NCBI RefSeq assembly: GCF_024199945.1
Contig: NZ_JANADP010000001.1
Span: 2,480,001-2,544,000, forward strand
DNA: 64,000 nucleotides
From: Bradyrhizobium sp. CCGUVB4N
Lineage (GTDB): Bacteria; Pseudomonadota; Alphaproteobacteria; Rhizobiales; Xanthobacteraceae
Direction of reading: 5' to 3'
The notes beneath the pieces were generated by a model. It saw only the letters and a list, made by a program, of their open reading frames with translations, was not told the DNA's origin and searched no databases. The position numbers and the translations under genes were made by a program. Below, one piece after another: positions 1-64,000 of this stretch (position 1 is its first letter; every line of letters begins with the position of its first letter).

Positions 1-159
1 AGGCTCGGCACCCCGCGCGTTGCGCGGCGTACCTCGCACCTCAGGATGACGGAATCGGCCAAGGAACAGCTCCCCCGTCGCGCGTGTTGTGGTTTGGCGC
101 GAGCGCGGCCGATGCTATGGTGTGGCGCAATCTCTGGACGGCAGGACGAGGATATTTCA

Positions 160-1806
160 GTGGCTGACATTCATCCCGCGGCGGGCAAGCTGGTTTCGCC
201 GGACGCGCTCGCCAACATTCCGCGGCTCGTGACGGCCTATTTCGCGGGCAAGCCCGACGTCGCCGACCCTGCGCAGCGGGTGGCGTTCGGCACCTCGGGC
301 CATCGCGGCACCTCGTTCAAGAACACCTTCAACGAAGGCCATATCCTGGCGACCACGCAGGCGATCTGCGACTACCGAAAGGAGAAGGGCCTCACCGGTC
401 CGCTCTTCATCGGCATCGACACCCATGCGCTGGCCGAGCCTGCGCTTGCGAGTGCGGTCGAGGTGTTCGCGGCGAACGGCGTCGAGGTGATGATCGACAA
501 GGACCACGGCTACACGCCGACGCCGGTGATCTCGCACGCGATCCTCACCTACAACAAGGGCCGCACATCGGGGCTGGCCGACGGCGTCGTCGTCACGCCT
601 TCGCACAATCCGCCGGAGGACGGCGGCTACAAATACAATCCGCCGAATGGCGGCCCGGCTGACACCGATGTGACCGGTGTCGTCGAGAAGCGCGCCAACG
701 CCTATCTCGCCGACGGGCTCAAGGGCGTGAAGCGCATTGACTACGCCAAGGCACTGAAGTCGTCGAGCGTTCATGCCAACGACTACATCACCCCCTACGT
801 CGCCGATCTCGGCAATGTCGTCGATCTCGAGCTCGTCAAATCCGCCGGCATCAATATCGGTATCGACCCGCTCGGCGGCGCCGCCGTGCATTACTGGCAT
901 CCGATCATCGAGCGCTACGGCCTCAAGGCTACCGTCGTGAACGAGGCGATCGACCCGACCTTCCGCTTCATGACGGTCGACTGGGACGGCAAGATCCGCA
1001 TGGACTGCTCCTCGCCTTACGCGATGGCGAGCCTGATCGCGATGCGCGACCGTTTTGACGTCGCCTTTGCCAACGACACCGATGCCGATCGCCACGGCAT
1101 CGTGACCCGCACCGGCGGCCTGATGAATCCGAACCACTATCTGGCGACCGCGATCTCCTATCTGTTCGCGCACCGGCCGAACTGGAGCAAGGATGCCGCG
1201 ATCGGCAAGACCGTGGTGTCGAGCTCGATCATCGATCGTGTCGCGAAAAAGCTCGGCCGTAAGCTGGTGGAGACGCCGGTCGGCTTCAAATGGTTCGTCG
1301 ACGGCCTCGTCAGCGGCGGCTTCGGCTTCGGCGGCGAGGAGAGTGCGGGCGCCTCATTCCTGCGCCGCGACGGCACGGTGTGGACCACCGACAAGGATGG
1401 CATCATCCTCGGCCTGCTCGCCGCCGAGATCTTGGCCAAGACCGGCCGCGATCCGAGCCAGCTGTTCAATGATCTCACCGCCGAGCTCGGCGTTCCCCAT
1501 TACGCGCGCATCGACGTCGCCGCGACCGGGCCGCAGAAGAACATCCTGAAATCCGTCACACCGGAGCAACTCGGGTTGAAAGATCTCGCCGGCGATCCCG
1601 TCCGCTCCACGCTGAGCAAGGCGCCCGGCAACGGCCAGCCGTTCGGCGGCATCAAGGTCGAAACGGATTTCGGCTGGTTCGCGGCGCGGCCGTCGGGGAC
1701 GGAAGACGTCTACAAGATCTACGCCGAGAGCTTCCGCAGCACCGAGCACCTGAAGAAGATTCAGCAGGAAGCGCAGGCGGGCCTGGCGAAGGTGTTCGGC
1801 GCGTAA
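160..1806 (+). CDS. pgm: Phosphoglucomutase (alpha-D-glucose phosphate-specific)
   Basis: This enzyme interconverts glucose 1-phosphate and glucose 6-phosphate in the cytoplasm, linking glycolysis to glycogen, trehalose and cell-envelope sugar synthesis. The N-terminal GTSGHRG motif, the phosphoserine loop [11 protein letters not shown], the metal loop DTDADRHG, the sugar loop GGEESAG and the phosphate-binding RPSGTED are all present in family order. The frame is open from 46, but the first 38 codons do not look like Pgm. The GTG at 160, preceded by AGGACGAGGA, gives 548 aa, close to the roughly 546 aa usual for this family, so I chose it. It stands alone, followed by an inverted-repeat element. 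Confidence 0.95.
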
Positions 1807-1829
1807 CGGCCGAGGCGGGCTTTCTCTCT

Positions 1830-1983
1830 TACCCTCCCCTGGAGGGGGAGGGTCGATGCGCATGCAGCGAAGCGAAATGCGCAGCGGGGTGGGGTGAAGG
1901 TCCCTCCGCGATGAACAGTGCCCGTATGGAGAGATCACCCCGCCCCGGCGCTTCGCACCGACCCTCCCCCTCCAGGGGAGGTA
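1830..1983. repeat. Long intergenic inverted repeat
   Basis: The left arm (1830-1854, core CCCTCCCCTGGAGGGGGAGGG) is the reverse complement of the right arm (1960-1983), and inner segments are rich in GCGAAGCG-type words. The transcript would fold into a long hairpin. A relative with the same style of CCCTC/GAGGG arms lies at 48497-48569. Together with the AT-rich promoter region that follows, this fills the 300 bp between pgm and the oxygenase gene. Confidence 0.75.
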
Positions 1984-2042
1984 ATCGGCATTCCTGTATC
2001 CAAATCTAGTACATAAAGGTATTATAGTAAGCATTTTTGCTC

Positions 2043-2100
2043 TTGAACGATTTAATATCTCCAGTACTGTATACATAACGCATACATAAGCCCTGGGAGA
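2043..2100 (+). promoter_or_regulatory. Promoter/operator region of the Rieske oxygenase operon
   Basis: An AT-rich stretch in a GC-rich genome. TTGAAC at 2043-2048 is a plausible -35 box; around the matching -10 position lies the palindrome TGTATACA (2068-2075), followed by CATACATA at 2081-2088. GntR/FCD regulators often bind such short palindromes, and one is encoded in the operon. A GGGAGA ribosome site (2095-2100) decides the GTG start at 2107. The operator role is inference. Confidence 0.45.
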
Positions 2101-2106
2101 TCGCCG

Positions 2107-3156
2107 GTGACAAAACCCTTCCCCATGAACGCCTGGTACGCCGCCGCGTGGGACGCGGAGGTGAAGCCGGCGCTGTTGCCGCGGACGATCTGCGGCAAGC
2201 ACATCGTGATGTACCGCAAGGCCGACGGCTCGGTGGCTGCTCTTGAGGATGCCTGCTGGCATCGCCTGGTGCCGCTGTCCAAGGGCCGGCTCGAAGGCGA
2301 CACCGTCGTCTGCGGCTATCACGGCCTGAAATACAATGCGCAGGGCCGCTGCACTTTCATGCCCTCGCAGGAGACCATCAATCCATCGGCCTGCGTGCGC
2401 GCCTATCCCGTGGTCGAACGTCATCGTTACATCTGGCTCTGGATGGGCGACCCTGCGCTCGCCGATCCCGCGCTCGTGCCCGACATGCACTGGAATCACG
2501 ATCCGGCCTGGGCCGGCGACGGCAAGACCATCCGCGTCAATTGCGACTATCGCCTCGTGCTCGACAATCTCATGGACCTCACCCACGAGACCTTCGTGCA
2601 CGGCTCCTCGATTGGGAATGACGCGGTTGCCGAAGCGCCGTTCGACGTCACCCATGGCGAGAAGACGGTGACGGTGACGCGCTGGATGCGCGGCATCGAG
2701 GCGCCGCCGTTCTGGGCCAAGCAACTCGGCAAGGGAGGCCTCGTCGACCGCTGGCAGATCATCCGCTTCGAAGCCCCGTGCACCATCGCCATCGATGTCG
2801 GCGTCGCGCCGACCGGCACCGGCGCGCCCGAAGGCGACCGCTCGCAGGGCGTCAACGGCTTCGTGCTCAACACCATCACGCCCGAGACCGAGAAGACCTG
2901 CCATTACTTCTGGGCGTTCGTGCGCAACTATCAGATCGGCGAGCAGCGCATCACCACCGAGATCCGCGAGGGCGTCTCCGGCATCTTCCACGAGGACGAG
3001 TTGATCCTCGAGGCGCAGCAGCGCGCGATGGACGAGAATCCGGATCGCATCTTCTACAATCTCAACATCGACGCCGGCGCGATGTGGACGCGCAAGCTGA
3101 TCGACCGGATGGTTGCGAAGGAAAACCCGCCAACACACCTCCAGGCCGCGGAGTAA
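2107..3156 (+). CDS. Rieske non-heme iron aromatic oxygenase (VanA-like)
   Basis: Oxygenase component of a two-part aromatic O-demethylase or ring hydroxylase. The N-terminal Rieske 2Fe-2S ligands are visible as CWH and CGYH about 20 residues apart (residues 50-75). The catalytic iron site appears as NLMDLTHETFVH near residue 155, with the bridging Asp and two His. Length (349 aa) and overall pattern match the vanillate O-demethylase VanA group. The GTG start follows GGGAGA by 6 nt. A GntR gene and a matching reductase follow in the same direction with short gaps, so this is an operon. The substrate cannot be read from sequence; vanillate or a related methoxylated aromatic is a guess. Confidence 0.85.
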   Translation: MTKPFPMNAWYAAAWDAEVKPALLPRTICGKHIVMYRKADGSVAALEDACWHRLVPLSKGRLEGDTVVCGYHGLKYNAQGRCTFMPSQETINPSACVRAYPVVERHRYIWLWMGDPALADPALVPDMHWNHDPAWAGDGKTIRVNCDYRLVLDNLMDLTHETFVHGSSIGNDAVAEAPFDVTHGEKTVTVTRWMRGIEAPPFWAKQLGKGGLVDRWQIIRFEAPCTIAIDVGVAPTGTGAPEGDRSQGVNGFVLNTITPETEKTCHYFWAFVRNYQIGEQRITTEIREGVSGIFHEDELILEAQQRAMDENPDRIFYNLNIDAGAMWTRKLIDRMVAKENPPTHLQAAE

Positions 3157-3161
3157 TCCAG

Positions 3162-3923
3162 GTGAAGGCAGCGCCCGAGCGTGAGGTCGACCGCTCCGTC
3201 TCGCAGACCGTGAAAGCGCAGCTCGCGCTGCGCGACCAGATCCTGTCGGGCGCCTTGCGCCCGGGCGAGCGCATCTCCGAGCTGCAGGCGGTGGAGACCA
3301 CCGGCGCCTCGCGCACGCCGGTGCGCATGGCGCTGGTGCGGCTGGAGGAGGAGGGCCTGCTGGAGGCGATCCCCTCCGGCGGCTTCATGGTGAAAGCGTT
3401 TTCGGAGCGCGACATTTCCGATTCCATCGAGCTGCGCGGCACGCTGGAAGGCCTCGCCGCGCGCTTTGCCGCGGAGCGCGGCGTCTCCGCGCGCGAGCTC
3501 GAACCTCTGAAAGAGTGTCTCGCCGCGATCGACGATCTGCTGCGGCAAGTGCCGATCTCGATCGAAGCCTTCTCGTCCTATGTCGCGCTGAACGCGCGCT
3601 TCCACGCGCTGCTCACCGAATTGTCGCGCAGCCCGCCATTGGTTCGGCAGATCGACCGCGCCTCGGCGCTGCCGTTTGCGTCTCCAAGCGGCTTCGTGAT
3701 GGCGCAGTCGGCGCTGCCCGAGGCGCAGCAGATCCTCATCATCGGGCAGGAGCACCACCGCGTCGTGATCGACGCCATCGAGAACCGCGAGGGTGCGCGT
3801 GCCGAAGCCGTGATGCGCGAGCACGCGCGGCTTGCGGTGCGAAATTTGCGGCTCGCGTTGCGCAACCGCACCCATCTCGATCTCCTGCCGGCGCTCGCGC
3901 TGATCAAGACCGCAACCGATTGA
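3162..3923 (+). CDS. GntR family regulator, FCD domain
   Basis: Predicted ligand-responsive DNA-binding regulator of the surrounding oxygenase operon. Residues 15-75 form the winged helix, with LRPGERISE and SRTPVRMALVRLEEEGLLE typical of the GntR fold, and residues 95-235 form the all-helical FCD ligand domain. The frame is open far upstream inside the oxygenase gene, but the GTG at 3162, 5 nt after the oxygenase stop, gives a normal 253 aa protein. VanR-type repressors of the vanillate operon belong to this family. Its place between the oxygenase and reductase genes, rather than outside the operon, is less usual. Confidence 0.85.
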   Translation: MKAAPEREVDRSVSQTVKAQLALRDQILSGALRPGERISELQAVETTGASRTPVRMALVRLEEEGLLEAIPSGGFMVKAFSERDISDSIELRGTLEGLAARFAAERGVSARELEPLKECLAAIDDLLRQVPISIEAFSSYVALNARFHALLTELSRSPPLVRQIDRASALPFASPSGFVMAQSALPEAQQILIIGQEHHRVVIDAIENREGARAEAVMREHARLAVRNLRLALRNRTHLDLLPALALIKTATD

Positions 3924-3933
3924 GGGCAATGCC

Positions 3934-4914
3934 ATGCGCTTCATCGAAACCTGGATTCCGGCGACGCTGGTGTCGACGCGCGATCTATCGCCCGGCATCC
4001 GCGAATTCCTGATCCGGCCGGATCAATTCGACGGCGCGGCCTATCCGGTCGGCAGCCATATCAATGTCAGCGTCACCATCGATGGCTTGCCGGAGACGCG
4101 GTCCTATTCGCTGGTCGGCGAGGCTTCGTCCGCTGGCTTCAGGATCGCGGTGCGCCGCGCCGAGGATTCGCGCGGCGGCTCGCGCTACATGTGGCAGCTC
4201 GCGCCGGGCGCGCGGCTCGACATCACCCGGCCCGCCTCGCTCGTCGCGGTCGACTGGGCGCGCGAAAACTATTGCCTGATCGCCGGCGGCATCGGCATCA
4301 CCCCGATCCTCGGTGCCGCGCAGGCGCTGGCGCGCCGCGGGGCAAGCGTTACGCTGCACTACGCCGTGCGCCGGCGCGCTGACGCTGCCTATCTCGACGA
4401 TCTCGCGCGCCTGCTCGGTGACCGCCTGGTCGTCCATGCCAGCGATGAAGGCAAGCGGCTCGACCTCGACAGGCTGTTCGCCTCGTTGCCGAAGGGCACG
4501 CTGACGCTGTTCTGCGGCCCGATGCGGATGCTCGATGCCGCCCGCCACGCCTGGATCGGCGCCGGCCATCCGCTTCCCGATCTCCGCTACGAGACCTTCG
4601 GCTCCAGCGGCTCGCTGCCGACCGAGACCTTTCGTGTGCGTCTGAAGGGGTCTGACGTCGAGCTCGAAATCCCGCGCGAGCGTTCGATGCTGGATGTCCT
4701 CAACGCCAGCGGCTTTGAGGTGATATCCGACTGCAAGCGCGGCGAATGCGGCCTTTGCGCCATCGATGTCGTCGATGTCGACGGCGAGATCGACCATCGC
4801 GACGTCTTCTTCAGCGATCACCAGAAGCAAAGCAACGAGAAAATCTGCGCCTGCGTCTCGCGCGCGCGGGGCACGATCACGGTGGATACGCTGTTGCGGG
4901 CGGATGCGGTCTGA
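3934..4914 (+). CDS. Ferredoxin-type oxidoreductase (VanB-like reductase)
   Basis: Electron-transfer partner of the Rieske oxygenase: takes electrons from NAD(P)H through flavin to a 2Fe-2S centre. The N-terminal flavin domain shows RSYSLVGE (about residue 51), the nucleotide domain shows GGIGITPIL (about residue 117) and CGPMRML, and the C-terminal plant-type ferredoxin carries CKRGECGLC plus a fourth Cys about 30 residues later. This flavin-NAD-ferredoxin order is that of phthalate dioxygenase reductase and VanB. At 326 aa the length is normal. It starts 10 nt after the GntR gene and ends 6 nt before the convergent c-di-GMP gene. Confidence 0.88.
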   Translation: MRFIETWIPATLVSTRDLSPGIREFLIRPDQFDGAAYPVGSHINVSVTIDGLPETRSYSLVGEASSAGFRIAVRRAEDSRGGSRYMWQLAPGARLDITRPASLVAVDWARENYCLIAGGIGITPILGAAQALARRGASVTLHYAVRRRADAAYLDDLARLLGDRLVVHASDEGKRLDLDRLFASLPKGTLTLFCGPMRMLDAARHAWIGAGHPLPDLRYETFGSSGSLPTETFRVRLKGSDVELEIPRERSMLDVLNASGFEVISDCKRGECGLCAIDVVDVDGEIDHRDVFFSDHQKQSNEKICACVSRARGTITVDTLLRADAV

Positions 4915-4920
4915 GGCGGC

Positions 4921-6900
4921 CTACGCCGCGAAGATCGCCCGCAGCTTCTTCGAGTTGAGCAGCGCCTGCACACCATCGGCCGACACCGGCCGGCCGATCA
5001 GGTAGCCCTGCACTTCGTCGCAGGCGATCTGGCGGAGATATTCGAGCTGGTCGGCGGTCTCGACGCCTTCGGCGACCACGTCGATGTTGAGGTCGCGCGC
5101 CAGCGAGATCACCGATTTCACGATCGCCGCGCAATCCGGCTGCACCAGCATGTCGCGGATGAAGGACTGGTCGATCTTGATGCGGCTGAACGGCAGCTTG
5201 CGCAGGTATGTCAGTGACGAGAAGCCGGTGCCGAAATCATCCAGCGCCACCGTGGCGCCGAGCTCCAGCAGCGCATTCAGGATCGAGGCGGCCGAGCCGT
5301 ATTTCGACAGCAGCATCGATTCCGTGATTTCGATCTCGAGCCTGTCAGGCGCGACCCTGGCGTCGGCCAGCGCCTGCACGATGGTCTGGAGGATGCTCGC
5401 GTTGTGAAACTGCGCGGCCGAGAAATTCACGGCGACCCGGATATCCTCCGGCCAGTCCGACAGCGTCGCGCAGGCGCGGCGGATCACCCATTCGCCGATC
5501 TCGTGGATCAGCCCGGTCTCTTCCGCGATCGGGATGAACTCGCTCGGCGGCACCAGTCCGCGCGAGGGATGCTGCCAGCGCAGCAGCGCCTCGAAACCGG
5601 TGATGCGGTTGTTGCCGAGATCGAGGAACGGCTGGAACACCAGAAACAGCTCGTTGCGCGCGACGGCGCCGGCGAGGTCCGTTTGCAAGGCCTTGCGGTC
5701 GCGCGAGGCCTTGTCGTCGGCTTCCTCGAAGAAGCAGATCGTGCCGGGTCCGGCCTTCTTGGCGCGATAGAGCGCGGCGTCCGCGTTCTTCATGATGTCG
5801 AGCGGCGTGTTGCCGTCGCGCGGCGCCAGCACGATGCCGACGCTGGTCGCGCCCACGATCTCGCAGCCCTCGATCAGCAACGGTTCGGCAAAGGCCGCGA
5901 CGAAGCGCTCGGCGATCTCGAGCGCATCCTCGGGCCGCGCTAGATTGGCCATCACCAGCGCGAACTCGTCGCCGCCGATGCGGGCGACATGCTCGGCCGC
6001 GCGGGTGCAGCGTTGCAGCCGGCTTGCGACCTGCACCAAAAATTCATCACCGGCGGGATGGCCGAAGCGGTCGTTGACCTCCTTGAAGCGGTCGAGGTCG
6101 AGCAGCAGCACGGCGAATTCCTCGCCGGACAGCGCAAGCCGCTTCAGCGCGCCGTCGAGCGTCTCGTTGAAGGCGACGCGATTGGGCAAATGGGTGAGGG
6201 GGTCCTGGCGGACGATGCGCTCGGCCTCGATCTGCCGCATCACCCGCCGTGCAAATCCGATCGAATTGACGAACACGCCGCGCAGCAGCACGCTGCCATA
6301 GACCACGACCAGGAAAGCGATCAGCAGGAAGGCGAGGTCGCCGTTCCGGCTGAGGCAGATGGCGATGCCGACGAAGATCGGAGCAGTGAACGCGATGGCC
6401 GCGATCGGGATGGTGGCGAAGGCGAGCGCGCCGCCGGCCAGCATGCCCGAGCACAGGCAGGTGATGACGAGCTGGCCGCCGGTCGAAGCATTTGCAAAGA
6501 AGGCGACGGGGACGATGCCCCAGGCTGTGCCGAGCACGAAGGCATTGCGCACCAGCCGGTGCATGGCGCGGCGGGAGACGAATTGCGGCTTTGTGATCCG
6601 GCGCGAGGCGTGGGATTGCAGGCCGAACGCAATCGCGGCGCCGGCGACGGCGACGGCCCAGATCAGGGCGGGGATGCGGTCCGGTGACTGCCACAGCGCA
6701 ATGGCGAGCACGGTGGCGTTGCAGGCATTGGCGAGCATGATGCCGACGGAATAGCCGAGCACCAGCGACATCTGCTCCGCGCGGATATGGCCGGCGACGG
6801 TTTCGTCGGTTGCGGGGCCGCCAAAGGCTGACAGATCGCCGGCAAACAGCCTTGCGACATAGTTGGTCAGTTGAGTCCGCATTCCAGGGCCTAGCAGCAT
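4921..6900 (-). CDS. Membrane GGDEF-EAL c-di-GMP turnover protein
   Basis: Predicted to make and/or break cyclic di-GMP at the inner membrane. Residues 45-210 hold several hydrophobic segments forming an N-terminal sensory membrane domain. The cyclase domain follows with an intact GGDEF at 309-313, and the EAL domain begins near residue 415 with EALLRW at 436 and DDFGTGFSSL later, both catalytic signatures being conserved. The inhibitory RxxD site is altered to RAAE (300-303), so product inhibition may be weak. The start is uncertain: ATG at 6900 or the ATG seven codons in (6882), neither with a clear ribosome site. Two palindromes lie upstream at 7011 and 7047. Confidence 0.88.
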   Translation of the reverse strand: MLLGPGMRTQLTNYVARLFAGDLSAFGGPATDETVAGHIRAEQMSLVLGYSVGIMLANACNATVLAIALWQSPDRIPALIWAVAVAGAAIAFGLQSHASRRITKPQFVSRRAMHRLVRNAFVLGTAWGIVPVAFFANASTGGQLVITCLCSGMLAGGALAFATIPIAAIAFTAPIFVGIAICLSRNGDLAFLLIAFLVVVYGSVLLRGVFVNSIGFARRVMRQIEAERIVRQDPLTHLPNRVAFNETLDGALKRLALSGEEFAVLLLDLDRFKEVNDRFGHPAGDEFLVQVASRLQRCTRAAEHVARIGGDEFALVMANLARPEDALEIAERFVAAFAEPLLIEGCEIVGATSVGIVLAPRDGNTPLDIMKNADAALYRAKKAGPGTICFFEEADDKASRDRKALQTDLAGAVARNELFLVFQPFLDLGNNRITGFEALLRWQHPSRGLVPPSEFIPIAEETGLIHEIGEWVIRRACATLSDWPEDIRVAVNFSAAQFHNASILQTIVQALADARVAPDRLEIEITESMLLSKYGSAASILNALLELGATVALDDFGTGFSSLTYLRKLPFSRIKIDQSFIRDMLVQPDCAAIVKSVISLARDLNIDVVAEGVETADQLEYLRQIACDEVQGYLIGRPVSADGVQALLNSKKLRAIFAA

Positions 6901-7010
6901 GAGCCGTTTGTCCGGCTCGATCCGGAAAATTCACCGCAAAACTTTGACGAACTATGAATTATCCCCGATTGCCGCAGTCGCCGCGACCACTTCTGCGTGT
7001 TCGTGTCGCA

Positions 7011-7031
7011 GTATCGATAACAAATCGATAC
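7011..7031. promoter_or_regulatory. Perfect 8-bp inverted repeat upstream of the GGDEF-EAL gene
   Basis: Arms GTATCGAT and ATCGATAC flank a 5-bp AACAA centre. A second, smaller palindrome, CGTTAC-GGCT-GTAACG, lies at 7047-7062. Both sit 110-165 bp upstream of the minus-strand c-di-GMP gene and outside any coding sequence, as operators would. The binding protein is unknown. Confidence 0.4.
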
Positions 7032-7090
7032 AAATGCGGCGCTCCGCGTTACGGCTGTAACGATAGGCCGAGCATCCGCCACTCACTCCG

Positions 7091-7215
7091 CTGTCATGCC
7101 CCGCGAAGGCGGGGCATCCAGTACGCCGTGGCCTATCGAGGAATCGCGACGGTCTCGGAGTACTGGATCGCCCGGTCCTGATGGGCAATTGCGCATAAGG
7201 CCGGGCGATGACAGC
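7091..7215. repeat. Intergenic inverted repeat with CCAGTA/TACTGG core
   Basis: The left half carries an inner hairpin (ATGCCCCGC / GCGGGGCAT) followed by CCAGTACG; the right half carries GTACTGGAT then CGCCCGG / CCGGGCG and ends in ATGACAG. A second member with the same plan lies at 59958-60060. This is a repeat family, not a gene. The remaining sequence from 6901 to 7646 contains this element, the two palindromes listed separately and a monooxygenase remnant; I see nothing else in it. Confidence 0.75.
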
Positions 7216-7238
7216 GGTGTCCGGGACGCGAGTCTCAA

Positions 7239-7397
7239 TCAGACCAGCCCCTGCTCGGCCAGAAAATGCGTGAGCGTATCGGTCTGCTCGGAGCCGACGA
7301 AGGCGCCGATGTAGCCGTCGGGACGCACCCGGAAAGCCTCGGCCTGGTCAGGCGGCACGCCAGCGAAGCCGATCGCCATGTCAGCGAAGCCGCCGTC
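7239..7397 (-). pseudogene. 3' remnant of a FAD-dependent aromatic monooxygenase
   Basis: On the minus strand the frame ending in TGA at 7239-7241 reads FAGVPPDQAEAF then RVRPDGYIG and ends LAEQGLV. The RPDGYIG word at this distance from the C-terminus is typical of PheA/TfdB-type flavin hydroxylases. No upstream FAD domain exists: the frame loses similarity above about 7400 and meets a stop near 7495. It is therefore a decayed fragment, and there is no sign of the missing 400 or so residues nearby. The family call rests on a short motif. Confidence 0.5.
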
Positions 7398-7652
7398 ACG
7401 CCGAGCGGAAAGGCGATGACGGACGCGGTCGACCGGGCACGCGAACGGATTGTCGAGGAAATGTTTGCGAGCTGTTGCGCGTTCTCAGTCAGCGCACGAG
7501 CGCGCTCTCATCGCACCTTTGTGCGTCGAAATACGACGATTGGTATCGGATTGCCGCAGAGTGTTGCCGCGCCGACATAGTGTGAACCATCGGTTCTCCC
7601 TATCAATCCAGGCGCGACTTGGAATGCTGGAATGCCGGTGGTTGGAATGGGA

Positions 7653-10600
7653 ATGAAGCGTCTGCTGCTCGCGACCTCGGCGCTGGCGAGCTGCCTGTTT
7701 TCGGTTTCGGCCCAGGCCCAGAGTGTGTGGCACGGCTTCGGCAACTCGACAGCCACCAGCGATTACAATCTCGGCACCAACTGGTCGAATCCGCCGGCGG
7801 GCGCTCCGCCAATCAATGCCGGCCAGTCAGCTCAATTCACGGGAGGGGGCAGTACGACCATCACGGTCACTGCCGGCCCGATCACCCCGGATTCGTGGAC
7901 GTTCGGGGCAAACGCCAGCAACTACGCTTTGTCGGGCGCCGACGTGAACTTCAACGGCGCCGGACCGAACCTCGTCAACAACGCCAATACCGGTCAGAGC
8001 ATCTCGATCAGCAACAACATGACGGGAGCGGGCATCTCGCAGGCCGGCGCCAGCACGCTGACGCTGAGCGGGACGAACTCGTTCACGACGACGAGTGTCT
8101 CGGCCGGCACCCTCGTCAACAGCGGCACCCTGACGTCTGCTGTTTCCGTCACGAACACCCTCGCGACCTACGAAAACACCGGCACGCAGAATGGCGGCCT
8201 CGACAACAACGGCGTCACGCGCAATTCGGGCACGCTGAACGGCGGCTTGATCAATTCGGGTGGTTATATTCAGTTCGCCGGTTCAACCAATGGCGGGCTG
8301 ACCAATATTAACTCGGTCGGCGCCCATGCCGGCGCCTTCAACGGCGCGATCGACAATAGCACCGGCGGTCTCTTCGAAATCTTCGGCACGGTCACCAGCG
8401 ACAGCACATTCACCAACAGCACCACCTCGTCTGTCCTGTTTTTTTCCAGCGGCTCTTACACCGTCGCTGGACTGATCACGAACTCGGGCACCGATCCGGC
8501 CGGAGGCATCGCGGTAAGCGCCGGCTCGACCCTCAACGCCAACGGCGGCCTGACCAACAACGCCAACGCGACGATCGTGAACAGCGGCGGTACCGTGACC
8601 GGCAACCTGAGCAACGCGGGCATCGTCACCAACAGCGGTGCGATGGGCGCGGTGACCAACACCGGATCGTTCGACAACCAGAACGGCGGCTCGATCACGA
8701 CGCTGACCAACAATTCCGGCACGTTTACCAACGAGAGCGGCGCGACCGTCTCCGGCGCGGCGACGATCTCCGGCGGCACCGTGACCAACGCCGGCACGTT
8801 TTCCTCCACGCTCGGTCTGACCGGCGGCACGTTCACCAACAACGCGGGCGGTCAGGTCCAGGGGATGACCACGATGAGCTTCGCCACGGTGAACAACAAC
8901 GGCACGATGGCCGGAGTGACCATCAACGCGGGAACGCTCAACAACAACAACGGTGGCACAATCGCGACGGTGACGGCCAGCGATGGTAATTTCCGCAACT
9001 ACGCAGGTGCAACGGTCTCCGGCGCGGTGTCGATCTCTGCTTCAAACATCACGTTGAACCACGGCACATTCGCCAGCACGCTTGACGCGACCGGCGGCAT
9101 TTTCACGAACGCCGCCGACGGCCAGGTCCTGGGTGCGACGACGCACAGCGGCGGTGGGATGACCAACTACGGCACGATGGCCGGCGTGACCAACTCGTTC
9201 GGGAGTTTCACCAACTACGACACCGGTTCGATTACGACGCTGACCAATAGCGGCGGCAGCTTCTATAGTTTAGGGACGGTCTCCGGCGCTGCGACTATAT
9301 CTGGAGGCAGCGTGGTAAATCACCAAGGTACGTTTGCGAGCACGATCGGGCTGACGGGCGGCTCGTTTGAGAATGATTCTGGCAGTGTGGTCCAGGGCGC
9401 GACGACGAACAATGGCGGCGCGGTGGGCAACTACGGTACGATGGCGGGGGTGACCAACGCCTCCGGAACGTTCGGCAACAACACCGGCGGCTCGATCACG
9501 ACGCTGAACAACAATGGCGGCACCTTCACCAACGATACCGGCGCAACGGTCTCCGGCGCGGCGACGATCTCCGCGGGCAGCGTGACGAACGCCGGCACGT
9601 TCTCCAGCACGCTCGGCCTGACCGGCGGCACGTTCACCAACAACACCGGCGGCCAGGTCCAGGGCGCGACCACGAACAACGGCGGTACGGTGAACAACAA
9701 CGGCACGATGGCCGGCGCGATCAACACCTCCGGAACGTTCAACAACAATAACAACGCCACGATCACGACGCTGATCAACAATGGCGGCCTCTTCCAGAAC
9801 GACAATCAGGGCAGGGTCACGGGCGCTGCGACCGTGTCTTCAGGCACCGTGCAGAATGCCGGTACGTTTGCGAGCACCCTCGGTCTGACGGGCGGCACGT
9901 TCAACAACTTCGGCACTGTTCAGGGCGCCACCACGAACAACGGCGGCACGGTGGGCAACGGCGGCACGATGGCTGGCGTGACCAACACGTCCGGAACGTT
10001 CAACAACAACGGCACCGGCTCGATCACGACACTGAACAACAATGGCGGCACCTTCAACAATGACGCCACGATCAGCGGCGCGGCGACGATCTCCGGCGGC
10101 ACGGTGTTCGTGACCGGCAGCGGGACCATCGGCGGCGCGGTGAGCCTCACCAATGCGGCGGGAACGCTCGATATCTCCGGCGTCACCACCGGTCTTTCGA
10201 TTACGGATTTCTCGGGTGTCGGCGGAAGCACCGTGAACCTCGGTGCCAAGACGCTGACGATCTCGGGTGGCACCCAGACCTTTGGTGGTGTGATCCAGGG
10301 CACCGGCAATCTGGTCCTGTCCAGCGGCGCGGAGACGCTGACGGGCACCAGCAGCTACAACGGAACGACCACGATCAACGGTGGCACGCTCAGGGTCGAT
10401 GGCTCGATCGCCAGCTCATCGATGACGACGGTGAATGCCACGAGCACACTCTCGGGCGTGGGCACCGTGGGCAATGTTTCCGTCAACGGTGGCCTGTTCG
10501 CGCCGGGCCAGGGCGTGGTCGGCGGCTCCATGACCGTTGCCGGTAGCCTCGTCTTGAGCGCAGCTTCGACCTACCTCGTGGAAGTGACGCCGGCGACGTC

Positions 10601-12032
10601 CACCTCCAGCATCGTGACCGGCAATGCAAATCTCGGCGGCGCGACGCTGGGCGTCAACTTCGCGGCCGGCAGCTACGTCTCGAAGCAATACACGGTCGTC
10701 GCCGCGAGCAGCATCACTGGCGCGTTCAATCCCACCATCCTCAGCCTTGGCCTGCCTGCGGGTTTCAGCATCAGCGCGAGCAACGACCTCACGCACGCCT
10801 ATCTGAACCTCGTGCTGAACTTTGCACCGCCGTCAGGAAACCTGAACGTCAACCAGCAGAACGTCGGCAACGCGATCATCAACTTCTTCAACACGACCGG
10901 CGGGATCTCGATGGCGTTCGGCGGCCTGACGCCGGCCGGCCTGACGCAAATCTCCGGCGAGGTCGGCAGCGCGCCGCAGCAGTCGACGTTCAATGCGATG
11001 ACCCAATTCATGGGCGTGATGACGGACCCGTTCGTCGCCGGCCGCGGCGATCCCGTTAGCGCCGGCGGCGCACCGAATGCCTATGCCGACGAGAGCTTGG
11101 CTTACGCCGCGGCCGGGAAGGGACGTTCGGCCAACGCGCGCGACGCGTTCGCCGCCTACACCAAGGCTCCGGTGGCGCCGTCCTTCGAGCAGCGCTGGAG
11201 CGTCTGGGCCGCCGGCTTCGGCGGTGCGCAGCAGACCGACGGCAACAATGCGCTCGGCTCCAACACCACCACCAGCAGCCTCTACGCGACCGCCGTCGGC
11301 GCGGACTATCGCGTGTCGCGTGACACGCTGCTCGGCTTCGCGCTGGCCGGTGGCGGCACCAATTTCTCCGTCGCCAGCAATCTCGGCGGCGGCCGCTCCG
11401 ACCTGTTCCAGGCCGGCGCGTTCTTCCGCCACAACGCGGGTCCCGCCTACATCACGGGCGCGTTGGCCTATGGCTGGCAGGACATCACCACCGATCGCAC
11501 CGTGACCGTCGCCGGCGTCGATCGCCTGCGCGCCGAGTTCAATGCCAATGCCTGGTCAGGCCGGCTCGAAGGCGGCTATCGCTTTGTTTCACAAGGCATT
11601 GGTCTGACGCCCTACGCAGCGGCGCAGGTCACCGCCTTCGACCTGCCGGCTTATGCTGAACAGGCGATCGCGGGCAGCAACCAGTTCGCGCTCGCCTATG
11701 GCGCCAAGAGCGTCACCGATACACGGAGCGAGCTCGGCCTTCGCACCGACAAGGCCTTCGCTCAGGACGACGGCATCGTCACGCTGCGCGGCCGCGTCGC
11801 ATGGGCGCACGACTTCAACCCCAACCGCGCGATCGGCGCCACGTTCCAGACCTTGCCCGGCGCGAGCTTCGTCGTGAACGGCGCGGCGATGGCCTCGGAG
11901 ATGGCGCTGGTCACCGCCGCGGCCGAGAAGAAATGGCTGAACGGCTGGTCGGCGGCCGCCACGTTCGAGGGCGAGTTCTCCAACGTCACGCGCAGCTATG
12001 CCGGAAAGGGCGTGGTGCGTTACGCTTGGTAA
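7653..12032 (+). CDS. Large repeat-containing autotransporter adhesin-like protein
   Basis: Type V secreted surface protein of about 1459 aa. The N-terminus (MKRLLLATSALASC, then SAQAQS) is a Sec signal peptide. Residues 20-890 are a Gly/Thr/Asn/Ser-rich passenger that should fold as a beta-helix, with five and a half copies of an 87-90 aa repeat from about residue 347. Next comes an autotransporter-associated beta-strand repeat (GNLVLSSGAETLTG, then YNGTTTINGGTL). The last 270 residues, from WSVWAAGFGG on, form the outer-membrane barrel, ending in the aromatic VRYAW. In-frame ATGs at 7632, 7647 and 7653 are possible; 7653 gives the most normal signal peptide. The passenger appears Cys-free. 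Ligand unknown. Confidence 0.9.
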   Translation: MKRLLLATSALASCLFSVSAQAQSVWHGFGNSTATSDYNLGTNWSNPPAGAPPINAGQSAQFTGGGSTTITVTAGPITPDSWTFGANASNYALSGADVNFNGAGPNLVNNANTGQSISISNNMTGAGISQAGASTLTLSGTNSFTTTSVSAGTLVNSGTLTSAVSVTNTLATYENTGTQNGGLDNNGVTRNSGTLNGGLINSGGYIQFAGSTNGGLTNINSVGAHAGAFNGAIDNSTGGLFEIFGTVTSDSTFTNSTTSSVLFFSSGSYTVAGLITNSGTDPAGGIAVSAGSTLNANGGLTNNANATIVNSGGTVTGNLSNAGIVTNSGAMGAVTNTGSFDNQNGGSITTLTNNSGTFTNESGATVSGAATISGGTVTNAGTFSSTLGLTGGTFTNNAGGQVQGMTTMSFATVNNNGTMAGVTINAGTLNNNNGGTIATVTASDGNFRNYAGATVSGAVSISASNITLNHGTFASTLDATGGIFTNAADGQVLGATTHSGGGMTNYGTMAGVTNSFGSFTNYDTGSITTLTNSGGSFYSLGTVSGAATISGGSVVNHQGTFASTIGLTGGSFENDSGSVVQGATTNNGGAVGNYGTMAGVTNASGTFGNNTGGSITTLNNNGGTFTNDTGATVSGAATISAGSVTNAGTFSSTLGLTGGTFTNNTGGQVQGATTNNGGTVNNNGTMAGAINTSGTFNNNNNATITTLINNGGLFQNDNQGRVTGAATVSSGTVQNAGTFASTLGLTGGTFNNFGTVQGATTNNGGTVGNGGTMAGVTNTSGTFNNNGTGSITTLNNNGGTFNNDATISGAATISGGTVFVTGSGTIGGAVSLTNAAGTLDISGVTTGLSITDFSGVGGSTVNLGAKTLTISGGTQTFGGVIQGTGNLVLSSGAETLTGTSSYNGTTTINGGTLRVDGSIASSSMTTVNATSTLSGVGTVGNVSVNGGLFAPGQGVVGGSMTVAGSLVLSAASTYLVEVTPATSTSSIVTGNANLGGATLGVNFAAGSYVSKQYTVVAASSITGAFNPTILSLGLPAGFSISASNDLTHAYLNLVLNFAPPSGNLNVNQQNVGNAIINFFNTTGGISMAFGGLTPAGLTQISGEVGSAPQQSTFNAMTQFMGVMTDPFVAGRGDPVSAGGAPNAYADESLAYAAAGKGRSANARDAFAAYTKAPVAPSFEQRWSVWAAGFGGAQQTDGNNALGSNTTTSSLYATAVGADYRVSRDTLLGFALAGGGTNFSVASNLGGGRSDLFQAGAFFRHNAGPAYITGALAYGWQDITTDRTVTVAGVDRLRAEFNANAWSGRLEGGYRFVSQGIGLTPYAAAQVTAFDLPAYAEQAIAGSNQFALAYGAKSVTDTRSELGLRTDKAFAQDDGIVTLRGRVAWAHDFNPNRAIGATFQTLPGASFVVNGAAMASEMALVTAAAEKKWLNGWSAAATFEGEFSNVTRSYAGKGVVRYAW
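8691..10175 (+). repeat. Tandem 87-90 aa repeats in the autotransporter passenger
   Basis: Unit starts, marked by the codons for SITTL or TIATV, fall at 8691, 8958, 9228, 9492, 9759 and 10020, so the spacings are 267, 270, 264, 267 and 261 bp. Each unit runs through VSGAATIS, TFSSTLGLTGGTF, QVQGATT and GTMAGVTN-like words; the sixth is partial. Units beginning at 8691 and 9492 are most alike. The period varies by whole codons only. Confidence 0.85.
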
Positions 12033-12124
12033 GGCTGCGGGCTTGAGGGTCACGAGCCGGCGTCCGGACGTCGGCGTCCCGGCGAAAGACAGGAACCAAA
12101 GGAGAGGGCGGCCATTAAGGTCTC

Positions 12125-12769
12125 ATGACCGATGCGCCCAAATCAGCCGCTCGTGCTGCACGTCTCGTGATTGTTGCCCTCGCGGCAGTTGCGGCCTTTG
12201 CGCGGCCCGTCGGCGCGGATCAATCATCGACAAGCGCTCCGCTGAAAAGTCCTGCCGATTTTTCGTCGATCTCGAACACAAGCGAGCGCTCGCGCGCGAT
12301 CTTCAACGAAATCGGCAAGGTGGTCATGAATCCGCGTTGCATGAACTGCCACCCGGCGGGCGACCATCCAACGCAGGGCGACGATTTTCACGAGCACATG
12401 CCGCCGATCTGGCGGGCCGAGACCGGGCATTTCGAGGCCAACTGCTCGGGCTGCCATGGCTCTCACAACGTCACGCTGCTCGAGGCGGCTTCATATCGAA
12501 GCATTCCCGGTCATCCGCGATGGGGCTTTGCGCCGATGTCGATGGCGTGGCAAGGCAAGTCACTGGGTGAGATCTGCCGCCAGTTGAAGGATGTCCAGGC
12601 CAACGGCGGCCGCGACCTCGCCGCGTTGCAGGAGCATGTCGCCAAGGACGATCTCGTCGGTTGGGCCTGGAATCCCGGCGAAGGTCGCAAGCCGGCTCCC
12701 GGCAGCCAACAGGTTGCTGGCGAGCTCGTGCAAGCGTGGATCGACAGCGGCGCGGAGTGTCCGCGCTAG
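12125..12769 (+). CDS. Exported diheme c-type cytochrome-like protein
   Basis: A 214 aa protein with an N-terminal hydrophobic signal (LVIVALAAVAAFARPVGA) and two CXXCH haem-attachment motifs, CMNCH near residue 75 and CSGCH near residue 112. It therefore probably binds two covalent haems in the periplasm. The sequence between and after the motifs is not a standard class I cytochrome fold. I recall similar rhizobial proteins annotated as isoquinoline 1-oxidoreductase subunit, a name that should not be taken as function. It begins 92 bp after the autotransporter and ends 1 bp before a convergent gene. No dehydrogenase partner is adjacent. Confidence 0.75.
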   Translation: MTDAPKSAARAARLVIVALAAVAAFARPVGADQSSTSAPLKSPADFSSISNTSERSRAIFNEIGKVVMNPRCMNCHPAGDHPTQGDDFHEHMPPIWRAETGHFEANCSGCHGSHNVTLLEAASYRSIPGHPRWGFAPMSMAWQGKSLGEICRQLKDVQANGGRDLAALQEHVAKDDLVGWAWNPGEGRKPAPGSQQVAGELVQAWIDSGAECPR

Positions 12770-12770
12770 C

Positions 12771-13148
12771 TTACCGCCCGAGCTGCTTCGGATCGTAGAA
12801 GAACCGCTCCTCGACGATCTGCTCGCCACGCCAGGTCTGCCAGGCGATCTCCTCAAAATTGCGCGTGACGCCTTCAGTGTTGGTGAAGCTGAAGATCCAG
12901 CGCGTGGCGACGTTATCGCCCTCGATCAGGCTCGGCCCGACGCGGACGGCCTTCACCTCTTTGGACATCGCCAGCACGCCGCGCTCCTTGGTAACGAGAG
13001 CGTCGCGGCCAACCGTCGGTGCGGTGTTGTTCTCATAGGTCACGGCATCGGGTGTGCAGTAGTCCTCGATCGCGCCGATAAAGTCTCCCTTCTCGAGGCG
13101 CTTCGCAAATTCTTCGACGATGTCACGGCTCGGCATGATGGTCCTCAC
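12771..13148 (-). CDS. NTF2-like (SnoaL-type) small protein
   Basis: A 125 aa protein of the NTF2-like cone fold, recognised from MPSRDIVEEFAKRLEKGDF at the N-terminus and the alternating DNVATRWIFSFTN and GEQIVEERFFYDP strands. Members act as small-molecule isomerases, hydrolases or simple binding proteins; nothing visible fixes the reaction here. There is no signal peptide. It is divergent from a TetR gene and its promoter carries two palindromes, so it is very likely the TetR target. The ATG lies 24 bp from the -10 box. Confidence 0.75.
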   Translation of the reverse strand: MRTIMPSRDIVEEFAKRLEKGDFIGAIEDYCTPDAVTYENNTAPTVGRDALVTKERGVLAMSKEVKAVRVGPSLIEGDNVATRWIFSFTNTEGVTRNFEEIAWQTWRGEQIVEERFFYDPKQLGR

Positions 13149-13155
13149 GATTAAA

Positions 13156-13200
13156 ACCGACTGTTAGTCGGTAAATACCGACCGGCGGTCGAAAAGTCAA
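13156..13200 (-). promoter_or_regulatory. Promoter with double TetR-type operator
   Basis: Reading the minus strand, TTGACT (13195-13200) and TATTTA (13172-13177) are separated by 17 bp, an almost consensus sigma-70 promoter for the NTF2-like gene. The palindrome CGACC-GGC-GGTCG (13179-13191) fills the spacer and ACCGAC-TGTTA-GTCGGT (13156-13172) lies just past the -10 box. The two share the CCGACC/GGTCGG word. The adjacent divergent TetR gene is the obvious binder; occupancy would block transcription. Confidence 0.75.
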
Positions 13201-13236
13201 CTGGCCGCGTGAGACGAATTGGATTAGATGGGACTC

Positions 13237-13827
13237 ATGGCAAAACAGGCGGAGCGGCGGGCAGCGACTTCGGAGGCGATCCTGACGGCGGCGCGCCGGT
13301 TGTTCGGGACGCAGGGCTTTGCCGCCACCACCATGGACGCGATCGCCGAAGCGGCCGGCATCGCCAAGGGCGCGGTCTATCATCACTTCAAGACCAAGGA
13401 GGCGGTATTTGAGGCCGTGTTCGACCTCGTCTCGCGCGATCTCGTCGTTGAGATCGACAGTGCCGCACGCGCCGAGAAGGACGTGTTGGCCGCGATGGTC
13501 GCCGGCACCCAGCATTATTTTGCCGCGACCGCCAAAGGCCCGACCGGCCAGATCATCCTGCGCGACGGTCCCGCCGTGCTCGGCTGGGAGCGCTGGCGCG
13601 AGATCGACGCAAAGCATTTTGGCGGCAAGATGCCGCGCGCGCTGTCGGTGGCGATGGAGATGGGCCTGATCGCAAAGCAGCCGGTCGAGCCGTTGGCGCG
13701 GCTGCTGCTCGGCGCGGTGACCGAGGCCGCGGTCGCCTGCGCCGGACGCGCCGATATCGCAAGGGCAGGTGCGGAATATGCCCGTGCGTTCAAGTCGCTG
13801 GTCGAGGCGCTGCGTCTGCGGGCATGA
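13237..13827 (+). CDS. TetR family transcriptional regulator
   Basis: A one-component repressor with the TetR helix-turn-helix at residues 10-55: TSEAILTAARRLFGTQGFAATTMDAIAE, then GIAKGAVYHHFKTKEAVFEAVF. The C-terminal ligand domain is helical and ends RAFKSLVEALRLRA. It is about 196 aa from the ATG at 13237; an ATG three codons earlier (13228) is equally possible. Divergent from the NTF2-like gene with paired operators between them, and followed 53 bp later by a GMC oxidoreductase that may be co-transcribed. Ligand unknown. Confidence 0.85.
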   Translation: MAKQAERRAATSEAILTAARRLFGTQGFAATTMDAIAEAAGIAKGAVYHHFKTKEAVFEAVFDLVSRDLVVEIDSAARAEKDVLAAMVAGTQHYFAATAKGPTGQIILRDGPAVLGWERWREIDAKHFGGKMPRALSVAMEMGLIAKQPVEPLARLLLGAVTEAAVACAGRADIARAGAEYARAFKSLVEALRLRA

Positions 13828-13880
13828 TCGTGCTAGTGACGAACCGGAAACGCCCACACCAACAAGAAGAAGCGTAGCGC

Positions 13881-15506
13881 ATGAACGCAAATTCCGCCCT
13901 CGCGCCATCCGATCCTGAGTTCGACTACATCATCGTCGGCGCCGGCTCCGCCGGCTGCGTGCTCGCCAATCGCTTGTCTGCGAATGGCAAGCACAGCGTG
14001 CTGTTGCTCGAGGCCGGCCCCAAGGATTCCAACATCTGGATCCACGTGCCGCTCGGCTACGGCAAGCTGTTCAAGGAAAAGACCGTCAACTGGATGTACC
14101 AGACCGAGCCGGAGCCCGAGCTGAAGGGCCGGCAGGTGTTCCAGCCGCGTGGAAAAACGCTCGGCGGCTCGAGTTCGATCAACGGCCTGCTCTACGTTCG
14201 CGGCCAGCACGAAGACTACGATCGCTGGCGCCAGCACGGCAATGCCGGCTGGGGCTATGACGACGTGCTGCCCTATTTCAAGAAGGCGGAGAACCAGACG
14301 CGCGGTGCCGATCAATATCACGGCACGGGTGGGCCGCTGCCGGTTTCCAACATGGTCGTGACCGATCCGCTGTCGAAAGGTTTCATCGACGCCGCGGTCG
14401 AGACCGGGCTTCCCTACAATCCCGATTTCAACGGCGCCAAGCAGGAAGGCGTCGGCCTGTTCCAGACCACGACGCGCAACGGCCGTCGCGCCTCGACGGC
14501 GGTGGCTTATCTCGGCCCGGCGAAGAGCCGCAGCAATCTCAGGGTCGAGACCGAAGCGCTCGGCCAGCGCGTGCTTTTCGAGGGCCGTCGTGCGGTCGGC
14601 GTCGAATATAGGCAAGGCGCGAATGTACGCCGCGCGCGGGCGCGCAAGGAGGTTGTGCTGTCGAGTGGCGCCTACAACTCGCCGCAGCTCCTGCAGCTCT
14701 CCGGCGTCGGGCCTGCCGATCTCCTGCGCAAGCACGGCATCGATGTGGTGCTGGATGCGCAGGGCGTCGGCCACGATCTGCAGGACCACATGCAGGTCCG
14801 CATCGTGATGCGCTGCTCGCAGAAAATCACGCTGAACGACACCGTCAACAATCCGCTTCGCCGCACGCTGGCGGGCGCGCGCTACGCGCTGTTCCGGAAG
14901 GGCTGGCTGACGATCGCGGCCGGCACCGCGGGCGCGTTCTTCAAGACCAATCGGCGTCTCGCCTCGCCCGACATCCAGGTGCACTTCCTGCCGTTCTCGA
15001 CCGACAAGATGGGCGAGAGGCTGCATGATTTTTCCGGCTTCACGGCATCTGTGTGTCAGCTCCGGCCCGAGAGCCGCGGCTCCTTGCGTATCAAGAGCGC
15101 GGATCCGACGGTGCCGCCGGAGATCCGCATCAATTACATGTCGACCGAGACCGACCGCACCACCAATGTCGAGGGCATCAAGATCCTGCGCAGGATCCTG
15201 AACGCGCCGGCGATGAAACCGTTCGTGGTCAGCGAGTACGATCCCGGGGCGAAGGTATCCACGGATGCCGAAATCCTGGATTATTGCCGCGAGCGCGGCA
15301 GCACCATCTACCATCCGACCTCGACCTGTCGTATGGGCAACGACGCGCTCGCGGTGGTGGACCAGCGGCTGAAGGTGAGGGGGCTCGAGGGCCTTCGTGT
15401 CGTCGACGGTTCGATCATGCCGGACCTCGTGTCGGGGAACACCAACGCGCCGATCATCATGATCGCGGAGAAGGCGTCCGATATGATATTGCAGGATGCG
15501 CGATAA
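13881..15506 (+). CDS. GMC family FAD oxidoreductase (choline/alcohol dehydrogenase type)
   Basis: A flavoprotein that oxidises an alcohol, 541 aa. The Rossmann motif DYIIVGAGSAGCVLANRLS lies at residues 14-32, the GMC signature GGSSSINGLLYVRG near residue 95, and the C-terminal part has the catalytic-His region HPTSTCRMG and SGNTNAPIIMIAEKASDMI. This is the choline/aliphatic alcohol dehydrogenase branch (BetA, AlkJ). No choline operon partner such as betB is present, so choline is not supported as the substrate. It lies downstream of the TetR gene and 18 nt before hemC. Confidence 0.88.
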   Translation: MNANSALAPSDPEFDYIIVGAGSAGCVLANRLSANGKHSVLLLEAGPKDSNIWIHVPLGYGKLFKEKTVNWMYQTEPEPELKGRQVFQPRGKTLGGSSSINGLLYVRGQHEDYDRWRQHGNAGWGYDDVLPYFKKAENQTRGADQYHGTGGPLPVSNMVVTDPLSKGFIDAAVETGLPYNPDFNGAKQEGVGLFQTTTRNGRRASTAVAYLGPAKSRSNLRVETEALGQRVLFEGRRAVGVEYRQGANVRRARARKEVVLSSGAYNSPQLLQLSGVGPADLLRKHGIDVVLDAQGVGHDLQDHMQVRIVMRCSQKITLNDTVNNPLRRTLAGARYALFRKGWLTIAAGTAGAFFKTNRRLASPDIQVHFLPFSTDKMGERLHDFSGFTASVCQLRPESRGSLRIKSADPTVPPEIRINYMSTETDRTTNVEGIKILRRILNAPAMKPFVVSEYDPGAKVSTDAEILDYCRERGSTIYHPTSTCRMGNDALAVVDQRLKVRGLEGLRVVDGSIMPDLVSGNTNAPIIMIAEKASDMILQDAR

Positions 15507-15530
15507 ATTCGCGTTGGAGAGGATTTGGAC

Positions 15531-16511
15531 TTGGCACCGCGATTCAAGATCGGCACCCGCAAGAGCGCGATGGCGCTGGCCCAGACGGACGAGATTGCGC
15601 GCCGCCTGATTGCTGCCGTGCCCGGCCTCGACGTCGAGATCGTCAAGTTCGACACCACGGGCGATCTCGACCAGACCAGCAAGCTGCTGCCCCATGGCGG
15701 CAAGGGCGGCGCCTTCGTCGCGCAGATCCGCGCGGCGGTGCTGGCGGGCGAATTGCAGGCGGCGATGCATTCGCTGAAGGACATGCCCGGCAACGAGGAC
15801 ACGCCGGGCCTCGTCATCGGCGCCACGCTGTCGCGCGATCCCGCAAGCGATGCGCTGGTGCTGCGGGATGGCGTGACGCTGGCGGCGCTGCGCCAGTCGC
15901 GCGGCAAGGGTTTTAAAATTGGCACCAATGCCGTCCGCCGCGCCGCTTATGCGCGACGGTTGTTTCCGGACATTGAAGTCATTCACTTCCGCGGAGCCGC
16001 CGACACGCGGGTGCGAAAGCTCGACAATGGCGAGAAGCAGAAGCTGCCGGATGGCGGCGCCGTGGGGCCGGCCGATGCGCTGATCATGGCGCGCTCCGGT
16101 CTCGACCGCGTTGATCTTTCCAGCCGCATTGCCTATGAGTTCACCGCGGCGGAGATGCTGCCGGCCGCGGGTCAGGGCATCGTCGCCGTCGAATGCGCCG
16201 CGCAGGACTGGCACACGCGACAAATCCTGTCATCGATCGACGACGCCGACGCGCATGCCTGCGCCGATGCCGAGCGTGAGGTGCTGTGGGTGCTGAACGG
16301 CCACTGTAATTCGCCGGTCGCGGGTTTTTCGACCATCGCCGGCGGTCAGATGTCGCTCACCGCATCCGTGCTCGATCTCTCCGGCAACACCATCATCGAA
16401 GCCGCGCGCACCGGCCCCGCCAATCGCCCGCGTGAGCTTGGCCGTGCGGTGGGACTTGATCTGCTCGGGAAGGGCGCCGCCGAAATCATCGAGCGCAGCC
16501 GGCCGCGCTAG
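15531..16511 (+). CDS. hemC: Porphobilinogen deaminase (hydroxymethylbilane synthase)
   Basis: Joins four porphobilinogen units into hydroxymethylbilane in haem synthesis. FKIGTRKSAMALAQT at the N-terminus, KGAFVAQIRAAVLAGELQAAMHS-like residues giving the HSLKDMP motif, and GTNAVRRAA are family hallmarks; the Cys in LNGHCNSPVAG should hold the dipyrromethane cofactor. No ATG fits. TTG codons at 15525 and 15531 are both in frame; the ribosome site GGAGAGGA ends at 15522, so 15531 is better spaced and gives 326 aa. A rho-independent terminator follows, and the next haem gene, hemE, is convergent. Confidence 0.95.
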   Translation: MAPRFKIGTRKSAMALAQTDEIARRLIAAVPGLDVEIVKFDTTGDLDQTSKLLPHGGKGGAFVAQIRAAVLAGELQAAMHSLKDMPGNEDTPGLVIGATLSRDPASDALVLRDGVTLAALRQSRGKGFKIGTNAVRRAAYARRLFPDIEVIHFRGAADTRVRKLDNGEKQKLPDGGAVGPADALIMARSGLDRVDLSSRIAYEFTAAEMLPAAGQGIVAVECAAQDWHTRQILSSIDDADAHACADAEREVLWVLNGHCNSPVAGFSTIAGGQMSLTASVLDLSGNTIIEAARTGPANRPRELGRAVGLDLLGKGAAEIIERSRPR

Positions 16512-16666
16512 GCGTCGTTGCGAAATCACGATCGTCGAGATGGTGTCATCGTGCGCCTGTTTTGCCCGACGTGTCAAATGTCGGTGCGCGAGGTGCTCAA
16601 CCCGCGCGAAGCGAAATCCTTCAACGATTTCTACTGTGCATGGGGTTGTTTTCGCGGTTTTGATTT

Positions 16667-16693
16667 CCGCCCCCTGACGGGCGGAATTTTTTT
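16667..16693 (+). terminator. Rho-independent terminator of hemC
   Basis: Stem CCGCCC / GGGCGG with a 6-nt loop at 16667-16684, followed by AA and seven T (16687-16693). The T-run reaches into the stop codon of convergent hemE (TAA at 16694-16692 on the minus strand). Between hemC and this site (16512-16666) I see no gene. Confidence 0.85.
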
Positions 16694-17726
16694 ACCCCCG
16701 TACGCGCTTGATCATCTGCTCGACATGGGCGATCGGCGTCTCCGGCTGGATGCCGTGGCCGAGGTTGAAGATGAAGCGGCCTTGCGAAAAATTCGCGAGC
16801 ACATTGTCGACCGCGCGGTCGAGCGCCGCGCCACCCGTGATCAGCACCAGCGGATCGAGATTGCCCTGCACGGCGACCTTGCTCTGAACGCGTTCGCGGA
16901 TGAAGGCGGGCTCGGCGGTCCAGTCCATGCTGACGGCGTTGACACCGGTCGCCTCGACGTAACCAGGCAGCTGCGCGCCGGCGCCGCGCGGAAAGCCGAT
17001 GATCTTCGCATCCGGCACTTTGGCACGCACGCCTTCGACGATGCGCCGCGTCGGCTCGGTTGACCAGCGCGCGAACTCGGCCGGCGGCAGCACGCCCGCC
17101 CAGGTGTCGAAGATCTGCAGCGCGTTGGCGCCGGCGTCGAGTTGCGCGAGCAGATATTGGATCGAGTTGTCGACCAGCACGTCGATGATTTTCGCAAATG
17201 CCTCCGGATGCCGGTAGGCCATCATCCGCGCCGGCGCCTGGTCCGGCGTGCCATGGCCCGCGACCATGTAGGTCGCAACCGTCCACGGCGCGCCGCAGAA
17301 GCCGATCAGCGCAATCTTCGGATCGAGCGCGCCGCGCACGATCTTCAGCGCCTCGAACACCGGCTGGAGCTTGCTGAAGTCGGCCTGCGCGGCGAGCGTC
17401 GCCACCTTCGCGGGATCGTCCAGCGGCTCGAGCCGCGGACCTTCGCCGACCTCGAAGCGCACGGAGCGGCCGAGCGCGTAGGGGATCACCAGAATGTCGG
17501 AGAAGATGATCGCCGCATCGAAGCCGAACCGCCGGATCGGTTGCAGCGTCACTTCGGCGGCAAGCTCCGGATCGAAGCAGAGATCGAGGAAGCCGCCGGC
17601 CTTGGCGCGCACCTCGCGATACTCCGGCAGATAGCGGCCGGCCTGCCGCATCATCCAGAGGGGCGGGACGGCTTGCCGCTGGCCGGAGAGCACGTCGATG
17701 AAGGGCTTTGTCGCAGACTGGGGCAC
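16692..17726 (-). CDS. hemE: Uroporphyrinogen decarboxylase
   Basis: Removes four carboxyl groups from uroporphyrinogen III to give coproporphyrinogen [18 protein letters not shown], the substrate-binding signature, lies near the N-terminus; [14 protein letters not shown] and the conserved [14 protein letters not shown] follow. The frame is open to an ATG at 17840, but that would overlap the divergent small gene and add 38 atypical residues. The GTG at 17726, preceded on the minus strand by AGGA, gives 344 aa, the usual size, with the N-terminus [13 protein letters not shown]. It faces hemC tail to tail. Confidence 0.95.
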
Positions 17727-17814
17727 GAATGGTCCTGATGCAGTTTTGAGGTTCCTGATACACCGTGCGCGGCCCGAGCGGAACAGGGGAACCAGCGCAA
17801 TTGCGCCGCGTTGA

Positions 17815-18054
<240 letters not shown>

Positions 18055-18220
18055 CGGCCGCCGGTTTCCGATAGGCTTGATAAGACCTTGTTAGTGATCT
18101 GCGGAAGCCCCGGTCCGTAGGAGTACGGAAAACCCCGTAGATGAATGCGAATCCGCGCGGGTGCTTCAGGGTTCAATAAGAGAAGCGGCAGAGTTTCCGA
18201 CTATTGGAGAATTCTGCCGC

Positions 18221-20122
18221 ATGAACCTCGCCTCCCAGAGAGCCGGATGGAGCCGCCTGCCGCTGCGCGCGGCGGCGTTCGTCGTGCTCACCTGTGTGGC
18301 GATCCTCGGCGTCAGCGGCTGGCGTGAATGGGCCGCGCGGGACGCGGTGCTCAAGGGCGCCGAGACCGAGATGGCGAACGTCGCCCGCTCGTTGACGCAG
18401 CATGCCGAGGACAGCCTCGATCTGCTGGATTCCGGCGTCGTCGGCGTCGTCAGCCGGCTGGAGATGGATGGCGCCGATCCCGCGACGATCAACAAGCTGC
18501 GTACCCTGCTCGAGGCGCGCAAGAAAGCGATGGAGCGCGTCCACAGCCTCGCCATCATCGACGACCAGGGCAATTGGCTGACCTCGCCCGGCACGATCGC
18601 CTCGACGCTCAGCGACGACACGTTCTTCCGCCATCATCAGCTCTCGCCCAAGCGCGAGCCCTATGTCGGCCGTCCCGTGAAGAGCCTTGTCGACGGCGAA
18701 TGGGTCGTGACCCTGTCGCGCCGCTTCAACAAGCCGGACGGCAGCTTCGGCGGCGTGGTGCTCGCGGCCATCGGCTCCCGATATCTGTCGCATTTCTACG
18801 AGCAGTTCGAGATCGGCCGCAACAGCTCCGTGACGCTGATGTACGGCGACGGCATGATCATCGCGCGCAACCCGAACAACGAAAAGTTCGTCGGCCGCAG
18901 CGTCGCCGACACCGCGCTGTTCCGCGACGCCAGCCTGCAACGGCCGTTTGGCGCCTATCATTTCAAGTCGCCGCTCGACGGCGCCGAGCGCGTCAGCTTC
19001 TTCAAGCGTTCCGGCCGTTACCCGCTGGTGCTGCTCGCAACCGTCGACAAGGACGAGCTGCTTGCGCCATGGCGGGCTGCTGCGATCTCCCGCATGCTGT
19101 ACGTGGTCGCGCTGGTGATGCTGATCGCGGTGATCGGCGCGGTGCTGGTGCGGCAGCTGCAGCGCGGCCAGCGCATGGCCGCGGCCCTGATCGAGAAGGA
19201 GGCGCATTTCCGCCTGCTCGCGGAAGGCTCCAGCGACATGGTCACCCGCATCGGGCTCGACGAGCGGCTGCGCTACGTTTCGCCGTCGTCCAATCAGGTC
19301 GTCGGCTGGCGCCCCAATCAGCTGATCGGCACCGACGCGCTCGCCGGCATCCATCCGGAGGACCGGCCGCACGTGCAGGCCATTGTCGATGCCATGAAGC
19401 GCGGCGACACGGACGAAGCGCGCCTCACCTATCGCAACGTGCACCGGCAGAAGTCCGAAGTCTGGCTGGAATCGACCATGCGCGTCACGCGCAAGGACAA
19501 CGGCAATGTCGACGGCGTGGTCGCGATCTCGCGCGACATCTCCGAGCAGAAGAAACTGGAGACGCGGCTCGAGACCCTCGCGATCGAGGATAGCCTCACC
19601 GGGCTTGCCAATCGCCGCCGCTTCGACGAGCGGCTGAAGGAAGAATGGGCGCGCGCCTATCGTGACCGCTCCAGCCTCGGCCTCCTGATGATCGACGTCG
19701 ATCACTTCAAGTCCTACAACGACGAATACGGCCATCCCGCCGGTGACGCCTGCTTGCGCGTGGTCGCCAAGATCATCGCAGCCGAGATGCAGCGGGTCGG
19801 CGATCTCGCGGCGCGTTACGGCGGCGAGGAATTCGCCATGCTGCTGCCGAACACCGATGCCGCCGGCTGCGCCCGGATCGGCGAGCGGATCCGCGGCGCC
19901 GTCCACGACGCAGGCCTCGTTCATGTCTCCAGTGCGGTGGCGCCATGCGTCACCGTCTCGATCGGCGGCGCGGCCTGCCGCCCCTCATTCGAGCGCACCG
20001 CGGGTGCGGGATCGCTGGTGGAATCCGCCGACCGCGCGCTCTACGCCGCCAAGGCCGGCGGCCGCGATCGTCTGATGATGTCGGGCGAGGTCATGAGCCT
20101 GCTGAAGGCTTCTGGTCAGTAA
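18221..20122 (+). CDS. Membrane PAS-GGDEF diguanylate cyclase
   Basis: Predicted to make cyclic di-GMP in response to an external and a cytoplasmic signal. A first membrane segment near residues 15-35 is followed by a periplasmic sensor of about 250 residues (Cache-like, with an FFRHHQLS and VGRPVKSLVDGEW region), a second membrane segment (MLYVVALVMLIAVIGAVLV), a PAS domain, and the GGDEF domain. The signature reads GGEEF near residue 534 and the inhibitory site RVGD is intact five residues before it, so the enzyme is probably active and feedback-controlled. ATG at 18221 follows GGAGA; an upstream in-frame GTG at 18161 is less likely. 633 aa. Confidence 0.88.
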   Translation: MNLASQRAGWSRLPLRAAAFVVLTCVAILGVSGWREWAARDAVLKGAETEMANVARSLTQHAEDSLDLLDSGVVGVVSRLEMDGADPATINKLRTLLEARKKAMERVHSLAIIDDQGNWLTSPGTIASTLSDDTFFRHHQLSPKREPYVGRPVKSLVDGEWVVTLSRRFNKPDGSFGGVVLAAIGSRYLSHFYEQFEIGRNSSVTLMYGDGMIIARNPNNEKFVGRSVADTALFRDASLQRPFGAYHFKSPLDGAERVSFFKRSGRYPLVLLATVDKDELLAPWRAAAISRMLYVVALVMLIAVIGAVLVRQLQRGQRMAAALIEKEAHFRLLAEGSSDMVTRIGLDERLRYVSPSSNQVVGWRPNQLIGTDALAGIHPEDRPHVQAIVDAMKRGDTDEARLTYRNVHRQKSEVWLESTMRVTRKDNGNVDGVVAISRDISEQKKLETRLETLAIEDSLTGLANRRRFDERLKEEWARAYRDRSSLGLLMIDVDHFKSYNDEYGHPAGDACLRVVAKIIAAEMQRVGDLAARYGGEEFAMLLPNTDAAGCARIGERIRGAVHDAGLVHVSSAVAPCVTVSIGGAACRPSFERTAGAGSLVESADRALYAAKAGGRDRLMMSGEVMSLLKASGQ

Positions 20123-20128
20123 TGTCAC

Positions 20129-20347
20129 TCAATAATGCGGAGGGCGCTCATTGGTGGGGCCCGGCGCATTCGCCTCGGCCTCCTGCAGTCGCTCGTTGAG
20201 CTGCGCCAGCTGCCGCGTCAGCACATCGATCTGCTTCCACTGCGCGGTGATGGTCTCGTTCAGGGTCTCGATGGTGTCGTCCTGATAGGCAAGACGCGTC
20301 TCCAACGTGTCGATGCGTTCGGCGAGCGTCTTGATGTCATTCGTCAC
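20129..20347 (-). CDS. slyX: SlyX-like coiled-coil protein
   Basis: A 72 aa protein of the SlyX family, function unknown. LAERIDTLETRLAYQDDTIETLN is a heptad-repeat coiled coil, and the C-terminal PPHY is the conserved SlyX ending. The start is the GTG at 20347, inside the last codons of trhO: the two genes overlap by 11 bp, which suggests translational coupling. The longer open frame above it reads across trhO and is not used. Confidence 0.85.
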   Translation of the reverse strand: MTNDIKTLAERIDTLETRLAYQDDTIETLNETITAQWKQIDVLTRQLAQLNERLQEAEANAPGPTNERPPHY

Positions 20348-21104
20348 GTGCGTGCCCCAATTCCTGTTCGCGCAGGCCTCGCTCGCGCAGGCCATGGCCA
20401 AGGGCGACGCGCTCGTCGAACACAAAACATTCGCCGCGCCAGCGGCTCTGCACCTCCGGCACCTCTTCCAGATATTTCAGGATGCCGCCCTTGAGGTGAT
20501 AGACCTCGGCAAAGCCGCGGGCCAGCAGATGCGCGCTCGCCTTCTCGCAACGGATGCCGCCGGTGCAGAACATCGCGATCTTGCGATGTTTCGCGGGATC
20601 GAGCTTCGCAGCGGCAAAATCCTTGAACTGGCCAAAGCTCTTGATGTCCGGGTCGACCGCACCCTCGAACGTGCCCATCGCCACCTCGAAGGCGTTGCGG
20701 GTGTCGAGCACCAGCGTGTCGGGTGAGGCGATCAGCGCGTTCCATTCGGCGGCATCGACATAGGTGCCGACCTGCCGGGTCGGATCGGCGGCTGCATCGC
20801 CGAGCGTGACGATCTCCTTCTTCAGCCGCACCTTGAGTCGGCCGAACGGCATGGTTTCCGCGGTCGAGCACTTCAGCTCGAGATTGTTCAGCCGGCCGCC
20901 GAACATCGCCCCATGCGCGAGCTCGTGAGCGAAGGCGTCGATGGCCTCAGGCGCGCCCGCAATCGTGCCGTTGATGCCCTCCTGGGCCAGCAGCACGCTG
21001 CCCTTCACCGAAAGGCCGGCGCAGAACGCGCGCAGCGGCTCGCGCAGTTCGCGGTAGTCGGGCAGGGCGGCGAATTGGTAGAAGGCGCAGACCTTGTAAA
21101 TCAT
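20337..21104 (-). CDS. trhO: tRNA uridine(34) hydroxylase, rhodanese-type
   Basis: TrhO (formerly YceA) adds the oxygen that begins 5-hydroxyuridine formation at wobble position 34 of several tRNAs. The N-terminal half, KGSVLLAQEGINGTIAG, is the family-specific domain; the rhodanese domain carries the reactive Cys in FCTGGIRCEKAS, and the YHLKGGILKYLE segment after it is highly typical. ATG at 21104 begins MIYKVCAFYQF and gives 255 aa. The frame stays open for hundreds of codons upstream, opposite the gamma-glutamyltransferase gene, but that part is an antisense shadow. Overlaps slyX at its 3' end. Confidence 0.92.
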   Translation of the reverse strand: MIYKVCAFYQFAALPDYRELREPLRAFCAGLSVKGSVLLAQEGINGTIAGAPEAIDAFAHELAHGAMFGGRLNNLELKCSTAETMPFGRLKVRLKKEIVTLGDAAADPTRQVGTYVDAAEWNALIASPDTLVLDTRNAFEVAMGTFEGAVDPDIKSFGQFKDFAAAKLDPAKHRKIAMFCTGGIRCEKASAHLLARGFAEVYHLKGGILKYLEEVPEVQSRWRGECFVFDERVALGHGLRERGLREQELGHARDE

Positions 21105-21299
21105 GCGCCCGTTTAGCAGGCGGCCGGCGCCCAGAAAACCCGCAACCGACAGCTCTATTCCCAGCGAATGGCAGCCATTTCCCTGGTATGCCAGCATTGC
21201 CCGGGCGCCCCGGAATGTGTCATGAAGACCCGGTTTTTCGAGATGGCGCCGCGCGCGCCCCAAGACTTCGCCTAGACGGCCCTGAGAGAGCAAACTTCG

Positions 21300-22886
21300 A
21301 TGAGAAACTTCCATTTCCCCGGCAGGTCCACGGTCCACGCCACCAACGCGATGGTCGCGACTTCGCATCCGCAGGCATCCCTTGCCGCGATCGAGGTGCT
21401 CCGCGAGGGCGGCACGGCGGTGGACGCGGCGGTGGCGGGTTCGGCGATACTCGGCGTGATCGAGCCGCAATCGACCGGCATCGGCGGCGATTGCTTTGCG
21501 CTGATCCAACCACGCGGCGAGGGCAAGATCATCGCCTATAACGGCTCCGGCCGGGCGCCGAAGGCGGCCAACGCCGACTGGTATCTCGAGCGCAAGATCA
21601 ATTCCGTGCCGCTGACCTCGGCCCATGCGGTCTCGATCCCCGGCGTGATCGACGCTTTCGCGACCGTGCTGCGCGACCACGGCAAGTTCGGCTTCGACCG
21701 TTTGCTGCAGCCTGCGATCAAGGCGGCGGAAGAAGGCTATGTCGTCGCCCCCCGCATCGCGTTCGACTGGAAGAACCAGTTCGAGAAGCTGAAGGGCGGC
21801 ACCAACACCGTGCGCTACCTGTTGCCGGGCGGCAAGCCGCCGGTCGCCGGCGACGTCATCCGCCAGGCCGAACTCGGCAAGACGCTGCGTGCCATCGCCA
21901 AGGACGGCCGCGACGCCTTCTACAAGGGCGCGATCGCGGAGGACATGGTCGAGACCCTTCGCGGCATCGGCGGTCTGCACACGCTCGACGATTTCGCCGC
22001 GCACACCACCGAGACGACGACGCCGATCGGCACCGTGTACAAGGGCCACGACGTCTGGCAGTGCCCGCCGAACGGCCCGGGCGTCACCGCGCTGTTGATG
22101 CTCAACATCCTGTCGCGCTTCGACCTGACCAAATACGCCCCCGTGAGCGTCGAGCGTTTCCATCTCGAAGCGGAAGCCGCGCGCATCGCCTACATGAACC
22201 GCGAGATGTACGTCGCCTCTCCCGAGCACATGAAGATCAACGTCGCCGAGATGCTCGAGAAGGGCTTTGCCGACGAATACATCAGCAAGATCCGAATGGA
22301 CGGCATGCTCGACCTGCCGAATGTCGCGCCGCCGATGAATCCGTCGACCATCTACATCACGGTGGTGGACAAGGACCGCAACGTCTGCTCGTTCATCAAC
22401 TCGGTTGCGCATTCCTTCGGCTCGGCGATCGTCTCGAACAAGACCGGCGTCCTGTTCCAGAACCGCGCCGGCGGCTTCCGCATCCAGCCGGGTCATCCCA
22501 ACTGTATCGAAGGCGGCAAGCGTCCGCTGCACACGATCATGCCGGGTCTGCTCACCAAGGGCGGCCGGTCCACGATGTCGTTCGCCGTGATGGGTGGTCA
22601 GTACCAGCCGACCGGCCAGACTCACCTGCTGACCAATATTCTCGACTATGGCTGTGACGTGCAGGAGGCGATCGACATGCCGCGCGGCCTGCACTACGAG
22701 GGCCAGTATCAGCTGGAGGACAGCGTGCCGGCCGATGTCGTCGAGGGCCTGAAGAAGCTCGGCCACAAGACCACCAGCGTGGTCGGCCCGCTCGGCGGCG
22801 CCCAGGCGATCTGGATCGACTGGGACAAGGGCACGCTCACCGGCGGTTCCGATCCGCGCAAGGACGGCTGCGCACTGGGCTATTGA
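21300..22886 (+). CDS. Gamma-glutamyltransferase family protein
   Basis: Ntn-hydrolase of the gamma-glutamyltranspeptidase family, 528 aa, made as one chain and cut into two subunits. The start of the small subunit is visible at the STIYITVVDKDRNV segment, with a Thr aligned to the catalytic nucleophile of E. coli Ggt; GGNCFA-like GGDCFAL, and the late MGGQYQPTGQ region, also fit. I see no clear signal peptide (MRNFHFPGRSTVHATNAMVA), unlike periplasmic Ggt, so it may be cytoplasmic and act on another gamma-glutamyl compound or be a cephalosporin-acylase-like relative. Divergent from trhO; 195 bp between them hold no other gene that I can support. Confidence 0.85.
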   Translation: MRNFHFPGRSTVHATNAMVATSHPQASLAAIEVLREGGTAVDAAVAGSAILGVIEPQSTGIGGDCFALIQPRGEGKIIAYNGSGRAPKAANADWYLERKINSVPLTSAHAVSIPGVIDAFATVLRDHGKFGFDRLLQPAIKAAEEGYVVAPRIAFDWKNQFEKLKGGTNTVRYLLPGGKPPVAGDVIRQAELGKTLRAIAKDGRDAFYKGAIAEDMVETLRGIGGLHTLDDFAAHTTETTTPIGTVYKGHDVWQCPPNGPGVTALLMLNILSRFDLTKYAPVSVERFHLEAEAARIAYMNREMYVASPEHMKINVAEMLEKGFADEYISKIRMDGMLDLPNVAPPMNPSTIYITVVDKDRNVCSFINSVAHSFGSAIVSNKTGVLFQNRAGGFRIQPGHPNCIEGGKRPLHTIMPGLLTKGGRSTMSFAVMGGQYQPTGQTHLLTNILDYGCDVQEAIDMPRGLHYEGQYQLEDSVPADVVEGLKKLGHKTTSVVGPLGGAQAIWIDWDKGTLTGGSDPRKDGCALGY

Positions 22887-22959
22887 TCGAAGGTATCGAG
22901 GACTGGAAACGACCACCGCATTGCGCTAGACACCTTCCGCCTCAAACGGAAGGTGTTCT

Positions 22960-23424
22960 ATGCAGCGTTTTCAGCGCGCACTCCTCGCCATCATGTCGGC
23001 CCTCGCGATCACTTTGGTCGCGAGCGTATCGACATTCCTCTCCACCACGGCATCGGCCCAGACCGCAGGAAAACCCATGACCACAGCTTCAGGCTTGCAG
23101 ACCATCGACAGCGTCGTCGGCACCGGCGCTTCGCCGAAGCCCGGCCAGATTTGCGTGATGCACTATACCGGCTGGCTCTACGAGAATGGCCAGAAGGGCA
23201 AGAAGTTCGACTCGTCCGTCGATCGCAACGAGCCGTTCGAATTCCCGATCGGCAAGGGCCGCGTCATCGCCGGCTGGGACGAGGGCGTTGCCACGATGAA
23301 GGTCGGCGGCAAGCGCACGCTGATCATCCCGCCGCAGCTCGGCTACGGGGCGCGCGGCGCGGGTGGCGTGATCCCGCCGAACGCGACGCTGATGTTCGAC
23401 GTCGAACTGCTCGCGGTGAAGTGA
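22960..23424 (+). CDS. Exported FKBP-type peptidyl-prolyl isomerase
   Basis: Speeds cis-trans isomerisation at proline in exported proteins. Residues 1-36 are a signal peptide ([15 protein letters not shown], then ASAQ). The single FKBP domain follows, with [35 protein letters not shown] and the C-terminal [14 protein letters not shown], which are the ligand-pocket segments of the family. 154 aa. A GGAAGG ribosome site precedes the ATG. It starts 73 bp after the gamma-glutamyltransferase and ends before a bidirectional terminator. Confidence 0.92.
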
Positions 23425-23481
23425 CCCTTCTCGTCATGCCCGGGCATGTCCCGGCCATGACGGATCGAGATCGGCACAAAC

Positions 23482-23510
23482 AAAAAGACCGGCCTCTCGG
23501 CCGGTCTTTT
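23482..23510. terminator. Bidirectional terminator between FKBP and CsbD-like genes
   Basis: GACCGGCC and GGCCGGTC form an 8-bp stem with a TCTC loop, with AAAAA before and TTTT after, so it can end transcription on both strands. It sits between two convergent genes. A small palindrome with CGTCATG and CATGACG arms (23432-23462) precedes it. Confidence 0.9.
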
Positions 23511-23529
23511 CATTTCTATGTTGCGCGCG

Positions 23530-23748
23530 TTACTCGGCCGCGCGACGTGCCGCCGCAGCGGCGCGGTCGATTGCTTCCTTCGCGGCATCCTTGGCGTCGC
23601 CCATGGCCTTCTGGCCCTTGCCCTTGACCTCCTGGACCACGCCTTCGCCCTGAAGACGTTCGGAACCGGTGGCTTCACCGATGCCCTGCTTGGCCTTGCC
23701 GATGGCTTCGTTGGCGGTGCCCTTGATCTTGTCGCTCGTGCTACCCAT
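23530..23748 (-). CDS. CsbD-like general stress protein
   Basis: A 72 aa, lysine- and alanine-rich protein, [21 protein letters not shown], of the CsbD family; such proteins are usually induced by general stress and their action is unknown. Helical repeats of the [12 protein letters not shown] type are clear. The ATG at 23748 follows GGAGAG, an excellent ribosome site; the frame extends upstream to 23877 but that part is unlike the family. Divergent from the cupin gene, 127 bp apart. Confidence 0.85.
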
Positions 23749-23875
23749 GAAACTCTCCTTCCAGATTGCTCGGAATAACAACGCTGGGCGGCTATGAGGG
23801 TTCCGATTTTGGTATGGCTTGATAGGCGGCCTTTGGTTACTTTCGCACGCACGGAACCAACAGAAAGCAAGACCC

Positions 23876-24391
23876 ATGACCGGCCATGACCATTCGCATT
23901 CCCACCATGACCACGATCATGACGATGATCGCTGGAAACATGACGGGGTGCGCGTCATTCCCGGCAACCAGCTCGATACCAACGTTCCGTCGACGGCAGG
24001 CATGGATCGCGCGGCCGCGATCAATTTCGCCCGCGTCGGCGCACAGAAATTGTGGGCGGGCACGGTCAGCATCAAGCCGGATGCGAAGACCGGCGCGCAT
24101 CACCACGGTCATCTCGAAAGCGTCATCTATGTGGTGAAGGGCAAGGCGCGGATGCGCTGGGGCGAGAGCCTGCAGTTCACTGCCGAGGCCGGCCCCGGCG
24201 ATTTCATTTTCGTGCCGCCCTACGTGCCGCACCAGGAGATCAATGCCAGCGCCGACGAGGTGCTGGAATGCGTGCTGGTGCGCAGCGACGGCGAGGCGGT
24301 CGCGATCAATCTCGACATCGAGCCGGTCGAAAAGCCCGAGACGGTGCTGTGGATCGATCCGGTCCATCGGGATCCGAACGAGAAGAAGTAA
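23876..24391 (+). CDS. Cupin-domain protein with His/Asp-rich N-terminus
   Basis: A 171 aa single-cupin protein. The first 20 residues, [18 protein letters not shown], could bind metal. The cupin core follows: [17 protein letters not shown] supplies the His/Glu metal ligands of motif 1, and [16 protein letters not shown] is motif 2. Small cupins of this type are sugar isomerases, dioxygenases or sensors, and the sequence does not decide among them. An earlier in-frame start at 23819 is not supported by a ribosome site. A GC hairpin with 9-bp arms (24403-24429) lies after the stop. Confidence 0.75.
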
Positions 24392-24402
24392 GGCCGAAGC
24401 GC

Positions 24403-24429
24403 GCGGGGTTCGGTGCGACAGAACCCCGC
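24403..24429 (+). other. GC hairpin between cupin and VOC genes
   Basis: Arms GCGGGGTTC and GAACCCCGC pair over 9 bp around a 9-nt loop. No T-run follows, so it is not a canonical terminator; it may partly end or stabilise the cupin transcript. Confidence 0.45.
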
Positions 24430-24519
24430 AGCTCGCGATCGGAAAAATATTTCGGAAGCCGTGTCGGATGGCCGCTCAGCCATCCGTCCTTGGGCAGAAC
24501 CCCGCCCAAGGAGCTTCCG

Positions 24520-24948
24520 ATGCCCAGGATGATTTTCCTCAATCTACCGGTGACCGACCTCAAGCGTGCGACCGCGTTTTACGAGGCGGTCGGCGCGACC
24601 AGGAACCAGCAATTCAGTGACAATACGGCGAGCTGCATGGTCTTTTCCGAGGCCATCTACGTGATGCTGACGACCCACGACAAATTCCGTCATTTCACGC
24701 CGAAGCCGATCGCGGATGCCAAGACCTCGAACCAGGCGTTGTTCTGCCTGTCCGCCGACAGCCGGAACGAAGTCGACGAGATCGTCGACAAGGCCGCGGC
24801 CGCGGGCGGGGTGGCCGATCCGAGCCCGAAGGACGAGTACGACTTCATGTACGGCCGCAGCTTCGAGGATCCGGATGGCCATATGTGGGGTGTGAACTGG
24901 CTGGACATGGCAGCGGTTCCTCCGAAGCCCGCCATGGCGAACGCCTGA
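24520..24948 (+). CDS. VOC (glyoxalase/bleomycin-resistance fold) protein
   Basis: A 142 aa VOC-superfamily protein: FLNLPVTDLKRATAFYEAVG opens the first beta-alpha-beta-beta-beta module and SFEDPDGHMWGVNWLD closes the second. The family includes metal-dependent isomerases and dioxygenases and drug-binding proteins; substrate unknown. The ATG follows AAGGAG by 6 nt. A second VOC-fold gene follows 26 bp downstream, so the pair is probably co-transcribed. Confidence 0.85.
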   Translation: MPRMIFLNLPVTDLKRATAFYEAVGATRNQQFSDNTASCMVFSEAIYVMLTTHDKFRHFTPKPIADAKTSNQALFCLSADSRNEVDEIVDKAAAAGGVADPSPKDEYDFMYGRSFEDPDGHMWGVNWLDMAAVPPKPAMANA

Positions 24949-24974
24949 TCGAAAGCTGACGAGGAGCATTCGCA

Positions 24975-25463
24975 ATGTCCAAGCTCGTGCCCTGCATGTG
25001 GTTCAACGGCGATGCCGAGGAGGCCGCGAAGTTCTACGTCTCACTGGTGCCGAACTCCGAGATCACGCACGTCCAGCAGAACGTTTCGGACGGCCCGTCC
25101 GGCAAGACGGGCTCCGTGCTCGTCGTCGAGTTCACGGTGGCCGGACAGCCTCTGGTCGCGCTCAACGGCGGCATGAAGATGGAGTACACGCACGCGATCT
25201 CGCTGATGATCCATTGCGACGACCAGGCGCAGGTCGACAGCGTCTGGAATGCATTCCTCGCCCATGGCGGCAAGGAAGAGCAGTGTGGCTGGCTCAGGGA
25301 TCGCTGGGGCGTTGCCTGGCAGGTGGTGCCGAAAGTGATGTTCGACTTCCTGACGAGCCCCGACAAGGCCGCCGCCGCCCGCGCGATGCAGGCCATGATG
25401 AAGATGGTGAAGCTGGATGTGGAGGTCCTGCGCCGCGCGTTCGAAGGCAAGTCGGCGGCGTGA
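24975..25463 (+). CDS. PhnB-like VOC-fold protein
   Basis: A 162 aa protein beginning MSKLVPCMWFNGDAEEAAKF and containing GKTGSVLVVEFTVAGQ and DRWGVAWQVVPK, the PhnB/3-demethylubiquinone-methyltransferase-like branch of the VOC superfamily. Despite that older name there is no methyltransferase domain. GAGGAG precedes the ATG. It is the second of a VOC pair and is followed by an inverted-repeat element. Confidence 0.85.
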   Translation: MSKLVPCMWFNGDAEEAAKFYVSLVPNSEITHVQQNVSDGPSGKTGSVLVVEFTVAGQPLVALNGGMKMEYTHAISLMIHCDDQAQVDSVWNAFLAHGGKEEQCGWLRDRWGVAWQVVPKVMFDFLTSPDKAAAARAMQAMMKMVKLDVEVLRRAFEGKSAA

Positions 25464-25479
25464 CGTCAACACGGGTGCC

Positions 25480-25570
25480 GTAGGGTGGGCAAAGGCGCGA
25501 GAGCGCCGTGCCCACGATCTGTTCTTGGTTGAGAAGAGTGGTGGGCACGCTTGCGCTTTGCCCACCCTAC
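25480..25570. repeat. Intergenic inverted repeat, GTAGGGTGGGC family
   Basis: Left arm begins GTAGGGTGGGCAAAGGCGC (25480) and the right arm ends GCTTTGCCCACCCTAC (25570); inner arms CGTGCCCAC and GTGGGCACG also pair. A near-identical member lies at 35595-35684, so this is a dispersed family. It probably also acts as terminator for the convergent genes on both sides. Confidence 0.85.
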
Positions 25571-25589
25571 GAGACCGTCTTCAGTCGTC

Positions 25590-26729
25590 TCAGTAATTGA
25601 TCCGCAGCCCGACGCCGCCATGGATGGTGTTGCCGACCGGCTGCGGGCCCAGCGTGCCGTTGGCGAAGAGGTCCACGACCCAGCCCTTCTGCACGCGGAA
25701 GCCGAGGCGGCCGCCATATTCGAACCAGCCCTGGTTGCCCATCGTCGGCACCACCATGCCGTCGCCGGTCACGGTGGCGACGATGCCGCTACGGCTGGCG
25801 AACGACTGCACCCAGCCGCCATTGATGTTGGTCTCGATATTGCCGGCGAAGAGATGGGTCCACTGGCCGCCGATCTTGACCAGGCTGGTGCGGTCGGTGC
25901 CGGTGGCAATGGTGGCGTCGAACGGATTGAACGCGATCGTGTTGTCCGCATAGCCCGATACGCGCTGCCAGAGTTGCCAGACCTCGACGGAGGCTGCGAC
26001 CTCATCCTGCGGTGACAACCGGCTCATCCAGCCGGCGCGACCGTAGACCGCGTAGTTCGCGGCGTTGGTCGAGCTGGTCACGCTCACCGGGCCGAGGCTG
26101 GTGTTGTAGCTGCGGGTGTAGTGCGCCTTCTCCCACGGCGTCAGGATCGTGCCGACGTCAAAGAACGGACGCGACGAGCCCCAATCGGTGAAGTCATAAC
26201 GCAGCGCGAAGGCGCCGATCGGTGCGCTGGTGATGTTGTAGCCGCCCTCGCTGTATTGCGTGTAGGCGAGGCCGGCGAGCAGCGACAGATTGGGCGTCAG
26301 CTCCTTGCGGCCGTGGACGCCGGCCGAGAACGAGCCGGCCGAGCCGAACGCGCTGATGCAGTCGCTGCAATTGACCTGCTCGTTGACGCCAAGCAGCACC
26401 GTACCGAGCACGCGGTTGGTGATCATCTGGTTGAAGCGCTGGTTGGCGAGACCGCCAACCGAGTTGCCGCTGGAATCGGAGCCCGTCGGCGTGGGGCTGG
26501 GCGACGGGCTTGGCGACGGGACCGGGTTCGGCGACGGGGACGGACTCGGCGACGGATAGGAGGTTGGTGACGGATAGGGGTTGGGCTCGCCGCATTCAGA
26601 CTCGCAGGTGCTCGCGGCTGCGGCCGAACGGGTGTTGAGCCCGAACAGCGCAAGCGTCGCGCACGCAGCCAACGCGCCGGCCAGGACAAGCCTCTTGAAG
26701 CCGAGCTGCGTCATCGTCAGCGCCCGCAT
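25590..26729 (-). CDS. Outer-membrane barrel protein with Pro/Ser stalk
   Basis: Exported protein of 379 aa. A signal peptide (LVLAGALAACATLALFG) is followed by a short Cys pair, CESEC, and a stalk of roughly 40 residues made of PSPSPSP-type repeats (about residues 45-85). The remaining 290 residues look like an autotransporter-type beta-barrel: alternating Gly/aromatic strands such as LSLLAGLAYTQYS and YAVYGRAGWMSRL, with the C-terminal strand ending in LRINY. A CSDC pair lies at the start of the barrel. There is no large passenger. The start overlaps the end of the FecR gene by 13 bp; an ATG at 26714 is an alternative. Confidence 0.75.
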   Translation of the reverse strand: MRALTMTQLGFKRLVLAGALAACATLALFGLNTRSAAAASTCESECGEPNPYPSPTSYPSPSPSPSPNPVPSPSPSPSPTPTGSDSSGNSVGGLANQRFNQMITNRVLGTVLLGVNEQVNCSDCISAFGSAGSFSAGVHGRKELTPNLSLLAGLAYTQYSEGGYNITSAPIGAFALRYDFTDWGSSRPFFDVGTILTPWEKAHYTRSYNTSLGPVSVTSSTNAANYAVYGRAGWMSRLSPQDEVAASVEVWQLWQRVSGYADNTIAFNPFDATIATGTDRTSLVKIGGQWTHLFAGNIETNINGGWVQSFASRSGIVATVTGDGMVVPTMGNQGWFEYGGRLGFRVQKGWVVDLFANGTLGPQPVGNTIHGGVGLRINY

Positions 26730-27418
26730 AGCATGCCGTCGTCATGGACGGCGGGCGTAATGGTCGGCGAGGCATCGGCATACTGGTTGACGGCGCACAG
26801 CCCCGCATTCGCGGCGCAGTTGGCGGCGAAAGTCCAGGGCGGCGTGTTGGTCTTGGTGATGGAGACCTTGCCGCCTGTCGAGGTGATGACCGCGGTGTCG
26901 CCCGGCTGGGTGAGCTGGATGCACTGGAAGTTCAGCGTGCAGACGCTGGCCGCCCCCTCCTGAAGCACGACGACCGAGCGGCCGCGCTGCGACAGGATGT
27001 CGAGCGTGGTGCCGCGGACACCGATGGTCGCGAGCGGCGTCGTGATCTTGTAGGCGGTCTTCTCCGAATGCCCGGTCACGAAGCGGAAGGCGCCGGTGGC
27101 CATGCGAATCGCGACGTCGCGATAGCTGTGCTCGTCGTTGAAGACGGTGCGATCGAGCTTCAGCGTGGCGCTCGGTCCAAGCGACAGATTGGTGCTGTCG
27201 GCCATGACGAAGCGCGCTGCGCTGTCGGTGCCGGTGCGTACGGTCTCGTCGCGCAGCATGCTGTCGCCAACGCTGATCGGTGACGTGGTCGCGGCGACGC
27301 GCACCACCTCGTTTTGAACCAGGACGGCTTCGCCGACACGCGTTTGGGCCTGCGCGCAGGTCGCAGCGCAGAGCGTGGCCGACAGCAGCGCAGGGAAAAG
27401 CAGAAAACGAAAATTCAT
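26717..27418 (-). CDS. Exported FecR-domain protein
   Basis: A 233 aa protein with a signal peptide (MNFRFLLFPALLSATLC, then AQAQ) and a FecR domain: MLRDETVRTGTDSAARFVM, then LGPSATLKLD and TTPLATIGVRGTTLDI are typical. FecR proper is an inner-membrane signal transducer, but this one has no membrane segment after the signal peptide and no sigma-factor partner next to it, so it is likely a free periplasmic or surface FecR-fold protein. Several Cys occur near the C-terminus. It overlaps the barrel gene by 13 bp, implying joint translation and function, and is divergent from the mannosyltransferase gene. Confidence 0.78.
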   Translation of the reverse strand: MNFRFLLFPALLSATLCAATCAQAQTRVGEAVLVQNEVVRVAATTSPISVGDSMLRDETVRTGTDSAARFVMADSTNLSLGPSATLKLDRTVFNDEHSYRDVAIRMATGAFRFVTGHSEKTAYKITTPLATIGVRGTTLDILSQRGRSVVVLQEGAASVCTLNFQCIQLTQPGDTAVITSTGGKVSITKTNTPPWTFAANCAANAGLCAVNQYADASPTITPAVHDDGMLCGR

Positions 27419-27507
27419 ATGGTACCCGATCGAAGTCCCTGATCGCGCGCCTGCGTTGTGGTAGACTGATCCGTGGCGGCGCGAGACGAGCGTTAGCTTA
27501 GTGACAG

Positions 27508-28884
27508 TTGCGGCAGAATGCGTTCAATGGATCGGCTGAGTTGTTTTTTATTCGCGGTGACGCAGATTTGCCACGCAAACTAGCCCCACTTCAGTCGCTT
27601 GAGGCACATGCGGTTCCGCAACTGTCGCGAAGCGCAGTGATCGCTGTCGCGATCTTCCTAGCTGCGCATCTCGCGCTGCTGGTCGGGCTGGTGACGCCGG
27701 AAAAATTCGTCTTCGACGAGGTGCACTACGTGCCGGCGGCGCGGCAGATGCTGGGCTTCGGCACGTCGGATCCGATGCTCAATCCGATGCATCCGCCGCT
27801 GGCGAAAGAGCTGATCGCGGGTTCGATCGCGGCATTCGGCGACAATGCGCTGGGCTGGCGCTATCCGGCGACGCTGTTCGGTGCGCTCGCAATCGTCGCG
27901 ATCTATCTCTGCGGTCTGGCGCTGTTCGGATCGCAAGGGCCCGCGATCGCAGCCGCGCTGATCGCGGCGTTCAACCAGATGCTCTATGTGCAGGCGCGCA
28001 TCGCGATGCTCGACATCTTCGCGCTCGGCTTCGGTCTGCTCGCCATTGCCGCCTTCATGCACGGCTTTCGACGAGAGCGGCCGCAGGCGCTGTTCGCGCT
28101 CGCGGGTGCGTTGTTCGGTCTGGCCGCCGCCTGCAAATGGAGCGGCCTGTTTCCGCTCGGTGTTTGCATCGGGATCGTTGCATTGATCCGCCTGATGCAG
28201 GGTTGGCACACGCGGTTTGCCGATGCCAAGCCAAGCGATTGGTACCGGCCCGATCTGTGGCCGGAATTCAGGCTTCATCATGCCGCGCTCTGCTTCGCGC
28301 TGCTGCCGGCCGTGACCTATCTCGCCGCCTTCGTGCCGCTCTATGGTGTGTCGCTGCCGGATCTGGTCGAAGCACAGCGCCGCATCTTTGCCGACAACAC
28401 CACCACCGCGATCGCCGGGCATACTTACATGAGCTCGTGGCCATCCTGGCCGCTGCTCGCGCGTCCCGTGTGGTTCCTGTTCGACAAGACGTCGGACGAC
28501 AACGTCGCGGCGGTGGTTTTCCTCGGCAATCCGCTGGTGCTGTGGCCGGCGCTGCTCGCGCTCGCAGTGGTGTTGCGCGACTTCATCGTCGCGCGTCGCT
28601 GGGATGCTTTCCTGATCGCGGCGTTCTATTTCGGCCCCTGGCTCGCCTGGGCGCTGCTGCCGCGCACGCTGGGCTTCATCTATTATTATCTGCCGGCCGC
28701 AACCGCGGCCTCGCTCGCGCTGGTCTATGTGATGCGAAGAGAGGGCCTGCCACGCTGGCTGTTGTGGGCCTATGTCGGCCTCGCCGCGATCGGCTTTGTG
28801 GTGATGCTGCCGGTCTCGGCCGCCTTCATCGGCACGTCGATGCAGACGTTCAACCGGCTGATGCTGTTCCAGAGCTGGATCTGA
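27508..28884 (+). CDS. PMT-family (GT39) glycosyltransferase
   Basis: Polytopic inner-membrane enzyme, about 458 aa, that should transfer a sugar, classically mannose, from a polyprenyl carrier to an acceptor on the periplasmic side. The acidic DE pair of the PMT family is present in FDEVHYVPAARQML, followed by MHPPLAKELIAG, the next conserved loop; about ten hydrophobic segments follow. PMT-type enzymes O-mannosylate Ser/Thr of exported proteins; related ArnT-type enzymes modify lipid A, so the acceptor is uncertain. The start could be further in; no good ribosome site marks 27508. Divergent from the FecR-barrel pair. Confidence 0.8.
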   Translation: MRQNAFNGSAELFFIRGDADLPRKLAPLQSLEAHAVPQLSRSAVIAVAIFLAAHLALLVGLVTPEKFVFDEVHYVPAARQMLGFGTSDPMLNPMHPPLAKELIAGSIAAFGDNALGWRYPATLFGALAIVAIYLCGLALFGSQGPAIAAALIAAFNQMLYVQARIAMLDIFALGFGLLAIAAFMHGFRRERPQALFALAGALFGLAAACKWSGLFPLGVCIGIVALIRLMQGWHTRFADAKPSDWYRPDLWPEFRLHHAALCFALLPAVTYLAAFVPLYGVSLPDLVEAQRRIFADNTTTAIAGHTYMSSWPSWPLLARPVWFLFDKTSDDNVAAVVFLGNPLVLWPALLALAVVLRDFIVARRWDAFLIAAFYFGPWLAWALLPRTLGFIYYYLPAATAASLALVYVMRREGLPRWLLWAYVGLAAIGFVVMLPVSAAFIGTSMQTFNRLMLFQSWI

Positions 28885-28890
28885 CACCAG

Positions 28891-28922
28891 AAACCGCCTG
28901 CCGTTTTCGCGGCAGGCGGTTT
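28891..28922. terminator. Bidirectional terminator between PMT and OmpA genes
   Basis: ACCGCCTGCCG pairs with CGGCAGGCGGT across a TTTTCG loop, flanked by AA and TT. It lies between the ends of two convergent genes and can serve both. Confidence 0.85.
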
Positions 28923-28948
28923 ATCGATTTCGGCGATCAGGTCCCGGA

Positions 28949-29590
28949 TCACTTCGACGCGGTCTTGGTGTCCATGTTCACGACCTGGACGCGACGGTTG
29001 ATCGGGTCGGCGCCGTTGGCGGTGTCCTTCAGCTTGGTCTTGCCGTAGCCGACCGTGACGAGATCATTGCCGCTGAGGCCATAGTTCTGCACCAGGTACT
29101 TCTTGATCGTGTCGGCGCGACGCTCCGAGAGGCCCTGATTGTACTCTTCGGTGCCGATCGCATCGGTGTGGCCGGCGACCACGAAGGTCGAGCCCTTCAG
29201 CGACGGATCGGACAGCGCCTTGCCGAGCGCCTGCACCGACGGTACCGAGGTCTTGGCGATGTCGGCCGAGTTGTAGTCGAACTGGATCTCCAGATCGATG
29301 TTCGGCTTGGTCGACGCGAGCTCGGCAATCTGCTCGCGCTCGCCCATCGAAAGCGAACGGGTCTGCCGGTTGCGCACGGTGTTGAGGAAGGTCGCTTCCT
29401 TGGCTTGCGCCGTCGGATCGGCCTGCGGACCTGCGGACAGGCCGCGGGTAATCGGCTTCGGCTTCAACGCATCCAGGATCTGGTTGGTGGAGACGTTGGT
29501 GTCGCCGGCGAAAGCGAGGCCCGCCGTCAGCGACAGCGCGGCCGTGAGTGTGATCGCCTTCAGTCCAAAAAATTTATTGAAATGGGTCAT
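28949..29590 (-). CDS. OmpA-family periplasmic/outer-membrane protein
   Basis: A 213 aa exported protein. The signal peptide (LKAITLTAALSLTAGLAFAG) is followed by a Gln/Pro/Lys-rich linker and a C-terminal OmpA-like peptidoglycan-binding domain (residues 95-205): IQFDYNSADI, then VVAGHTDAIGTEEYNQGLSERRAD holds the Asp and Arg that grip diaminopimelate. There is no beta-barrel and no lipobox. ATG at 29590 is preceded by GAGGA; the open frame upstream to 29734 is unlikely to be translated. Divergent from the caspase-like gene across 520 bp that carry two CRP-type palindromes. Confidence 0.88.
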   Translation of the reverse strand: MTHFNKFFGLKAITLTAALSLTAGLAFAGDTNVSTNQILDALKPKPITRGLSAGPQADPTAQAKEATFLNTVRNRQTRSLSMGEREQIAELASTKPNIDLEIQFDYNSADIAKTSVPSVQALGKALSDPSLKGSTFVVAGHTDAIGTEEYNQGLSERRADTIKKYLVQNYGLSGNDLVTVGYGKTKLKDTANGADPINRRVQVVNMDTKTASK

Positions 29591-29661
29591 TGTCGTATCC
29601 TCGCTGTGACGCCCGATGGCGATTTGATGCTGCGAGCATAGGGAAGGTTCAAAGGCCCGGA

Positions 29662-29677
29662 TGTGATGCGGGTCACA
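29662..29677. promoter_or_regulatory. CRP-type palindrome upstream of ompA-like gene
   Basis: TGTGATGCGGGTCACA is an exact match to the CRP half-site pair TGTGA-N6-TCACA, extended by A and T on the two sides. It lies 72 bp upstream of the OmpA-like start. A member of the CRP/FNR family is the likely binder; which one cannot be said. Confidence 0.55.
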
Positions 29678-30002
29678 TTCAGAACCAGCCACAATTCGAA
29701 GCGCATCCTGGCGCCGGCGCCGGTCGGCATCCATGGCAGCCAGCCAGCGGTAGCGGCTTATCGCCGGTGCTGCACGAGGCTCGCGTCAGGAAGCAGCGCT
29801 GTCTCATTCGATCGTCGAACGCAGCGGGTCCTCCTGCAGGGTCTTTTCGAGATCGTGCCCCGCGAACCGCTGGACTCACGGCCGATGTGGGTACAATCTC
29901 CCGCTATTGCTCGTCACCAGCCGTTGTTGTCCGCTGCGTCAGCAGCCCGAAAAGCAATCGTCGCAGCGTCTCTCAGCTCGGTTCGAGCAGCAGAAATCCC
30001 CG

Positions 30003-30018
30003 GGTGATCCAGATCACA
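30003..30018. promoter_or_regulatory. CRP-type palindrome upstream of the caspase-like gene
   Basis: GGTGATCCAGATCACA has the exact core GTGA-N6-TCAC and differs from the CRP consensus only at the first base. It lies 95 bp upstream of the caspase-like start. The 520 bp between the two divergent genes contain these two sites and no other gene I can support. Confidence 0.5.
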
Positions 30019-30112
30019 GTATTCCGTCGTGAACTGGATCAGGTTGCTCTCATCGGATCGGCTCAAGCTGATCCGAGAGCAGCGAAGAAGTTTAGATCAG
30101 GGGAGAATGATC

Positions 30113-31528
30113 ATGCGCTTCTTGATCGCAGCAATTTCAATCGTAGCATTCATTGTCAGCGGCAACGCGGCTCTTGCGGACAAGCGCGTCGCTTTTGTGG
30201 TCGGCAACGCCGCCTACAAGAATGTCCCGCAGCTCCCTAATCCCGCAATCGATTCCAAGGCTATCGCCAGGGTGCTCCGCAACGTCGGTTTTGATGTCGT
30301 CGAGGGCGCCAACCTCACCCGCGACGCCATGACCGCAAAGCTCCTGGAGTTTGGCAAGAAGAGCGAGGGTGCGGATGTCGCCGTGTTCTTCTATGCCGGC
30401 CACGGCATTGCCGTGAATGGCGTCAACTACCTGTTGCCGATCGACGCGGACCTGAAGTCGGAGATGGATGTCAAGCTCGGCGCGGCGATCAATGTCGATC
30501 TCACGCTCGACCAGACCATGTCGGATGCGAAGGTGAAGCTCGTGTTCCTGGACGCCTGTCGTGACAACCCGTTTGCGGCAAAGATCCGGTCGGCCAAGGC
30601 CACGCGCTCCGTCAACGTGCAGACCGGCCTTGCCGAGATGAAGTCGGGCGAAGGCACGCTGATTGCCTTTGCCACCGGCCCCGGCCAGACCGCGCTCGAC
30701 GGCGAGGCCGGTACCAACAGCCCGTTCACCCGCGCACTGGTCGCCAACATTGCCCAGCCCGGGATCGAGATCCAGCAGGCGATGACCAAGGTCCGCGCCC
30801 AGGTCAGTGACGAGACCAACAAGGGACAATTGCCCTGGGGGCATACCAACCTCACCGGCAACGTCTATCTCAATCCGGTCAACACGCCCGCTGTGGCCAC
30901 GACCGACACATCGCCGATGTCGTCCGCGACCAGGCAAGGGTCCGACATCGAGCTCGAGTTCTGGCGCTCGATCAAGGACACCAACAAGGTGGAAGAGCTC
31001 AACGCCTATCTCACCAACTATCCGAACGGCACGTTCAAATCGATCGCGCTCGCCCGCATCGCGGCGTTGCAGGATGGACCGTCCAACACCACCCGCAACC
31101 TCTCGGCCGGGATCGATCCCGCGACGTTCACCGACGAAGCCAATCAGGTGTCCGAAGACCAGATCGGTTTGGACAAGAGCCAACGTCGCGACGTGCAGCG
31201 CCGCCTCACCGGGCTCGGCTTCGACGTCAAGACGACGGGCAAATTCGACGACGAGACCCGTTCCGTGATGAAGCGGTGGCAGGCGGCACGCGGCTATCCC
31301 GCGACCGGTTATCTGAACAAGCTCCAGCACAAGGCGCTGCTGTCTGAAATCATCTCGACCCGCGCGGCCTCCTCCGAGGAGCAGGCGGACGATGAGCCTT
31401 GGCGTCGCCGGTCCTCCGGTGGCGGCGGCCGGCGCCATTATAGCGGCGGTGGTGGCGGTGGCGGTCCGATGGGCGGCCCCGGCGGTCTGTTCGGCGGTAT
31501 GATGGGCGGGTTGTTCGGCCGCCGCTGA
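30113..31528 (+). CDS. Exported caspase-like (peptidase C14) protein
   Basis: A 471 aa protein with a signal peptide (MRFLIAAISIVAFIVSGNAALA) followed directly by a caspase/metacaspase p20-like domain: DKRVAFVVGNAAYKNV is the first strand, the catalytic His lies in FFYAGHGI (His97) and the Cys in FLDACRDNPF (Cys149). A helical tetratrico-like stretch (ELEFWRSIKDTNKVEELNAY) and a peptidoglycan-binding-like helical domain (QRRDVQRRLTGLGFDVKTTG) follow. The C-terminus is Gly-rich with GGGGGGG and FGGMMGG. The ATG at 30113 follows AGGGGAGA by 7 nt; upstream in-frame starts are less well placed. Substrate unknown; it would act outside the cytoplasm. Confidence 0.85.
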   Translation: MRFLIAAISIVAFIVSGNAALADKRVAFVVGNAAYKNVPQLPNPAIDSKAIARVLRNVGFDVVEGANLTRDAMTAKLLEFGKKSEGADVAVFFYAGHGIAVNGVNYLLPIDADLKSEMDVKLGAAINVDLTLDQTMSDAKVKLVFLDACRDNPFAAKIRSAKATRSVNVQTGLAEMKSGEGTLIAFATGPGQTALDGEAGTNSPFTRALVANIAQPGIEIQQAMTKVRAQVSDETNKGQLPWGHTNLTGNVYLNPVNTPAVATTDTSPMSSATRQGSDIELEFWRSIKDTNKVEELNAYLTNYPNGTFKSIALARIAALQDGPSNTTRNLSAGIDPATFTDEANQVSEDQIGLDKSQRRDVQRRLTGLGFDVKTTGKFDDETRSVMKRWQAARGYPATGYLNKLQHKALLSEIISTRAASSEEQADDEPWRRRSSGGGGRRHYSGGGGGGGPMGGPGGLFGGMMGGLFGRR

Positions 31529-31543
31529 GCGATAGGCAAGCAA

Positions 31544-31572
31544 AAGGCGGCCCGGTTCGGGCCGCCTTTTCG
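31544..31572 (+). terminator. Terminator of the caspase-like gene
   Basis: AAAAGGCGGCCC pairs with GGGCCGCCTTTT around GGTTC, 16 bp after the stop codon. The stem plus T-run is canonical. The sequence from here to 31709 has no supported gene. Confidence 0.9.
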
Positions 31573-31709
31573 TTGCGGAAACCCTTGCTCACCGATTGTC
31601 GCAAAGCCGTCGTGTGATGGCCTGTCTGCGAACAAGAATTCGGCCAGATGCACGCCTAGCAGGATTCACCATCAGACAATCACCAGCAAGGGGAGCCGAG
31701 TTCCGTCCA

Positions 31710-32015
31710 GTGGCCAGGTCGAGTGATTATCAGTTCTATCGTGGCGGCCCGCCGGATCGGACAGTCTTCCTGGGCTCCATGCCCATTTATATCGGCGCGG
31801 CGATGATTGCGGTGGCGATCCTGCTCTCGACGCTGATCACAGGGCTGACCTCCCGCTATGTCGGCCTCGAAGCTCCGACCGACGAGAACATGTGGCTGGT
31901 CGATCGCCTCACCGGCAGCGTCTATCGCTGCCAGGCGGAGGGCCGGGGCAAGGCCGCATGCGAGCCCGATATCGCCACCGGGAGCGTAGGGGAGCGCCCA
32001 AAAGCCGCACGTTAG
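31710..32015 (+). CDS. Small single-span membrane protein of unknown function
   Basis: About 101 aa from a GTG at 31710, with one clear membrane segment (MPIYIGAAMIAVAILLSTLIT, residues 23-43) and a short soluble C-terminal part containing two Cys, YRCQ and ACEPD. The N-terminus has a positive/polar stretch with Tyr (DYQFYRGG). The start is uncertain: the frame is open up to a TTG at 31596, and the best ribosome-like word, GGGGAG at 31690, is rather far from the GTG. I do not recognise the family. Confidence 0.5.
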   Translation: MARSSDYQFYRGGPPDRTVFLGSMPIYIGAAMIAVAILLSTLITGLTSRYVGLEAPTDENMWLVDRLTGSVYRCQAEGRGKAACEPDIATGSVGERPKAAR

Positions 32016-32116
32016 ATCGAGCGAAACTCTCTTCCTCCGCGAGACGCTATCCCGGAAAGATAGCTGTCGCGTAGGCCGGCATCACGCTGGTTTCGTTTTC
32101 CGGAGGAGGAAACTTG

Positions 32117-32362
32117 ATGAAGACCCTGTTGCTCGCGGCGGCGTTCGCTGCACTTGCTCTGTCTCCCGCATCGGCTGCCAAGATGGCCTGCACCAGCGCG
32201 AATATGGCCAAGCTTGTTGTCGGCCTGGGCGGTGAAGACACGCCCGGCAAGATCGCGGCGCGGAAGTCGATGGCTTCGGCCAATTCCGACATGAGCAAAG
32301 GCAACATGCGCAGCGCCTGCAAGCACTACGTGAGCGCCGAGAAGGCGATGGCGATGAAGTAA
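32117..32362 (+). CDS. Small exported protein of unknown function
   Basis: An 81 aa precursor: signal peptide MKTLLLAAAFAALALSPASA, then a mature part of about 60 residues, rich in Met, Lys, Ala and Ser with two Cys (MACTS and SACKH), which could form one disulphide. GGAGGAGGA, 6 nt before the ATG, is a very strong ribosome site and supports real expression. It has its own terminator. I do not recognise the family. Confidence 0.75.
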   Translation: MKTLLLAAAFAALALSPASAAKMACTSANMAKLVVGLGGEDTPGKIAARKSMASANSDMSKGNMRSACKHYVSAEKAMAMK

Positions 32363-32388
32363 GCTTCGCGCCAATCCGGTTTGATCCG

Positions 32389-32425
32389 GCCGCGCTGTCA
32401 GCAGATGGCAGCGCGGCTTTTCTTT
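32389..32425 (+). terminator. Terminator of the small exported-protein gene
   Basis: GCCGCGCTG pairs with CAGCGCGGC (32409-32417) over 9 bp, followed by TTTTCTTT. A pyrimidine-rich stretch with repeated TTCTTTTTC follows up to 32470. Confidence 0.8.
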
Positions 32426-32496
32426 GCCTCGATCCTTCTCCTGTTCTTTTTCTTGTTCTTTTTCCTGGCGCGAATCCCGCTACATTGCCTGCCGCA

Positions 32497-33657
32497 ATGT
32501 CCCGCGCACCAAAACCCCTTCCGCTCCCGACGACGCAGGCCCGGCAGATCTGGCTGCGCGCCCAGCGGCTCGACACGCGCGCGCCGTTCGGCGAGGGCGC
32601 CCAGGCCGTGGCGGAGGCGATCGCCCATCTCGGCTATGTACAGATCGACACCATCAACGTGATCGAGCGCTGCCATCACCACATCCTGTTCAGCCGCATC
32701 CCGTCCTATGGCCGGGCCGATTTGCGCCATGCCCAAAGCATCGACAAAAGCGTGTTCGAATACTGGACCCATGCGCTGTCCTACGTGCCGTCGAACGATT
32801 TCCGGTTCTTCCTGCCGGCGATGCGCGAGCACAAGCGCGAGGGCCACAGATGGTATGCCTCGGTGACGCCGGCCGACACGCGCAAGGTGATGCGGCTGCT
32901 TCGCGCCGGTCCGCTGACGATCCGCGACATCGAGGACGACGTGCTGACCGAGAAGGAGCATCTGTGGCAGAGCCGCAAGCCTTCGAAGCGGGCACTTCAG
33001 CTTGCCTTCTACACCGGCGTCGCGACCGTCAGCGCGCGCCAGGGCATGCTCAAGACCTATGATCTGATGACGCGGCATTTCGGCTGGGACAAGCTGCCGA
33101 AGCCGGCCTCGGCCAAGGAGATCACGGCCTATCTGCTGGACCGCGCGCTGCGCTCGCAAGGCGTGGTCAGCCTCGATTCGATCTGCCATCTCGATGCGCC
33201 GAGCAAGAAGGCGGTCGCGGCCCTCATCGCCTCGCGCGTCCGCCGCGGCGAGGTCTTGCCTGTCGCGATCGAGGGCGCCGGCAAGCAGGAGCACTGGGCC
33301 ACGCCTGCGGCGCTGGAGCCGCATGAGGTGTCACCCGATCTCGTCCACATCCTGTCGCCGTTCGATCCGCTGATCATCCAGCGCAAGCGCACCAATCTCA
33401 TCTTCGGCTACAACCACCTGTTCGAGGCCTATGTGCCGAAGGCGAAGCGCAAGCTTGGTTACTTCGCGCTGCCCGTGCTGGTCGGCGACGAGATCGTCGC
33501 CGCGCTCGATCTCAAGACCGACCGGCAGGCCAAGAAGCTGTTGATGCAGAAATGGACTTGGCTCGGGCAGGGCAAGAAGACGGCGGGGCGCAAGGAGCTG
33601 AAGCAGAAGATCGAGGAGGAGCTCGATCGGTTCGAGCGGTTTCAGCTGGCGGATTAG
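32497..33657 (+). CDS. YcaQ/AlkX-type winged-helix DNA glycosylase-like protein
   Basis: A 386 aa protein of the HTH_42 (YcaQ/AlkZ) family: RQIWLRAQRL near the N-terminus, then LGYVQIDTINVIERCHHHILFSRI, and the late segment LSPFDPLIIQRKRTNLIFGY. Studied members remove bulky or crosslinking alkyl adducts from DNA, using a QxD or QxQ motif; QID at about residue 44 matches the QxD form. The ATG at 32497 (MSRAPKPLPLP) is preferred over one four codons earlier. It stands alone downstream of a terminator, so it has its own promoter in the pyrimidine-rich gap. Family assignment is solid; activity is inference. Confidence 0.82.
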   Translation: MSRAPKPLPLPTTQARQIWLRAQRLDTRAPFGEGAQAVAEAIAHLGYVQIDTINVIERCHHHILFSRIPSYGRADLRHAQSIDKSVFEYWTHALSYVPSNDFRFFLPAMREHKREGHRWYASVTPADTRKVMRLLRAGPLTIRDIEDDVLTEKEHLWQSRKPSKRALQLAFYTGVATVSARQGMLKTYDLMTRHFGWDKLPKPASAKEITAYLLDRALRSQGVVSLDSICHLDAPSKKAVAALIASRVRRGEVLPVAIEGAGKQEHWATPAALEPHEVSPDLVHILSPFDPLIIQRKRTNLIFGYNHLFEAYVPKAKRKLGYFALPVLVGDEIVAALDLKTDRQAKKLLMQKWTWLGQGKKTAGRKELKQKIEEELDRFERFQLAD

Positions 33658-33666
33658 ATCCCACTT

Positions 33667-33756
33667 CGTAGGGCGGATTAGCCGAAGGCGTAATCCGCCA
33701 TCCCTGTCATCGCGGAGAGAGGATCGGCGGATTACGCTGCGCTAATCCGCCCTACG
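33667..33756. repeat. Intergenic inverted repeat, GTAGGGCGGATTA family
   Basis: CGTAGGGCGGATTAGC at the left and GCTAATCCGCCCTACG at the right are perfect reverse complements; inner GGCGTAATCCGCC and GGCGGATTACGC also pair. It overlaps the last codons of the minus-strand DUF2809 gene, so the repeat contributes that protein's C-terminus. Confidence 0.85.
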
Positions 33757-34179
33757 GATCACCGCGAGCTGGTCGATCCAAACGCCCAACAGAATCCCGG
33801 CCGCATACGCCACCAGATTCCACAGCGAGAAGATCCGGCCCAACAGCAACGCGCCGGCGGTGGTGAGCCGGAACGCATCGAGCCAGGGCGTATGCACCGG
33901 CCGCGAAAGCTCGACCACGATCGCGATCACCATGGCGACGGCCGCGATCTGGCTCCGCGACATCAGCGGCAGCACAACCCCGACCAGTAAGAACACCATC
34001 GTCGCCCACAGCAGCGAGCCGCCGTACTTGACCACGAAGGCCGGAAGGCCGATCGGAAAGCCGTACCAGCGTAGGGACAGCCCGCAGGCGATCACGGCGA
34101 GCGCCAGCCCGGCTCGGACCAGCATCCGTCGTCGCAGCGCAAGGGTGTTGACCGGCTGCGCTCCGTGCATGGCTTCCAT
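33742..34179 (-). CDS. DUF2809-type small membrane protein
   Basis: About 145 aa with four or five membrane segments: GLALAVIACGLSLRWYG, LLWATMVFLLVGVVLPL, IAAVAMVIAIVVELS and LVAYAAGILLGVWID. The RWYGFP and VKYGGSLLWATMVF words match the DUF2809 family, whose function is not known. Upstream of the ATG at 34179 the frame continues to a TTG at 34212, less likely. The C-terminal residues (LAVIRRAD) are encoded inside an inverted repeat. Divergent from the MFS transporter gene. Confidence 0.65.
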   Translation of the reverse strand: MEAMHGAQPVNTLALRRRMLVRAGLALAVIACGLSLRWYGFPIGLPAFVVKYGGSLLWATMVFLLVGVVLPLMSRSQIAAVAMVIAIVVELSRPVHTPWLDAFRLTTAGALLLGRIFSLWNLVAYAAGILLGVWIDQLAVIRRAD

Positions 34180-34247
34180 TGACTCTTTGCCCGTGATGCT
34201 GAAAACCGCCAATTAGCCCATAAAAGCAACAACCCTGGGGGGAAGCC

Positions 34248-35576
34248 ATGAGCCAGACCACGACCTATACCGGTTCCGCCGGTGCGAAAAGCGCCATCGA
34301 AACCTCGACCATTCGCGCCATCTCCTGGCGCCTGATCCCGTTCCTGGTGCTGGCCTACTTCTTCTCCTATCTCGACCGCGTCAATCTCGGCTTCGCCGCG
34401 CTGACCATGAACGCCGAGCTGAAGTTCACGCCGCTGATCTTTTCCTGGGGCGCCGGCATCTTCTTCATCGGTTATTTCATCTTCGAGGTGCCGAGCAATC
34501 TGGCGCTGGAGAAGTTCGGCGCCAGCCGCTGGATCGCCCGCATCATGGTGACCTGGGGCATCATCTCGGCCCTGATGGCGCTGGTGAGCGGCGTGACCAG
34601 CTTCTATGTCCTGCGCTTCCTGCTCGGCGTGGCCGAAGCCGGCTTCTTCCCGGGTATCATCCTCTATCTGACCTATTGGTACCCGGCCGAGTATCGCGGC
34701 CGCTTCCTTGCGGCCTTCGCGATCGCCGTGCCGGTCTCGACCGTGATCGGCGCGCCGATCTCGGGCCTGCTGCTCGGGCTCGACGGGGTCATGGGACTGA
34801 AGGGCTGGCAGTGGCTGTTCATTCTCGAGGGCATCCCCTCGGTGCTGCTCGGCATCGTCACCTGGTTCTACCTCACCGACAGGCCGGAGAAGGCGGACTG
34901 GCTCTCGGCCGAGCAGAAGGCCTGGCTCAAGGCGAGGCTTGATGCCGAGATCGCGGCCAAGCAGGCCGTGAAGCATCTGACGCTTGGCGAGGCGCTGTCC
35001 TCACCCAAGGTGATCATGCTGAGCCTGATCTATTTCGGCTTCGTCGGCGCGCTTTACGGCATGCAGTTCTGGCTGCCGCAGATCGTCAAGGCGTTCGGCC
35101 TCACCAACGCCCAGACCGGCTTCGTCACCGCGATCCCCTATGTGTTCGGCACGGTCGCCATGATCCTGTGGGCGCGGCATTCGGATGCCACGCGCGAACG
35201 CGTGATGCATGTCGGCGCGCCCATGATCCTGATCGCGGTCGCGCTCGCCATCTCCAGCTACCTCACCGATCCCACCATGACGATGGTGGCGCTGACCTTC
35301 GCCGCGATCGGCGTGTTCTGCGTGTTCGGCGTGTTCTGGACCTTGCCGACCTCCTGGCTGTCGGGCACGGCGGCCGCCGGCGCCATCGCGCTGATCAACT
35401 CGATCGGCAATCTGGCCGGCTTCGGCGGCCCGTATCTGATCGGCTGGGTCAAGGAAGCGACCGGACAGACTTCGACGGGTCTGCTGGTGCTCGCGGTCCT
35501 GCCGCTGCTCGCCGGCATTTTGGTCTTTGTCGGCGGCCACGAGACCAAACACGAGTTCGCCGAGCAGGGGCGGTAG
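34248..35576 (+). CDS. MFS transporter, anion:cation symporter (ACS) family
   Basis: A 12-span inner-membrane permease of 442 aa. SYLDRVNLGFAAL in span 1, the GYFIFEVPSNLALEKFGASRWI loop between spans 2 and 3, and LRFLLGVAEAGFFPGIILYL are signatures of the ACS group, which takes up organic anions such as tartrate, glucarate, phthalate or 4-hydroxyphenylacetate with protons. No catabolic gene lies next to it, so the substrate is open. Divergent from the DUF2809 gene by 68 bp. Confidence 0.9.
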   Translation: MSQTTTYTGSAGAKSAIETSTIRAISWRLIPFLVLAYFFSYLDRVNLGFAALTMNAELKFTPLIFSWGAGIFFIGYFIFEVPSNLALEKFGASRWIARIMVTWGIISALMALVSGVTSFYVLRFLLGVAEAGFFPGIILYLTYWYPAEYRGRFLAAFAIAVPVSTVIGAPISGLLLGLDGVMGLKGWQWLFILEGIPSVLLGIVTWFYLTDRPEKADWLSAEQKAWLKARLDAEIAAKQAVKHLTLGEALSSPKVIMLSLIYFGFVGALYGMQFWLPQIVKAFGLTNAQTGFVTAIPYVFGTVAMILWARHSDATRERVMHVGAPMILIAVALAISSYLTDPTMTMVALTFAAIGVFCVFGVFWTLPTSWLSGTAAAGAIALINSIGNLAGFGGPYLIGWVKEATGQTSTGLLVLAVLPLLAGILVFVGGHETKHEFAEQGR

Positions 35577-35594
35577 CGCCGAGCGAACGGTCCC

Positions 35595-35684
35595 GTAGGG
35601 TGGGCAAAGGCGCATTTGCGCCGTGCCCACGAGCTCTCTCGATCACGAAAAATGCGTGGGCACGCTTCGCTTTGCCCACCCTAC
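35595..35684. repeat. Intergenic inverted repeat, GTAGGGTGGGC family (second copy)
   Basis: Same plan as 25480-25570: GTAGGGTGGGCAAAGGCGC at the left, CGCTTTGCCCACCCTAC at the right, inner CGTGCCCAC/GTGGGCACG pair. The centre differs between the two copies, as expected when only the arms are under constraint. Confidence 0.88.
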
Positions 35685-35796
35685 GGCATCGCGCCTGAGG
35701 CGAGGGATTCGGGCTACAAGCCTCCGCGAAGCCTACTATAGCACCTCCTCAACCGTGCCCTCGCAATCCTTACCACCCCTTAACGATCACGCTTTT

Positions 35797-35827
35797 CTGA
35801 TAACTGACGATTATTGACTTTTATCAG
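35797..35827. promoter_or_regulatory. Inverted repeat in the RND operon promoter region
   Basis: CTGATAA (35797) and TTATCAG (35827) form an inverted repeat in an AT-rich stretch that includes TTGACT, 47 bp before the adaptor gene. Efflux operons are often controlled by a local TetR, and one is encoded downstream at 40333. The operator role is inference. Confidence 0.35.
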
Positions 35828-35873
35828 TGATTAGTCGACATTCCTCTCATTACAGACGCAGGAGTGTCCTCCG

Positions 35874-36980
35874 ATGTTCGTTCGGTCCGTTTTGTCCAGC
35901 TATTCCAGGTTCTTGGCGGGTGTGTCGCTGGCCCTGATGGCCGCCGCGCTGGCTGGGTGCAACGATACCGTGGCGCAAAAAGCCGAGCCGCCGCGGCCGG
36001 TTCTGGTCGCAACCGCTCATTATGATGCCGAGACCCCCGAGCGCAGCTTCGTTGGGACCATCCGCCCCCGGATCGAGAGCGACCTCGGCTTTCGCGTCGC
36101 CGGCAAGGTCGACAAGCGTCTGGTCGAGGTCGGCCAGACCGTCGAGATCGGCCAGCCGCTCGCCACCCTCGACGAGATCGACCTGAAGCTCCAGGCCGAG
36201 CAGGCCGTCGCGGAGCAGACCGCGGCCACTGGCGTGCTGGCCCAGGCCGCCGCCGCCGAGCAGCGCGCCAAGGATTTGAAGGCCAAGGGCTGGACCACGG
36301 ATGCGGCACTGGATTCGAGCCGCGCGGCTGCCGACGAAGCCCGTGCGCGCCTCGACCGCGCCGTCCGCTCGGTCGAGCTGACCAAGAATTCCCTTTCCTA
36401 CGCGACGCTCAACGCCGACGCCCGTGGCGTCGTCACCGCAACGCTGATCGAGCCCGGCCAGGTGGTTGCCGCAGGCCAGACCTCGATCCGTGTCGCCCGC
36501 TTTGCCGAAAAGGAAGCGGTCGTCGCGATCCCTGAGACGCTGGTCGGACGTGCCAAGTCGGGCGCCGCCAGCGTCACTCTTTGGTCGGAGCCGGACAAGA
36601 AGTACACGGCGAAGCTGCGCGAGATCGCGCCCACCGCGGATTCCGCCACGCGCACCTATCTCGCAAAGTTCTCGCTGCCCGAAGCCGACGACAAGGTTTC
36701 GCTCGGCATGACCGCGACGCTGACGCTGTCGGACGCCGCCACCGAGCGCGTCGCGCGTCTGCCGCTGTCGGCGCTGTTCAACGAGGGCGGCAAGCCGTCC
36801 TTCTATGTCGTCGACGACAATGGCGCGGTCATGCTGAAGCCGGTGGCGGTGAAGTCCTACGACAGCAACGACGTCGTCATCACCAGCGGTGTCGACGAGG
36901 GTGCCAAGATCGTCACGCTCGGCGTGCAGAAGCTCGATCCCGGCCAGAAGGTGCGGGTGGTGTCGTCACTGTCTTTCTGA
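35874..36980 (+). CDS. RND efflux periplasmic adaptor lipoprotein
   Basis: Membrane-fusion subunit of a tripartite efflux pump, 368 aa. A signal sequence ends in the lipobox LAGC (Cys about residue 28), so it is lipid-anchored in the periplasm. The barrel-sandwich half-motifs flank a helical hairpin (residues 100-165): GFRVAGKVDKRLVEVGQTVEIGQPLATLD-type sequence first, and VVTATLIEPGQVVAAGQ after. A beta-barrel domain follows. The permease gene lies 180 bp downstream; no outer-membrane channel gene is here, so a TolC-like protein must come from elsewhere. Confidence 0.92.
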   Translation: MFVRSVLSSYSRFLAGVSLALMAAALAGCNDTVAQKAEPPRPVLVATAHYDAETPERSFVGTIRPRIESDLGFRVAGKVDKRLVEVGQTVEIGQPLATLDEIDLKLQAEQAVAEQTAATGVLAQAAAAEQRAKDLKAKGWTTDAALDSSRAAADEARARLDRAVRSVELTKNSLSYATLNADARGVVTATLIEPGQVVAAGQTSIRVARFAEKEAVVAIPETLVGRAKSGAASVTLWSEPDKKYTAKLREIAPTADSATRTYLAKFSLPEADDKVSLGMTATLTLSDAATERVARLPLSALFNEGGKPSFYVVDDNGAVMLKPVAVKSYDSNDVVITSGVDEGAKIVTLGVQKLDPGQKVRVVSSLSF

Positions 36981-37046
36981 GCGTTACGACCAGTTACGTC
37001 GTGTGAGGTGAGTTTCGGCCTTTGCCCCTACGCAACGGCTGAAGCG

Positions 37047-37089
37047 GCGAAGCGATCCAGAACCTGCCCAGCCCCCTGGATTGCTTCGC
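37047..37089. repeat. Short inverted repeat between adaptor and pump genes
   Basis: GCGAAGCGATCCAG at the left pairs with CTGGATTGCTTCGC at the right (one mismatch). It lies inside the presumed adaptor-pump operon, where it could tune the relative level of the two messages. Confidence 0.7.
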
Positions 37090-37161
37090 TGCCTCGCGAC
37101 GACGCCTTGAACAGAGTGGCTGTCGTTTTTGGCAAGTGGATCGTTTTTTCCGGAGAGTGCG

Positions 37162-40100
37162 ATGAAGCGCTTCAACCTTTCGGCCTGGGCCGTCAGCCAT
37201 CCGACGCTGGTGCTGTTCCTGATGCTCGTGCTCGGCGTCGCCGGCTTCTTCTCCTATCAGAAGCTCGGCCGCGCCGAGGATCCGTTCTTCACGGTGAAGG
37301 TGGTCAACGTCTCGGTGATGTGGCCGGGCGCGACCGCGCAGGAAATGCAGACCCAGGTCGCCGATCCCATCGAGAAGAAGATCCAGGAGCTGCCCTATTT
37401 CGAGAAGGTGCAGACCTACTCCAAGCCCGGCTTCACCGCGCTTCAGGTCACCTTCCGTGACTCCACGCCGCCGAAGGATGTGCCTTATCTCTTCTATCTC
37501 CTGCGCAAGAAGCTCGTCGACGTGCAGGGCCAGTTGCCCGCAGGGATCCTGGGACCGGTCGTCAACGACGAGTTCTCCGACGTCGATTCCATCCTCTATA
37601 TGATGACCGGCGACGGCGCCGATTACGCCCAGCTCAAGAAGGTCTCCGAAGGTTTTCGTCAGCGCCTGCTCAAGGTGCCCGGCGTCACCAAGGTTGACGT
37701 CTACGGCAATCAGGACGAGCGCATCTTCGTCGAGTTTTCGCATGCGAAGCTCGCCACCCTCGGCATCACGCCGCAGGCGCTGTTCGATTCGCTTGCCAAG
37801 CAGAACAACGTGACCCCGGCCGGCACGGTCGAGACCTCGTCGCAGCGCGTGCCGCTGCGCGTCACCGGTGCGCTCGACGGCGCCAAGGCGGTGGCCGAGA
37901 CCCCCGTCGAGAGCAACGGCCGCGTGTTCCGCCTCGGCGACATCGCCACCGTCACCCATGGCTATGTCGATCCGCCGAGCTTCGTCGTCCGTCAGGAAGG
38001 CAAGCCCGCGATCGGCATAGGCGTCGTCACCGCCAAGGGCGCCAACATCCTCGAGCTCGGCAAGGAGGTCGAGAAGGCGACCGCGGAGTTCATGAAGGCC
38101 GTGCCGCAGGGCGTCGACGTCGCGCTGATCGCCGATCAGCCCAAGGTGGTCGAGCACGCCGTCGGCGAGTTCGTGCACTCCTTCATGGAAGCGCTCGTCA
38201 TCGTGCTGTTTGTCTCGTTCCTCGCGCTCGGCTGGCGCACCGGCATCGTGGTCGCGCTCTCCGTGCCGCTGGTGCTCGGCATCGTCTTCATCGTCATGAA
38301 CACGATGTCGCTCGACCTGCACCGCATCACGCTCGGCGCGCTGATCATCGCGCTCGGCCTGCTCGTCGACGACGCCATCATCGCGGTCGAGATGATGGTG
38401 GTGAAGATGGAGCAGGGCTGGGATCGCATGCGTGCGGCGTCCTTTGCCTGGGAATCGACTGCGTTTCCGATGCTCACGGGAACGCTGGTCACGGCCGCTG
38501 GCTTCCTCCCCATCGGCTTTGCCAATTCCGCGGTCGGCGAATATGCCGGCAGCATCTTCTGGATCGTGGCGATCGCGCTGGTCGCATCCTGGTTCGTGGC
38601 GGTGATCTTCACGCCCTATATCGGCGTCATGCTGCTGCCCAACATCAAGGTGCATCACAATCACGATCCGCACGCGGTCTACGAGACCCGCATGTACCGC
38701 GGCCTGCGCGCCATCGTGCAATGGTGCGTCAATCACCGCATCACCGTGGTGGTCGCGACCGTCGGCGTCTTCATCGCCTCCATCGTCGGCTTCGGCCATG
38801 TCCAGCAGCAGTTCTTCCCGCTGTCGGAGCGGCCCGAGCTGTTCCTCCAGCTGCGTCTGCCCGAGGGTACCGCCTTCAACGTCACCGAGAAGGCCGTGAA
38901 GAAGGCCGAGACGCTGCTCAAGGACGACAAGGACATCGAGACCTATACGTCTTATGTCGGCCAGGGCTCGCCGCGCTTCTGGCTCGGCCTCAACCCGCAA
39001 CTGCCGAACGAGGCCTTTGCCGAGATCGTCATCGTCGCCAAGGGCGTCGAGGCACGCGAACGGGTCAAGGCCAAGATCGAAGGCGCGGTTGCCGACGGCA
39101 TGCTGACCGAGGCGCGCGTGCGCGTCGACCGCTTCAATTTCGGTCCGCCGGTCGGCTTCCCCGTGCAGTTCCGCGTGATCGGCCCCGACGCCAACAAGGT
39201 GCGCGAGATCGCCTACCAGGTTCGCGACGTCATGCGGCAGAACAAGAACGTCAAGGACGTCCAGCTCGACTGGAACGAGCAGTCGCCTTACCTCAAGCTC
39301 GTCGTCGACCAGGATCGCGCCCGTGCCATGGGTCTCACCCCCCAGGACGTCTCCCAGGCGCTGTCCATGCTGATCTCGGGCGCGCAGGTCACGACCGTGC
39401 GTGACGGCATCGAGAAGGTTGGCGTGGTTGCCCGCGCGATTCCGTCCGAGCGCCTCGATCTCGGCGGCGTCGGTGATCTCACCATCACCTCGAAGAACGG
39501 CGTGGCCGTGCCGCTGCAGCAGATCGCCAAGATCGAGTACGCCCACGAGGAGCCGATCATGTGGCGGCGCAACCGCGACATGGCGATCACCGTGCGCTCG
39601 GACGTCGTCGACGGCGTGCAGGCGCCCGACGTCACCAACCAGATCACGCCGAAGCTGCAGCAGATCAAGGACTACCTCGAGCCGGCCTACCGCATCGAGC
39701 CGGGTGGTGCGTTCGAGGAATCCGCCAAGGGCAATGCCTCGATCTTCATCCTCTTCCCGCTGATGGTCATGGTGATGCTGACGCTGCTGATGTTCCAGCT
39801 GCAGAGCTTCTCGCGCCTGATCCTGGTGTTCCTGACCGCGCCGCTCGGCATCGTCGGTGCCTCCTTCGGCCTCAACGTCGCCAACGCGCCGTTCGGATTC
39901 GTGGCGCTGCTGGGCCTGATCGCGCTCGCCGGCATGATCATGCGCAACACGGTCATCCTGGTCGACCAGATCGAGACCGACGTGTCTCACGGCTTGACTC
40001 GCCGGGAGGCGATCGTGGAGGCGACCGTCCGCCGCGCCCGCCCAGTGGTGTTGACGGCGCTCGCCGCCATCCTCGCCATGATCCCGCTGTCGCGGTCGGC

Positions 40101-40299
40101 CTTCTGGGGCCCGATGGCGATCACGATCATGGGCGGCCTGTTCGTCGCGACGTTCCTGACGCTGCTGTACCTGCCGGGCCTCTACGCCCTGTGGTTCCGC
40201 AAGAGCCTCGACGAGGCCGGCACCCCCGAGCAGCCTGCCGCGCCGCAGCATGGGAGCGATGACCAGCACGCAATTCCGCTTGCTGAAGCGGCTGAATAA
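37162..40299 (+). CDS. RND family efflux pump permease
   Basis: Proton-driven inner-membrane exporter of 1045 aa. It has the twofold RND plan: span 1 (LVLFLMLVLGVAGFFSYQ), a large periplasmic loop, six spans, a second loop and six spans. Span 4 carries the proton-relay Asp pair in ALGLLVDDAIIAVEMM. The final part, IMIPLSRSAFWGPMA-like, is typical. The ATG at 37162 after GGAGAG begins MKRFNLSAWAVSHP; an upstream in-frame start is weaker. It belongs to the hydrophobe/amphiphile group by length, but the drug or compound cannot be read from sequence. Confidence 0.92.
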   Translation: MKRFNLSAWAVSHPTLVLFLMLVLGVAGFFSYQKLGRAEDPFFTVKVVNVSVMWPGATAQEMQTQVADPIEKKIQELPYFEKVQTYSKPGFTALQVTFRDSTPPKDVPYLFYLLRKKLVDVQGQLPAGILGPVVNDEFSDVDSILYMMTGDGADYAQLKKVSEGFRQRLLKVPGVTKVDVYGNQDERIFVEFSHAKLATLGITPQALFDSLAKQNNVTPAGTVETSSQRVPLRVTGALDGAKAVAETPVESNGRVFRLGDIATVTHGYVDPPSFVVRQEGKPAIGIGVVTAKGANILELGKEVEKATAEFMKAVPQGVDVALIADQPKVVEHAVGEFVHSFMEALVIVLFVSFLALGWRTGIVVALSVPLVLGIVFIVMNTMSLDLHRITLGALIIALGLLVDDAIIAVEMMVVKMEQGWDRMRAASFAWESTAFPMLTGTLVTAAGFLPIGFANSAVGEYAGSIFWIVAIALVASWFVAVIFTPYIGVMLLPNIKVHHNHDPHAVYETRMYRGLRAIVQWCVNHRITVVVATVGVFIASIVGFGHVQQQFFPLSERPELFLQLRLPEGTAFNVTEKAVKKAETLLKDDKDIETYTSYVGQGSPRFWLGLNPQLPNEAFAEIVIVAKGVEARERVKAKIEGAVADGMLTEARVRVDRFNFGPPVGFPVQFRVIGPDANKVREIAYQVRDVMRQNKNVKDVQLDWNEQSPYLKLVVDQDRARAMGLTPQDVSQALSMLISGAQVTTVRDGIEKVGVVARAIPSERLDLGGVGDLTITSKNGVAVPLQQIAKIEYAHEEPIMWRRNRDMAITVRSDVVDGVQAPDVTNQITPKLQQIKDYLEPAYRIEPGGAFEESAKGNASIFILFPLMVMVMLTLLMFQLQSFSRLILVFLTAPLGIVGASFGLNVANAPFGFVALLGLIALAGMIMRNTVILVDQIETDVSHGLTRREAIVEATVRRARPVVLTALAAILAMIPLSRSAFWGPMAITIMGGLFVATFLTLLYLPGLYALWFRKSLDEAGTPEQPAAPQHGSDDQHAIPLAEAAE

Positions 40300-40332
40300 A
40301 TGAGAAGACTACCGACGGACGAGTCCTGACAC

Positions 40333-40932
40333 ATGACACTGGTTGCGGAACATATCGAAGGCGACACCCGGGATCGTATTCTCGAGGTGGCTGAGCGGCT
40401 GTTCCGCGTGATCGGCTACCAGAAGACCACGGTCGGGGACATCGCCAAAGAGCTCCGGATGAGCCCCGCCAATGTCTATCGCTTCTTTGAATCGAAGAAG
40501 GCGATCCACCAGGCGGTGGCGCGGGGCCTGATGGGTGAGGTCGAGCTGGAGGCGCAGCGGATCGTGGCTCGGCCCGGCCCGGTGCTTCCGCGCTTCCGCG
40601 AGCTGCTCACCACCATCCACCGCATGAACACCGAGCGCTATGTCGGCGATTCCAAGCTGCATGAGATGGTCGAGATCGCCATGCAGGAGGACTGGGACGT
40701 CTGTGTCGCCCATATGGAGTGCATTGCCGGCTTCATGGGCCAGATGATCGCGCAGGGCGTTGCTTCCGGCGAATTCGAAGCGCCGGACCTGCAGCTGGCC
40801 TCGCTGTGCGCCTGCACCGCGATGATGCGCTTCTTCCACCCCCAGATGATCGCCCAGTGCGCCACCAAGCCGGGCCCGACCATCGACCAGATGATCGATT
40901 TCGTCATCGCGGGTCTGTCGCCGCGCCACTGA
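40333..40932 (+). CDS. TetR family regulator of the RND operon
   Basis: A 199 aa regulator: RDRILEVAERLFRVIGYQKTTV, then ELRMSPANVYRFFESKKAIH is the TetR helix-turn-helix. It begins 33 bp after the pump gene in the same direction, so it is likely made from the same transcript and represses it in the usual feedback manner. The C-terminal ligand domain (FMGQMIAQGVASGEFEAPDL) resembles other efflux-linked TetR proteins. Confidence 0.87.
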   Translation: MTLVAEHIEGDTRDRILEVAERLFRVIGYQKTTVGDIAKELRMSPANVYRFFESKKAIHQAVARGLMGEVELEAQRIVARPGPVLPRFRELLTTIHRMNTERYVGDSKLHEMVEIAMQEDWDVCVAHMECIAGFMGQMIAQGVASGEFEAPDLQLASLCACTAMMRFFHPQMIAQCATKPGPTIDQMIDFVIAGLSPRH

Positions 40933-41002
40933 CGGGCCGCCGGGTTTCCCCTATAAGCTGCTTCGCATTGCCCGGAATGGCGGGATAGCGGAGAAGCAGC
41001 GC

Positions 41003-41626
41003 GTGACCGACAAAGACCTGTACTTCTACGAGCCCTCCAAGGGCCACGGCCTCAAGCACGATCCCTTCAACGCCATCATCGCGCCGCGGCCGATCGGCTG
41101 GATCTCGTCGCGCGACAGCAAGGGCCACGTCAACCTCGCGCCCTACAGCTTCTTCAACGCCTTCGCTTACGTGCCGCCGATCATCGGCTTCTCCTCAACC
41201 AACTGGAAGGACTCGGTCGAGAACATCCAGCAGACCGGCGAGTTCGTCTGGAATCTCGCCACCATGGATCTCGCCAAGCACATGAACGCGACCGCCGCGC
41301 ATGTTGCGCCTGAGGTCGACGAGTTCGAGATCGCGGGTCTCACCGCCGTGCCGGGCAAGCTGGTCAACGTGCCGCGCGTCGGCGAGAGCCCCGTCGCCTT
41401 CGAATGCAAGGTGTCCGACATCGTCCGCCTCAAGGGCGCCGACGGCAAGGAGGCCGACGCCTGGCTGACCCTCGGCGAGGTCGTCGCCGTCCATATCGAC
41501 AAGGCCATGATCAAGGACGGCGTCTACCAGACCGCCGCCGCCCGCCCGATTGTGCGCGCCGGCCGTCGCGGCGATTATTTCGAGATCAAGCCGGAAAACA
41601 TGTTCGAGATGGTCCGGCCGGATTAA
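41003..41626 (+). CDS. Flavin reductase-like domain protein
   Basis: A 207 aa FMN-binding split-barrel protein. IAPRPIGWISSRDSKGHVNLAPYSFFNAFAYVPP-type sequence near the N-terminus is the flavin pocket, and GEFVWNLATMDLAKHMNAT follows. Members reduce flavin with NAD(P)H for a partner oxygenase or bind flavin for another purpose; no partner is adjacent. The GTG start is preceded by GGAGAAG. It lies 70 bp after the TetR gene and before an inverted-repeat element. Confidence 0.85.
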   Translation: MTDKDLYFYEPSKGHGLKHDPFNAIIAPRPIGWISSRDSKGHVNLAPYSFFNAFAYVPPIIGFSSTNWKDSVENIQQTGEFVWNLATMDLAKHMNATAAHVAPEVDEFEIAGLTAVPGKLVNVPRVGESPVAFECKVSDIVRLKGADGKEADAWLTLGEVVAVHIDKAMIKDGVYQTAAARPIVRAGRRGDYFEIKPENMFEMVRPD

Positions 41627-41652
41627 GGCCGGGCCGCACTCCCTCCACACAG

Positions 41653-41749
41653 TCATTCCGGGGCGACGCGTAGCGTCGAGCCCGGAATCCATAACCACCA
41701 TCGGGCGTATGGATTCCGGGCTCGCGCCAAGAGGCGCACCCCGGAATGA
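41653..41749. repeat. Intergenic inverted repeat, TCATTCCGGGG family
   Basis: TCATTCCGGGGCG (41653) pairs with CGCACCCCGGAATGA (41749), and inner GAGCCCGGAATCCATA pairs with TATGGATTCCGGGCTC. The outer arms have small internal hairpins (GACGCGTAGCGTC). The remaining part of the 303 bp before fadE is GC-rich with CCCGGGGGC-type words and no supported gene. Confidence 0.85.
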
Positions 41750-41929
41750 CATGGGGAGACATTCAGCCCATTCCCCCTCCCGGAACTGCCCCCACGCCCC
41801 GGCCGTTATGGTCCCCGGGGGCGGCCGCCCGGCCGCGTCAATTCGCATCATTTTGCTGGCGAAGTGTTCACGCATGCCGGCCACTTTCCGCTAAAATGCC
41901 GATACCCGCGCCGTTTCATGAGGTCCGCC

Positions 41930-44197
41930 ATGAGCTTCCGCCGCGACATCCTGACCAAGCCGATCTTCTCCTGGGCGCGCGGCGTGCTGCCGGCGATGTC
42001 CGACACCGAGCGCGAGGCGCTGGAGGCCGGTGACGTCTGGTGGGACGCCGATCTCTTCACCGGCAATCCCGACTGGTCGAAGCTGCTGAAGATCCCACAG
42101 GCGACGCTGACCAGCGAGGAGCAGGCCTTCCTCAATGGTCCCGTCGACGAGCTCTGCGCCATGCTCGACGAGTGGAAGATCTTCTGGGAATGGCGCGACC
42201 TGCCGCAGGAGGCATGGGCCTTCATCAAGCGCGAGAAATTCTTCGGCATGATCATTCCGAAGGAGTTCGGCGGCCTCGGCTTCTCGCCCTATGCGCATTC
42301 GGAAGTGGTGCGGAAAATCTCGACCCGCTCGATCGCAGCCGCCGTCACCGTGATGGTGCCGAACTCGCTCGGCCCCGGCGAACTGTTGATGCGCTTCGGC
42401 ACCAAGGAGCAGCAGGAGCGCTGGCTGCCGCGGCTCGCCGACGGCCGCGACATTCCCTGCTTCGGCCTCACCAGCCCCGAAGCCGGCTCCGATGCCGCCT
42501 CGATGGTCGACACCGGCATCATCTGCAAGGGCAATTTCGAGGGCCGCGAGGTCCTTGGCCTCAGGCTGAACTGGCACAAGCGTTACATCACGCTCGGCCC
42601 CGTCGCGACGCTGCTGGGTCTCGCCTTCAAGGCCTATGATCCCGACCATCTCGTCGGCGATCAGGAAGAGCTTGGCATCACCGTCGCGCTGATCCCGACC
42701 AATCTGCCCGGCGTCGAGATCGGCCACCGTCATCTGCCGTCGATGCAGGTGTTCCAGAATGGCCCGAACTGGGGCCGCGACGTCTTCATCCCGCTCGACT
42801 ATGTCATCGGCGGCAAGGAACGGCTCGGCCAGGGCTGGAAGATGCTGATGACAGCGCTCGCCGCCGGCCGCGGCATCTCGCTGCCGTCGCTCTCCGCGGC
42901 CGGCGCGGCCTACGCGGCGCGCACCACCGGCGCCTATGCCCGCATTCGCGAGCAGTTCGGCATCTCCATCTCGAAGTTCGAAGGCGTCGAGGAGCCGCTC
43001 GCGCGCATCGTCGCCACTGCCTACCAGCTCGATGCGGCGCGGCGGCTGACTTGTGCTGCTTTGTACGCCGGCGTTCATCCCGCCGTGATCTCTGGCATCA
43101 TGAAGCTGCACGCGACCGAGCGGATGCGCATCGCGATCGACGACGCCATGGACATCCACGGCGGCAAGGCCGTGATCGACGGTCCGCAGAACTATATCGG
43201 CAATCTCCATCGCGCCGTGCCCGTGGGCATCACGGTCGAGGGCGCCAACATCCTCACCCGCAATCTCATCGTGTTCGGGCAGGGCGCGATCCGGGCGCAC
43301 CCCTATCTGCTCGACGAGATGAATGCGCTGGCCGACACCGACCGCGAGCGCGGGCTCACCGCGTTCGACAAGGCGTTCTGGAAGCATGTCGGTCACAGTT
43401 TCCAGACGCTGTTCCGCGCCTTCGGCCGAAGCTGGACCTTTGGCGCCTTTGCGCTGGCGCCTGATGCCGGCGATGCCACGCCGTTCTATCGCCAGCTCTC
43501 GCGCTACTCCGCCGCGTTTGCGCTTTGCGCCGACATGGCGCTGCTGACGCTCGGCGGCGCGCTCAAGCGCAAGGAGATGCTGTCGGCGCGCTTCGGCGAC
43601 ATCCTCTCCGAGCTCTACCTGCTCTCGGCCGCGCTGAAGCGCTGGCAGGACGAGGGACGGCAGAAGGAAGACTTTGCCGCGCTGGAATGGTGCATGGCGT
43701 CGGGCTTCCGGACGATCGAGAACAGGCTCGCCGAGATTCTCGCCAATCTGCCGAACCGCTTCGTCGCCGTGATCCTCAAGCTCGTGGTCCAGCCGTTCGG
43801 CGCGCGCGTGCTCGGGCCCTCCGACCGCGTCGTGCACCAATGCGCAAGCCTCGTGCTGGAGCCCACGGCCGCGCGCGAACGCCTGACGCCGGATCTCGCC
43901 CATGTCGACGACGACAGCGGTTTTGCCCGGCTGGAGCGCGCGTTCAAGCTGGTCGCGGCGACCGACGCCGTCGCCAAGCGCATGCGGGCTGCTCATATCC
44001 GCGACTGGAAGGACGCCGTCACCAAGGGCGTGATCACGCAGGCCGAAGGCGAGCAGCTCGCTTCCGCTCATGAAGCCGTCACAAAGGTCATCGAGGTCGA
44101 CGATTTTGCGCCGGAGGCGCTGTCGTCGATTTACAAGAAAACCGGCGACGTGCATCAGTTCTTCCAGGAACTCGGTGAACAGAGGGCGGCGAGCTGA
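41930..44197 (+). CDS. fadE: Acyl-CoA dehydrogenase, FadE type
   Basis: First step of beta-oxidation: forms the trans-2 double bond of acyl-CoA with FAD. The FadE size class (755 aa here, about 814 in E. coli) is clear, with the conserved segments FGMIIPKEFGGLGFS, CFGLTSPEAGSDAAS, GRGISLPSLSAAGA and AIDDAMDIHGGKAVIDGPQNY; the last third is the FadE-specific C-terminal domain. The start used is the ATG at 41930 (MSFRRDILTKP), preceded by GAGG; upstream in-frame ATGs are weaker. The stop overlaps the thiolase start by one base, so the genes are coupled. Confidence 0.92.
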   Translation: MSFRRDILTKPIFSWARGVLPAMSDTEREALEAGDVWWDADLFTGNPDWSKLLKIPQATLTSEEQAFLNGPVDELCAMLDEWKIFWEWRDLPQEAWAFIKREKFFGMIIPKEFGGLGFSPYAHSEVVRKISTRSIAAAVTVMVPNSLGPGELLMRFGTKEQQERWLPRLADGRDIPCFGLTSPEAGSDAASMVDTGIICKGNFEGREVLGLRLNWHKRYITLGPVATLLGLAFKAYDPDHLVGDQEELGITVALIPTNLPGVEIGHRHLPSMQVFQNGPNWGRDVFIPLDYVIGGKERLGQGWKMLMTALAAGRGISLPSLSAAGAAYAARTTGAYARIREQFGISISKFEGVEEPLARIVATAYQLDAARRLTCAALYAGVHPAVISGIMKLHATERMRIAIDDAMDIHGGKAVIDGPQNYIGNLHRAVPVGITVEGANILTRNLIVFGQGAIRAHPYLLDEMNALADTDRERGLTAFDKAFWKHVGHSFQTLFRAFGRSWTFGAFALAPDAGDATPFYRQLSRYSAAFALCADMALLTLGGALKRKEMLSARFGDILSELYLLSAALKRWQDEGRQKEDFAALEWCMASGFRTIENRLAEILANLPNRFVAVILKLVVQPFGARVLGPSDRVVHQCASLVLEPTAARERLTPDLAHVDDDSGFARLERAFKLVAATDAVAKRMRAAHIRDWKDAVTKGVITQAEGEQLASAHEAVTKVIEVDDFAPEALSSIYKKTGDVHQFFQELGEQRAAS

Positions 44198-45480
44198 TGG
44201 CACGACCGGTATTCATCGTCGACGGCAGCCGGACGCCGTTTCTGAAAGCGCGCTCCGGACCGGGCCCGTTCACGCCGGTCGATCTCGCCGTGCAATGCGG
44301 CCGGCCGCTGCTGGCGCGCCAGCCGTTTGCACCGACCGACTTCGATCAGGTCATCCTCGGCTGCGTCAACGTCATCGCCGACGAGATGAACCCGGCCCGC
44401 GTCGCGGCGCTCCGGCTCGGCATGGGCGAGGACATGGTCGCTTTCACCGTGCAGATCAATTGCGGCTCCGGCATGCAGTCGATCGATACCGCCTACCGCT
44501 ACATCCGCGAAGGTCATGCCGACATGATCCTGGCCGGCGGCACCGAGGCGCTCAGCCACGCGCCGCTGGTCTGGCCGAACTCCGGTGTGCGCTGGTTTGC
44601 CGGTCTTGCCACCGCCAAGGGCGTTGCCGCCAAGCTCGCCGCCGCCTTGAGGCTGCGTCCGCGCTATCTGAAGCCGATCATCGGCCTCGAGCGTGGGCTG
44701 ACCGATCCCATCACCGAACTCAATATGGGCCAGACCGCCGAAGTCGTCGGCCATCTCTTCGGCATCACGCGCGCCCAGGCGGATGCCTATGCGGCCGAGA
44801 GCCATCGCCGGCTCGCCCATGCGCAGGCCGAGGGCTTTCTGAAAGGCGAGGTCGAGACCGCGTTCGCCCGCGACGGAAAATTCTTCGACCATGACGACGG
44901 CGTGCGTCCGGACTCGACAGCCGAGACACTGGCAAAGCTCCGGCCGGTGTTCGAGCGTCCCTGGGGCCAGGTCACCGCGGGCAATTCCTCGCAGATCACC
45001 GACGGCGCCTCCTGGGTGATCCTGGCGTCCGACGCGGCGGTGGCAAAGCACAAGCTGACGCCGAAGGCCGCAATCGTCGACAGCAACTGGGCCGCGCTCG
45101 ATCCCACCATCATGGGCCTTGGCCCGGTGATGTCGGCGACGCCGCTGCTCCAGCGCAACAACCTGACCGTCCAGGACGTCGAGACCTGGGAGTTGAACGA
45201 GGCGTTCGCCACGCAAGTGCTCGGCTGTCTCGCCGCCTGGAATGACGACACGTTCTGCCGCGAGATTCTCGGGCTCGACGGCGCGGCCGGCGAGATCGAT
45301 CGCGAAAAGCTCAACGTCGATGGCGGCGCGATCTCGCTCGGCCATCCCGTCGGCACCTCCGGCAACCGCATCGTGCTGCATCTCGTCAACGCGATGAAGC
45401 GGCTCGGCACGCGGCGCGGGATTGCCACCGAGTGCATCGGCGGCGGGCTCGGCGGCGCCATGCTGATCGAGGCGGTGTGA
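44197..45480 (+). CDS. fadI: Acetyl-CoA C-acyltransferase (thiolase)
   Basis: Last step of beta-oxidation: splits 3-ketoacyl-CoA with CoA. The nucleophile lies in NCGSGMQS (Cys89), the base in GHPVGTSGNR (His383) and the second catalytic Cys in ECIGGGLGG (Cys413), all intact. Length (427 aa) and gene order, next to fadE and fadJ, fit FadI. ATG overlaps the fadE TGA by one base and its stop lies 2 bp before fadJ. Confidence 0.88.
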   Translation: MARPVFIVDGSRTPFLKARSGPGPFTPVDLAVQCGRPLLARQPFAPTDFDQVILGCVNVIADEMNPARVAALRLGMGEDMVAFTVQINCGSGMQSIDTAYRYIREGHADMILAGGTEALSHAPLVWPNSGVRWFAGLATAKGVAAKLAAALRLRPRYLKPIIGLERGLTDPITELNMGQTAEVVGHLFGITRAQADAYAAESHRRLAHAQAEGFLKGEVETAFARDGKFFDHDDGVRPDSTAETLAKLRPVFERPWGQVTAGNSSQITDGASWVILASDAAVAKHKLTPKAAIVDSNWAALDPTIMGLGPVMSATPLLQRNNLTVQDVETWELNEAFATQVLGCLAAWNDDTFCREILGLDGAAGEIDREKLNVDGGAISLGHPVGTSGNRIVLHLVNAMKRLGTRRGIATECIGGGLGGAMLIEAV

Positions 45481-45482
45481 CC

Positions 45483-47579
45483 ATGGATTCGAAGATCATG
45501 ACCGCACTCGGGGACCGGGTGCTCGAGTTCGGGCCCAAGCCTGCCGCCGACGGTCCGTACAAGAACTTCAAGCTGACGCGCGATGCCGACGGCGTCGCCT
45601 GGCTGCTGTTCGATCGCGCCGAGACAAGCGCCAACACGCTGTCGGCCGACGTGATGGAGGAGTTCGACGCCGCGCTCGCGGCGATCGAGACCGAGCGTCC
45701 GGCAGGCCTCGTGATCCGCTCGGCAAAGCCGTCCGGCTTCATCGCCGGCGCCGACGTCAACGAATTCCGTGGCGCGAGTGATCCGGAGGTGGTGGAGACG
45801 CGCATCCGTGCCGCGCATGCGGTGGTGGATCATCTGGAAGCGCTCAAGCTGCCGACGGTCGCGGTCATCCACGGCTTCTGCCTCGGCGGTGGGCTCGAGG
45901 TTGCGCTTGCCTGCCAGTCGCGCATTGCCGTCGACGGCGCGCGCTTCGGCTTCCCGGAGGTGATGCTCGGCCTGCATCCCGGCCTCGGCGGCACCGCGCG
46001 CTTCACCGCGCTGGTCAATCCGACCCAGTCGATGGCACTGATGCTCACCGGCCGCACCATCGATGCGCGCCGCGCCAAATCGCTCGGCCTCGTCGATACC
46101 GTGACGCAGGAGCGTCACGTCCGCGGCGCGGTGAAGGACGTGCTGTTCGGCCGCCTGAAGCGCGCCAAGCCCGGCCTTCTCACCCGCGCGGCCAATCTCG
46201 GCCCCGTGCGCGGGCTGCTTGCCAAACGCATGCGCTCCGAGGCGGCGAAGGCCGCGCCGCGCGAGCACTATCCGGCGCCCTACGCGCTGATCGATCTCTG
46301 GGAGACGCATGGCGGCAGCAAGGCCGCGATGCTGAAGGCGGAGCAGGCGTCCTTCGCCAAATTGATGGTGACGCCGACCGCGCAAAATCTGATCCGCGTG
46401 TTCTTCCTGCGCGAGCAGATGAAGAAGGCTGCCGGCTCCGGCAACACGGTCGAGCATGTTCACGTCATCGGCGCCGGCGCCATGGGCGGCGATATCGCGG
46501 CTTGGGTAGCCGGGCAGGGGCTGCGCGTCTCGCTGGCCGACATGAAGGCCGAGCCGATCGCGGGCGCGGTGAAGCGTGCGGCCGAGCTCTACGGCAAGAT
46601 CATCCGCAAGCCGACCGAGGTGCGCGACGCACTCGATCGGCTGATCCCCGACATGGACGGAGAGGGCGTTCGCAACGCCGATCTCATCATCGAGGCGGTG
46701 CCCGAGAAGCTCGAGCTCAAGCAAAAGGTCTATGCCGGCCTCGAGCCGAAGATGAAGCCGGGTGCGATCCTTGCGACCAACACGTCGAGCATTCCGCTTC
46801 AGGATCTCCGCACCACGCTGGCGCGGCCGGAACGGCTCGTCGGCCTGCACTTCTTCAACCCGGTCTCGCGGTTGCAGCTGGTCGAAATCGTCAGCCATGA
46901 CGGCAACGATGCGCAGGTGCTGAAGGAAGCGCTCGCCTTCGTCGGTGCGATCGACCGCCTGCCATTGTCGGTGAAGAGCTCGCCCGGCTTCCTCGTCAAC
47001 CGCGCGCTGACGCCCTACATGCTCGAAGCCATGGTGATGCTGGACGAAAAGACCGACCAGCGCCTGATCGATGCCGCGGCAGAACAGTTCGGCATGCCGA
47101 TGGGGCCGATCGAGCTGGCCGATCAGGTCGGGCTCGATATCTGCCTGGCGGTCGGCGACATGCTGCGCACGAAATTCGGCGATCTGCTGCCGCCGACGCC
47201 GGCTTGGCTGCGCGAGAAGGTCGCCAAGGGCGAGCTCGGCCGCAAGACCGGGAAGGGTTTCTACACCTGGAAGGACGGCAAGGCCGAAAAGGCGCCACTG
47301 CCCGAGACCGGTCCGCGCGTCACCGACCAGATGATCGACCGCCTGGTGCTGCCGATGTCCAATGTCTGCGTCGCTTGCCTGCGTGAAGGCATCGTCGACG
47401 ATCCCGATGCGGTCGACGGCGCCATGATCTTCGGCACCGGTTACGCGCCGTTCCGCGGCGGTCCCCTGAACTATGCGCGCACGCGCGGCGTGGAAAATAT
47501 TGTATCCACCATGCGCGCGCTGGCCGAGCGATTCGGCGAGCGCTTCGCGCCCGATCCGGGCTGGGACAATTTCAAGTGA
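45483..47579 (+). CDS. fadJ: Bifunctional enoyl-CoA hydratase / 3-hydroxyacyl-CoA dehydrogenase
   Basis: Middle two steps of beta-oxidation in one 698 aa chain. The hydratase half has GFCLGGGLEVALACQSRIA and FPEVMLGLHPGLGG, with the catalytic Glu; the dehydrogenase half begins near residue 320 with the NAD motif VIGAGAMGGDIAAW, then NTSSIPL and GLHFFNPVSRLQLVEIV, where the catalytic His is in LHFFNP. Start at ATG 45483, 2 bp after the thiolase stop. FadJ rather than FadB is chosen on order and because the partner thiolase looks like FadI; both are similar. Confidence 0.9.
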   Translation: MDSKIMTALGDRVLEFGPKPAADGPYKNFKLTRDADGVAWLLFDRAETSANTLSADVMEEFDAALAAIETERPAGLVIRSAKPSGFIAGADVNEFRGASDPEVVETRIRAAHAVVDHLEALKLPTVAVIHGFCLGGGLEVALACQSRIAVDGARFGFPEVMLGLHPGLGGTARFTALVNPTQSMALMLTGRTIDARRAKSLGLVDTVTQERHVRGAVKDVLFGRLKRAKPGLLTRAANLGPVRGLLAKRMRSEAAKAAPREHYPAPYALIDLWETHGGSKAAMLKAEQASFAKLMVTPTAQNLIRVFFLREQMKKAAGSGNTVEHVHVIGAGAMGGDIAAWVAGQGLRVSLADMKAEPIAGAVKRAAELYGKIIRKPTEVRDALDRLIPDMDGEGVRNADLIIEAVPEKLELKQKVYAGLEPKMKPGAILATNTSSIPLQDLRTTLARPERLVGLHFFNPVSRLQLVEIVSHDGNDAQVLKEALAFVGAIDRLPLSVKSSPGFLVNRALTPYMLEAMVMLDEKTDQRLIDAAAEQFGMPMGPIELADQVGLDICLAVGDMLRTKFGDLLPPTPAWLREKVAKGELGRKTGKGFYTWKDGKAEKAPLPETGPRVTDQMIDRLVLPMSNVCVACLREGIVDDPDAVDGAMIFGTGYAPFRGGPLNYARTRGVENIVSTMRALAERFGERFAPDPGWDNFK

Positions 47580-47600
47580 GCCTTTCCAAGTGAGACCTGC

Positions 47601-48011
47601 ATGACTGAAATGTCCGACATCGAGCCGAACGGCGATCTCTGCATCCGCACGCTGGCGATGCCCGCCGACACCAATGCCAATGGCGACATTTTCGGTGGCT
47701 GGCTGCTCAGCCAGATGGATGTCGGCGGCGGCGTGTTTGCATCGAAGGTCGCGAAGTCGCGCACCGTCACGGTCGCGATCGACGCGATGAATTTTCGCAA
47801 GGCGGTCTATGTCGGCGATCTCGTCTCGGTCTACGCCAATCTGGTGCGCGTCGGCCGTACTTCGATGACCGTTCATCTCGAAGCCTGGGCGTTGCGGCGG
47901 CGTGAGCTGCAGCCGATCCTCGTGACCGACGGCAATTTCACCTACGTCTCGATCGACGACAACGGCCATCCGCAAGCGATCCAGCGCGACGCTCCACCGA
48001 TCGCGACGTAA
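47601..48011 (+). CDS. Hotdog-fold acyl-CoA thioesterase (YciA-like)
   Basis: A 136 aa thioesterase: TLAMPADTNANGDIFGGWLLSQMDVGGG carries the catalytic Asp of the YciA group, and the second half (FRKAVYVGDLVSVYANLVRVGRTS) completes the hotdog fold. It releases free acid from acyl-CoA and would keep CoA available during beta-oxidation. It starts 21 bp after fadJ and is the last gene of the fad operon. The 222 bp after it hold no supported gene. Confidence 0.9.
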   Translation: MTEMSDIEPNGDLCIRTLAMPADTNANGDIFGGWLLSQMDVGGGVFASKVAKSRTVTVAIDAMNFRKAVYVGDLVSVYANLVRVGRTSMTVHLEAWALRRRELQPILVTDGNFTYVSIDDNGHPQAIQRDAPPIAT

Positions 48012-48233
48012 TCGCGCGCGGCTTTGCGCCTCATCTCACGAAGACGTGCGGTGTTAAGAAACGCGGCATGACTAAGTCATCGCGTCGCGCCTTTGCCAAC
48101 AACCAGTCACAAAACGGATGAGGTCCCGGCGTACTCAATGACGCGTCGATTCGGGGTGAAAACCGGCTGATTTGCCCGAGGAACTTTCGGGGAGGGATGC
48201 CGTTATTCGCCCGCACTGAGGAATCCACGGGCC

Positions 48234-48425
48234 ATGCCGGACAGCTACATCATCGAAGTGAATTCAGAGACAGCGGGCATCGTCGTTCGCGGTCAAGGCG
48301 GCTACTGCTTCTTCGCCTCGTCGCATCAGTTCAATCGCCTCGAAGGCCAGCTCTTCCGCAACGCACGCGAAGCCGAGCGCGCTGCGCGCAAGCTGGTTAA
48401 CGGTGATGTGAGAGAGGCGGCGTAG
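48234..48425 (+). CDS. Short hypothetical protein
   Basis: A 63 aa protein, MPDSYIIEVNSETAGIVVRGQ, with a central FFASSHQFNRLEGQLF and a charged helical end (EAERAARKLV). The pattern of two short strands and a helix, and the codon use, look genuine. There is no membrane segment or signal. I do not recognise the family, and the ribosome site is weak. Confidence 0.5.
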   Translation: MPDSYIIEVNSETAGIVVRGQGGYCFFASSHQFNRLEGQLFRNAREAERAARKLVNGDVREAA

Positions 48426-48496
48426 CCGCTCTGGTCATTTTCTGACGCGCAGAGCGTGGTCGGAAAATTTTGCAGCCCTTGATACCGCTGCACTTT

Positions 48497-48569
48497 CCTT
48501 CTCCCTTGTGGGAGAAGCTGGCGCGAAGCGCGGGGCGGCGAGCCACCCTCTCCCACAAGGGGAGAGGGT
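48497..48569. repeat. Intergenic inverted repeat with CCCTC/GAGGG arms
   Basis: CCTTCTCCCTTGTGGGAGAAG at the left is itself a hairpin; CACCCTCTCCCACAAGGGGAGAGGG at the right is another and complements it. It shares style and inner GCGCGAAGCGCGGGG words with 1830-1983. It lies before the convergent end of the NTF2-like gene. Confidence 0.75.
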
Positions 48570-48579
48570 AAATAGAGCA

Positions 48580-48972
48580 TCACAATTTCGTTGCGGAACG
48601 GGACAAGAGCTTCCACTCGTCGCCCTGCTTCAGCCAATTCATCAGGATGTGAAGGCTGTTTGCCACTTTCTTTCCGTCGGTCATCATCTCGGCCATCCAG
48701 TGGAAGCGCACGATCGCGGCGGGGCCGACGATCTTGATGGTCGGATCCTTGTACGCGATCGACAGGAATTCCGTTTTGCCGTCGGTGGCGTTGGCGATGA
48801 AGGCCGCCTTGTCCTCGAGGAAGCCGCTGGAATGGCTGTAGCTCAGATCGTCCGAGCACAGCACGCTGAGCGCCTTCGGATCAGCCGCGATCTGGGCGAG
48901 GCGAAATGCTTCGACATTTCTTGCCACTGCCTCATGATCCGCCGCGGCAGCATGATCGCGATTAATCGTCAT
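48580..48972 (-). CDS. NTF2-like protein, cytoplasmic copy of a tandem pair
   Basis: A 130 aa NTF2-like protein that closely matches its neighbour at 49046-49513: both have VEAFRLAQIAADPKAL, DDLSYSHS, GPAAIVRFHW and LHILMNW, and share a KLLSRxATKL end. This copy starts MTINRDHAAAADHEAVARN and lacks the hydrophobic export signal of the other, as if about 25 codons had been removed, so it should stay in the cytoplasm. The ATG at 48972 matches the start of the other copy; an ATG one codon earlier (48975) also exists. Ligand or reaction unknown. Confidence 0.8.
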   Translation of the reverse strand: MTINRDHAAAADHEAVARNVEAFRLAQIAADPKALSVLCSDDLSYSHSSGFLEDKAAFIANATDGKTEFLSIAYKDPTIKIVGPAAIVRFHWMAEMMTDGKKVANSLHILMNWLKQGDEWKLLSRSATKL

Positions 48973-49045
48973 CATTTCCTCCTTTTTGATCTTGTCGCGA
49001 GTGTTGCAGCGGCGTGCTGCGCGCGTCCCGGAACGATGGCGTTGA

Positions 49046-49513
49046 TCACAATTTCGTCGCGGCGCGCGACAACAGCTTCCACGCGTCGCCCTGCTTCTGC
49101 CAGTTCATCAGGATGTGAAGGTTGGTCGGCACTTTTTTCCCATCGGCCGCCATCTCCTGTTCCGCGACCCAGTGGAAGCGCACGATCGCGGCGGGGCCGA
49201 CCACCTTGATGGTCGGGTCCTGATAGGCGATCGACAGAAACTTCGATTTGCCGTCGGTGGCGTTGGTGATGAAGGTCGCCTTGTCTTCGACCTTGCCGTT
49301 GGAATGGCTGTAGCTGAGATCGTCCCAGCATAGCGCGCCGAGCGCCTTCGGGTCGGCCGCGATCTGGGCGAGGCGGAAGGCCTCGACCTGCTTCGCCACG
49401 GCTTCTTCGTCCGCTGAAGCCGCGAGCGCCGGTGTCGAGAGCGCAAGCGCGGAGACGGCGAGAGCTGGAACGGCAAGAGTCGAGAGAGCCAGATCGCGTC
49501 GGTTGATCGTCAT
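49046..49513 (-). CDS. NTF2-like protein, exported copy of a tandem pair
   Basis: A 155 aa protein starting MTINRRDLALSTLAVPALAV, with an N-terminal Arg pair and a hydrophobic core ending at ALAAS, which looks like a Tat or Sec signal. The mature part is the NTF2-like cone fold. It lies just upstream of the other copy and shares its ribosome site (AGGAGGAAA) and about 40 bp of 5' flank, so the duplication included the translation start. The gap to the second gene is 73 bp. Confidence 0.82.
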   Translation of the reverse strand: MTINRRDLALSTLAVPALAVSALALSTPALAASADEEAVAKQVEAFRLAQIAADPKALGALCWDDLSYSHSNGKVEDKATFITNATDGKSKFLSIAYQDPTIKVVGPAAIVRFHWVAEQEMAADGKKVPTNLHILMNWQKQGDAWKLLSRAATKL

Positions 49514-49667
49514 CGTTTCCTCCTTTTTGATCTTGTATGGAGTGTTACAGCCACGGGTAGCTTTGTCGAGTGGCGCGTGATCGTCATCCGCATGCGTTAT
49601 TGCGTGCGCGGGGCTCTATTGATACGTCTTCGGCATTGATGCGTGGCGCATTCAGGAAAGTACGGAC

Positions 49668-50342
49668 ATGATCGAGACTCTCGGCAAGGCATTGTTGTTC
49701 GATATCGACGGCACGCTTGCCAATACCGACCCGCTGCATCTGAAGGCGTTCAACCAGGTGCTCGGTCCTCACGGTCATGTCTTCGACCACGCGCGCTTCT
49801 CCAGGGAGCTGCAGGGCTTCGCCAATGTGTCGATCGGCGAGCGCTTTCTGCCCAACGAAACGTCGGAGCGGCGCACCGCGATTCTCGGCGAGAAGGAAGA
49901 AGTGTTCCGCACGCTCGTCGCGGGACAGATCGAGCCGCTGCCGGGCCTGATGGCGCTGCTCGACCGCGCGGACGCGGCCGGCATTCCCATGGTGGCCGTG
50001 ACCAATGCGCCGCGTCTCAACGCCGAGCTGCTGCTCTCCGGCCTCGGCATCACGCACCGCTTCAGGACGCTCGTGATCGGCGACGAGTTGCCGCACGCCA
50101 AGCCGCATCCATTGCCCTATCAGGAGGGCTTGCGTTTCGTCGGCGCCAGCGCGGCTGCCTCGATTGCCTTCGAGGATTCCCGTTCCGGCGTGCAGTCGGC
50201 CACGGCTGCCGGCATTCCGACCATCGGCATCCGGACCAGCCTCAGCCATGCTGACCTTGTTGGGGCCGGCGCGGTCGCTTCCGCCAGCGCCTTCGACGAT
50301 CCCGAGTTGCTCGCGCGGCTCGCAGCCGCGATGGCGTGGTGA
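49668..50342 (+). CDS. HAD family phosphatase/phosphomutase-like protein
   Basis: A 224 aa haloacid dehalogenase-like hydrolase. The nucleophile Asp lies in LLFDIDGTLANTDPLHLKAF, motif 2 in VAVTNAPR, motif 3 in AKPHPLPYQEGL, and motif 4 in AFEDSRSGVQSA. The cap type (helical, after motif 1) and TDPLHLKAF resemble the beta-phosphoglucomutase/phosphoglycolate phosphatase branch. It precedes the glp regulator by 90 bp and could act on a sugar or glycerol phosphate, but this is a guess. Confidence 0.85.
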   Translation: MIETLGKALLFDIDGTLANTDPLHLKAFNQVLGPHGHVFDHARFSRELQGFANVSIGERFLPNETSERRTAILGEKEEVFRTLVAGQIEPLPGLMALLDRADAAGIPMVAVTNAPRLNAELLLSGLGITHRFRTLVIGDELPHAKPHPLPYQEGLRFVGASAAASIAFEDSRSGVQSATAAGIPTIGIRTSLSHADLVGAGAVASASAFDDPELLARLAAAMAW

Positions 50343-50432
50343 GGGTTTCATCCATTAACCGTGATCGGCACGCGCATTGACCGCGCGCGCGAACCGCCGC
50401 ACCATGCACTGCTCTGATTTGAGGCCATTGCC

Positions 50433-51281
50433 GTGACCGGATTGACCCATCGCCAAGCTGAAATTCTCAACATCGCCCGCGCCTCCGGCCGCGTCATGGT
50501 CGAGGAGCTGGCGCGCCGGTTCGAAGTCTCGGCGCAAACCATCCGCAAGGACCTCAACGATCTCTGCGAACGCCGTTCGCTGACCCGCGTCCATGGTGGC
50601 GCGATCATCGCCTCGGGCGTCGAAAATCTCGCCTATGAGGCGCGCCGCTTCGTCGCTGCCGACGAGAAGAAGGCGATCGGCGCTGCGGCCGCATCGCTGA
50701 TCCCGAACGGCTGCTCGCTCTTCATCAACATCGGCACCACGACGGAGGAGGTCGCGAGCGCCCTGACCTCGCATGAAGATCTCCTCGTCATCACCAACAA
50801 CCTCAACGTCGCCATGCTGCTCTACCGCCATCCCCGCATCGAGGTGGTGGTGGCCGGCGGCACGGTGCGGCGCGCCGACGGCGCCGTGGTCGGCTCGACC
50901 GCAACGCAGCTGATCGGCCAGTTCAAGGTCGACTACGCCATCATCGGCGCGTCCGCGATCGACGAGGAGGGCGCGCTGCTCGACTTCGACTACCGCGAGG
51001 TGCAGGTGGCGCAGGCCATCATCGCCAATGCCCGCAGCGTCATGCTGGTGGCCGATTCCACAAAGCTTCGCCGCAGCGCGCCGGTCCGCATCGCCCATAT
51101 CAGCCAGATCCAGACCTTCGTCACCGATCAGGAGCTGCCCGAGCGCCTCGCCACCATCTGTCACAGCAAGGGCATCGAGGTGATGGCGGCGATGCCGAAG
51201 GGTGCGAGCGACATCGATGACGCTCAAGCCGAAGCGCAGGACGCCGCACCTGAAGCCGCGCCGGTCGTGCGGCTGCGCTAG
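50433..51281 (+). CDS. glpR: DeoR-family repressor, probable GlpR
   Basis: A 282 aa regulator: LTHRQAEILNIARASGRVMVEELA, then FEVSAQTIRKDLNDLCERRSLTRVHGGA is the DeoR helix-turn-helix with its typical HGG ending; the C-terminal sugar-phosphate domain shows NIGTTTEEVA, NNLNVAMLL and VVVAGGTVRRADGAVVG. GlpR of this family represses glycerol genes and responds to glycerol 3-phosphate. The GTG start (50433) follows GAGG. It precedes glpD by 936 bp, with a toxin-antitoxin pair in between on the other strand. TTTCG repeats at the glpD promoter are its likely sites. Confidence 0.82.
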   Translation: MTGLTHRQAEILNIARASGRVMVEELARRFEVSAQTIRKDLNDLCERRSLTRVHGGAIIASGVENLAYEARRFVAADEKKAIGAAAASLIPNGCSLFINIGTTTEEVASALTSHEDLLVITNNLNVAMLLYRHPRIEVVVAGGTVRRADGAVVGSTATQLIGQFKVDYAIIGASAIDEEGALLDFDYREVQVAQAIIANARSVMLVADSTKLRRSAPVRIAHISQIQTFVTDQELPERLATICHSKGIEVMAAMPKGASDIDDAQAEAQDAAPEAAPVVRLR

Positions 51282-51285
51282 CGGC

Positions 51286-51711
51286 CTACGCGGCGTCCCA
51301 CGGGTTGTGCAAGGGCACGCCGAACGCCGCAAAATCCTTCACGTTGCGCGTAACGAGTGTCAGGTTATGGGCGAGGGCTGTTGCCGCGAAGAACCCGTCC
51401 ATCACCGACAGCGCGATGCCGCTGCGACGGCTCTGCGCCATCAGATCGCCCCAACGCTCGGCGACGGAATGATCGATCGGCAGGATGCGCTCTGCAAACC
51501 GAGCCGGCAAATCATGGCTAAGCCAGGCGGTCAGCGCGACGCGTCGACGGCCGTCGTCCAGCAGCGCAACGCCGCGGCGAAGCTCGGCAATCGAAGCAAC
51601 GCTGATGAACGCACGATCCTCATCGACCGTGTCGAGCCACGCCAGAACTTTTGGAGAAGGTGCTGGTCGCTGAACCTCCGACAGCACATTGGTGTCGAGG
51701 AGCAGGTTCAC
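51286..51711 (-). CDS. VapC-type PIN-domain toxin
   Basis: A 141 aa PIN-domain ribonuclease: NLLLDTNVLSE (first Asp), ASIAELRRG (Glu), ALSVMDGFFAATALAHNL (second Asp) and TRNVKDF (third Asp) provide the acidic metal site. The FitB branch of VapC is the nearest by eye. It would cut RNA when freed from its antitoxin. Its ATG overlaps the antitoxin stop as ATGA, so the pair is coupled. It ends 5 bp from the convergent glpR gene. Confidence 0.88.
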   Translation of the reverse strand: MNLLLDTNVLSEVQRPAPSPKVLAWLDTVDEDRAFISVASIAELRRGVALLDDGRRRVALTAWLSHDLPARFAERILPIDHSVAERWGDLMAQSRRSGIALSVMDGFFAATALAHNLTLVTRNVKDFAAFGVPLHNPWDAA

Positions 51712-51986
51712 GGCATTTCGTCGCGTGGTTCGTCCGGCAGGCGTTCAAGCTCGAGCTCGGCGCCGCGCAGCGGCGACGCCAGCAGGAATTCGGCAAGCGT
51801 GCCTTTGCGCGCGGTCTTACGTGCCCATTCGTCAGCAGAAACGACCACCGCATTGGGTTTGCCATGACGGGTAATGATCTGGGGACCAGTCTGGGCACGA
51901 TCGACAACCTCCGACAGGCGCGCCTTGGCATTGGCGAGCGTCCAAGTATCGGTCGGCGAATCGGGGGCTGTGGTGTGGTCTGTCAT
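51708..51986 (-). CDS. Phd/YefM-type antitoxin
   Basis: A 92 aa protein from the ATG at 51986: WTLANAKARLSEVVDRAQ, then GPQIITRHGKPNAVVVSADEW is the Phd/YefM DNA-binding fold, and the acidic Pro/Glu/Leu-rich tail (ELERLPDEPRDEMP) would wrap the toxin. It neutralises the PIN toxin and represses its own promoter. A TTG fifteen nt upstream is in frame but less likely. Although the toxin is a PIN protein, the antitoxin is Phd-like rather than AbrB- or CopG-like, a mixed pairing known among VapBC modules. Confidence 0.86.
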   Translation of the reverse strand: MTDHTTAPDSPTDTWTLANAKARLSEVVDRAQTGPQIITRHGKPNAVVVSADEWARKTARKGTLAEFLLASPLRGAELELERLPDEPRDEMP

Positions 51987-52001
51987 GTCGTTTACAACCA
52001 A

Positions 52002-52042
52002 TATGACTATTATGACTATATATGTTCGAGGTGCTGATTCAA
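52002..52042 (-). promoter_or_regulatory. Toxin-antitoxin promoter with tandem operator repeats
   Basis: On the minus strand TTGAAT (52037-52042) and TATAGT (52015-52020) are 16 bp apart. Two adjacent 9-bp direct repeats, TATGACTAT on the plus strand (52002-52010 and 52011-52019), cover the -10 box and start point, the right place for autorepression by the antitoxin. This is the most AT-rich spot nearby. Confidence 0.65.
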
Positions 52043-52116
52043 GCGCGCTACTGCACCCCAGATCACCATCCTAAGCGCTCATTTCGACGGCGAATTGCCC
52101 ACCAAAAAAGTTCCTC

Positions 52117-52208
52117 TTTCGCTTCCTTTCCCCTCTCTTTCGTCTTGCTTTCGTTTTTCGGTGTGATCTAATCAAAAACGAAAGTAACCACTCGACGGAA
52201 CGAGTGGT
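52117..52208 (+). promoter_or_regulatory. glpD promoter with TTTCG operator repeats
   Basis: TTTCG occurs at 52117, 52138, 52149 and 52156, spaced 21, 11 and 7 bp, and CGAAA at 52179. A candidate promoter, TTGCTT (52145-52150) and TCTAAT (52167-52172), lies within them. DeoR-family regulators in related bacteria are known for TTTCG-type repeats, so GlpR is the likely binder. ACCACTCG pairs with CGAGTGGT (52187-52208) as a hairpin in the leader. Confidence 0.6.
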
Positions 52209-52217
52209 CGCCGGGGG

Positions 52218-53764
52218 ATGCGTCTGTTGGAGCGTATTTTCGACCTCGCCATCATTGGAGGCGGTGTTAACGGTTGCGGCATCGCGCGCGATGCCGTGGG
52301 CCGCGGGAACACTGTTTTCCTGTGCGAAATGAACGATCTGGCGAGCGGGACGTCGTCCTGGTCGACCAAGCTGGTCCATGGTGGCCTGCGCTATCTCGAA
52401 TATTACGAGTTTCGGCTGGTCCGCGAGGCGCTGATCGAGCGCGAGATTCTCTGGGGCATCGCGCCCCACATCATCCGCCCCTTACGTTTCGTTCTGCCGC
52501 ATCACGCTGGCCTGCGTCCGGCCTGGCTGCTGCGCCTTGGCCTCTTTCTCTACGATCATATCGGCGGTCGTCATTTGCTGCCGGCGACCCGCTCGCTGGA
52601 TCTCAGGCGTGACGAGGTCGGCCGTCCGCTGATCCCGAATCGCTATAGCCGCGCCTTCGAGTATTCCGACTGCTTCGTCGATGACGCCCGGCTCGTCGTG
52701 CTCAATGCGCGCGACGCCGCCGACAAGGGCGCCGAGATTCGCACCCGGACCCGTGCGACGGATATCAAGCAGTCCGACGGCGTCTGGACCGTCAGCATGG
52801 TCGACACGCTGACCGGTGCGCGCTCGCAGATCCAGGCCCGCGCGCTGGTCAATGCCGGCGGCCCCTGGGTCGAGGACGTGCTCGGCCGCGGCGCCGGCGT
52901 CAACGCGAAAGCCAAAGTGCGCCTGGTGCAGGGCTCGCACATCGTGGTCAAGAAGCTCTACGACCACGACCGCGCCTACATGTTCCAGAACGCCGACGGC
53001 CGCATCATCTTCGTCATTCCCTATCAGGATGACTTCACACTGATCGGCACCACCGACCGCGACTATGACGGCGATCCCGCCAAGGTGAAGGCGACGGCGG
53101 AGGAGATCCAATATCTCTGCGCTGCCGCGAGCGAATATCTCGCCAAGCCCGTGACGCCGGAGGACGTGGTCTGGACCTATTCCGGCGTGCGTCCGCTTTA
53201 TGACGATGGCGCCAGCGAAGCCAAGGCCGCGACCCGCGACTACGTGTTCGAGCTCGACACGCCCGGTGGCTCGCCGCTGCTGTCGATCTATGGCGGCAAG
53301 ATCACGACCTATCGCCGCCTCGCCGAAGAGGCGCTGGAACGGCTCGCGCCCTATCTTCGCAGCGCGAAGGCGCGCGAGGGCTGGACCGGCAAATGGCCCC
53401 TGCCGGGCGGCGACATGGACGTGTCGGCCGTCGACGGCCTGATCGGCGAGCTCCAGCGCGGCTATCCCTTCCTCAGCCATGAGCATGCGCGACGTCTCGC
53501 GCGCGCCTATGGTACCCGCGCCATCAAATTGCTCGGCGACGCCAAATCGGCCGCCGATCTCGGCCAGGCCTTTGGCGCAACTCTGACCGAACGCGAGGTT
53601 CGCTACCTGATGACCAACGAATGGGCGGTGACCGCCGAGGATATCGTCTGGCGCCGCTCCAAGCTCGGCCTGCGACTATCTGCCGACCAAATTGCCACTC
53701 TGGACGACTGGATCAGGACCCACGCCGTGTCGCAAAGTCCACTGCTGGAAGCAGGAGGACGCTC

Positions 53765-53768
<4 letters not shown>
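52218..53768 (+). CDS. glpD: Glycerol-3-phosphate dehydrogenase (respiratory)
   Basis: Membrane-associated flavoenzyme that oxidises glycerol 3-phosphate to dihydroxyacetone phosphate and passes electrons to quinone. FDLAIIGGGVNGCGIARDAVGRG is the FAD motif, SSWSTKLVHGGLRYLEYYEF the family signature, and the C-terminal YGTRA and VRYLMTNEWAVTAEDIVWRR segment is typical. 516 aa. It opens the glp operon; its stop overlaps the glpS ATG as ATGA. In this operon type, G3P comes from glycerol taken up by the downstream transporter and phosphorylated by a kinase encoded elsewhere. Confidence 0.95.
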
Positions 53769-54841
<1,073 letters not shown>

Positions 54842-54853
54842 GGGAGGTGCGAT

Positions 54854-57647
<2,794 letters not shown>

Positions 57648-57656
57648 GAGGTTCTC

Positions 57657-57986
57657 ATGGAATCCATTGCATGGATGGCCTGGACGCTGCCGACGGCGAT
57701 CTTCTTCGCCGCGCTCGCCTGCACGCTGGCGGTGATGACGTGGCTCGCGTCGGTCTATCCCGAAGCCGAGCGCGTCGGCGTGCTTCGTATTCCGACCACG
57801 CGAGGCGACCGGCTGTTCATCTCGCTGATCGCGGCTGCCGTCATCCATTTGGTATGGATCGGCCTGGTCGGTACCAACCCGATCGCCTCGCTGCCTATCG
57901 GCGAAGAGGGGATCGAGATTTCGAGCCTGTGGCTCGCAAGTGGAATTTCGCTGGCGACGGCCGTGCTCATTTTTCGCACGGTTTGA
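57657..57986 (+). CDS. glpU: Small integral membrane protein GlpU (DUF2160)
   Basis: A 109 aa protein with three membrane segments: LPTAIFFAALACTLAVMTWLA, RLFISLIAAAVIHLVWIGLV and LWLASGISLATAVLIF. It belongs to the DUF2160 family found in rhizobial glycerol operons and is thought to assist the transporter; its exact part is not known. GGAGG precedes the ATG. Confidence 0.85.
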   Translation: MESIAWMAWTLPTAIFFAALACTLAVMTWLASVYPEAERVGVLRIPTTRGDRLFISLIAAAVIHLVWIGLVGTNPIASLPIGEEGIEISSLWLASGISLATAVLIFRTV

Positions 57987-58062
57987 AGCTCGCGAAGGGA
58001 CGGCCAGATCCGGGGTCAACCCGGGCCTGTATAAAAGTTTGTCGCTGCAACGGAGGAACAAC

Positions 58063-59859
58063 ATGCGACAGTTTAGGAGAAGGAAAGGTCCATTGACCAA
58101 GATTAGCTTTCTGACCGTGTCGAGCGCCGCGGCCATTCTCGCCACCGCGTTCGCAGCCTCGGCGCCGGTTCGCGCCGCCGACGATGCCGCCATCCAGAAG
58201 TGGATTGCGGAATTCCAGCCTTCGACCATTTCGAAGGACGACCAGAAGAAGGAGCTGGAGTGGTTCGCGAAGGCCGCCGAGCCTTTCAAGGGCATGGAGA
58301 TCAACGTCGTCTCCGAGACCATCGCGACCCACGAATACGAGTCGCAGACGCTCGCCAAGGCGTTCTCCGAGCTGACCGGCATCAAGCTCAAGCACGACAT
58401 CATCCAGGAAGGTGACGTCGTCGAAAAGCTTCAGACCCAGATGCAGTCGGGCAAGAACGTTTATGACGGCTGGATCAACGACTCCGACCTGATCGGCACC
58501 CACTTCCGCTACGGCCAGACCATCGCGCTGTCGGACTACATGACCGGCGAAGGCAAGGACGTCACCGATCCCATGCTCGACGTCAACGACTTCATCGGCA
58601 AGTCGTTCGGCACCGCGCCCGATGGCAAGCTCTATCAGCTGCCCGACCAGCAGTTCGCGAACCTCTATTGGTTCCGCTACGACTGGTTCACCAACCCTGA
58701 CTACAAGGCCAAGTTCAAGGCCAAGTATGGCTACGATCTCGGCGTGCCCGTGAACTGGTCGGCGTATGAGGACATCGCCGAGTTCTTCACGAACGACATC
58801 AAGGAGATCAACGGCGTCAAGGTCTACGGCCATATGGACTATGGCAAGAAGGACCCGTCGCTCGGCTGGCGTTTCACCGACGCCTGGCTCTCGATGGCGG
58901 GTAACGGCGACAAGGGCATTCCGAACGGTCTGCCGGTCGACGAGTGGGGCATCCGCATGGAAGGCTGCCGCCCGGTCGGCTCGTCGATCGAGCGTGGTGG
59001 CGACACCAACGGTCCCGCGGCGGTCTACTCGATCACCAAGTACCTCGAGTGGATGAAGAAGTACGCCCCGCCGCAGGCGCAGGGCATGACGTTCTCTGAG
59101 TCGGGTCCGGTCCCGGCGCAGGGCAACATCGCCCAGCAGATGTTCTGGTACACCGCCTTCACCGCCGACATGGTGAAGCCGGGCATCGCCGTGATGAACG
59201 CGGACGGTACGCCGAAGTGGCGTATGGCTCCGTCGCCGCACGGTTCGTACTGGAAGGAAGGCATGAAGCTCGGCTACCAGGACGCGGGTTCGCTCACGCT
59301 TCTGAAGTCGACCCCGGCGGATCGCCGCAAGGCAGCCTGGCTGTATCTCCAGTTCATCGTCTCCAAGACGGTGTCGCTGAAGAAGAGCCATGTCGGTCTC
59401 ACCTTCATCCGTGAATCCGACATCTGGGACAAGTCGTTCACCGAGCGTGCGCCGAAGCTCGGCGGCCTGATCGAGTTCTACCGCTCGCCCGCGCGCGTGC
59501 AGTGGACCCCGACCGGCAACAACGTGCCTGACTATCCGAAGCTCGCCCAGTTGTGGTGGCAGAACATCGGCGATGCGTCGTCCGGTGCGAAGACGCCGCA
59601 AGCCGCGATGGATGCTCTTGCCGCCGCGCAGGACTCCGTCATGGAGCGCATCGAGAAGTCGGGCGTGCAGGGTGCCTGCGGTCCGAAGCTGCACAAGAAG
59701 GAGTCGGCCGAGTTCTGGTTCGCCAAGGCCCAGAAGGACGGCACGATTGCTCCGCAGCGCAAGCTCGCCAACGAGAAGCCGAAGGGCGAAACGATCGACT
59801 ACGACACCCTGATCAAGTCGTGGCCGGCCACCCCGCCCAAGCGCGCCTCGCTGCAGTAA
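58063..59859 (+). CDS. glpV: Glycerol ABC transporter substrate-binding protein GlpV
   Basis: Periplasmic binding protein of 598 aa. The signal peptide (ISFLTVSSAAAILATAFAASAPVRA) precedes the mature DDAAIQKWIAEF. It is longer than most solute-binding proteins, which fits the GlpV group. EINVVSETIATHEYESQTLAK and DGKLYQLPDQQFANLYWFRYDWF are typical of CUT1-family lobes. ATG at 58063 is preceded by GGAGGA; the open frame back to 57940 is not used. It is the last glp gene and is followed by a strong terminator. Confidence 0.92.
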   Translation: MRQFRRRKGPLTKISFLTVSSAAAILATAFAASAPVRAADDAAIQKWIAEFQPSTISKDDQKKELEWFAKAAEPFKGMEINVVSETIATHEYESQTLAKAFSELTGIKLKHDIIQEGDVVEKLQTQMQSGKNVYDGWINDSDLIGTHFRYGQTIALSDYMTGEGKDVTDPMLDVNDFIGKSFGTAPDGKLYQLPDQQFANLYWFRYDWFTNPDYKAKFKAKYGYDLGVPVNWSAYEDIAEFFTNDIKEINGVKVYGHMDYGKKDPSLGWRFTDAWLSMAGNGDKGIPNGLPVDEWGIRMEGCRPVGSSIERGGDTNGPAAVYSITKYLEWMKKYAPPQAQGMTFSESGPVPAQGNIAQQMFWYTAFTADMVKPGIAVMNADGTPKWRMAPSPHGSYWKEGMKLGYQDAGSLTLLKSTPADRRKAAWLYLQFIVSKTVSLKKSHVGLTFIRESDIWDKSFTERAPKLGGLIEFYRSPARVQWTPTGNNVPDYPKLAQLWWQNIGDASSGAKTPQAAMDALAAAQDSVMERIEKSGVQGACGPKLHKKESAEFWFAKAQKDGTIAPQRKLANEKPKGETIDYDTLIKSWPATPPKRASLQ

Positions 59860-59879
59860 GCAACGCCTCATAACGACGA

Positions 59880-59910
59880 AAGGCCGGGAGCAATCCCGGC
59901 CTTTTTGTTT
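59880..59910 (+). terminator. Terminator of the glp operon
   Basis: AGGCCGGGA pairs with TCCCGGCCT across GCAA, a stable tetraloop, followed by TTTTG TTTT. It lies 20 bp after the glpV stop. Confidence 0.92.
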
Positions 59911-59957
59911 TGCGCCGCTGCTTCCGTAGCGTCAAAGCGCTCGCTCCATATTCTCGG

Positions 59958-60060
59958 TGTCATCGTCCGCGAAGGCGGACGATCCAGTATCCCGGAGGCA
60001 GGAGTGGGATACGGAGAAGCCGCGGCGTACTGGATTCCCCGCTTTCGCGGGGAATGACAG
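59958..60060. repeat. Intergenic inverted repeat with CCAGTA/TACTGG core (second copy)
   Basis: TCGTCCGCGAAGGCGGACGA is a hairpin followed by TCCAGTAT; the right half has CGTACTGGAT then CCCCGCTTTCGCGGGG and ends in ATGACAG. Same plan as 7091-7215 with different hairpin tips. Confidence 0.8.
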
Positions 60061-60117
60061 CGGTGGCGTGGAGGAGTGACTCCCGCGACCCATGCGGTCC
60101 GTCACGCGCACCCCCGC

Positions 60118-60185
60118 TTGACTCTCTGTCACGCCGAATTCATGATCAGCATAATCCGATTGAAGTAATCGTATTTCGATTACTT
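60118..60185 (+). promoter_or_regulatory. Promoter and perfect operator of the FAD dehydrogenase-ABC operon
   Basis: TTGACT (60118-60123) and CATGAT (60141-60146) are 17 bp apart. Just downstream, AAGTAATCG and CGATTACTT (60163-60185) form a perfect 9-bp inverted repeat around a 5-bp TATTT centre. Its place after the -10 box suggests a repressor site. No regulator gene is within the window on this side. Confidence 0.6.
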
Positions 60186-60232
60186 TGCGAAAGCCGCTTG
60201 GGCCAGGGTTGGCCCGTTCCGGAGGCCGGTAG

Positions 60233-61717
60233 ATGGCATTGATCGAGGCGTTCAAGCAGTTGCTGGGCGACACGGCCGTGCTGACCCGCGAGGAGGATCT
60301 CGCTGGCCTGACCGAGGATTGGCGCGGCCGTTTTCACGCGCCGGCGCTCTGTGCGGTGCTGCCCTCGACCACGGAGCAGGTTGCTTCCATCGTCCGCCTC
60401 TGCCTCGCGCATGGGACGCCGGTGCTGCCGCAGGGCGGCAACACCAGCCTGTGCGGTGGCGCGACACCATCGGAGCAGGGCAAGCCGCCGGTCATCGTCG
60501 CGCTGACGCGCATGCGCCGCATCCGTTCGCTCGATCCCGTCAACAACACCATGGTGGTCGATGCCGGTTGTGTGCTCGCGACCATTCAGGAGACCGCTGC
60601 CGCCGCCGGCCGGCTCTATCCGGTCAGCCTCGGCGCCGAAGGGTCGTGCCAGATCGGCGGCAATATCGGCACCAATGCCGGCGGCACCGGCGTGCTGCGC
60701 TACGGCAATACGCGCGATAATGTGCTCGGCCTGGAGGTCGTCCTGCCGGACGGGTCGGTCTGGGACGGCCTCTACGCGCTGCGCAAGAACAACACCGGCT
60801 ACGACCTCAAGCATCTCTTCATCGGCTCGGAAGGGACGCTCGGCATCATCACCGGTGCGGTGCTGAAATTGCATCCCCTGCCGACGGCAGAGGCCGTCGC
60901 CTGGCTCGCAGTCGATGGTCCGCAACAGGCGCTTGAGGTGCTCGGCCTGTTCCAGGCCGCCTGCAATTCGCGGCTGTCCGCATTCGAGCTGATGAATGCG
61001 AAGCAGATCCAGCTCGTGCTGGAGCAGGTGCCGGGCCGGCGCTGTCCGGTCGCCGAGATCGACACCTGGCACGTTCTCGTCGAATTGTCCGATACCGGCG
61101 ATGCCGCGAAGCTCGCCGCCACGATGCAGACGGTGCTCGAGCAGGCGCTCGAGGCCGGGCTCGTCAGCGACGGCGTCGTCGCATCGAGCGAGGCACAGCG
61201 CAAGGCGATGTGGCTGGTGCGGCACAGCGTGTCGGAAGCCAACAAGAAGGCCGGCGTCGGTCTGACCTCGGACACTGCGGTTCCGGTCTCGACCGTGCCA
61301 GCCTTCATCGACCAGGCGATGGCGGCCGTGCGCGCGATCGTGCCGGATCTCCCGTTCATCGTCGTCGGCCACATGGGCGACGGCAACATCCATCTCATCC
61401 CTTTCTTCAGCTTCGCCGAATGGGATGCGCTGCCGGAGCGCGACGCCACCGCGCAGAAGATCCGTCGCGCCATGAACGATGTCGCCAGCTCCCTGCGCGG
61501 CACCTTCAGCGCCGAGCACGGCGTTGGTCGCACGCTGACCGGCGAGATGACCCGCTACAAGCCGCCTGTCGAGCTCGCCTTGATGCGCGCGGTCAAACAG
61601 GCATTCGACCCGCTTGGCCTCTTCAATCCTGGTCGCGTTCTGCCGCCGTCATCGGCGACCGGGGCGGCCGCCGCTTCGCCGACCATCGCAACATCGCTAG
61701 AGAGGGGACTGACATGA
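60233..61717 (+). CDS. FAD-linked oxidase (2-hydroxyacid dehydrogenase type)
   Basis: A 494 aa flavoenzyme with an N-terminal FAD-binding_4 domain (PQGGNTSLCGG, and GSCQIGGNIGTNAGGTGVLRYG as the pyrophosphate loop) and a C-terminal FAD-oxidase_C domain with HMGDGNIHL, whose His residues help bind metal or substrate. Relatives oxidise D-lactate, glycolate or D-2-hydroxyglutarate. The next three genes encode an ABC importer in the same operon, with the stop overlapping the binding-protein ATG, so the transported compound may be its substrate. Confidence 0.88.
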   Translation: MALIEAFKQLLGDTAVLTREEDLAGLTEDWRGRFHAPALCAVLPSTTEQVASIVRLCLAHGTPVLPQGGNTSLCGGATPSEQGKPPVIVALTRMRRIRSLDPVNNTMVVDAGCVLATIQETAAAAGRLYPVSLGAEGSCQIGGNIGTNAGGTGVLRYGNTRDNVLGLEVVLPDGSVWDGLYALRKNNTGYDLKHLFIGSEGTLGIITGAVLKLHPLPTAEAVAWLAVDGPQQALEVLGLFQAACNSRLSAFELMNAKQIQLVLEQVPGRRCPVAEIDTWHVLVELSDTGDAAKLAATMQTVLEQALEAGLVSDGVVASSEAQRKAMWLVRHSVSEANKKAGVGLTSDTAVPVSTVPAFIDQAMAAVRAIVPDLPFIVVGHMGDGNIHLIPFFSFAEWDALPERDATAQKIRRAMNDVASSLRGTFSAEHGVGRTLTGEMTRYKPPVELALMRAVKQAFDPLGLFNPGRVLPPSSATGAAAASPTIATSLERGLT

Positions 61718-62799
61718 CCAACGCACCGAAGATCATCACTTCCCGCCGTCGCTTGCTGCTCGGAGCAGGGGCCGGCGCCGTCGCGCTCGCCGCACCGTCC
61801 GTCTGGTCGCCGTCCCGCGCCGCGGGCAAGCGCATCGTCGTGCGTGACGATGGCGGCATCTACACCAAGGCTTACGGCGCCGTTTATTACCGTCCCTTCA
61901 CCGAGGCGACGGGGATCGAGGTGGTCGGCGTGCAGGCCAATGCCGAGCCGGTCGCGCAGATCAAGACCATGGTCGATACCAAGAACTACAGCTGGGACAT
62001 GGCCAAGATCTCCTGGCCCGCGATCCAGATCCTGACCACCGGCGGCAAGCAATATCTCGAGAAGCACGGCCTCGAATCCGAGCCGGTGATCAAGTCGATC
62101 CCGGCTGAATACGCCTCGCCCTACGGCGTCGCCACCAACGTCTACACCACCGTGCTCGCTTATCGCACCGACGCCTTCAAGGGCCGCAAGGCACCGCAGT
62201 CCTGGGCCGATTTCTGGAACGTGGCGGATTTCCCCGCACGCCGCTCGGTGCGCAAGCATCCGTTCGACACGATCGAGGAAGCACTGATGGGCGCCGGTGC
62301 GCCAACCGCGCAGGTCTATCCGTGCGATCTCGACAAGGCCTTCGCGTCGCTCGACAAGATCAAGTCGCAGGTCGCGGTGTGGTGGACCAGCGGTGCACAG
62401 GTCGAGCAGATGCTGACCTCGGGCGAGATCGACATGCTCCCGACCTGGGTGTCGCGCGCGCAGTCGGCGCAGGCGGCCGGCGCGCCCGTCGAGATCGTCT
62501 GGAACCAGGGCGTCTGGGGCGCCGACAATTGGTCGATCCTCGCCGGCACGCCGAACGCCGATGCCTGCCGCGAGTTCATCAAGTTCGCCTCCGATCCGAA
62601 GCGCATGGCTGCGCTGGTCGAATATTTCCCCGCCGGCCTCACGCAGCCGGAAGCCTTCAACTACGTCAAACCGGATGTCGCCAAGAACTGCCCGACCTAT
62701 CCGGACAACATCAAGGCCGGGCTGAAGATCGATGCGAAGTACTGGTACGACAACCAGGCCGCCGTCATCGAGCGCTTCAACAGCTGGATCCTGGCTTGA
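61714..62799 (+). CDS. PotD-like ABC substrate-binding protein
   Basis: A 361 aa periplasmic binding protein. SRRRLLLGAGAGAVALAAPSVW is a twin-arginine-like signal, unusual for this class, and the mature part begins GKRIVVRDDGGIY. The fold and spacing fit the PotD group, which binds polyamines but also aminophosphonates, opines and organic acids. WWTSGAQVEQMLTSGEIDM and VSRAQSAQAAGAPVE are typical family segments. ATG at 61714 overlaps the dehydrogenase stop (ATGA). Confidence 0.85.
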   Translation: MTNAPKIITSRRRLLLGAGAGAVALAAPSVWSPSRAAGKRIVVRDDGGIYTKAYGAVYYRPFTEATGIEVVGVQANAEPVAQIKTMVDTKNYSWDMAKISWPAIQILTTGGKQYLEKHGLESEPVIKSIPAEYASPYGVATNVYTTVLAYRTDAFKGRKAPQSWADFWNVADFPARRSVRKHPFDTIEEALMGAGAPTAQVYPCDLDKAFASLDKIKSQVAVWWTSGAQVEQMLTSGEIDMLPTWVSRAQSAQAAGAPVEIVWNQGVWGADNWSILAGTPNADACREFIKFASDPKRMAALVEYFPAGLTQPEAFNYVKPDVAKNCPTYPDNIKAGLKIDAKYWYDNQAAVIERFNSWILA

Positions 62800-62834
62800 T
62801 CGGCAAGGGAGGCGCCAACGGATCGGAGCGGCCC

Positions 62835-63926
62835 ATGGTTTCGTCGAGCCTGCGCATTCACGAGCTGTGCAAGCGCTATGGCGACTTCGTCGCGCTGGCG
62901 CCGACCAGCCTCAATGTCGCCAAGGGCGAATTCCTGACCCTGCTCGGTCCGTCCGGATCGGGCAAGACGACGCTGCTCAGCCTGATCGCGGGTCTCGCCC
63001 ATCCCGACCAGGGGAGGATCCTGATCGACGACGCCGACGTTACCCACAGCCCGGCCTATGAGCGTGACATCGGCGTCGTGTTCCAGAACTACGCGCTGTT
63101 CCCGCACATGACGATCGAGGAGAATATCGCGTTTCCCCTGAAGATGCGGAAGGTGACCGACGCCGAAGCGCGCAGGCGAACGGCGGAGGCGCTGGAGACG
63201 GTGCGGTTGGCGCACGTCGCAAAACGTTATCCGCGCGAACTGTCCGGCGGCCAGCAGCAGCGCATCGCGCTGGCGCGCTGCATCGTCTACCGTCCGGCGA
63301 TCATCCTGATGGACGAACCGCTCGGCGCGCTCGACAAGAAGTTGCGCGACCAGATGCAGCTCGAGATCAAGCGCATCCATCGCGAGCTCGGCACCACGAT
63401 CGTCTACGTCACCCATGACCAGGAAGAGGCGATGACCATGTCGGATCGCATCTGCCTGATGAACGCCGGTGCGATCGAGCAGCTCGGAACGCCCCAGGAT
63501 CTCTACTTCCGGCCGCGCTCGGTGTTCGTCGCCGACTTCCTCGGCGAGTCCAACCTGCTCAGCGCGACGGTGCGCGGCGTCGACGGTGATGGGCTCGACA
63601 TCGTCCTGGCCGCGCAGGCCGCGCCGTCGCGCGCGGTCGGCAATGGCTCTCGTTTCGCAGCGGGGGAGGCGATCAAGGTGATGGTGCGTCCCCAGAACCT
63701 CGTGGTGGGCGAGGCGGGCGGCCAGCTCTCCGGCCGGCTCGTGGACGTGATGATCAGCGGCAGCCTGACGCGGCTCTATATCGCGCCGGAGACGGCGGGT
63801 CTGCCGCAGCTCGTCGCCGCGCATCCGACCCGCAGCGGCTCGGCGCCTTACGAAATCGGGCAGTTGCTGTCGCTTGGATGGCATGCGGCGGATGCCGTTG
63901 CGATCTGCGACGGGAAGGGGATCTGA
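62835..63926 (+). CDS. PotA-like ABC transporter ATPase
   Basis: A 363 aa ATPase: Walker A GPSGSGKT, Q-loop VVFQNYALFPHM, signature LSGGQQQR, Walker B AIILMDEP and switch His in YVTHDQEEAM are all intact, unlike the glp pair, so this is probably a homodimer. A C-terminal TOBE-like domain follows. The ATG at 62835 begins MVSSSLRIHELCKRYG; the frame is open upstream inside the binding-protein gene but is not used. 2 bp separate its stop from the next start. Confidence 0.9.
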   Translation: MVSSSLRIHELCKRYGDFVALAPTSLNVAKGEFLTLLGPSGSGKTTLLSLIAGLAHPDQGRILIDDADVTHSPAYERDIGVVFQNYALFPHMTIEENIAFPLKMRKVTDAEARRRTAEALETVRLAHVAKRYPRELSGGQQQRIALARCIVYRPAIILMDEPLGALDKKLRDQMQLEIKRIHRELGTTIVYVTHDQEEAMTMSDRICLMNAGAIEQLGTPQDLYFRPRSVFVADFLGESNLLSATVRGVDGDGLDIVLAAQAAPSRAVGNGSRFAAGEAIKVMVRPQNLVVGEAGGQLSGRLVDVMISGSLTRLYIAPETAGLPQLVAAHPTRSGSAPYEIGQLLSLGWHAADAVAICDGKGI

Positions 63927-63928
63927 GC

Positions 63929-64000
63929 TTGGCCGGTCTGCGCGCGATACAGCGAAATCTGGCCCTGACGCGGGTCGCGATGGGCGCGCCGCTGGTCCTG
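63929..64000 (+). CDS. ABC transporter permease, 5' end only (cut by window edge)
   Basis: Twenty-four codons remain, from a TTG at 63929: MAGLRAIQRNLALTRVAMGA if the first is read as Met, then PLVL. A basic start followed by the onset of a hydrophobic segment, immediately after a PotA-like gene, is what a PotB-like permease would show. The rest lies outside the window. Confidence 0.6.
   Translation, partial: MAGLRAIQRNLALTRVAMGAPLVL

Follow-up and report, generated by a model that had tools for sequence, protein, structure and literature searches.

A putative GT39-like protein O-mannosyltransferase in Bradyrhizobium and the Ser/Thr-Pro stalk of a neighbouring autotransporter-like barrel as its possible acceptor

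Background

Protein O-mannosylation by bacterial GT39 enzymes has been described for actinobacteria (PMC11727336, PMC3068309, each consulted in part), where, according to the sections of PMC11727336 consulted, exported proteins accept mannose in linkers or N-termini that lack structure. For the GT39 enzyme of C. glutamicum, the same sections state that mutation of either DE-motif residue abolished activity, loss of the protein not being ruled out. Sugars are also carried by the passengers of type V barrel proteins, such as AIDA-I, Ag43 and TibA, but these are heptoses added in the cytoplasm; in the sections of PMC3068309 consulted, autotransporter glycosylation and O-mannosylation are separate topics. 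Among the titles listed and the opening lines of abstracts in the open-access literature, no report was found on O-mannosylation in Bradyrhizobium, a PMT acting on autotransporters, or a PMT of Sphingomonas or of Gram-negative bacteria in general. Here we describe a locus within a 64-kb window (the whole stretch analysed, 64,000 nt) of Bradyrhizobium sp. CCGUVB4N, which may best be explained, at a probability of roughly 0.58, by a periplasmic GT39 protein O-mannosyltransferase that has the Ser/Thr-Pro stalk of a neighbouring barrel as one acceptor.

Results and discussion

Organization of the locus

The gene for the PMT-type GT39 glycosyltransferase, a GT-C enzyme, lies on the forward strand at 27508..28884 (458 aa from a TTG at 27508, the start being uncertain). 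By ORF coordinates, a space at 27419..27507 separates it from two divergent ORFs on the reverse strand: an exported FecR-domain protein of 233 aa (26717..27418; Pfam FecR, 2.5e-16, residues 59-157; signal peptide judged by eye) and an autotransporter-type outer-membrane barrel of 379 aa with a stalk-only passenger (25590..26729). These two ORFs overlap by 13 nt; with an alternative in-frame ATG at 26714 they would abut. Both ORFs and Pfam matches agree with a previous sequence-only reading, which had described a GT39/PMT enzyme with a DE pair and an HPPLAK loop, divergent from overlapping FecR and stalk-barrel genes. No sigma gene was present among the six window ORFs around FecR scanned with Pfam, a scan for sigma-70 promoters gave no sigma-70-like match in the divergent region (27300-27700), and a PHROGs scan yielded nothing useful. 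With one [ST]P filter, the stalk-barrel ORF was the sole [ST]P-rich ORF in the window.

The enzyme and its fold

The PMT ORF matched the Pfam families PMT (PF02366, 5.4e-15, 56.1 bits against a cut-off of 22.7) and PMT_4TMC (PF16192, 4.5e-11, 43 bits against 32.4). With the NCBIfam PMT equivalog NF058602 it scored 63.5 bits, below the cut-off of 800, and the enzyme is classed as GT39-like, outside this equivalog. The ArnT family model NF009784 was absent from its NCBIfam matches at E <=1, and no Pfam match to a MIR domain was found in the 458 aa. The DE motif, Asp70-Glu71 within FDEVHYV in the first loop (27715..27720, forward strand), was invariant in 18/18 aligned orthologues, as were H95, P96, P97, L98 and K100 of the HPPLAK loop (residues 95-100; 27790..27807, forward strand), in which A99 was nearly invariant.

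Sequence searches of solved structures returned none for the window PMT, for a PMT_2-type paralogue or for a sphingomonad PMT; among solved structures, only fold comparison was informative. The structure model (pLDDT 74.6) aligned with Pmt4 at Z 30.8 (400 aligned residues, 4.5 A) and with Pmt1-Pmt2 at Z 29.6, compared with Z ~23 for the next GT-C families, namely ArnT (Z 23.2) and oligosaccharyltransferases. As modelled, the fold is thus nearer to the eukaryotic Pmt enzymes than to ArnT or oligosaccharyltransferases, this being a comparison of folds rather than a GT-C family tree. Matches to PMT were found in 249 of 265 Bradyrhizobium genomes, and matches to the barrel in 220, indicating that the features of the locus are not due to chance.

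The sugar donor and the lipid A alternative

A candidate for the synthase of a polyprenyl-phosphate-mannose donor is a GT2-GtrA protein resembling DPM synthase, encoded in Bradyrhizobium at L113:9962-11152. Its best solved relative is the DPM synthase 5mlz (2.7e-46), followed by an ArnC-type transferase (2e-15), and both mannose as its product and the supply to PMT are putative, judged from sequence. The relatives of the PMT found outside the genus were sphingomonad-like and mostly adjoined a gene resembling a GT2-GtrA polyprenyl-phosphate-mannose synthase.

The sequence-only reading had offered lipid modification as its alternative, in which the PMT mannosylates lipid A or another envelope glycolipid and its neighbours are unrelated. 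Lipid A mannosylation was at first the leading explanation here, because of the mannose in Bradyrhizobium lipid A and the restriction of PMT to this genus among the sampled genomes of the order, but we demoted it in view of a second GT-C enzyme present in every Bradyrhizobium genome tested and of the stalk pattern described below, which it does not predict; we now regard it as unlikely. It is kept alive by lipid A chemistry: according to the sections of PMC7663294 consulted, Bradyrhizobium lipid A lacks phosphate and bears a pair of mannoses at C-4', and that of the related Oligotropha has two galacturonic acids. Among 397 genomes of the order, PMT matches were restricted to Bradyrhizobium, which also speaks for it; however, C-4' mannose occurs in Rhodomicrobium as well (PMC7795004, consulted in part), and this draw of the order, which perhaps did not include Rhodomicrobium, held no PMT outside the genus. 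A better candidate for lipid A is another GT-C enzyme, found in 27/27 Bradyrhizobium genomes tested, including all 16 that lack PMT, and adjoined by the DPM-synthase-like gene in 29 of 30 fetched loci; this enzyme, together with the Pmt-nearer fold, weakens the lipid alternative. In addition, an ArnT-like GT-C enzyme sits in a cluster of its own with PAP2 and GT2 genes (the paralogue in L112 matches NF009784 at 5e-18), and separate ArnT-like and PMT_2 enzymes coexist in the same genome. Homologues of the PMT occur in sphingomonads, which are not known to carry LPS, again arguing against a lipid acceptor, but the genomes that we take to be those of BTAi1 and ORS278 keep PMT with the barrel absent or a remnant, as a lipid acceptor would allow. 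For a lipid A mannosyltransferase in Bradyrhizobium, to which the parts of the literature consulted assign no gene, the survey also supplies candidates.

The barrel and its stalk

In the barrel model (pLDDT 72.9), a helix of 27 residues accompanies some 12 long strands. The model matches autotransporter translocators, with Z 27.2 for EstA and Z 26.9 for NalP, the latter alignment running over model residues 90-379 (259 residues, 2.5 A). The helix, residues 87-113 on the N-terminal side of the barrel (26391..26471, reverse strand), takes part in the NalP alignment. No usable Pfam match was obtained, Autotransporter PF03797 being absent at E <=1; the protein is therefore autotransporter-like by its model, not a member of the PF03797 family. 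By sequence, the search of solved structures brought up nothing stronger than weak hits, chiefly with the low-complexity stalk. As a candidate passenger the protein has no more than a disordered stalk, some 35-50 residues long. Specifically, the Ser/Thr-Pro-rich part, the proposed O-mannosylation acceptor, spans residues ~49-82 (26484..26585, reverse strand), and pLDDT is below 50 over residues 21-77. The exported barrel with a Pro/Ser stalk and little passenger, as read earlier from the sequence, is upheld. Four distant homologues of the barrel, three encoded on rhizobial plasmids and the fourth from a different genus within the family, have other passengers, with 1-6 [ST]P steps before the barrel.

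Synteny and independent losses

The order GGT-FKBP-cupin-glyoxalase-[barrel-FecR]-PMT-OmpA-wHTH was syntenic across the genus loci examined, and the FecR gene was present in 64/64 long loci, all of them chosen for holding the barrel. The flanking genes being syntenic too, adjacency was rejected as evidence of function, and the argument from adjacency in the sequence-only reading falls with it. Among the 265 genomes, 215 had both PMT and barrel, 34 of the 249 with PMT had no barrel match, five of the 16 without PMT kept the barrel, and 11 had neither (Fisher 2.5e-6, uncorrected for kinship). The genus search scored only part of the candidates (7/36 for the barrel, for example), so absences may be misses; rescoring all candidates in 18 genomes left the barrel outcome unchanged, and PMT absence is a first look, with 6 of up to 9 candidates scored in some PMT-less genomes.

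An obligate module of all three genes, requiring PMT, would agree with their co-occurrence above chance, but is contradicted by losses in both directions within a neighbourhood that is syntenic anyway, and we consider it highly improbable. PMT is missing between FecR and OmpA in G285, missing from the locus in G187 (a single contig) and in pieces at the locus in G391, leaving the pair without an intact PMT there; conversely, PMT stands without the FecR-barrel pair in G122, G359, G363, G189 and G215, and the barrel is also absent at the PMT locus in G381 and G249. The sequence-only reading had expected the genes to occur together and had counted independent occurrence against itself; they do occur together above chance, but PMT and the FecR-barrel pair are also found apart. 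In strain S69 (L407), a possible counter-case, the pair has been relocated to a foreign context, with a stalk of 30 steps and no PMT within 5 kb. In 16 of 17 further named loci, PMT lay beside the pair, and all 16 had at least 10 steps.

Stalk composition and the presence of PMT

Stalks were read in the 160 best-matching barrel-bearing genomes (156 with and four without PMT; about 60 others were left out), in addition to the 17 further loci. The N-terminal part held 4-32 [ST]P steps (median 14) in the 156 PMT+ genomes, compared with 1, 1, 1 and 3 in the four PMT-less genomes with a full barrel. Steps per residue separated the two groups completely, and the Ser+Thr fraction was 0.105-0.204 in the PMT-less stalks against a minimum of 0.233 in the others. 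On a tree of FecR plus barrel, PMT was lost three times independently, with stalk decay in 3/3; the PMT-less branches make up 6.9% of the tree length (cube, 3.3e-4). Phylogenetic regression of steps on PMT gave p values of 0.002 for raw and 1.6e-8 for log counts. On no more than three losses, a paired sign test is unable to reach 0.05, and the tree was a quick one, with G187 on a long branch and unsure in placement. The idea of a tie between PMT and stalk composition was prompted by the initial table of stalks, in which the four PMT-less genomes were all included. Scoring eight other neighbours as present or absent yielded nominal p values of 0.001-0.02, with 0.017 for PMT in the same subset; these neighbours differ from PMT in effect size alone (medians of 13.5-17.5 versus 1).

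The data might also be explained if PMT O-mannosylates other exported proteins and the stalk is merely a flexible linker, its decay being a coincidence or an effect of shared lifestyle. The PMT+ genomes with no barrel match fit this explanation, as do the small number of loss events and the great variation in stalk length and sequence among genomes. Moreover, three of the four PMT-less stalks are among the shortest, and Pro is low in them too, with 0, 1, 1 and 7 of the 156 PMT+ stalks having less, suggesting that a generic decay from another cause is possible. Nevertheless, Ser/Thr-Pro content separates the 160 genomes completely, and 21 PMT+ loci with stalks of <=50 aa still hold 4-16 steps, making the linker explanation, in our judgement, rather improbable. 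From the sequences compared, the stalk is likely one target of the PMT enzyme. Of the two acceptors suggested earlier, the Ser-rich stalk thus gains from an [ST]P content that is low only in PMT-less genomes (4 versus 156), but FecR as an acceptor found no support.

Proposed mechanism and significance

In the preferred reading, the PMT would face the periplasm, take mannose from the polyprenyl-phosphate-mannose made by the GT2-GtrA, DPM-synthase-like enzyme, and transfer it to proteins exiting the inner membrane, on Ser/Thr within stretches that are unfolded and rich in Pro. One such acceptor would be the Ser/Thr-Pro stalk, the whole passenger of the autotransporter-type barrel, which would then display the glycosylated stalk on the cell surface. 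FecR and the barrel form one unit, with overlapping reading frames and joint loss. As many barrel-less genomes retain the PMT, it must act on other substrates too. We give even odds to the wider proposal that Bradyrhizobium performs GT39 O-mannosylation in a Gram-negative periplasm, with a stalk-only autotransporter as a dedicated acceptor whose Ser/Thr-Pro repeats are selected while the enzyme is present, irrespective of their exact sequence (PSPSP, TPTPT, even STSTS). If true, this would be a further glycosylation route in Gram-negative bacteria, in which a mannosyltransferase of the periplasm modifies the stalk of an autotransporter, and would place a glycosylated surface structure, possibly met by plants, in a genus of legume symbionts.

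Comparison with known systems

The enzyme resembles the GT39 proteins of actinobacteria and eukaryotes (Pmt of Mycobacterium, Corynebacterium and Streptomyces; yeast Pmt1/2/4) in its GT-C fold, DE motif and PMT plus PMT_4TMC domains, and a polyprenyl-phosphate-mannose donor is expected from this likeness; it differs from them in its Gram-negative host, the lack of a MIR match, its low score with the NCBIfam equivalog and the autotransporter-like stalk as its proposed acceptor. With the lipid A glycosyltransferases ArnT, RgtF and RgtD it shares the GT-C fold and the use of polyprenyl-phosphate donors, but it is nearer to Pmt (Z ~30), and ArnT-like and PMT_2 enzymes are separately encoded. The barrel is like the translocators of EstA, NalP and EspP in having 12-strand-type architecture and a helix on its N-terminal side, but it bears a stalk instead of a folded passenger, has no Pfam Autotransporter match and has an overlapping FecR partner. 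Finally, unlike the cytoplasmic heptosylation of AIDA-I, Ag43 and TibA, the modification proposed here would take place on the periplasmic side, catalysed by a GT39 enzyme of the membrane.

Organization of the PMT region and predicted folds

The genome holding the window is a single contig of 9.21 Mb, of which the window covers bases 2480001-2544000. We found that the gene for a PMT-type membrane glycosyltransferase of 458 residues (27508-28884, + strand; Pfam PMT 5.4e-15, PMT_4TMC 4.5e-11) is divergent from those for an exported FecR-domain protein (26717-27418, - strand) and a barrel protein of 379 residues (25590-26729, - strand), the latter two ORFs overlapping by 13 nt. The sequence-only reading, which had described PMT as divergent from overlapping FecR and stalk-barrel genes, was accurate as judged by ORFs, domains and model. 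Residues D70, E71, H95, P96, P97, L98 and K100 of PMT were invariant in all 18 aligned orthologues. Two genes from PMT, at 30029-31528 of the window, lies a gene shared by 14 of 64 long loci; it encodes a caspase-like protein (Peptidase C14) with a peptidoglycan-binding domain at its C terminus.

The PMT model (mean pLDDT 74.6, pTM 0.82) best fitted Chaetomium Pmt4 (Z 30.8; 400 residues, 4.5 A), which likewise ranked first in Foldseek; yeast Pmt1-Pmt2 gave Z 29.6, with oligosaccharyltransferase (Z 23.3) and ArnT (Z 23.2) more distant. The barrel protein is predicted to comprise a signal peptide, a Pro/Ser stalk at about residues 49-82, a helix at 87-113 and about 12 long strands; its model (pLDDT 72.9) matched two autotransporter structures, EstA at Z 27.2 and the translocator of NalP at Z 26.9 (259 residues, 2.5 A), and on this model the stalk alone would be the passenger. 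The passengers of four distant barrel homologues (27-31% identity; three on rhizobial plasmids, the fourth in a different genus within the family) differ, two being annotated DUF4360. In those two, on Mesorhizobium and Pararhizobium plasmids (L432:1185-3217 and L433:1305-3361), a second DUF4360 gene precedes the barrel homologue, a two-gene layout resembling FecR-barrel.

Adjacency, co-occurrence and distribution

Seventeen genus loci of about 19 kb keep the order GGT-FKBP-cupin-glyoxalase-[barrel-FecR]-PMT-OmpA-wHTH, with gaps. Because this order is conserved across these loci, any two neighbours seem linked, and adjacency of PMT, FecR and barrel is weak evidence of shared function. The expectation that the three genes would co-occur and stay adjacent held only in part, and a strict three-gene module is wrong: PMT is at the locus without the pair in G122, G363, G359, G189 and G215, and with the barrel reduced to a 25-residue remnant in G181, while the pair lacks PMT in G187, in G285, where the stretch from FecR to OmpA has lost it, and in G391, where PMT is fragmented. 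A 54-residue barrel remnant was present in the genome that we take, from its fit, to be ORS278, and none in that presumed to be BTAi1. Counting matches including remnants, 215 genomes had both PMT and barrel, 34 PMT only, 5 barrel only and 11 neither (Fisher p 2.5e-6, or 2.7e-4 when restricted to good genomes, with no correction for kinship); the first look had scored only part of the candidates. That genomes lacking the barrel retain PMT shows the enzyme to have further tasks, on protein or lipid.

PMT matched in 249 of 265 genus genomes (240 of 251 good ones), and in 15 of 397 genomes drawn from the order, all within the genus. Among 398 drawn from the phylum, the genus supplied 10 matching genomes and a single further alphaproteobacterial family supplied 11. 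The latter are very likely sphingomonads, since the PMT neighbours at one locus, L193 (GT2, leuB, recO), are those of a named match on a Sphingomonas parapaucimobilis plasmid. Neither FecR nor barrel was matched in the 11 PMT loci of that family; a GT2-GtrA synthase lay within the same 19 kb in 10 and within about 1.5 kb in 9. The Bradyrhizobium GT2-GtrA protein is 44-50% identical to theirs, and its nearest solved structure is DPM synthase (2.7e-46), ahead of an ArnC-type transferase (2e-15) and of sll0501 (5e-7), which is of polyprenyl-P-glucose type. In loci L186-L196 and L435, the sphingomonad-type PMT mostly adjoins the DPM-synthase-like gene, with leuB and recO also in L193 and L435. Sphingomonads are not known to make LPS, and this arrangement may serve protein or glycosphingolipid mannosylation.

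Stalk composition and PMT

The barrel stalks differed sharply with PMT. Specifically, the N-terminal part held 4-32 Ser/Thr-Pro dipeptides (median 14) in 156 genomes with PMT, and 1, 1, 1 and 3 in the four without. Separation was also complete for dipeptides per residue and for Ser+Thr fraction (at most 0.204 without PMT, at least 0.233 with it), whereas Pro fraction, also low in the four, overlapped (0, 1, 1 and 7 of the 156 being lower). Ser-Pro dominated in 113 of the stalks from PMT-carrying genomes and Thr-Pro in 37; that of G138 was mainly Ser-Thr, with 4 dipeptides. The stalk of G391, with its PMT fragments, was intermediate, and its nearest tree relatives, which carry PMT, have long repeats. 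The idea arose from a first stalk table already holding all four PMT-less genomes, and enlargement to 160 could therefore add only genomes with PMT.

From named genomes, 136 loci were scanned and 80 retained (75 of the 80 barrel carriers being titled Bradyrhizobium); 63 of these duplicated a barrel core of the set above and 17 were new. Of the new loci, 16 had PMT nearby and at least 10 dipeptides each. At L407:3967-5894 (Bradyrhizobium sp. S69), a FecR-barrel in a foreign context has a very long Thr-Pro stalk (30 dipeptides) and no PMT within 5 kb; judged at the locus, it is the single potential counter-case.

On a quick tree of FecR and barrel core, excluding the stalk, three changes account for the four PMT-less rows, each of them accompanied by stalk decay; G187 is a long branch of uncertain placement, and with three pairs a sign test cannot reach 0.05. 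Of the tree length, 6.9% belongs to PMT-less branches; three decay events, if independent, would all fall there by length alone with a chance of 3.3e-4. Regression of dipeptides on PMT with phylogenetic covariance gave p 0.002 (1.6e-8 for log counts). Eight other neighbours, scored as present or absent in 64 long loci, served as negative controls and gave nominal p 0.001-0.02; in those loci PMT (62 with, 2 without) gave p 0.017, no stronger than theirs. Effect size sets PMT apart, with group medians of 13.5-17.5 versus 1. We put at slightly below 0.6 the probability that PMT is a GT39 protein O-mannosyltransferase with the stalk among its acceptors. Of the original proposal, the strict module fell, and decoration of the stalk by PMT, as far as sequences can indicate, gains real but limited support from the dipeptide counts.

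Lipid A and other GT-C genes

A lipid role for PMT would be natural, because Bradyrhizobium lipid A, according to PMC7663294, bears two mannoses at C-4'. However, all 27 Bradyrhizobium genomes tested, among them all 16 without PMT, carry a different, PMT_2-type GT-C (fragmented over separate contigs in G284); elsewhere in the family it was present in 15 of 46 genera. Of 30 loci retrieved for this GT-C, 29 have a DPM-synthase-like gene next to it, in one case only partially. At L113:8426-11152 (G000:C1:6074425-6077151), this GT-C (501 aa) immediately follows the GT2-GtrA DPM-synthase-like gene, and is a candidate lipid A C-4' mannosyltransferase. In addition, a third, ArnT-like GT-C (580 aa) stands in a row with PAP2 phosphatase and GT2 genes at L112:8798-12188 (G000:C1:4841797-4845187). 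Both are better lipid A candidates than PMT, for which we favour protein O-mannosylation. The L112 cluster is probably the rgtF-lpxE-rgtE counterpart for lipid A C-1: its ArnT-like/PAP2/GT2 order resembles that of rgtF, lpxE and rgtE as described in Oligotropha (PMC7663294).
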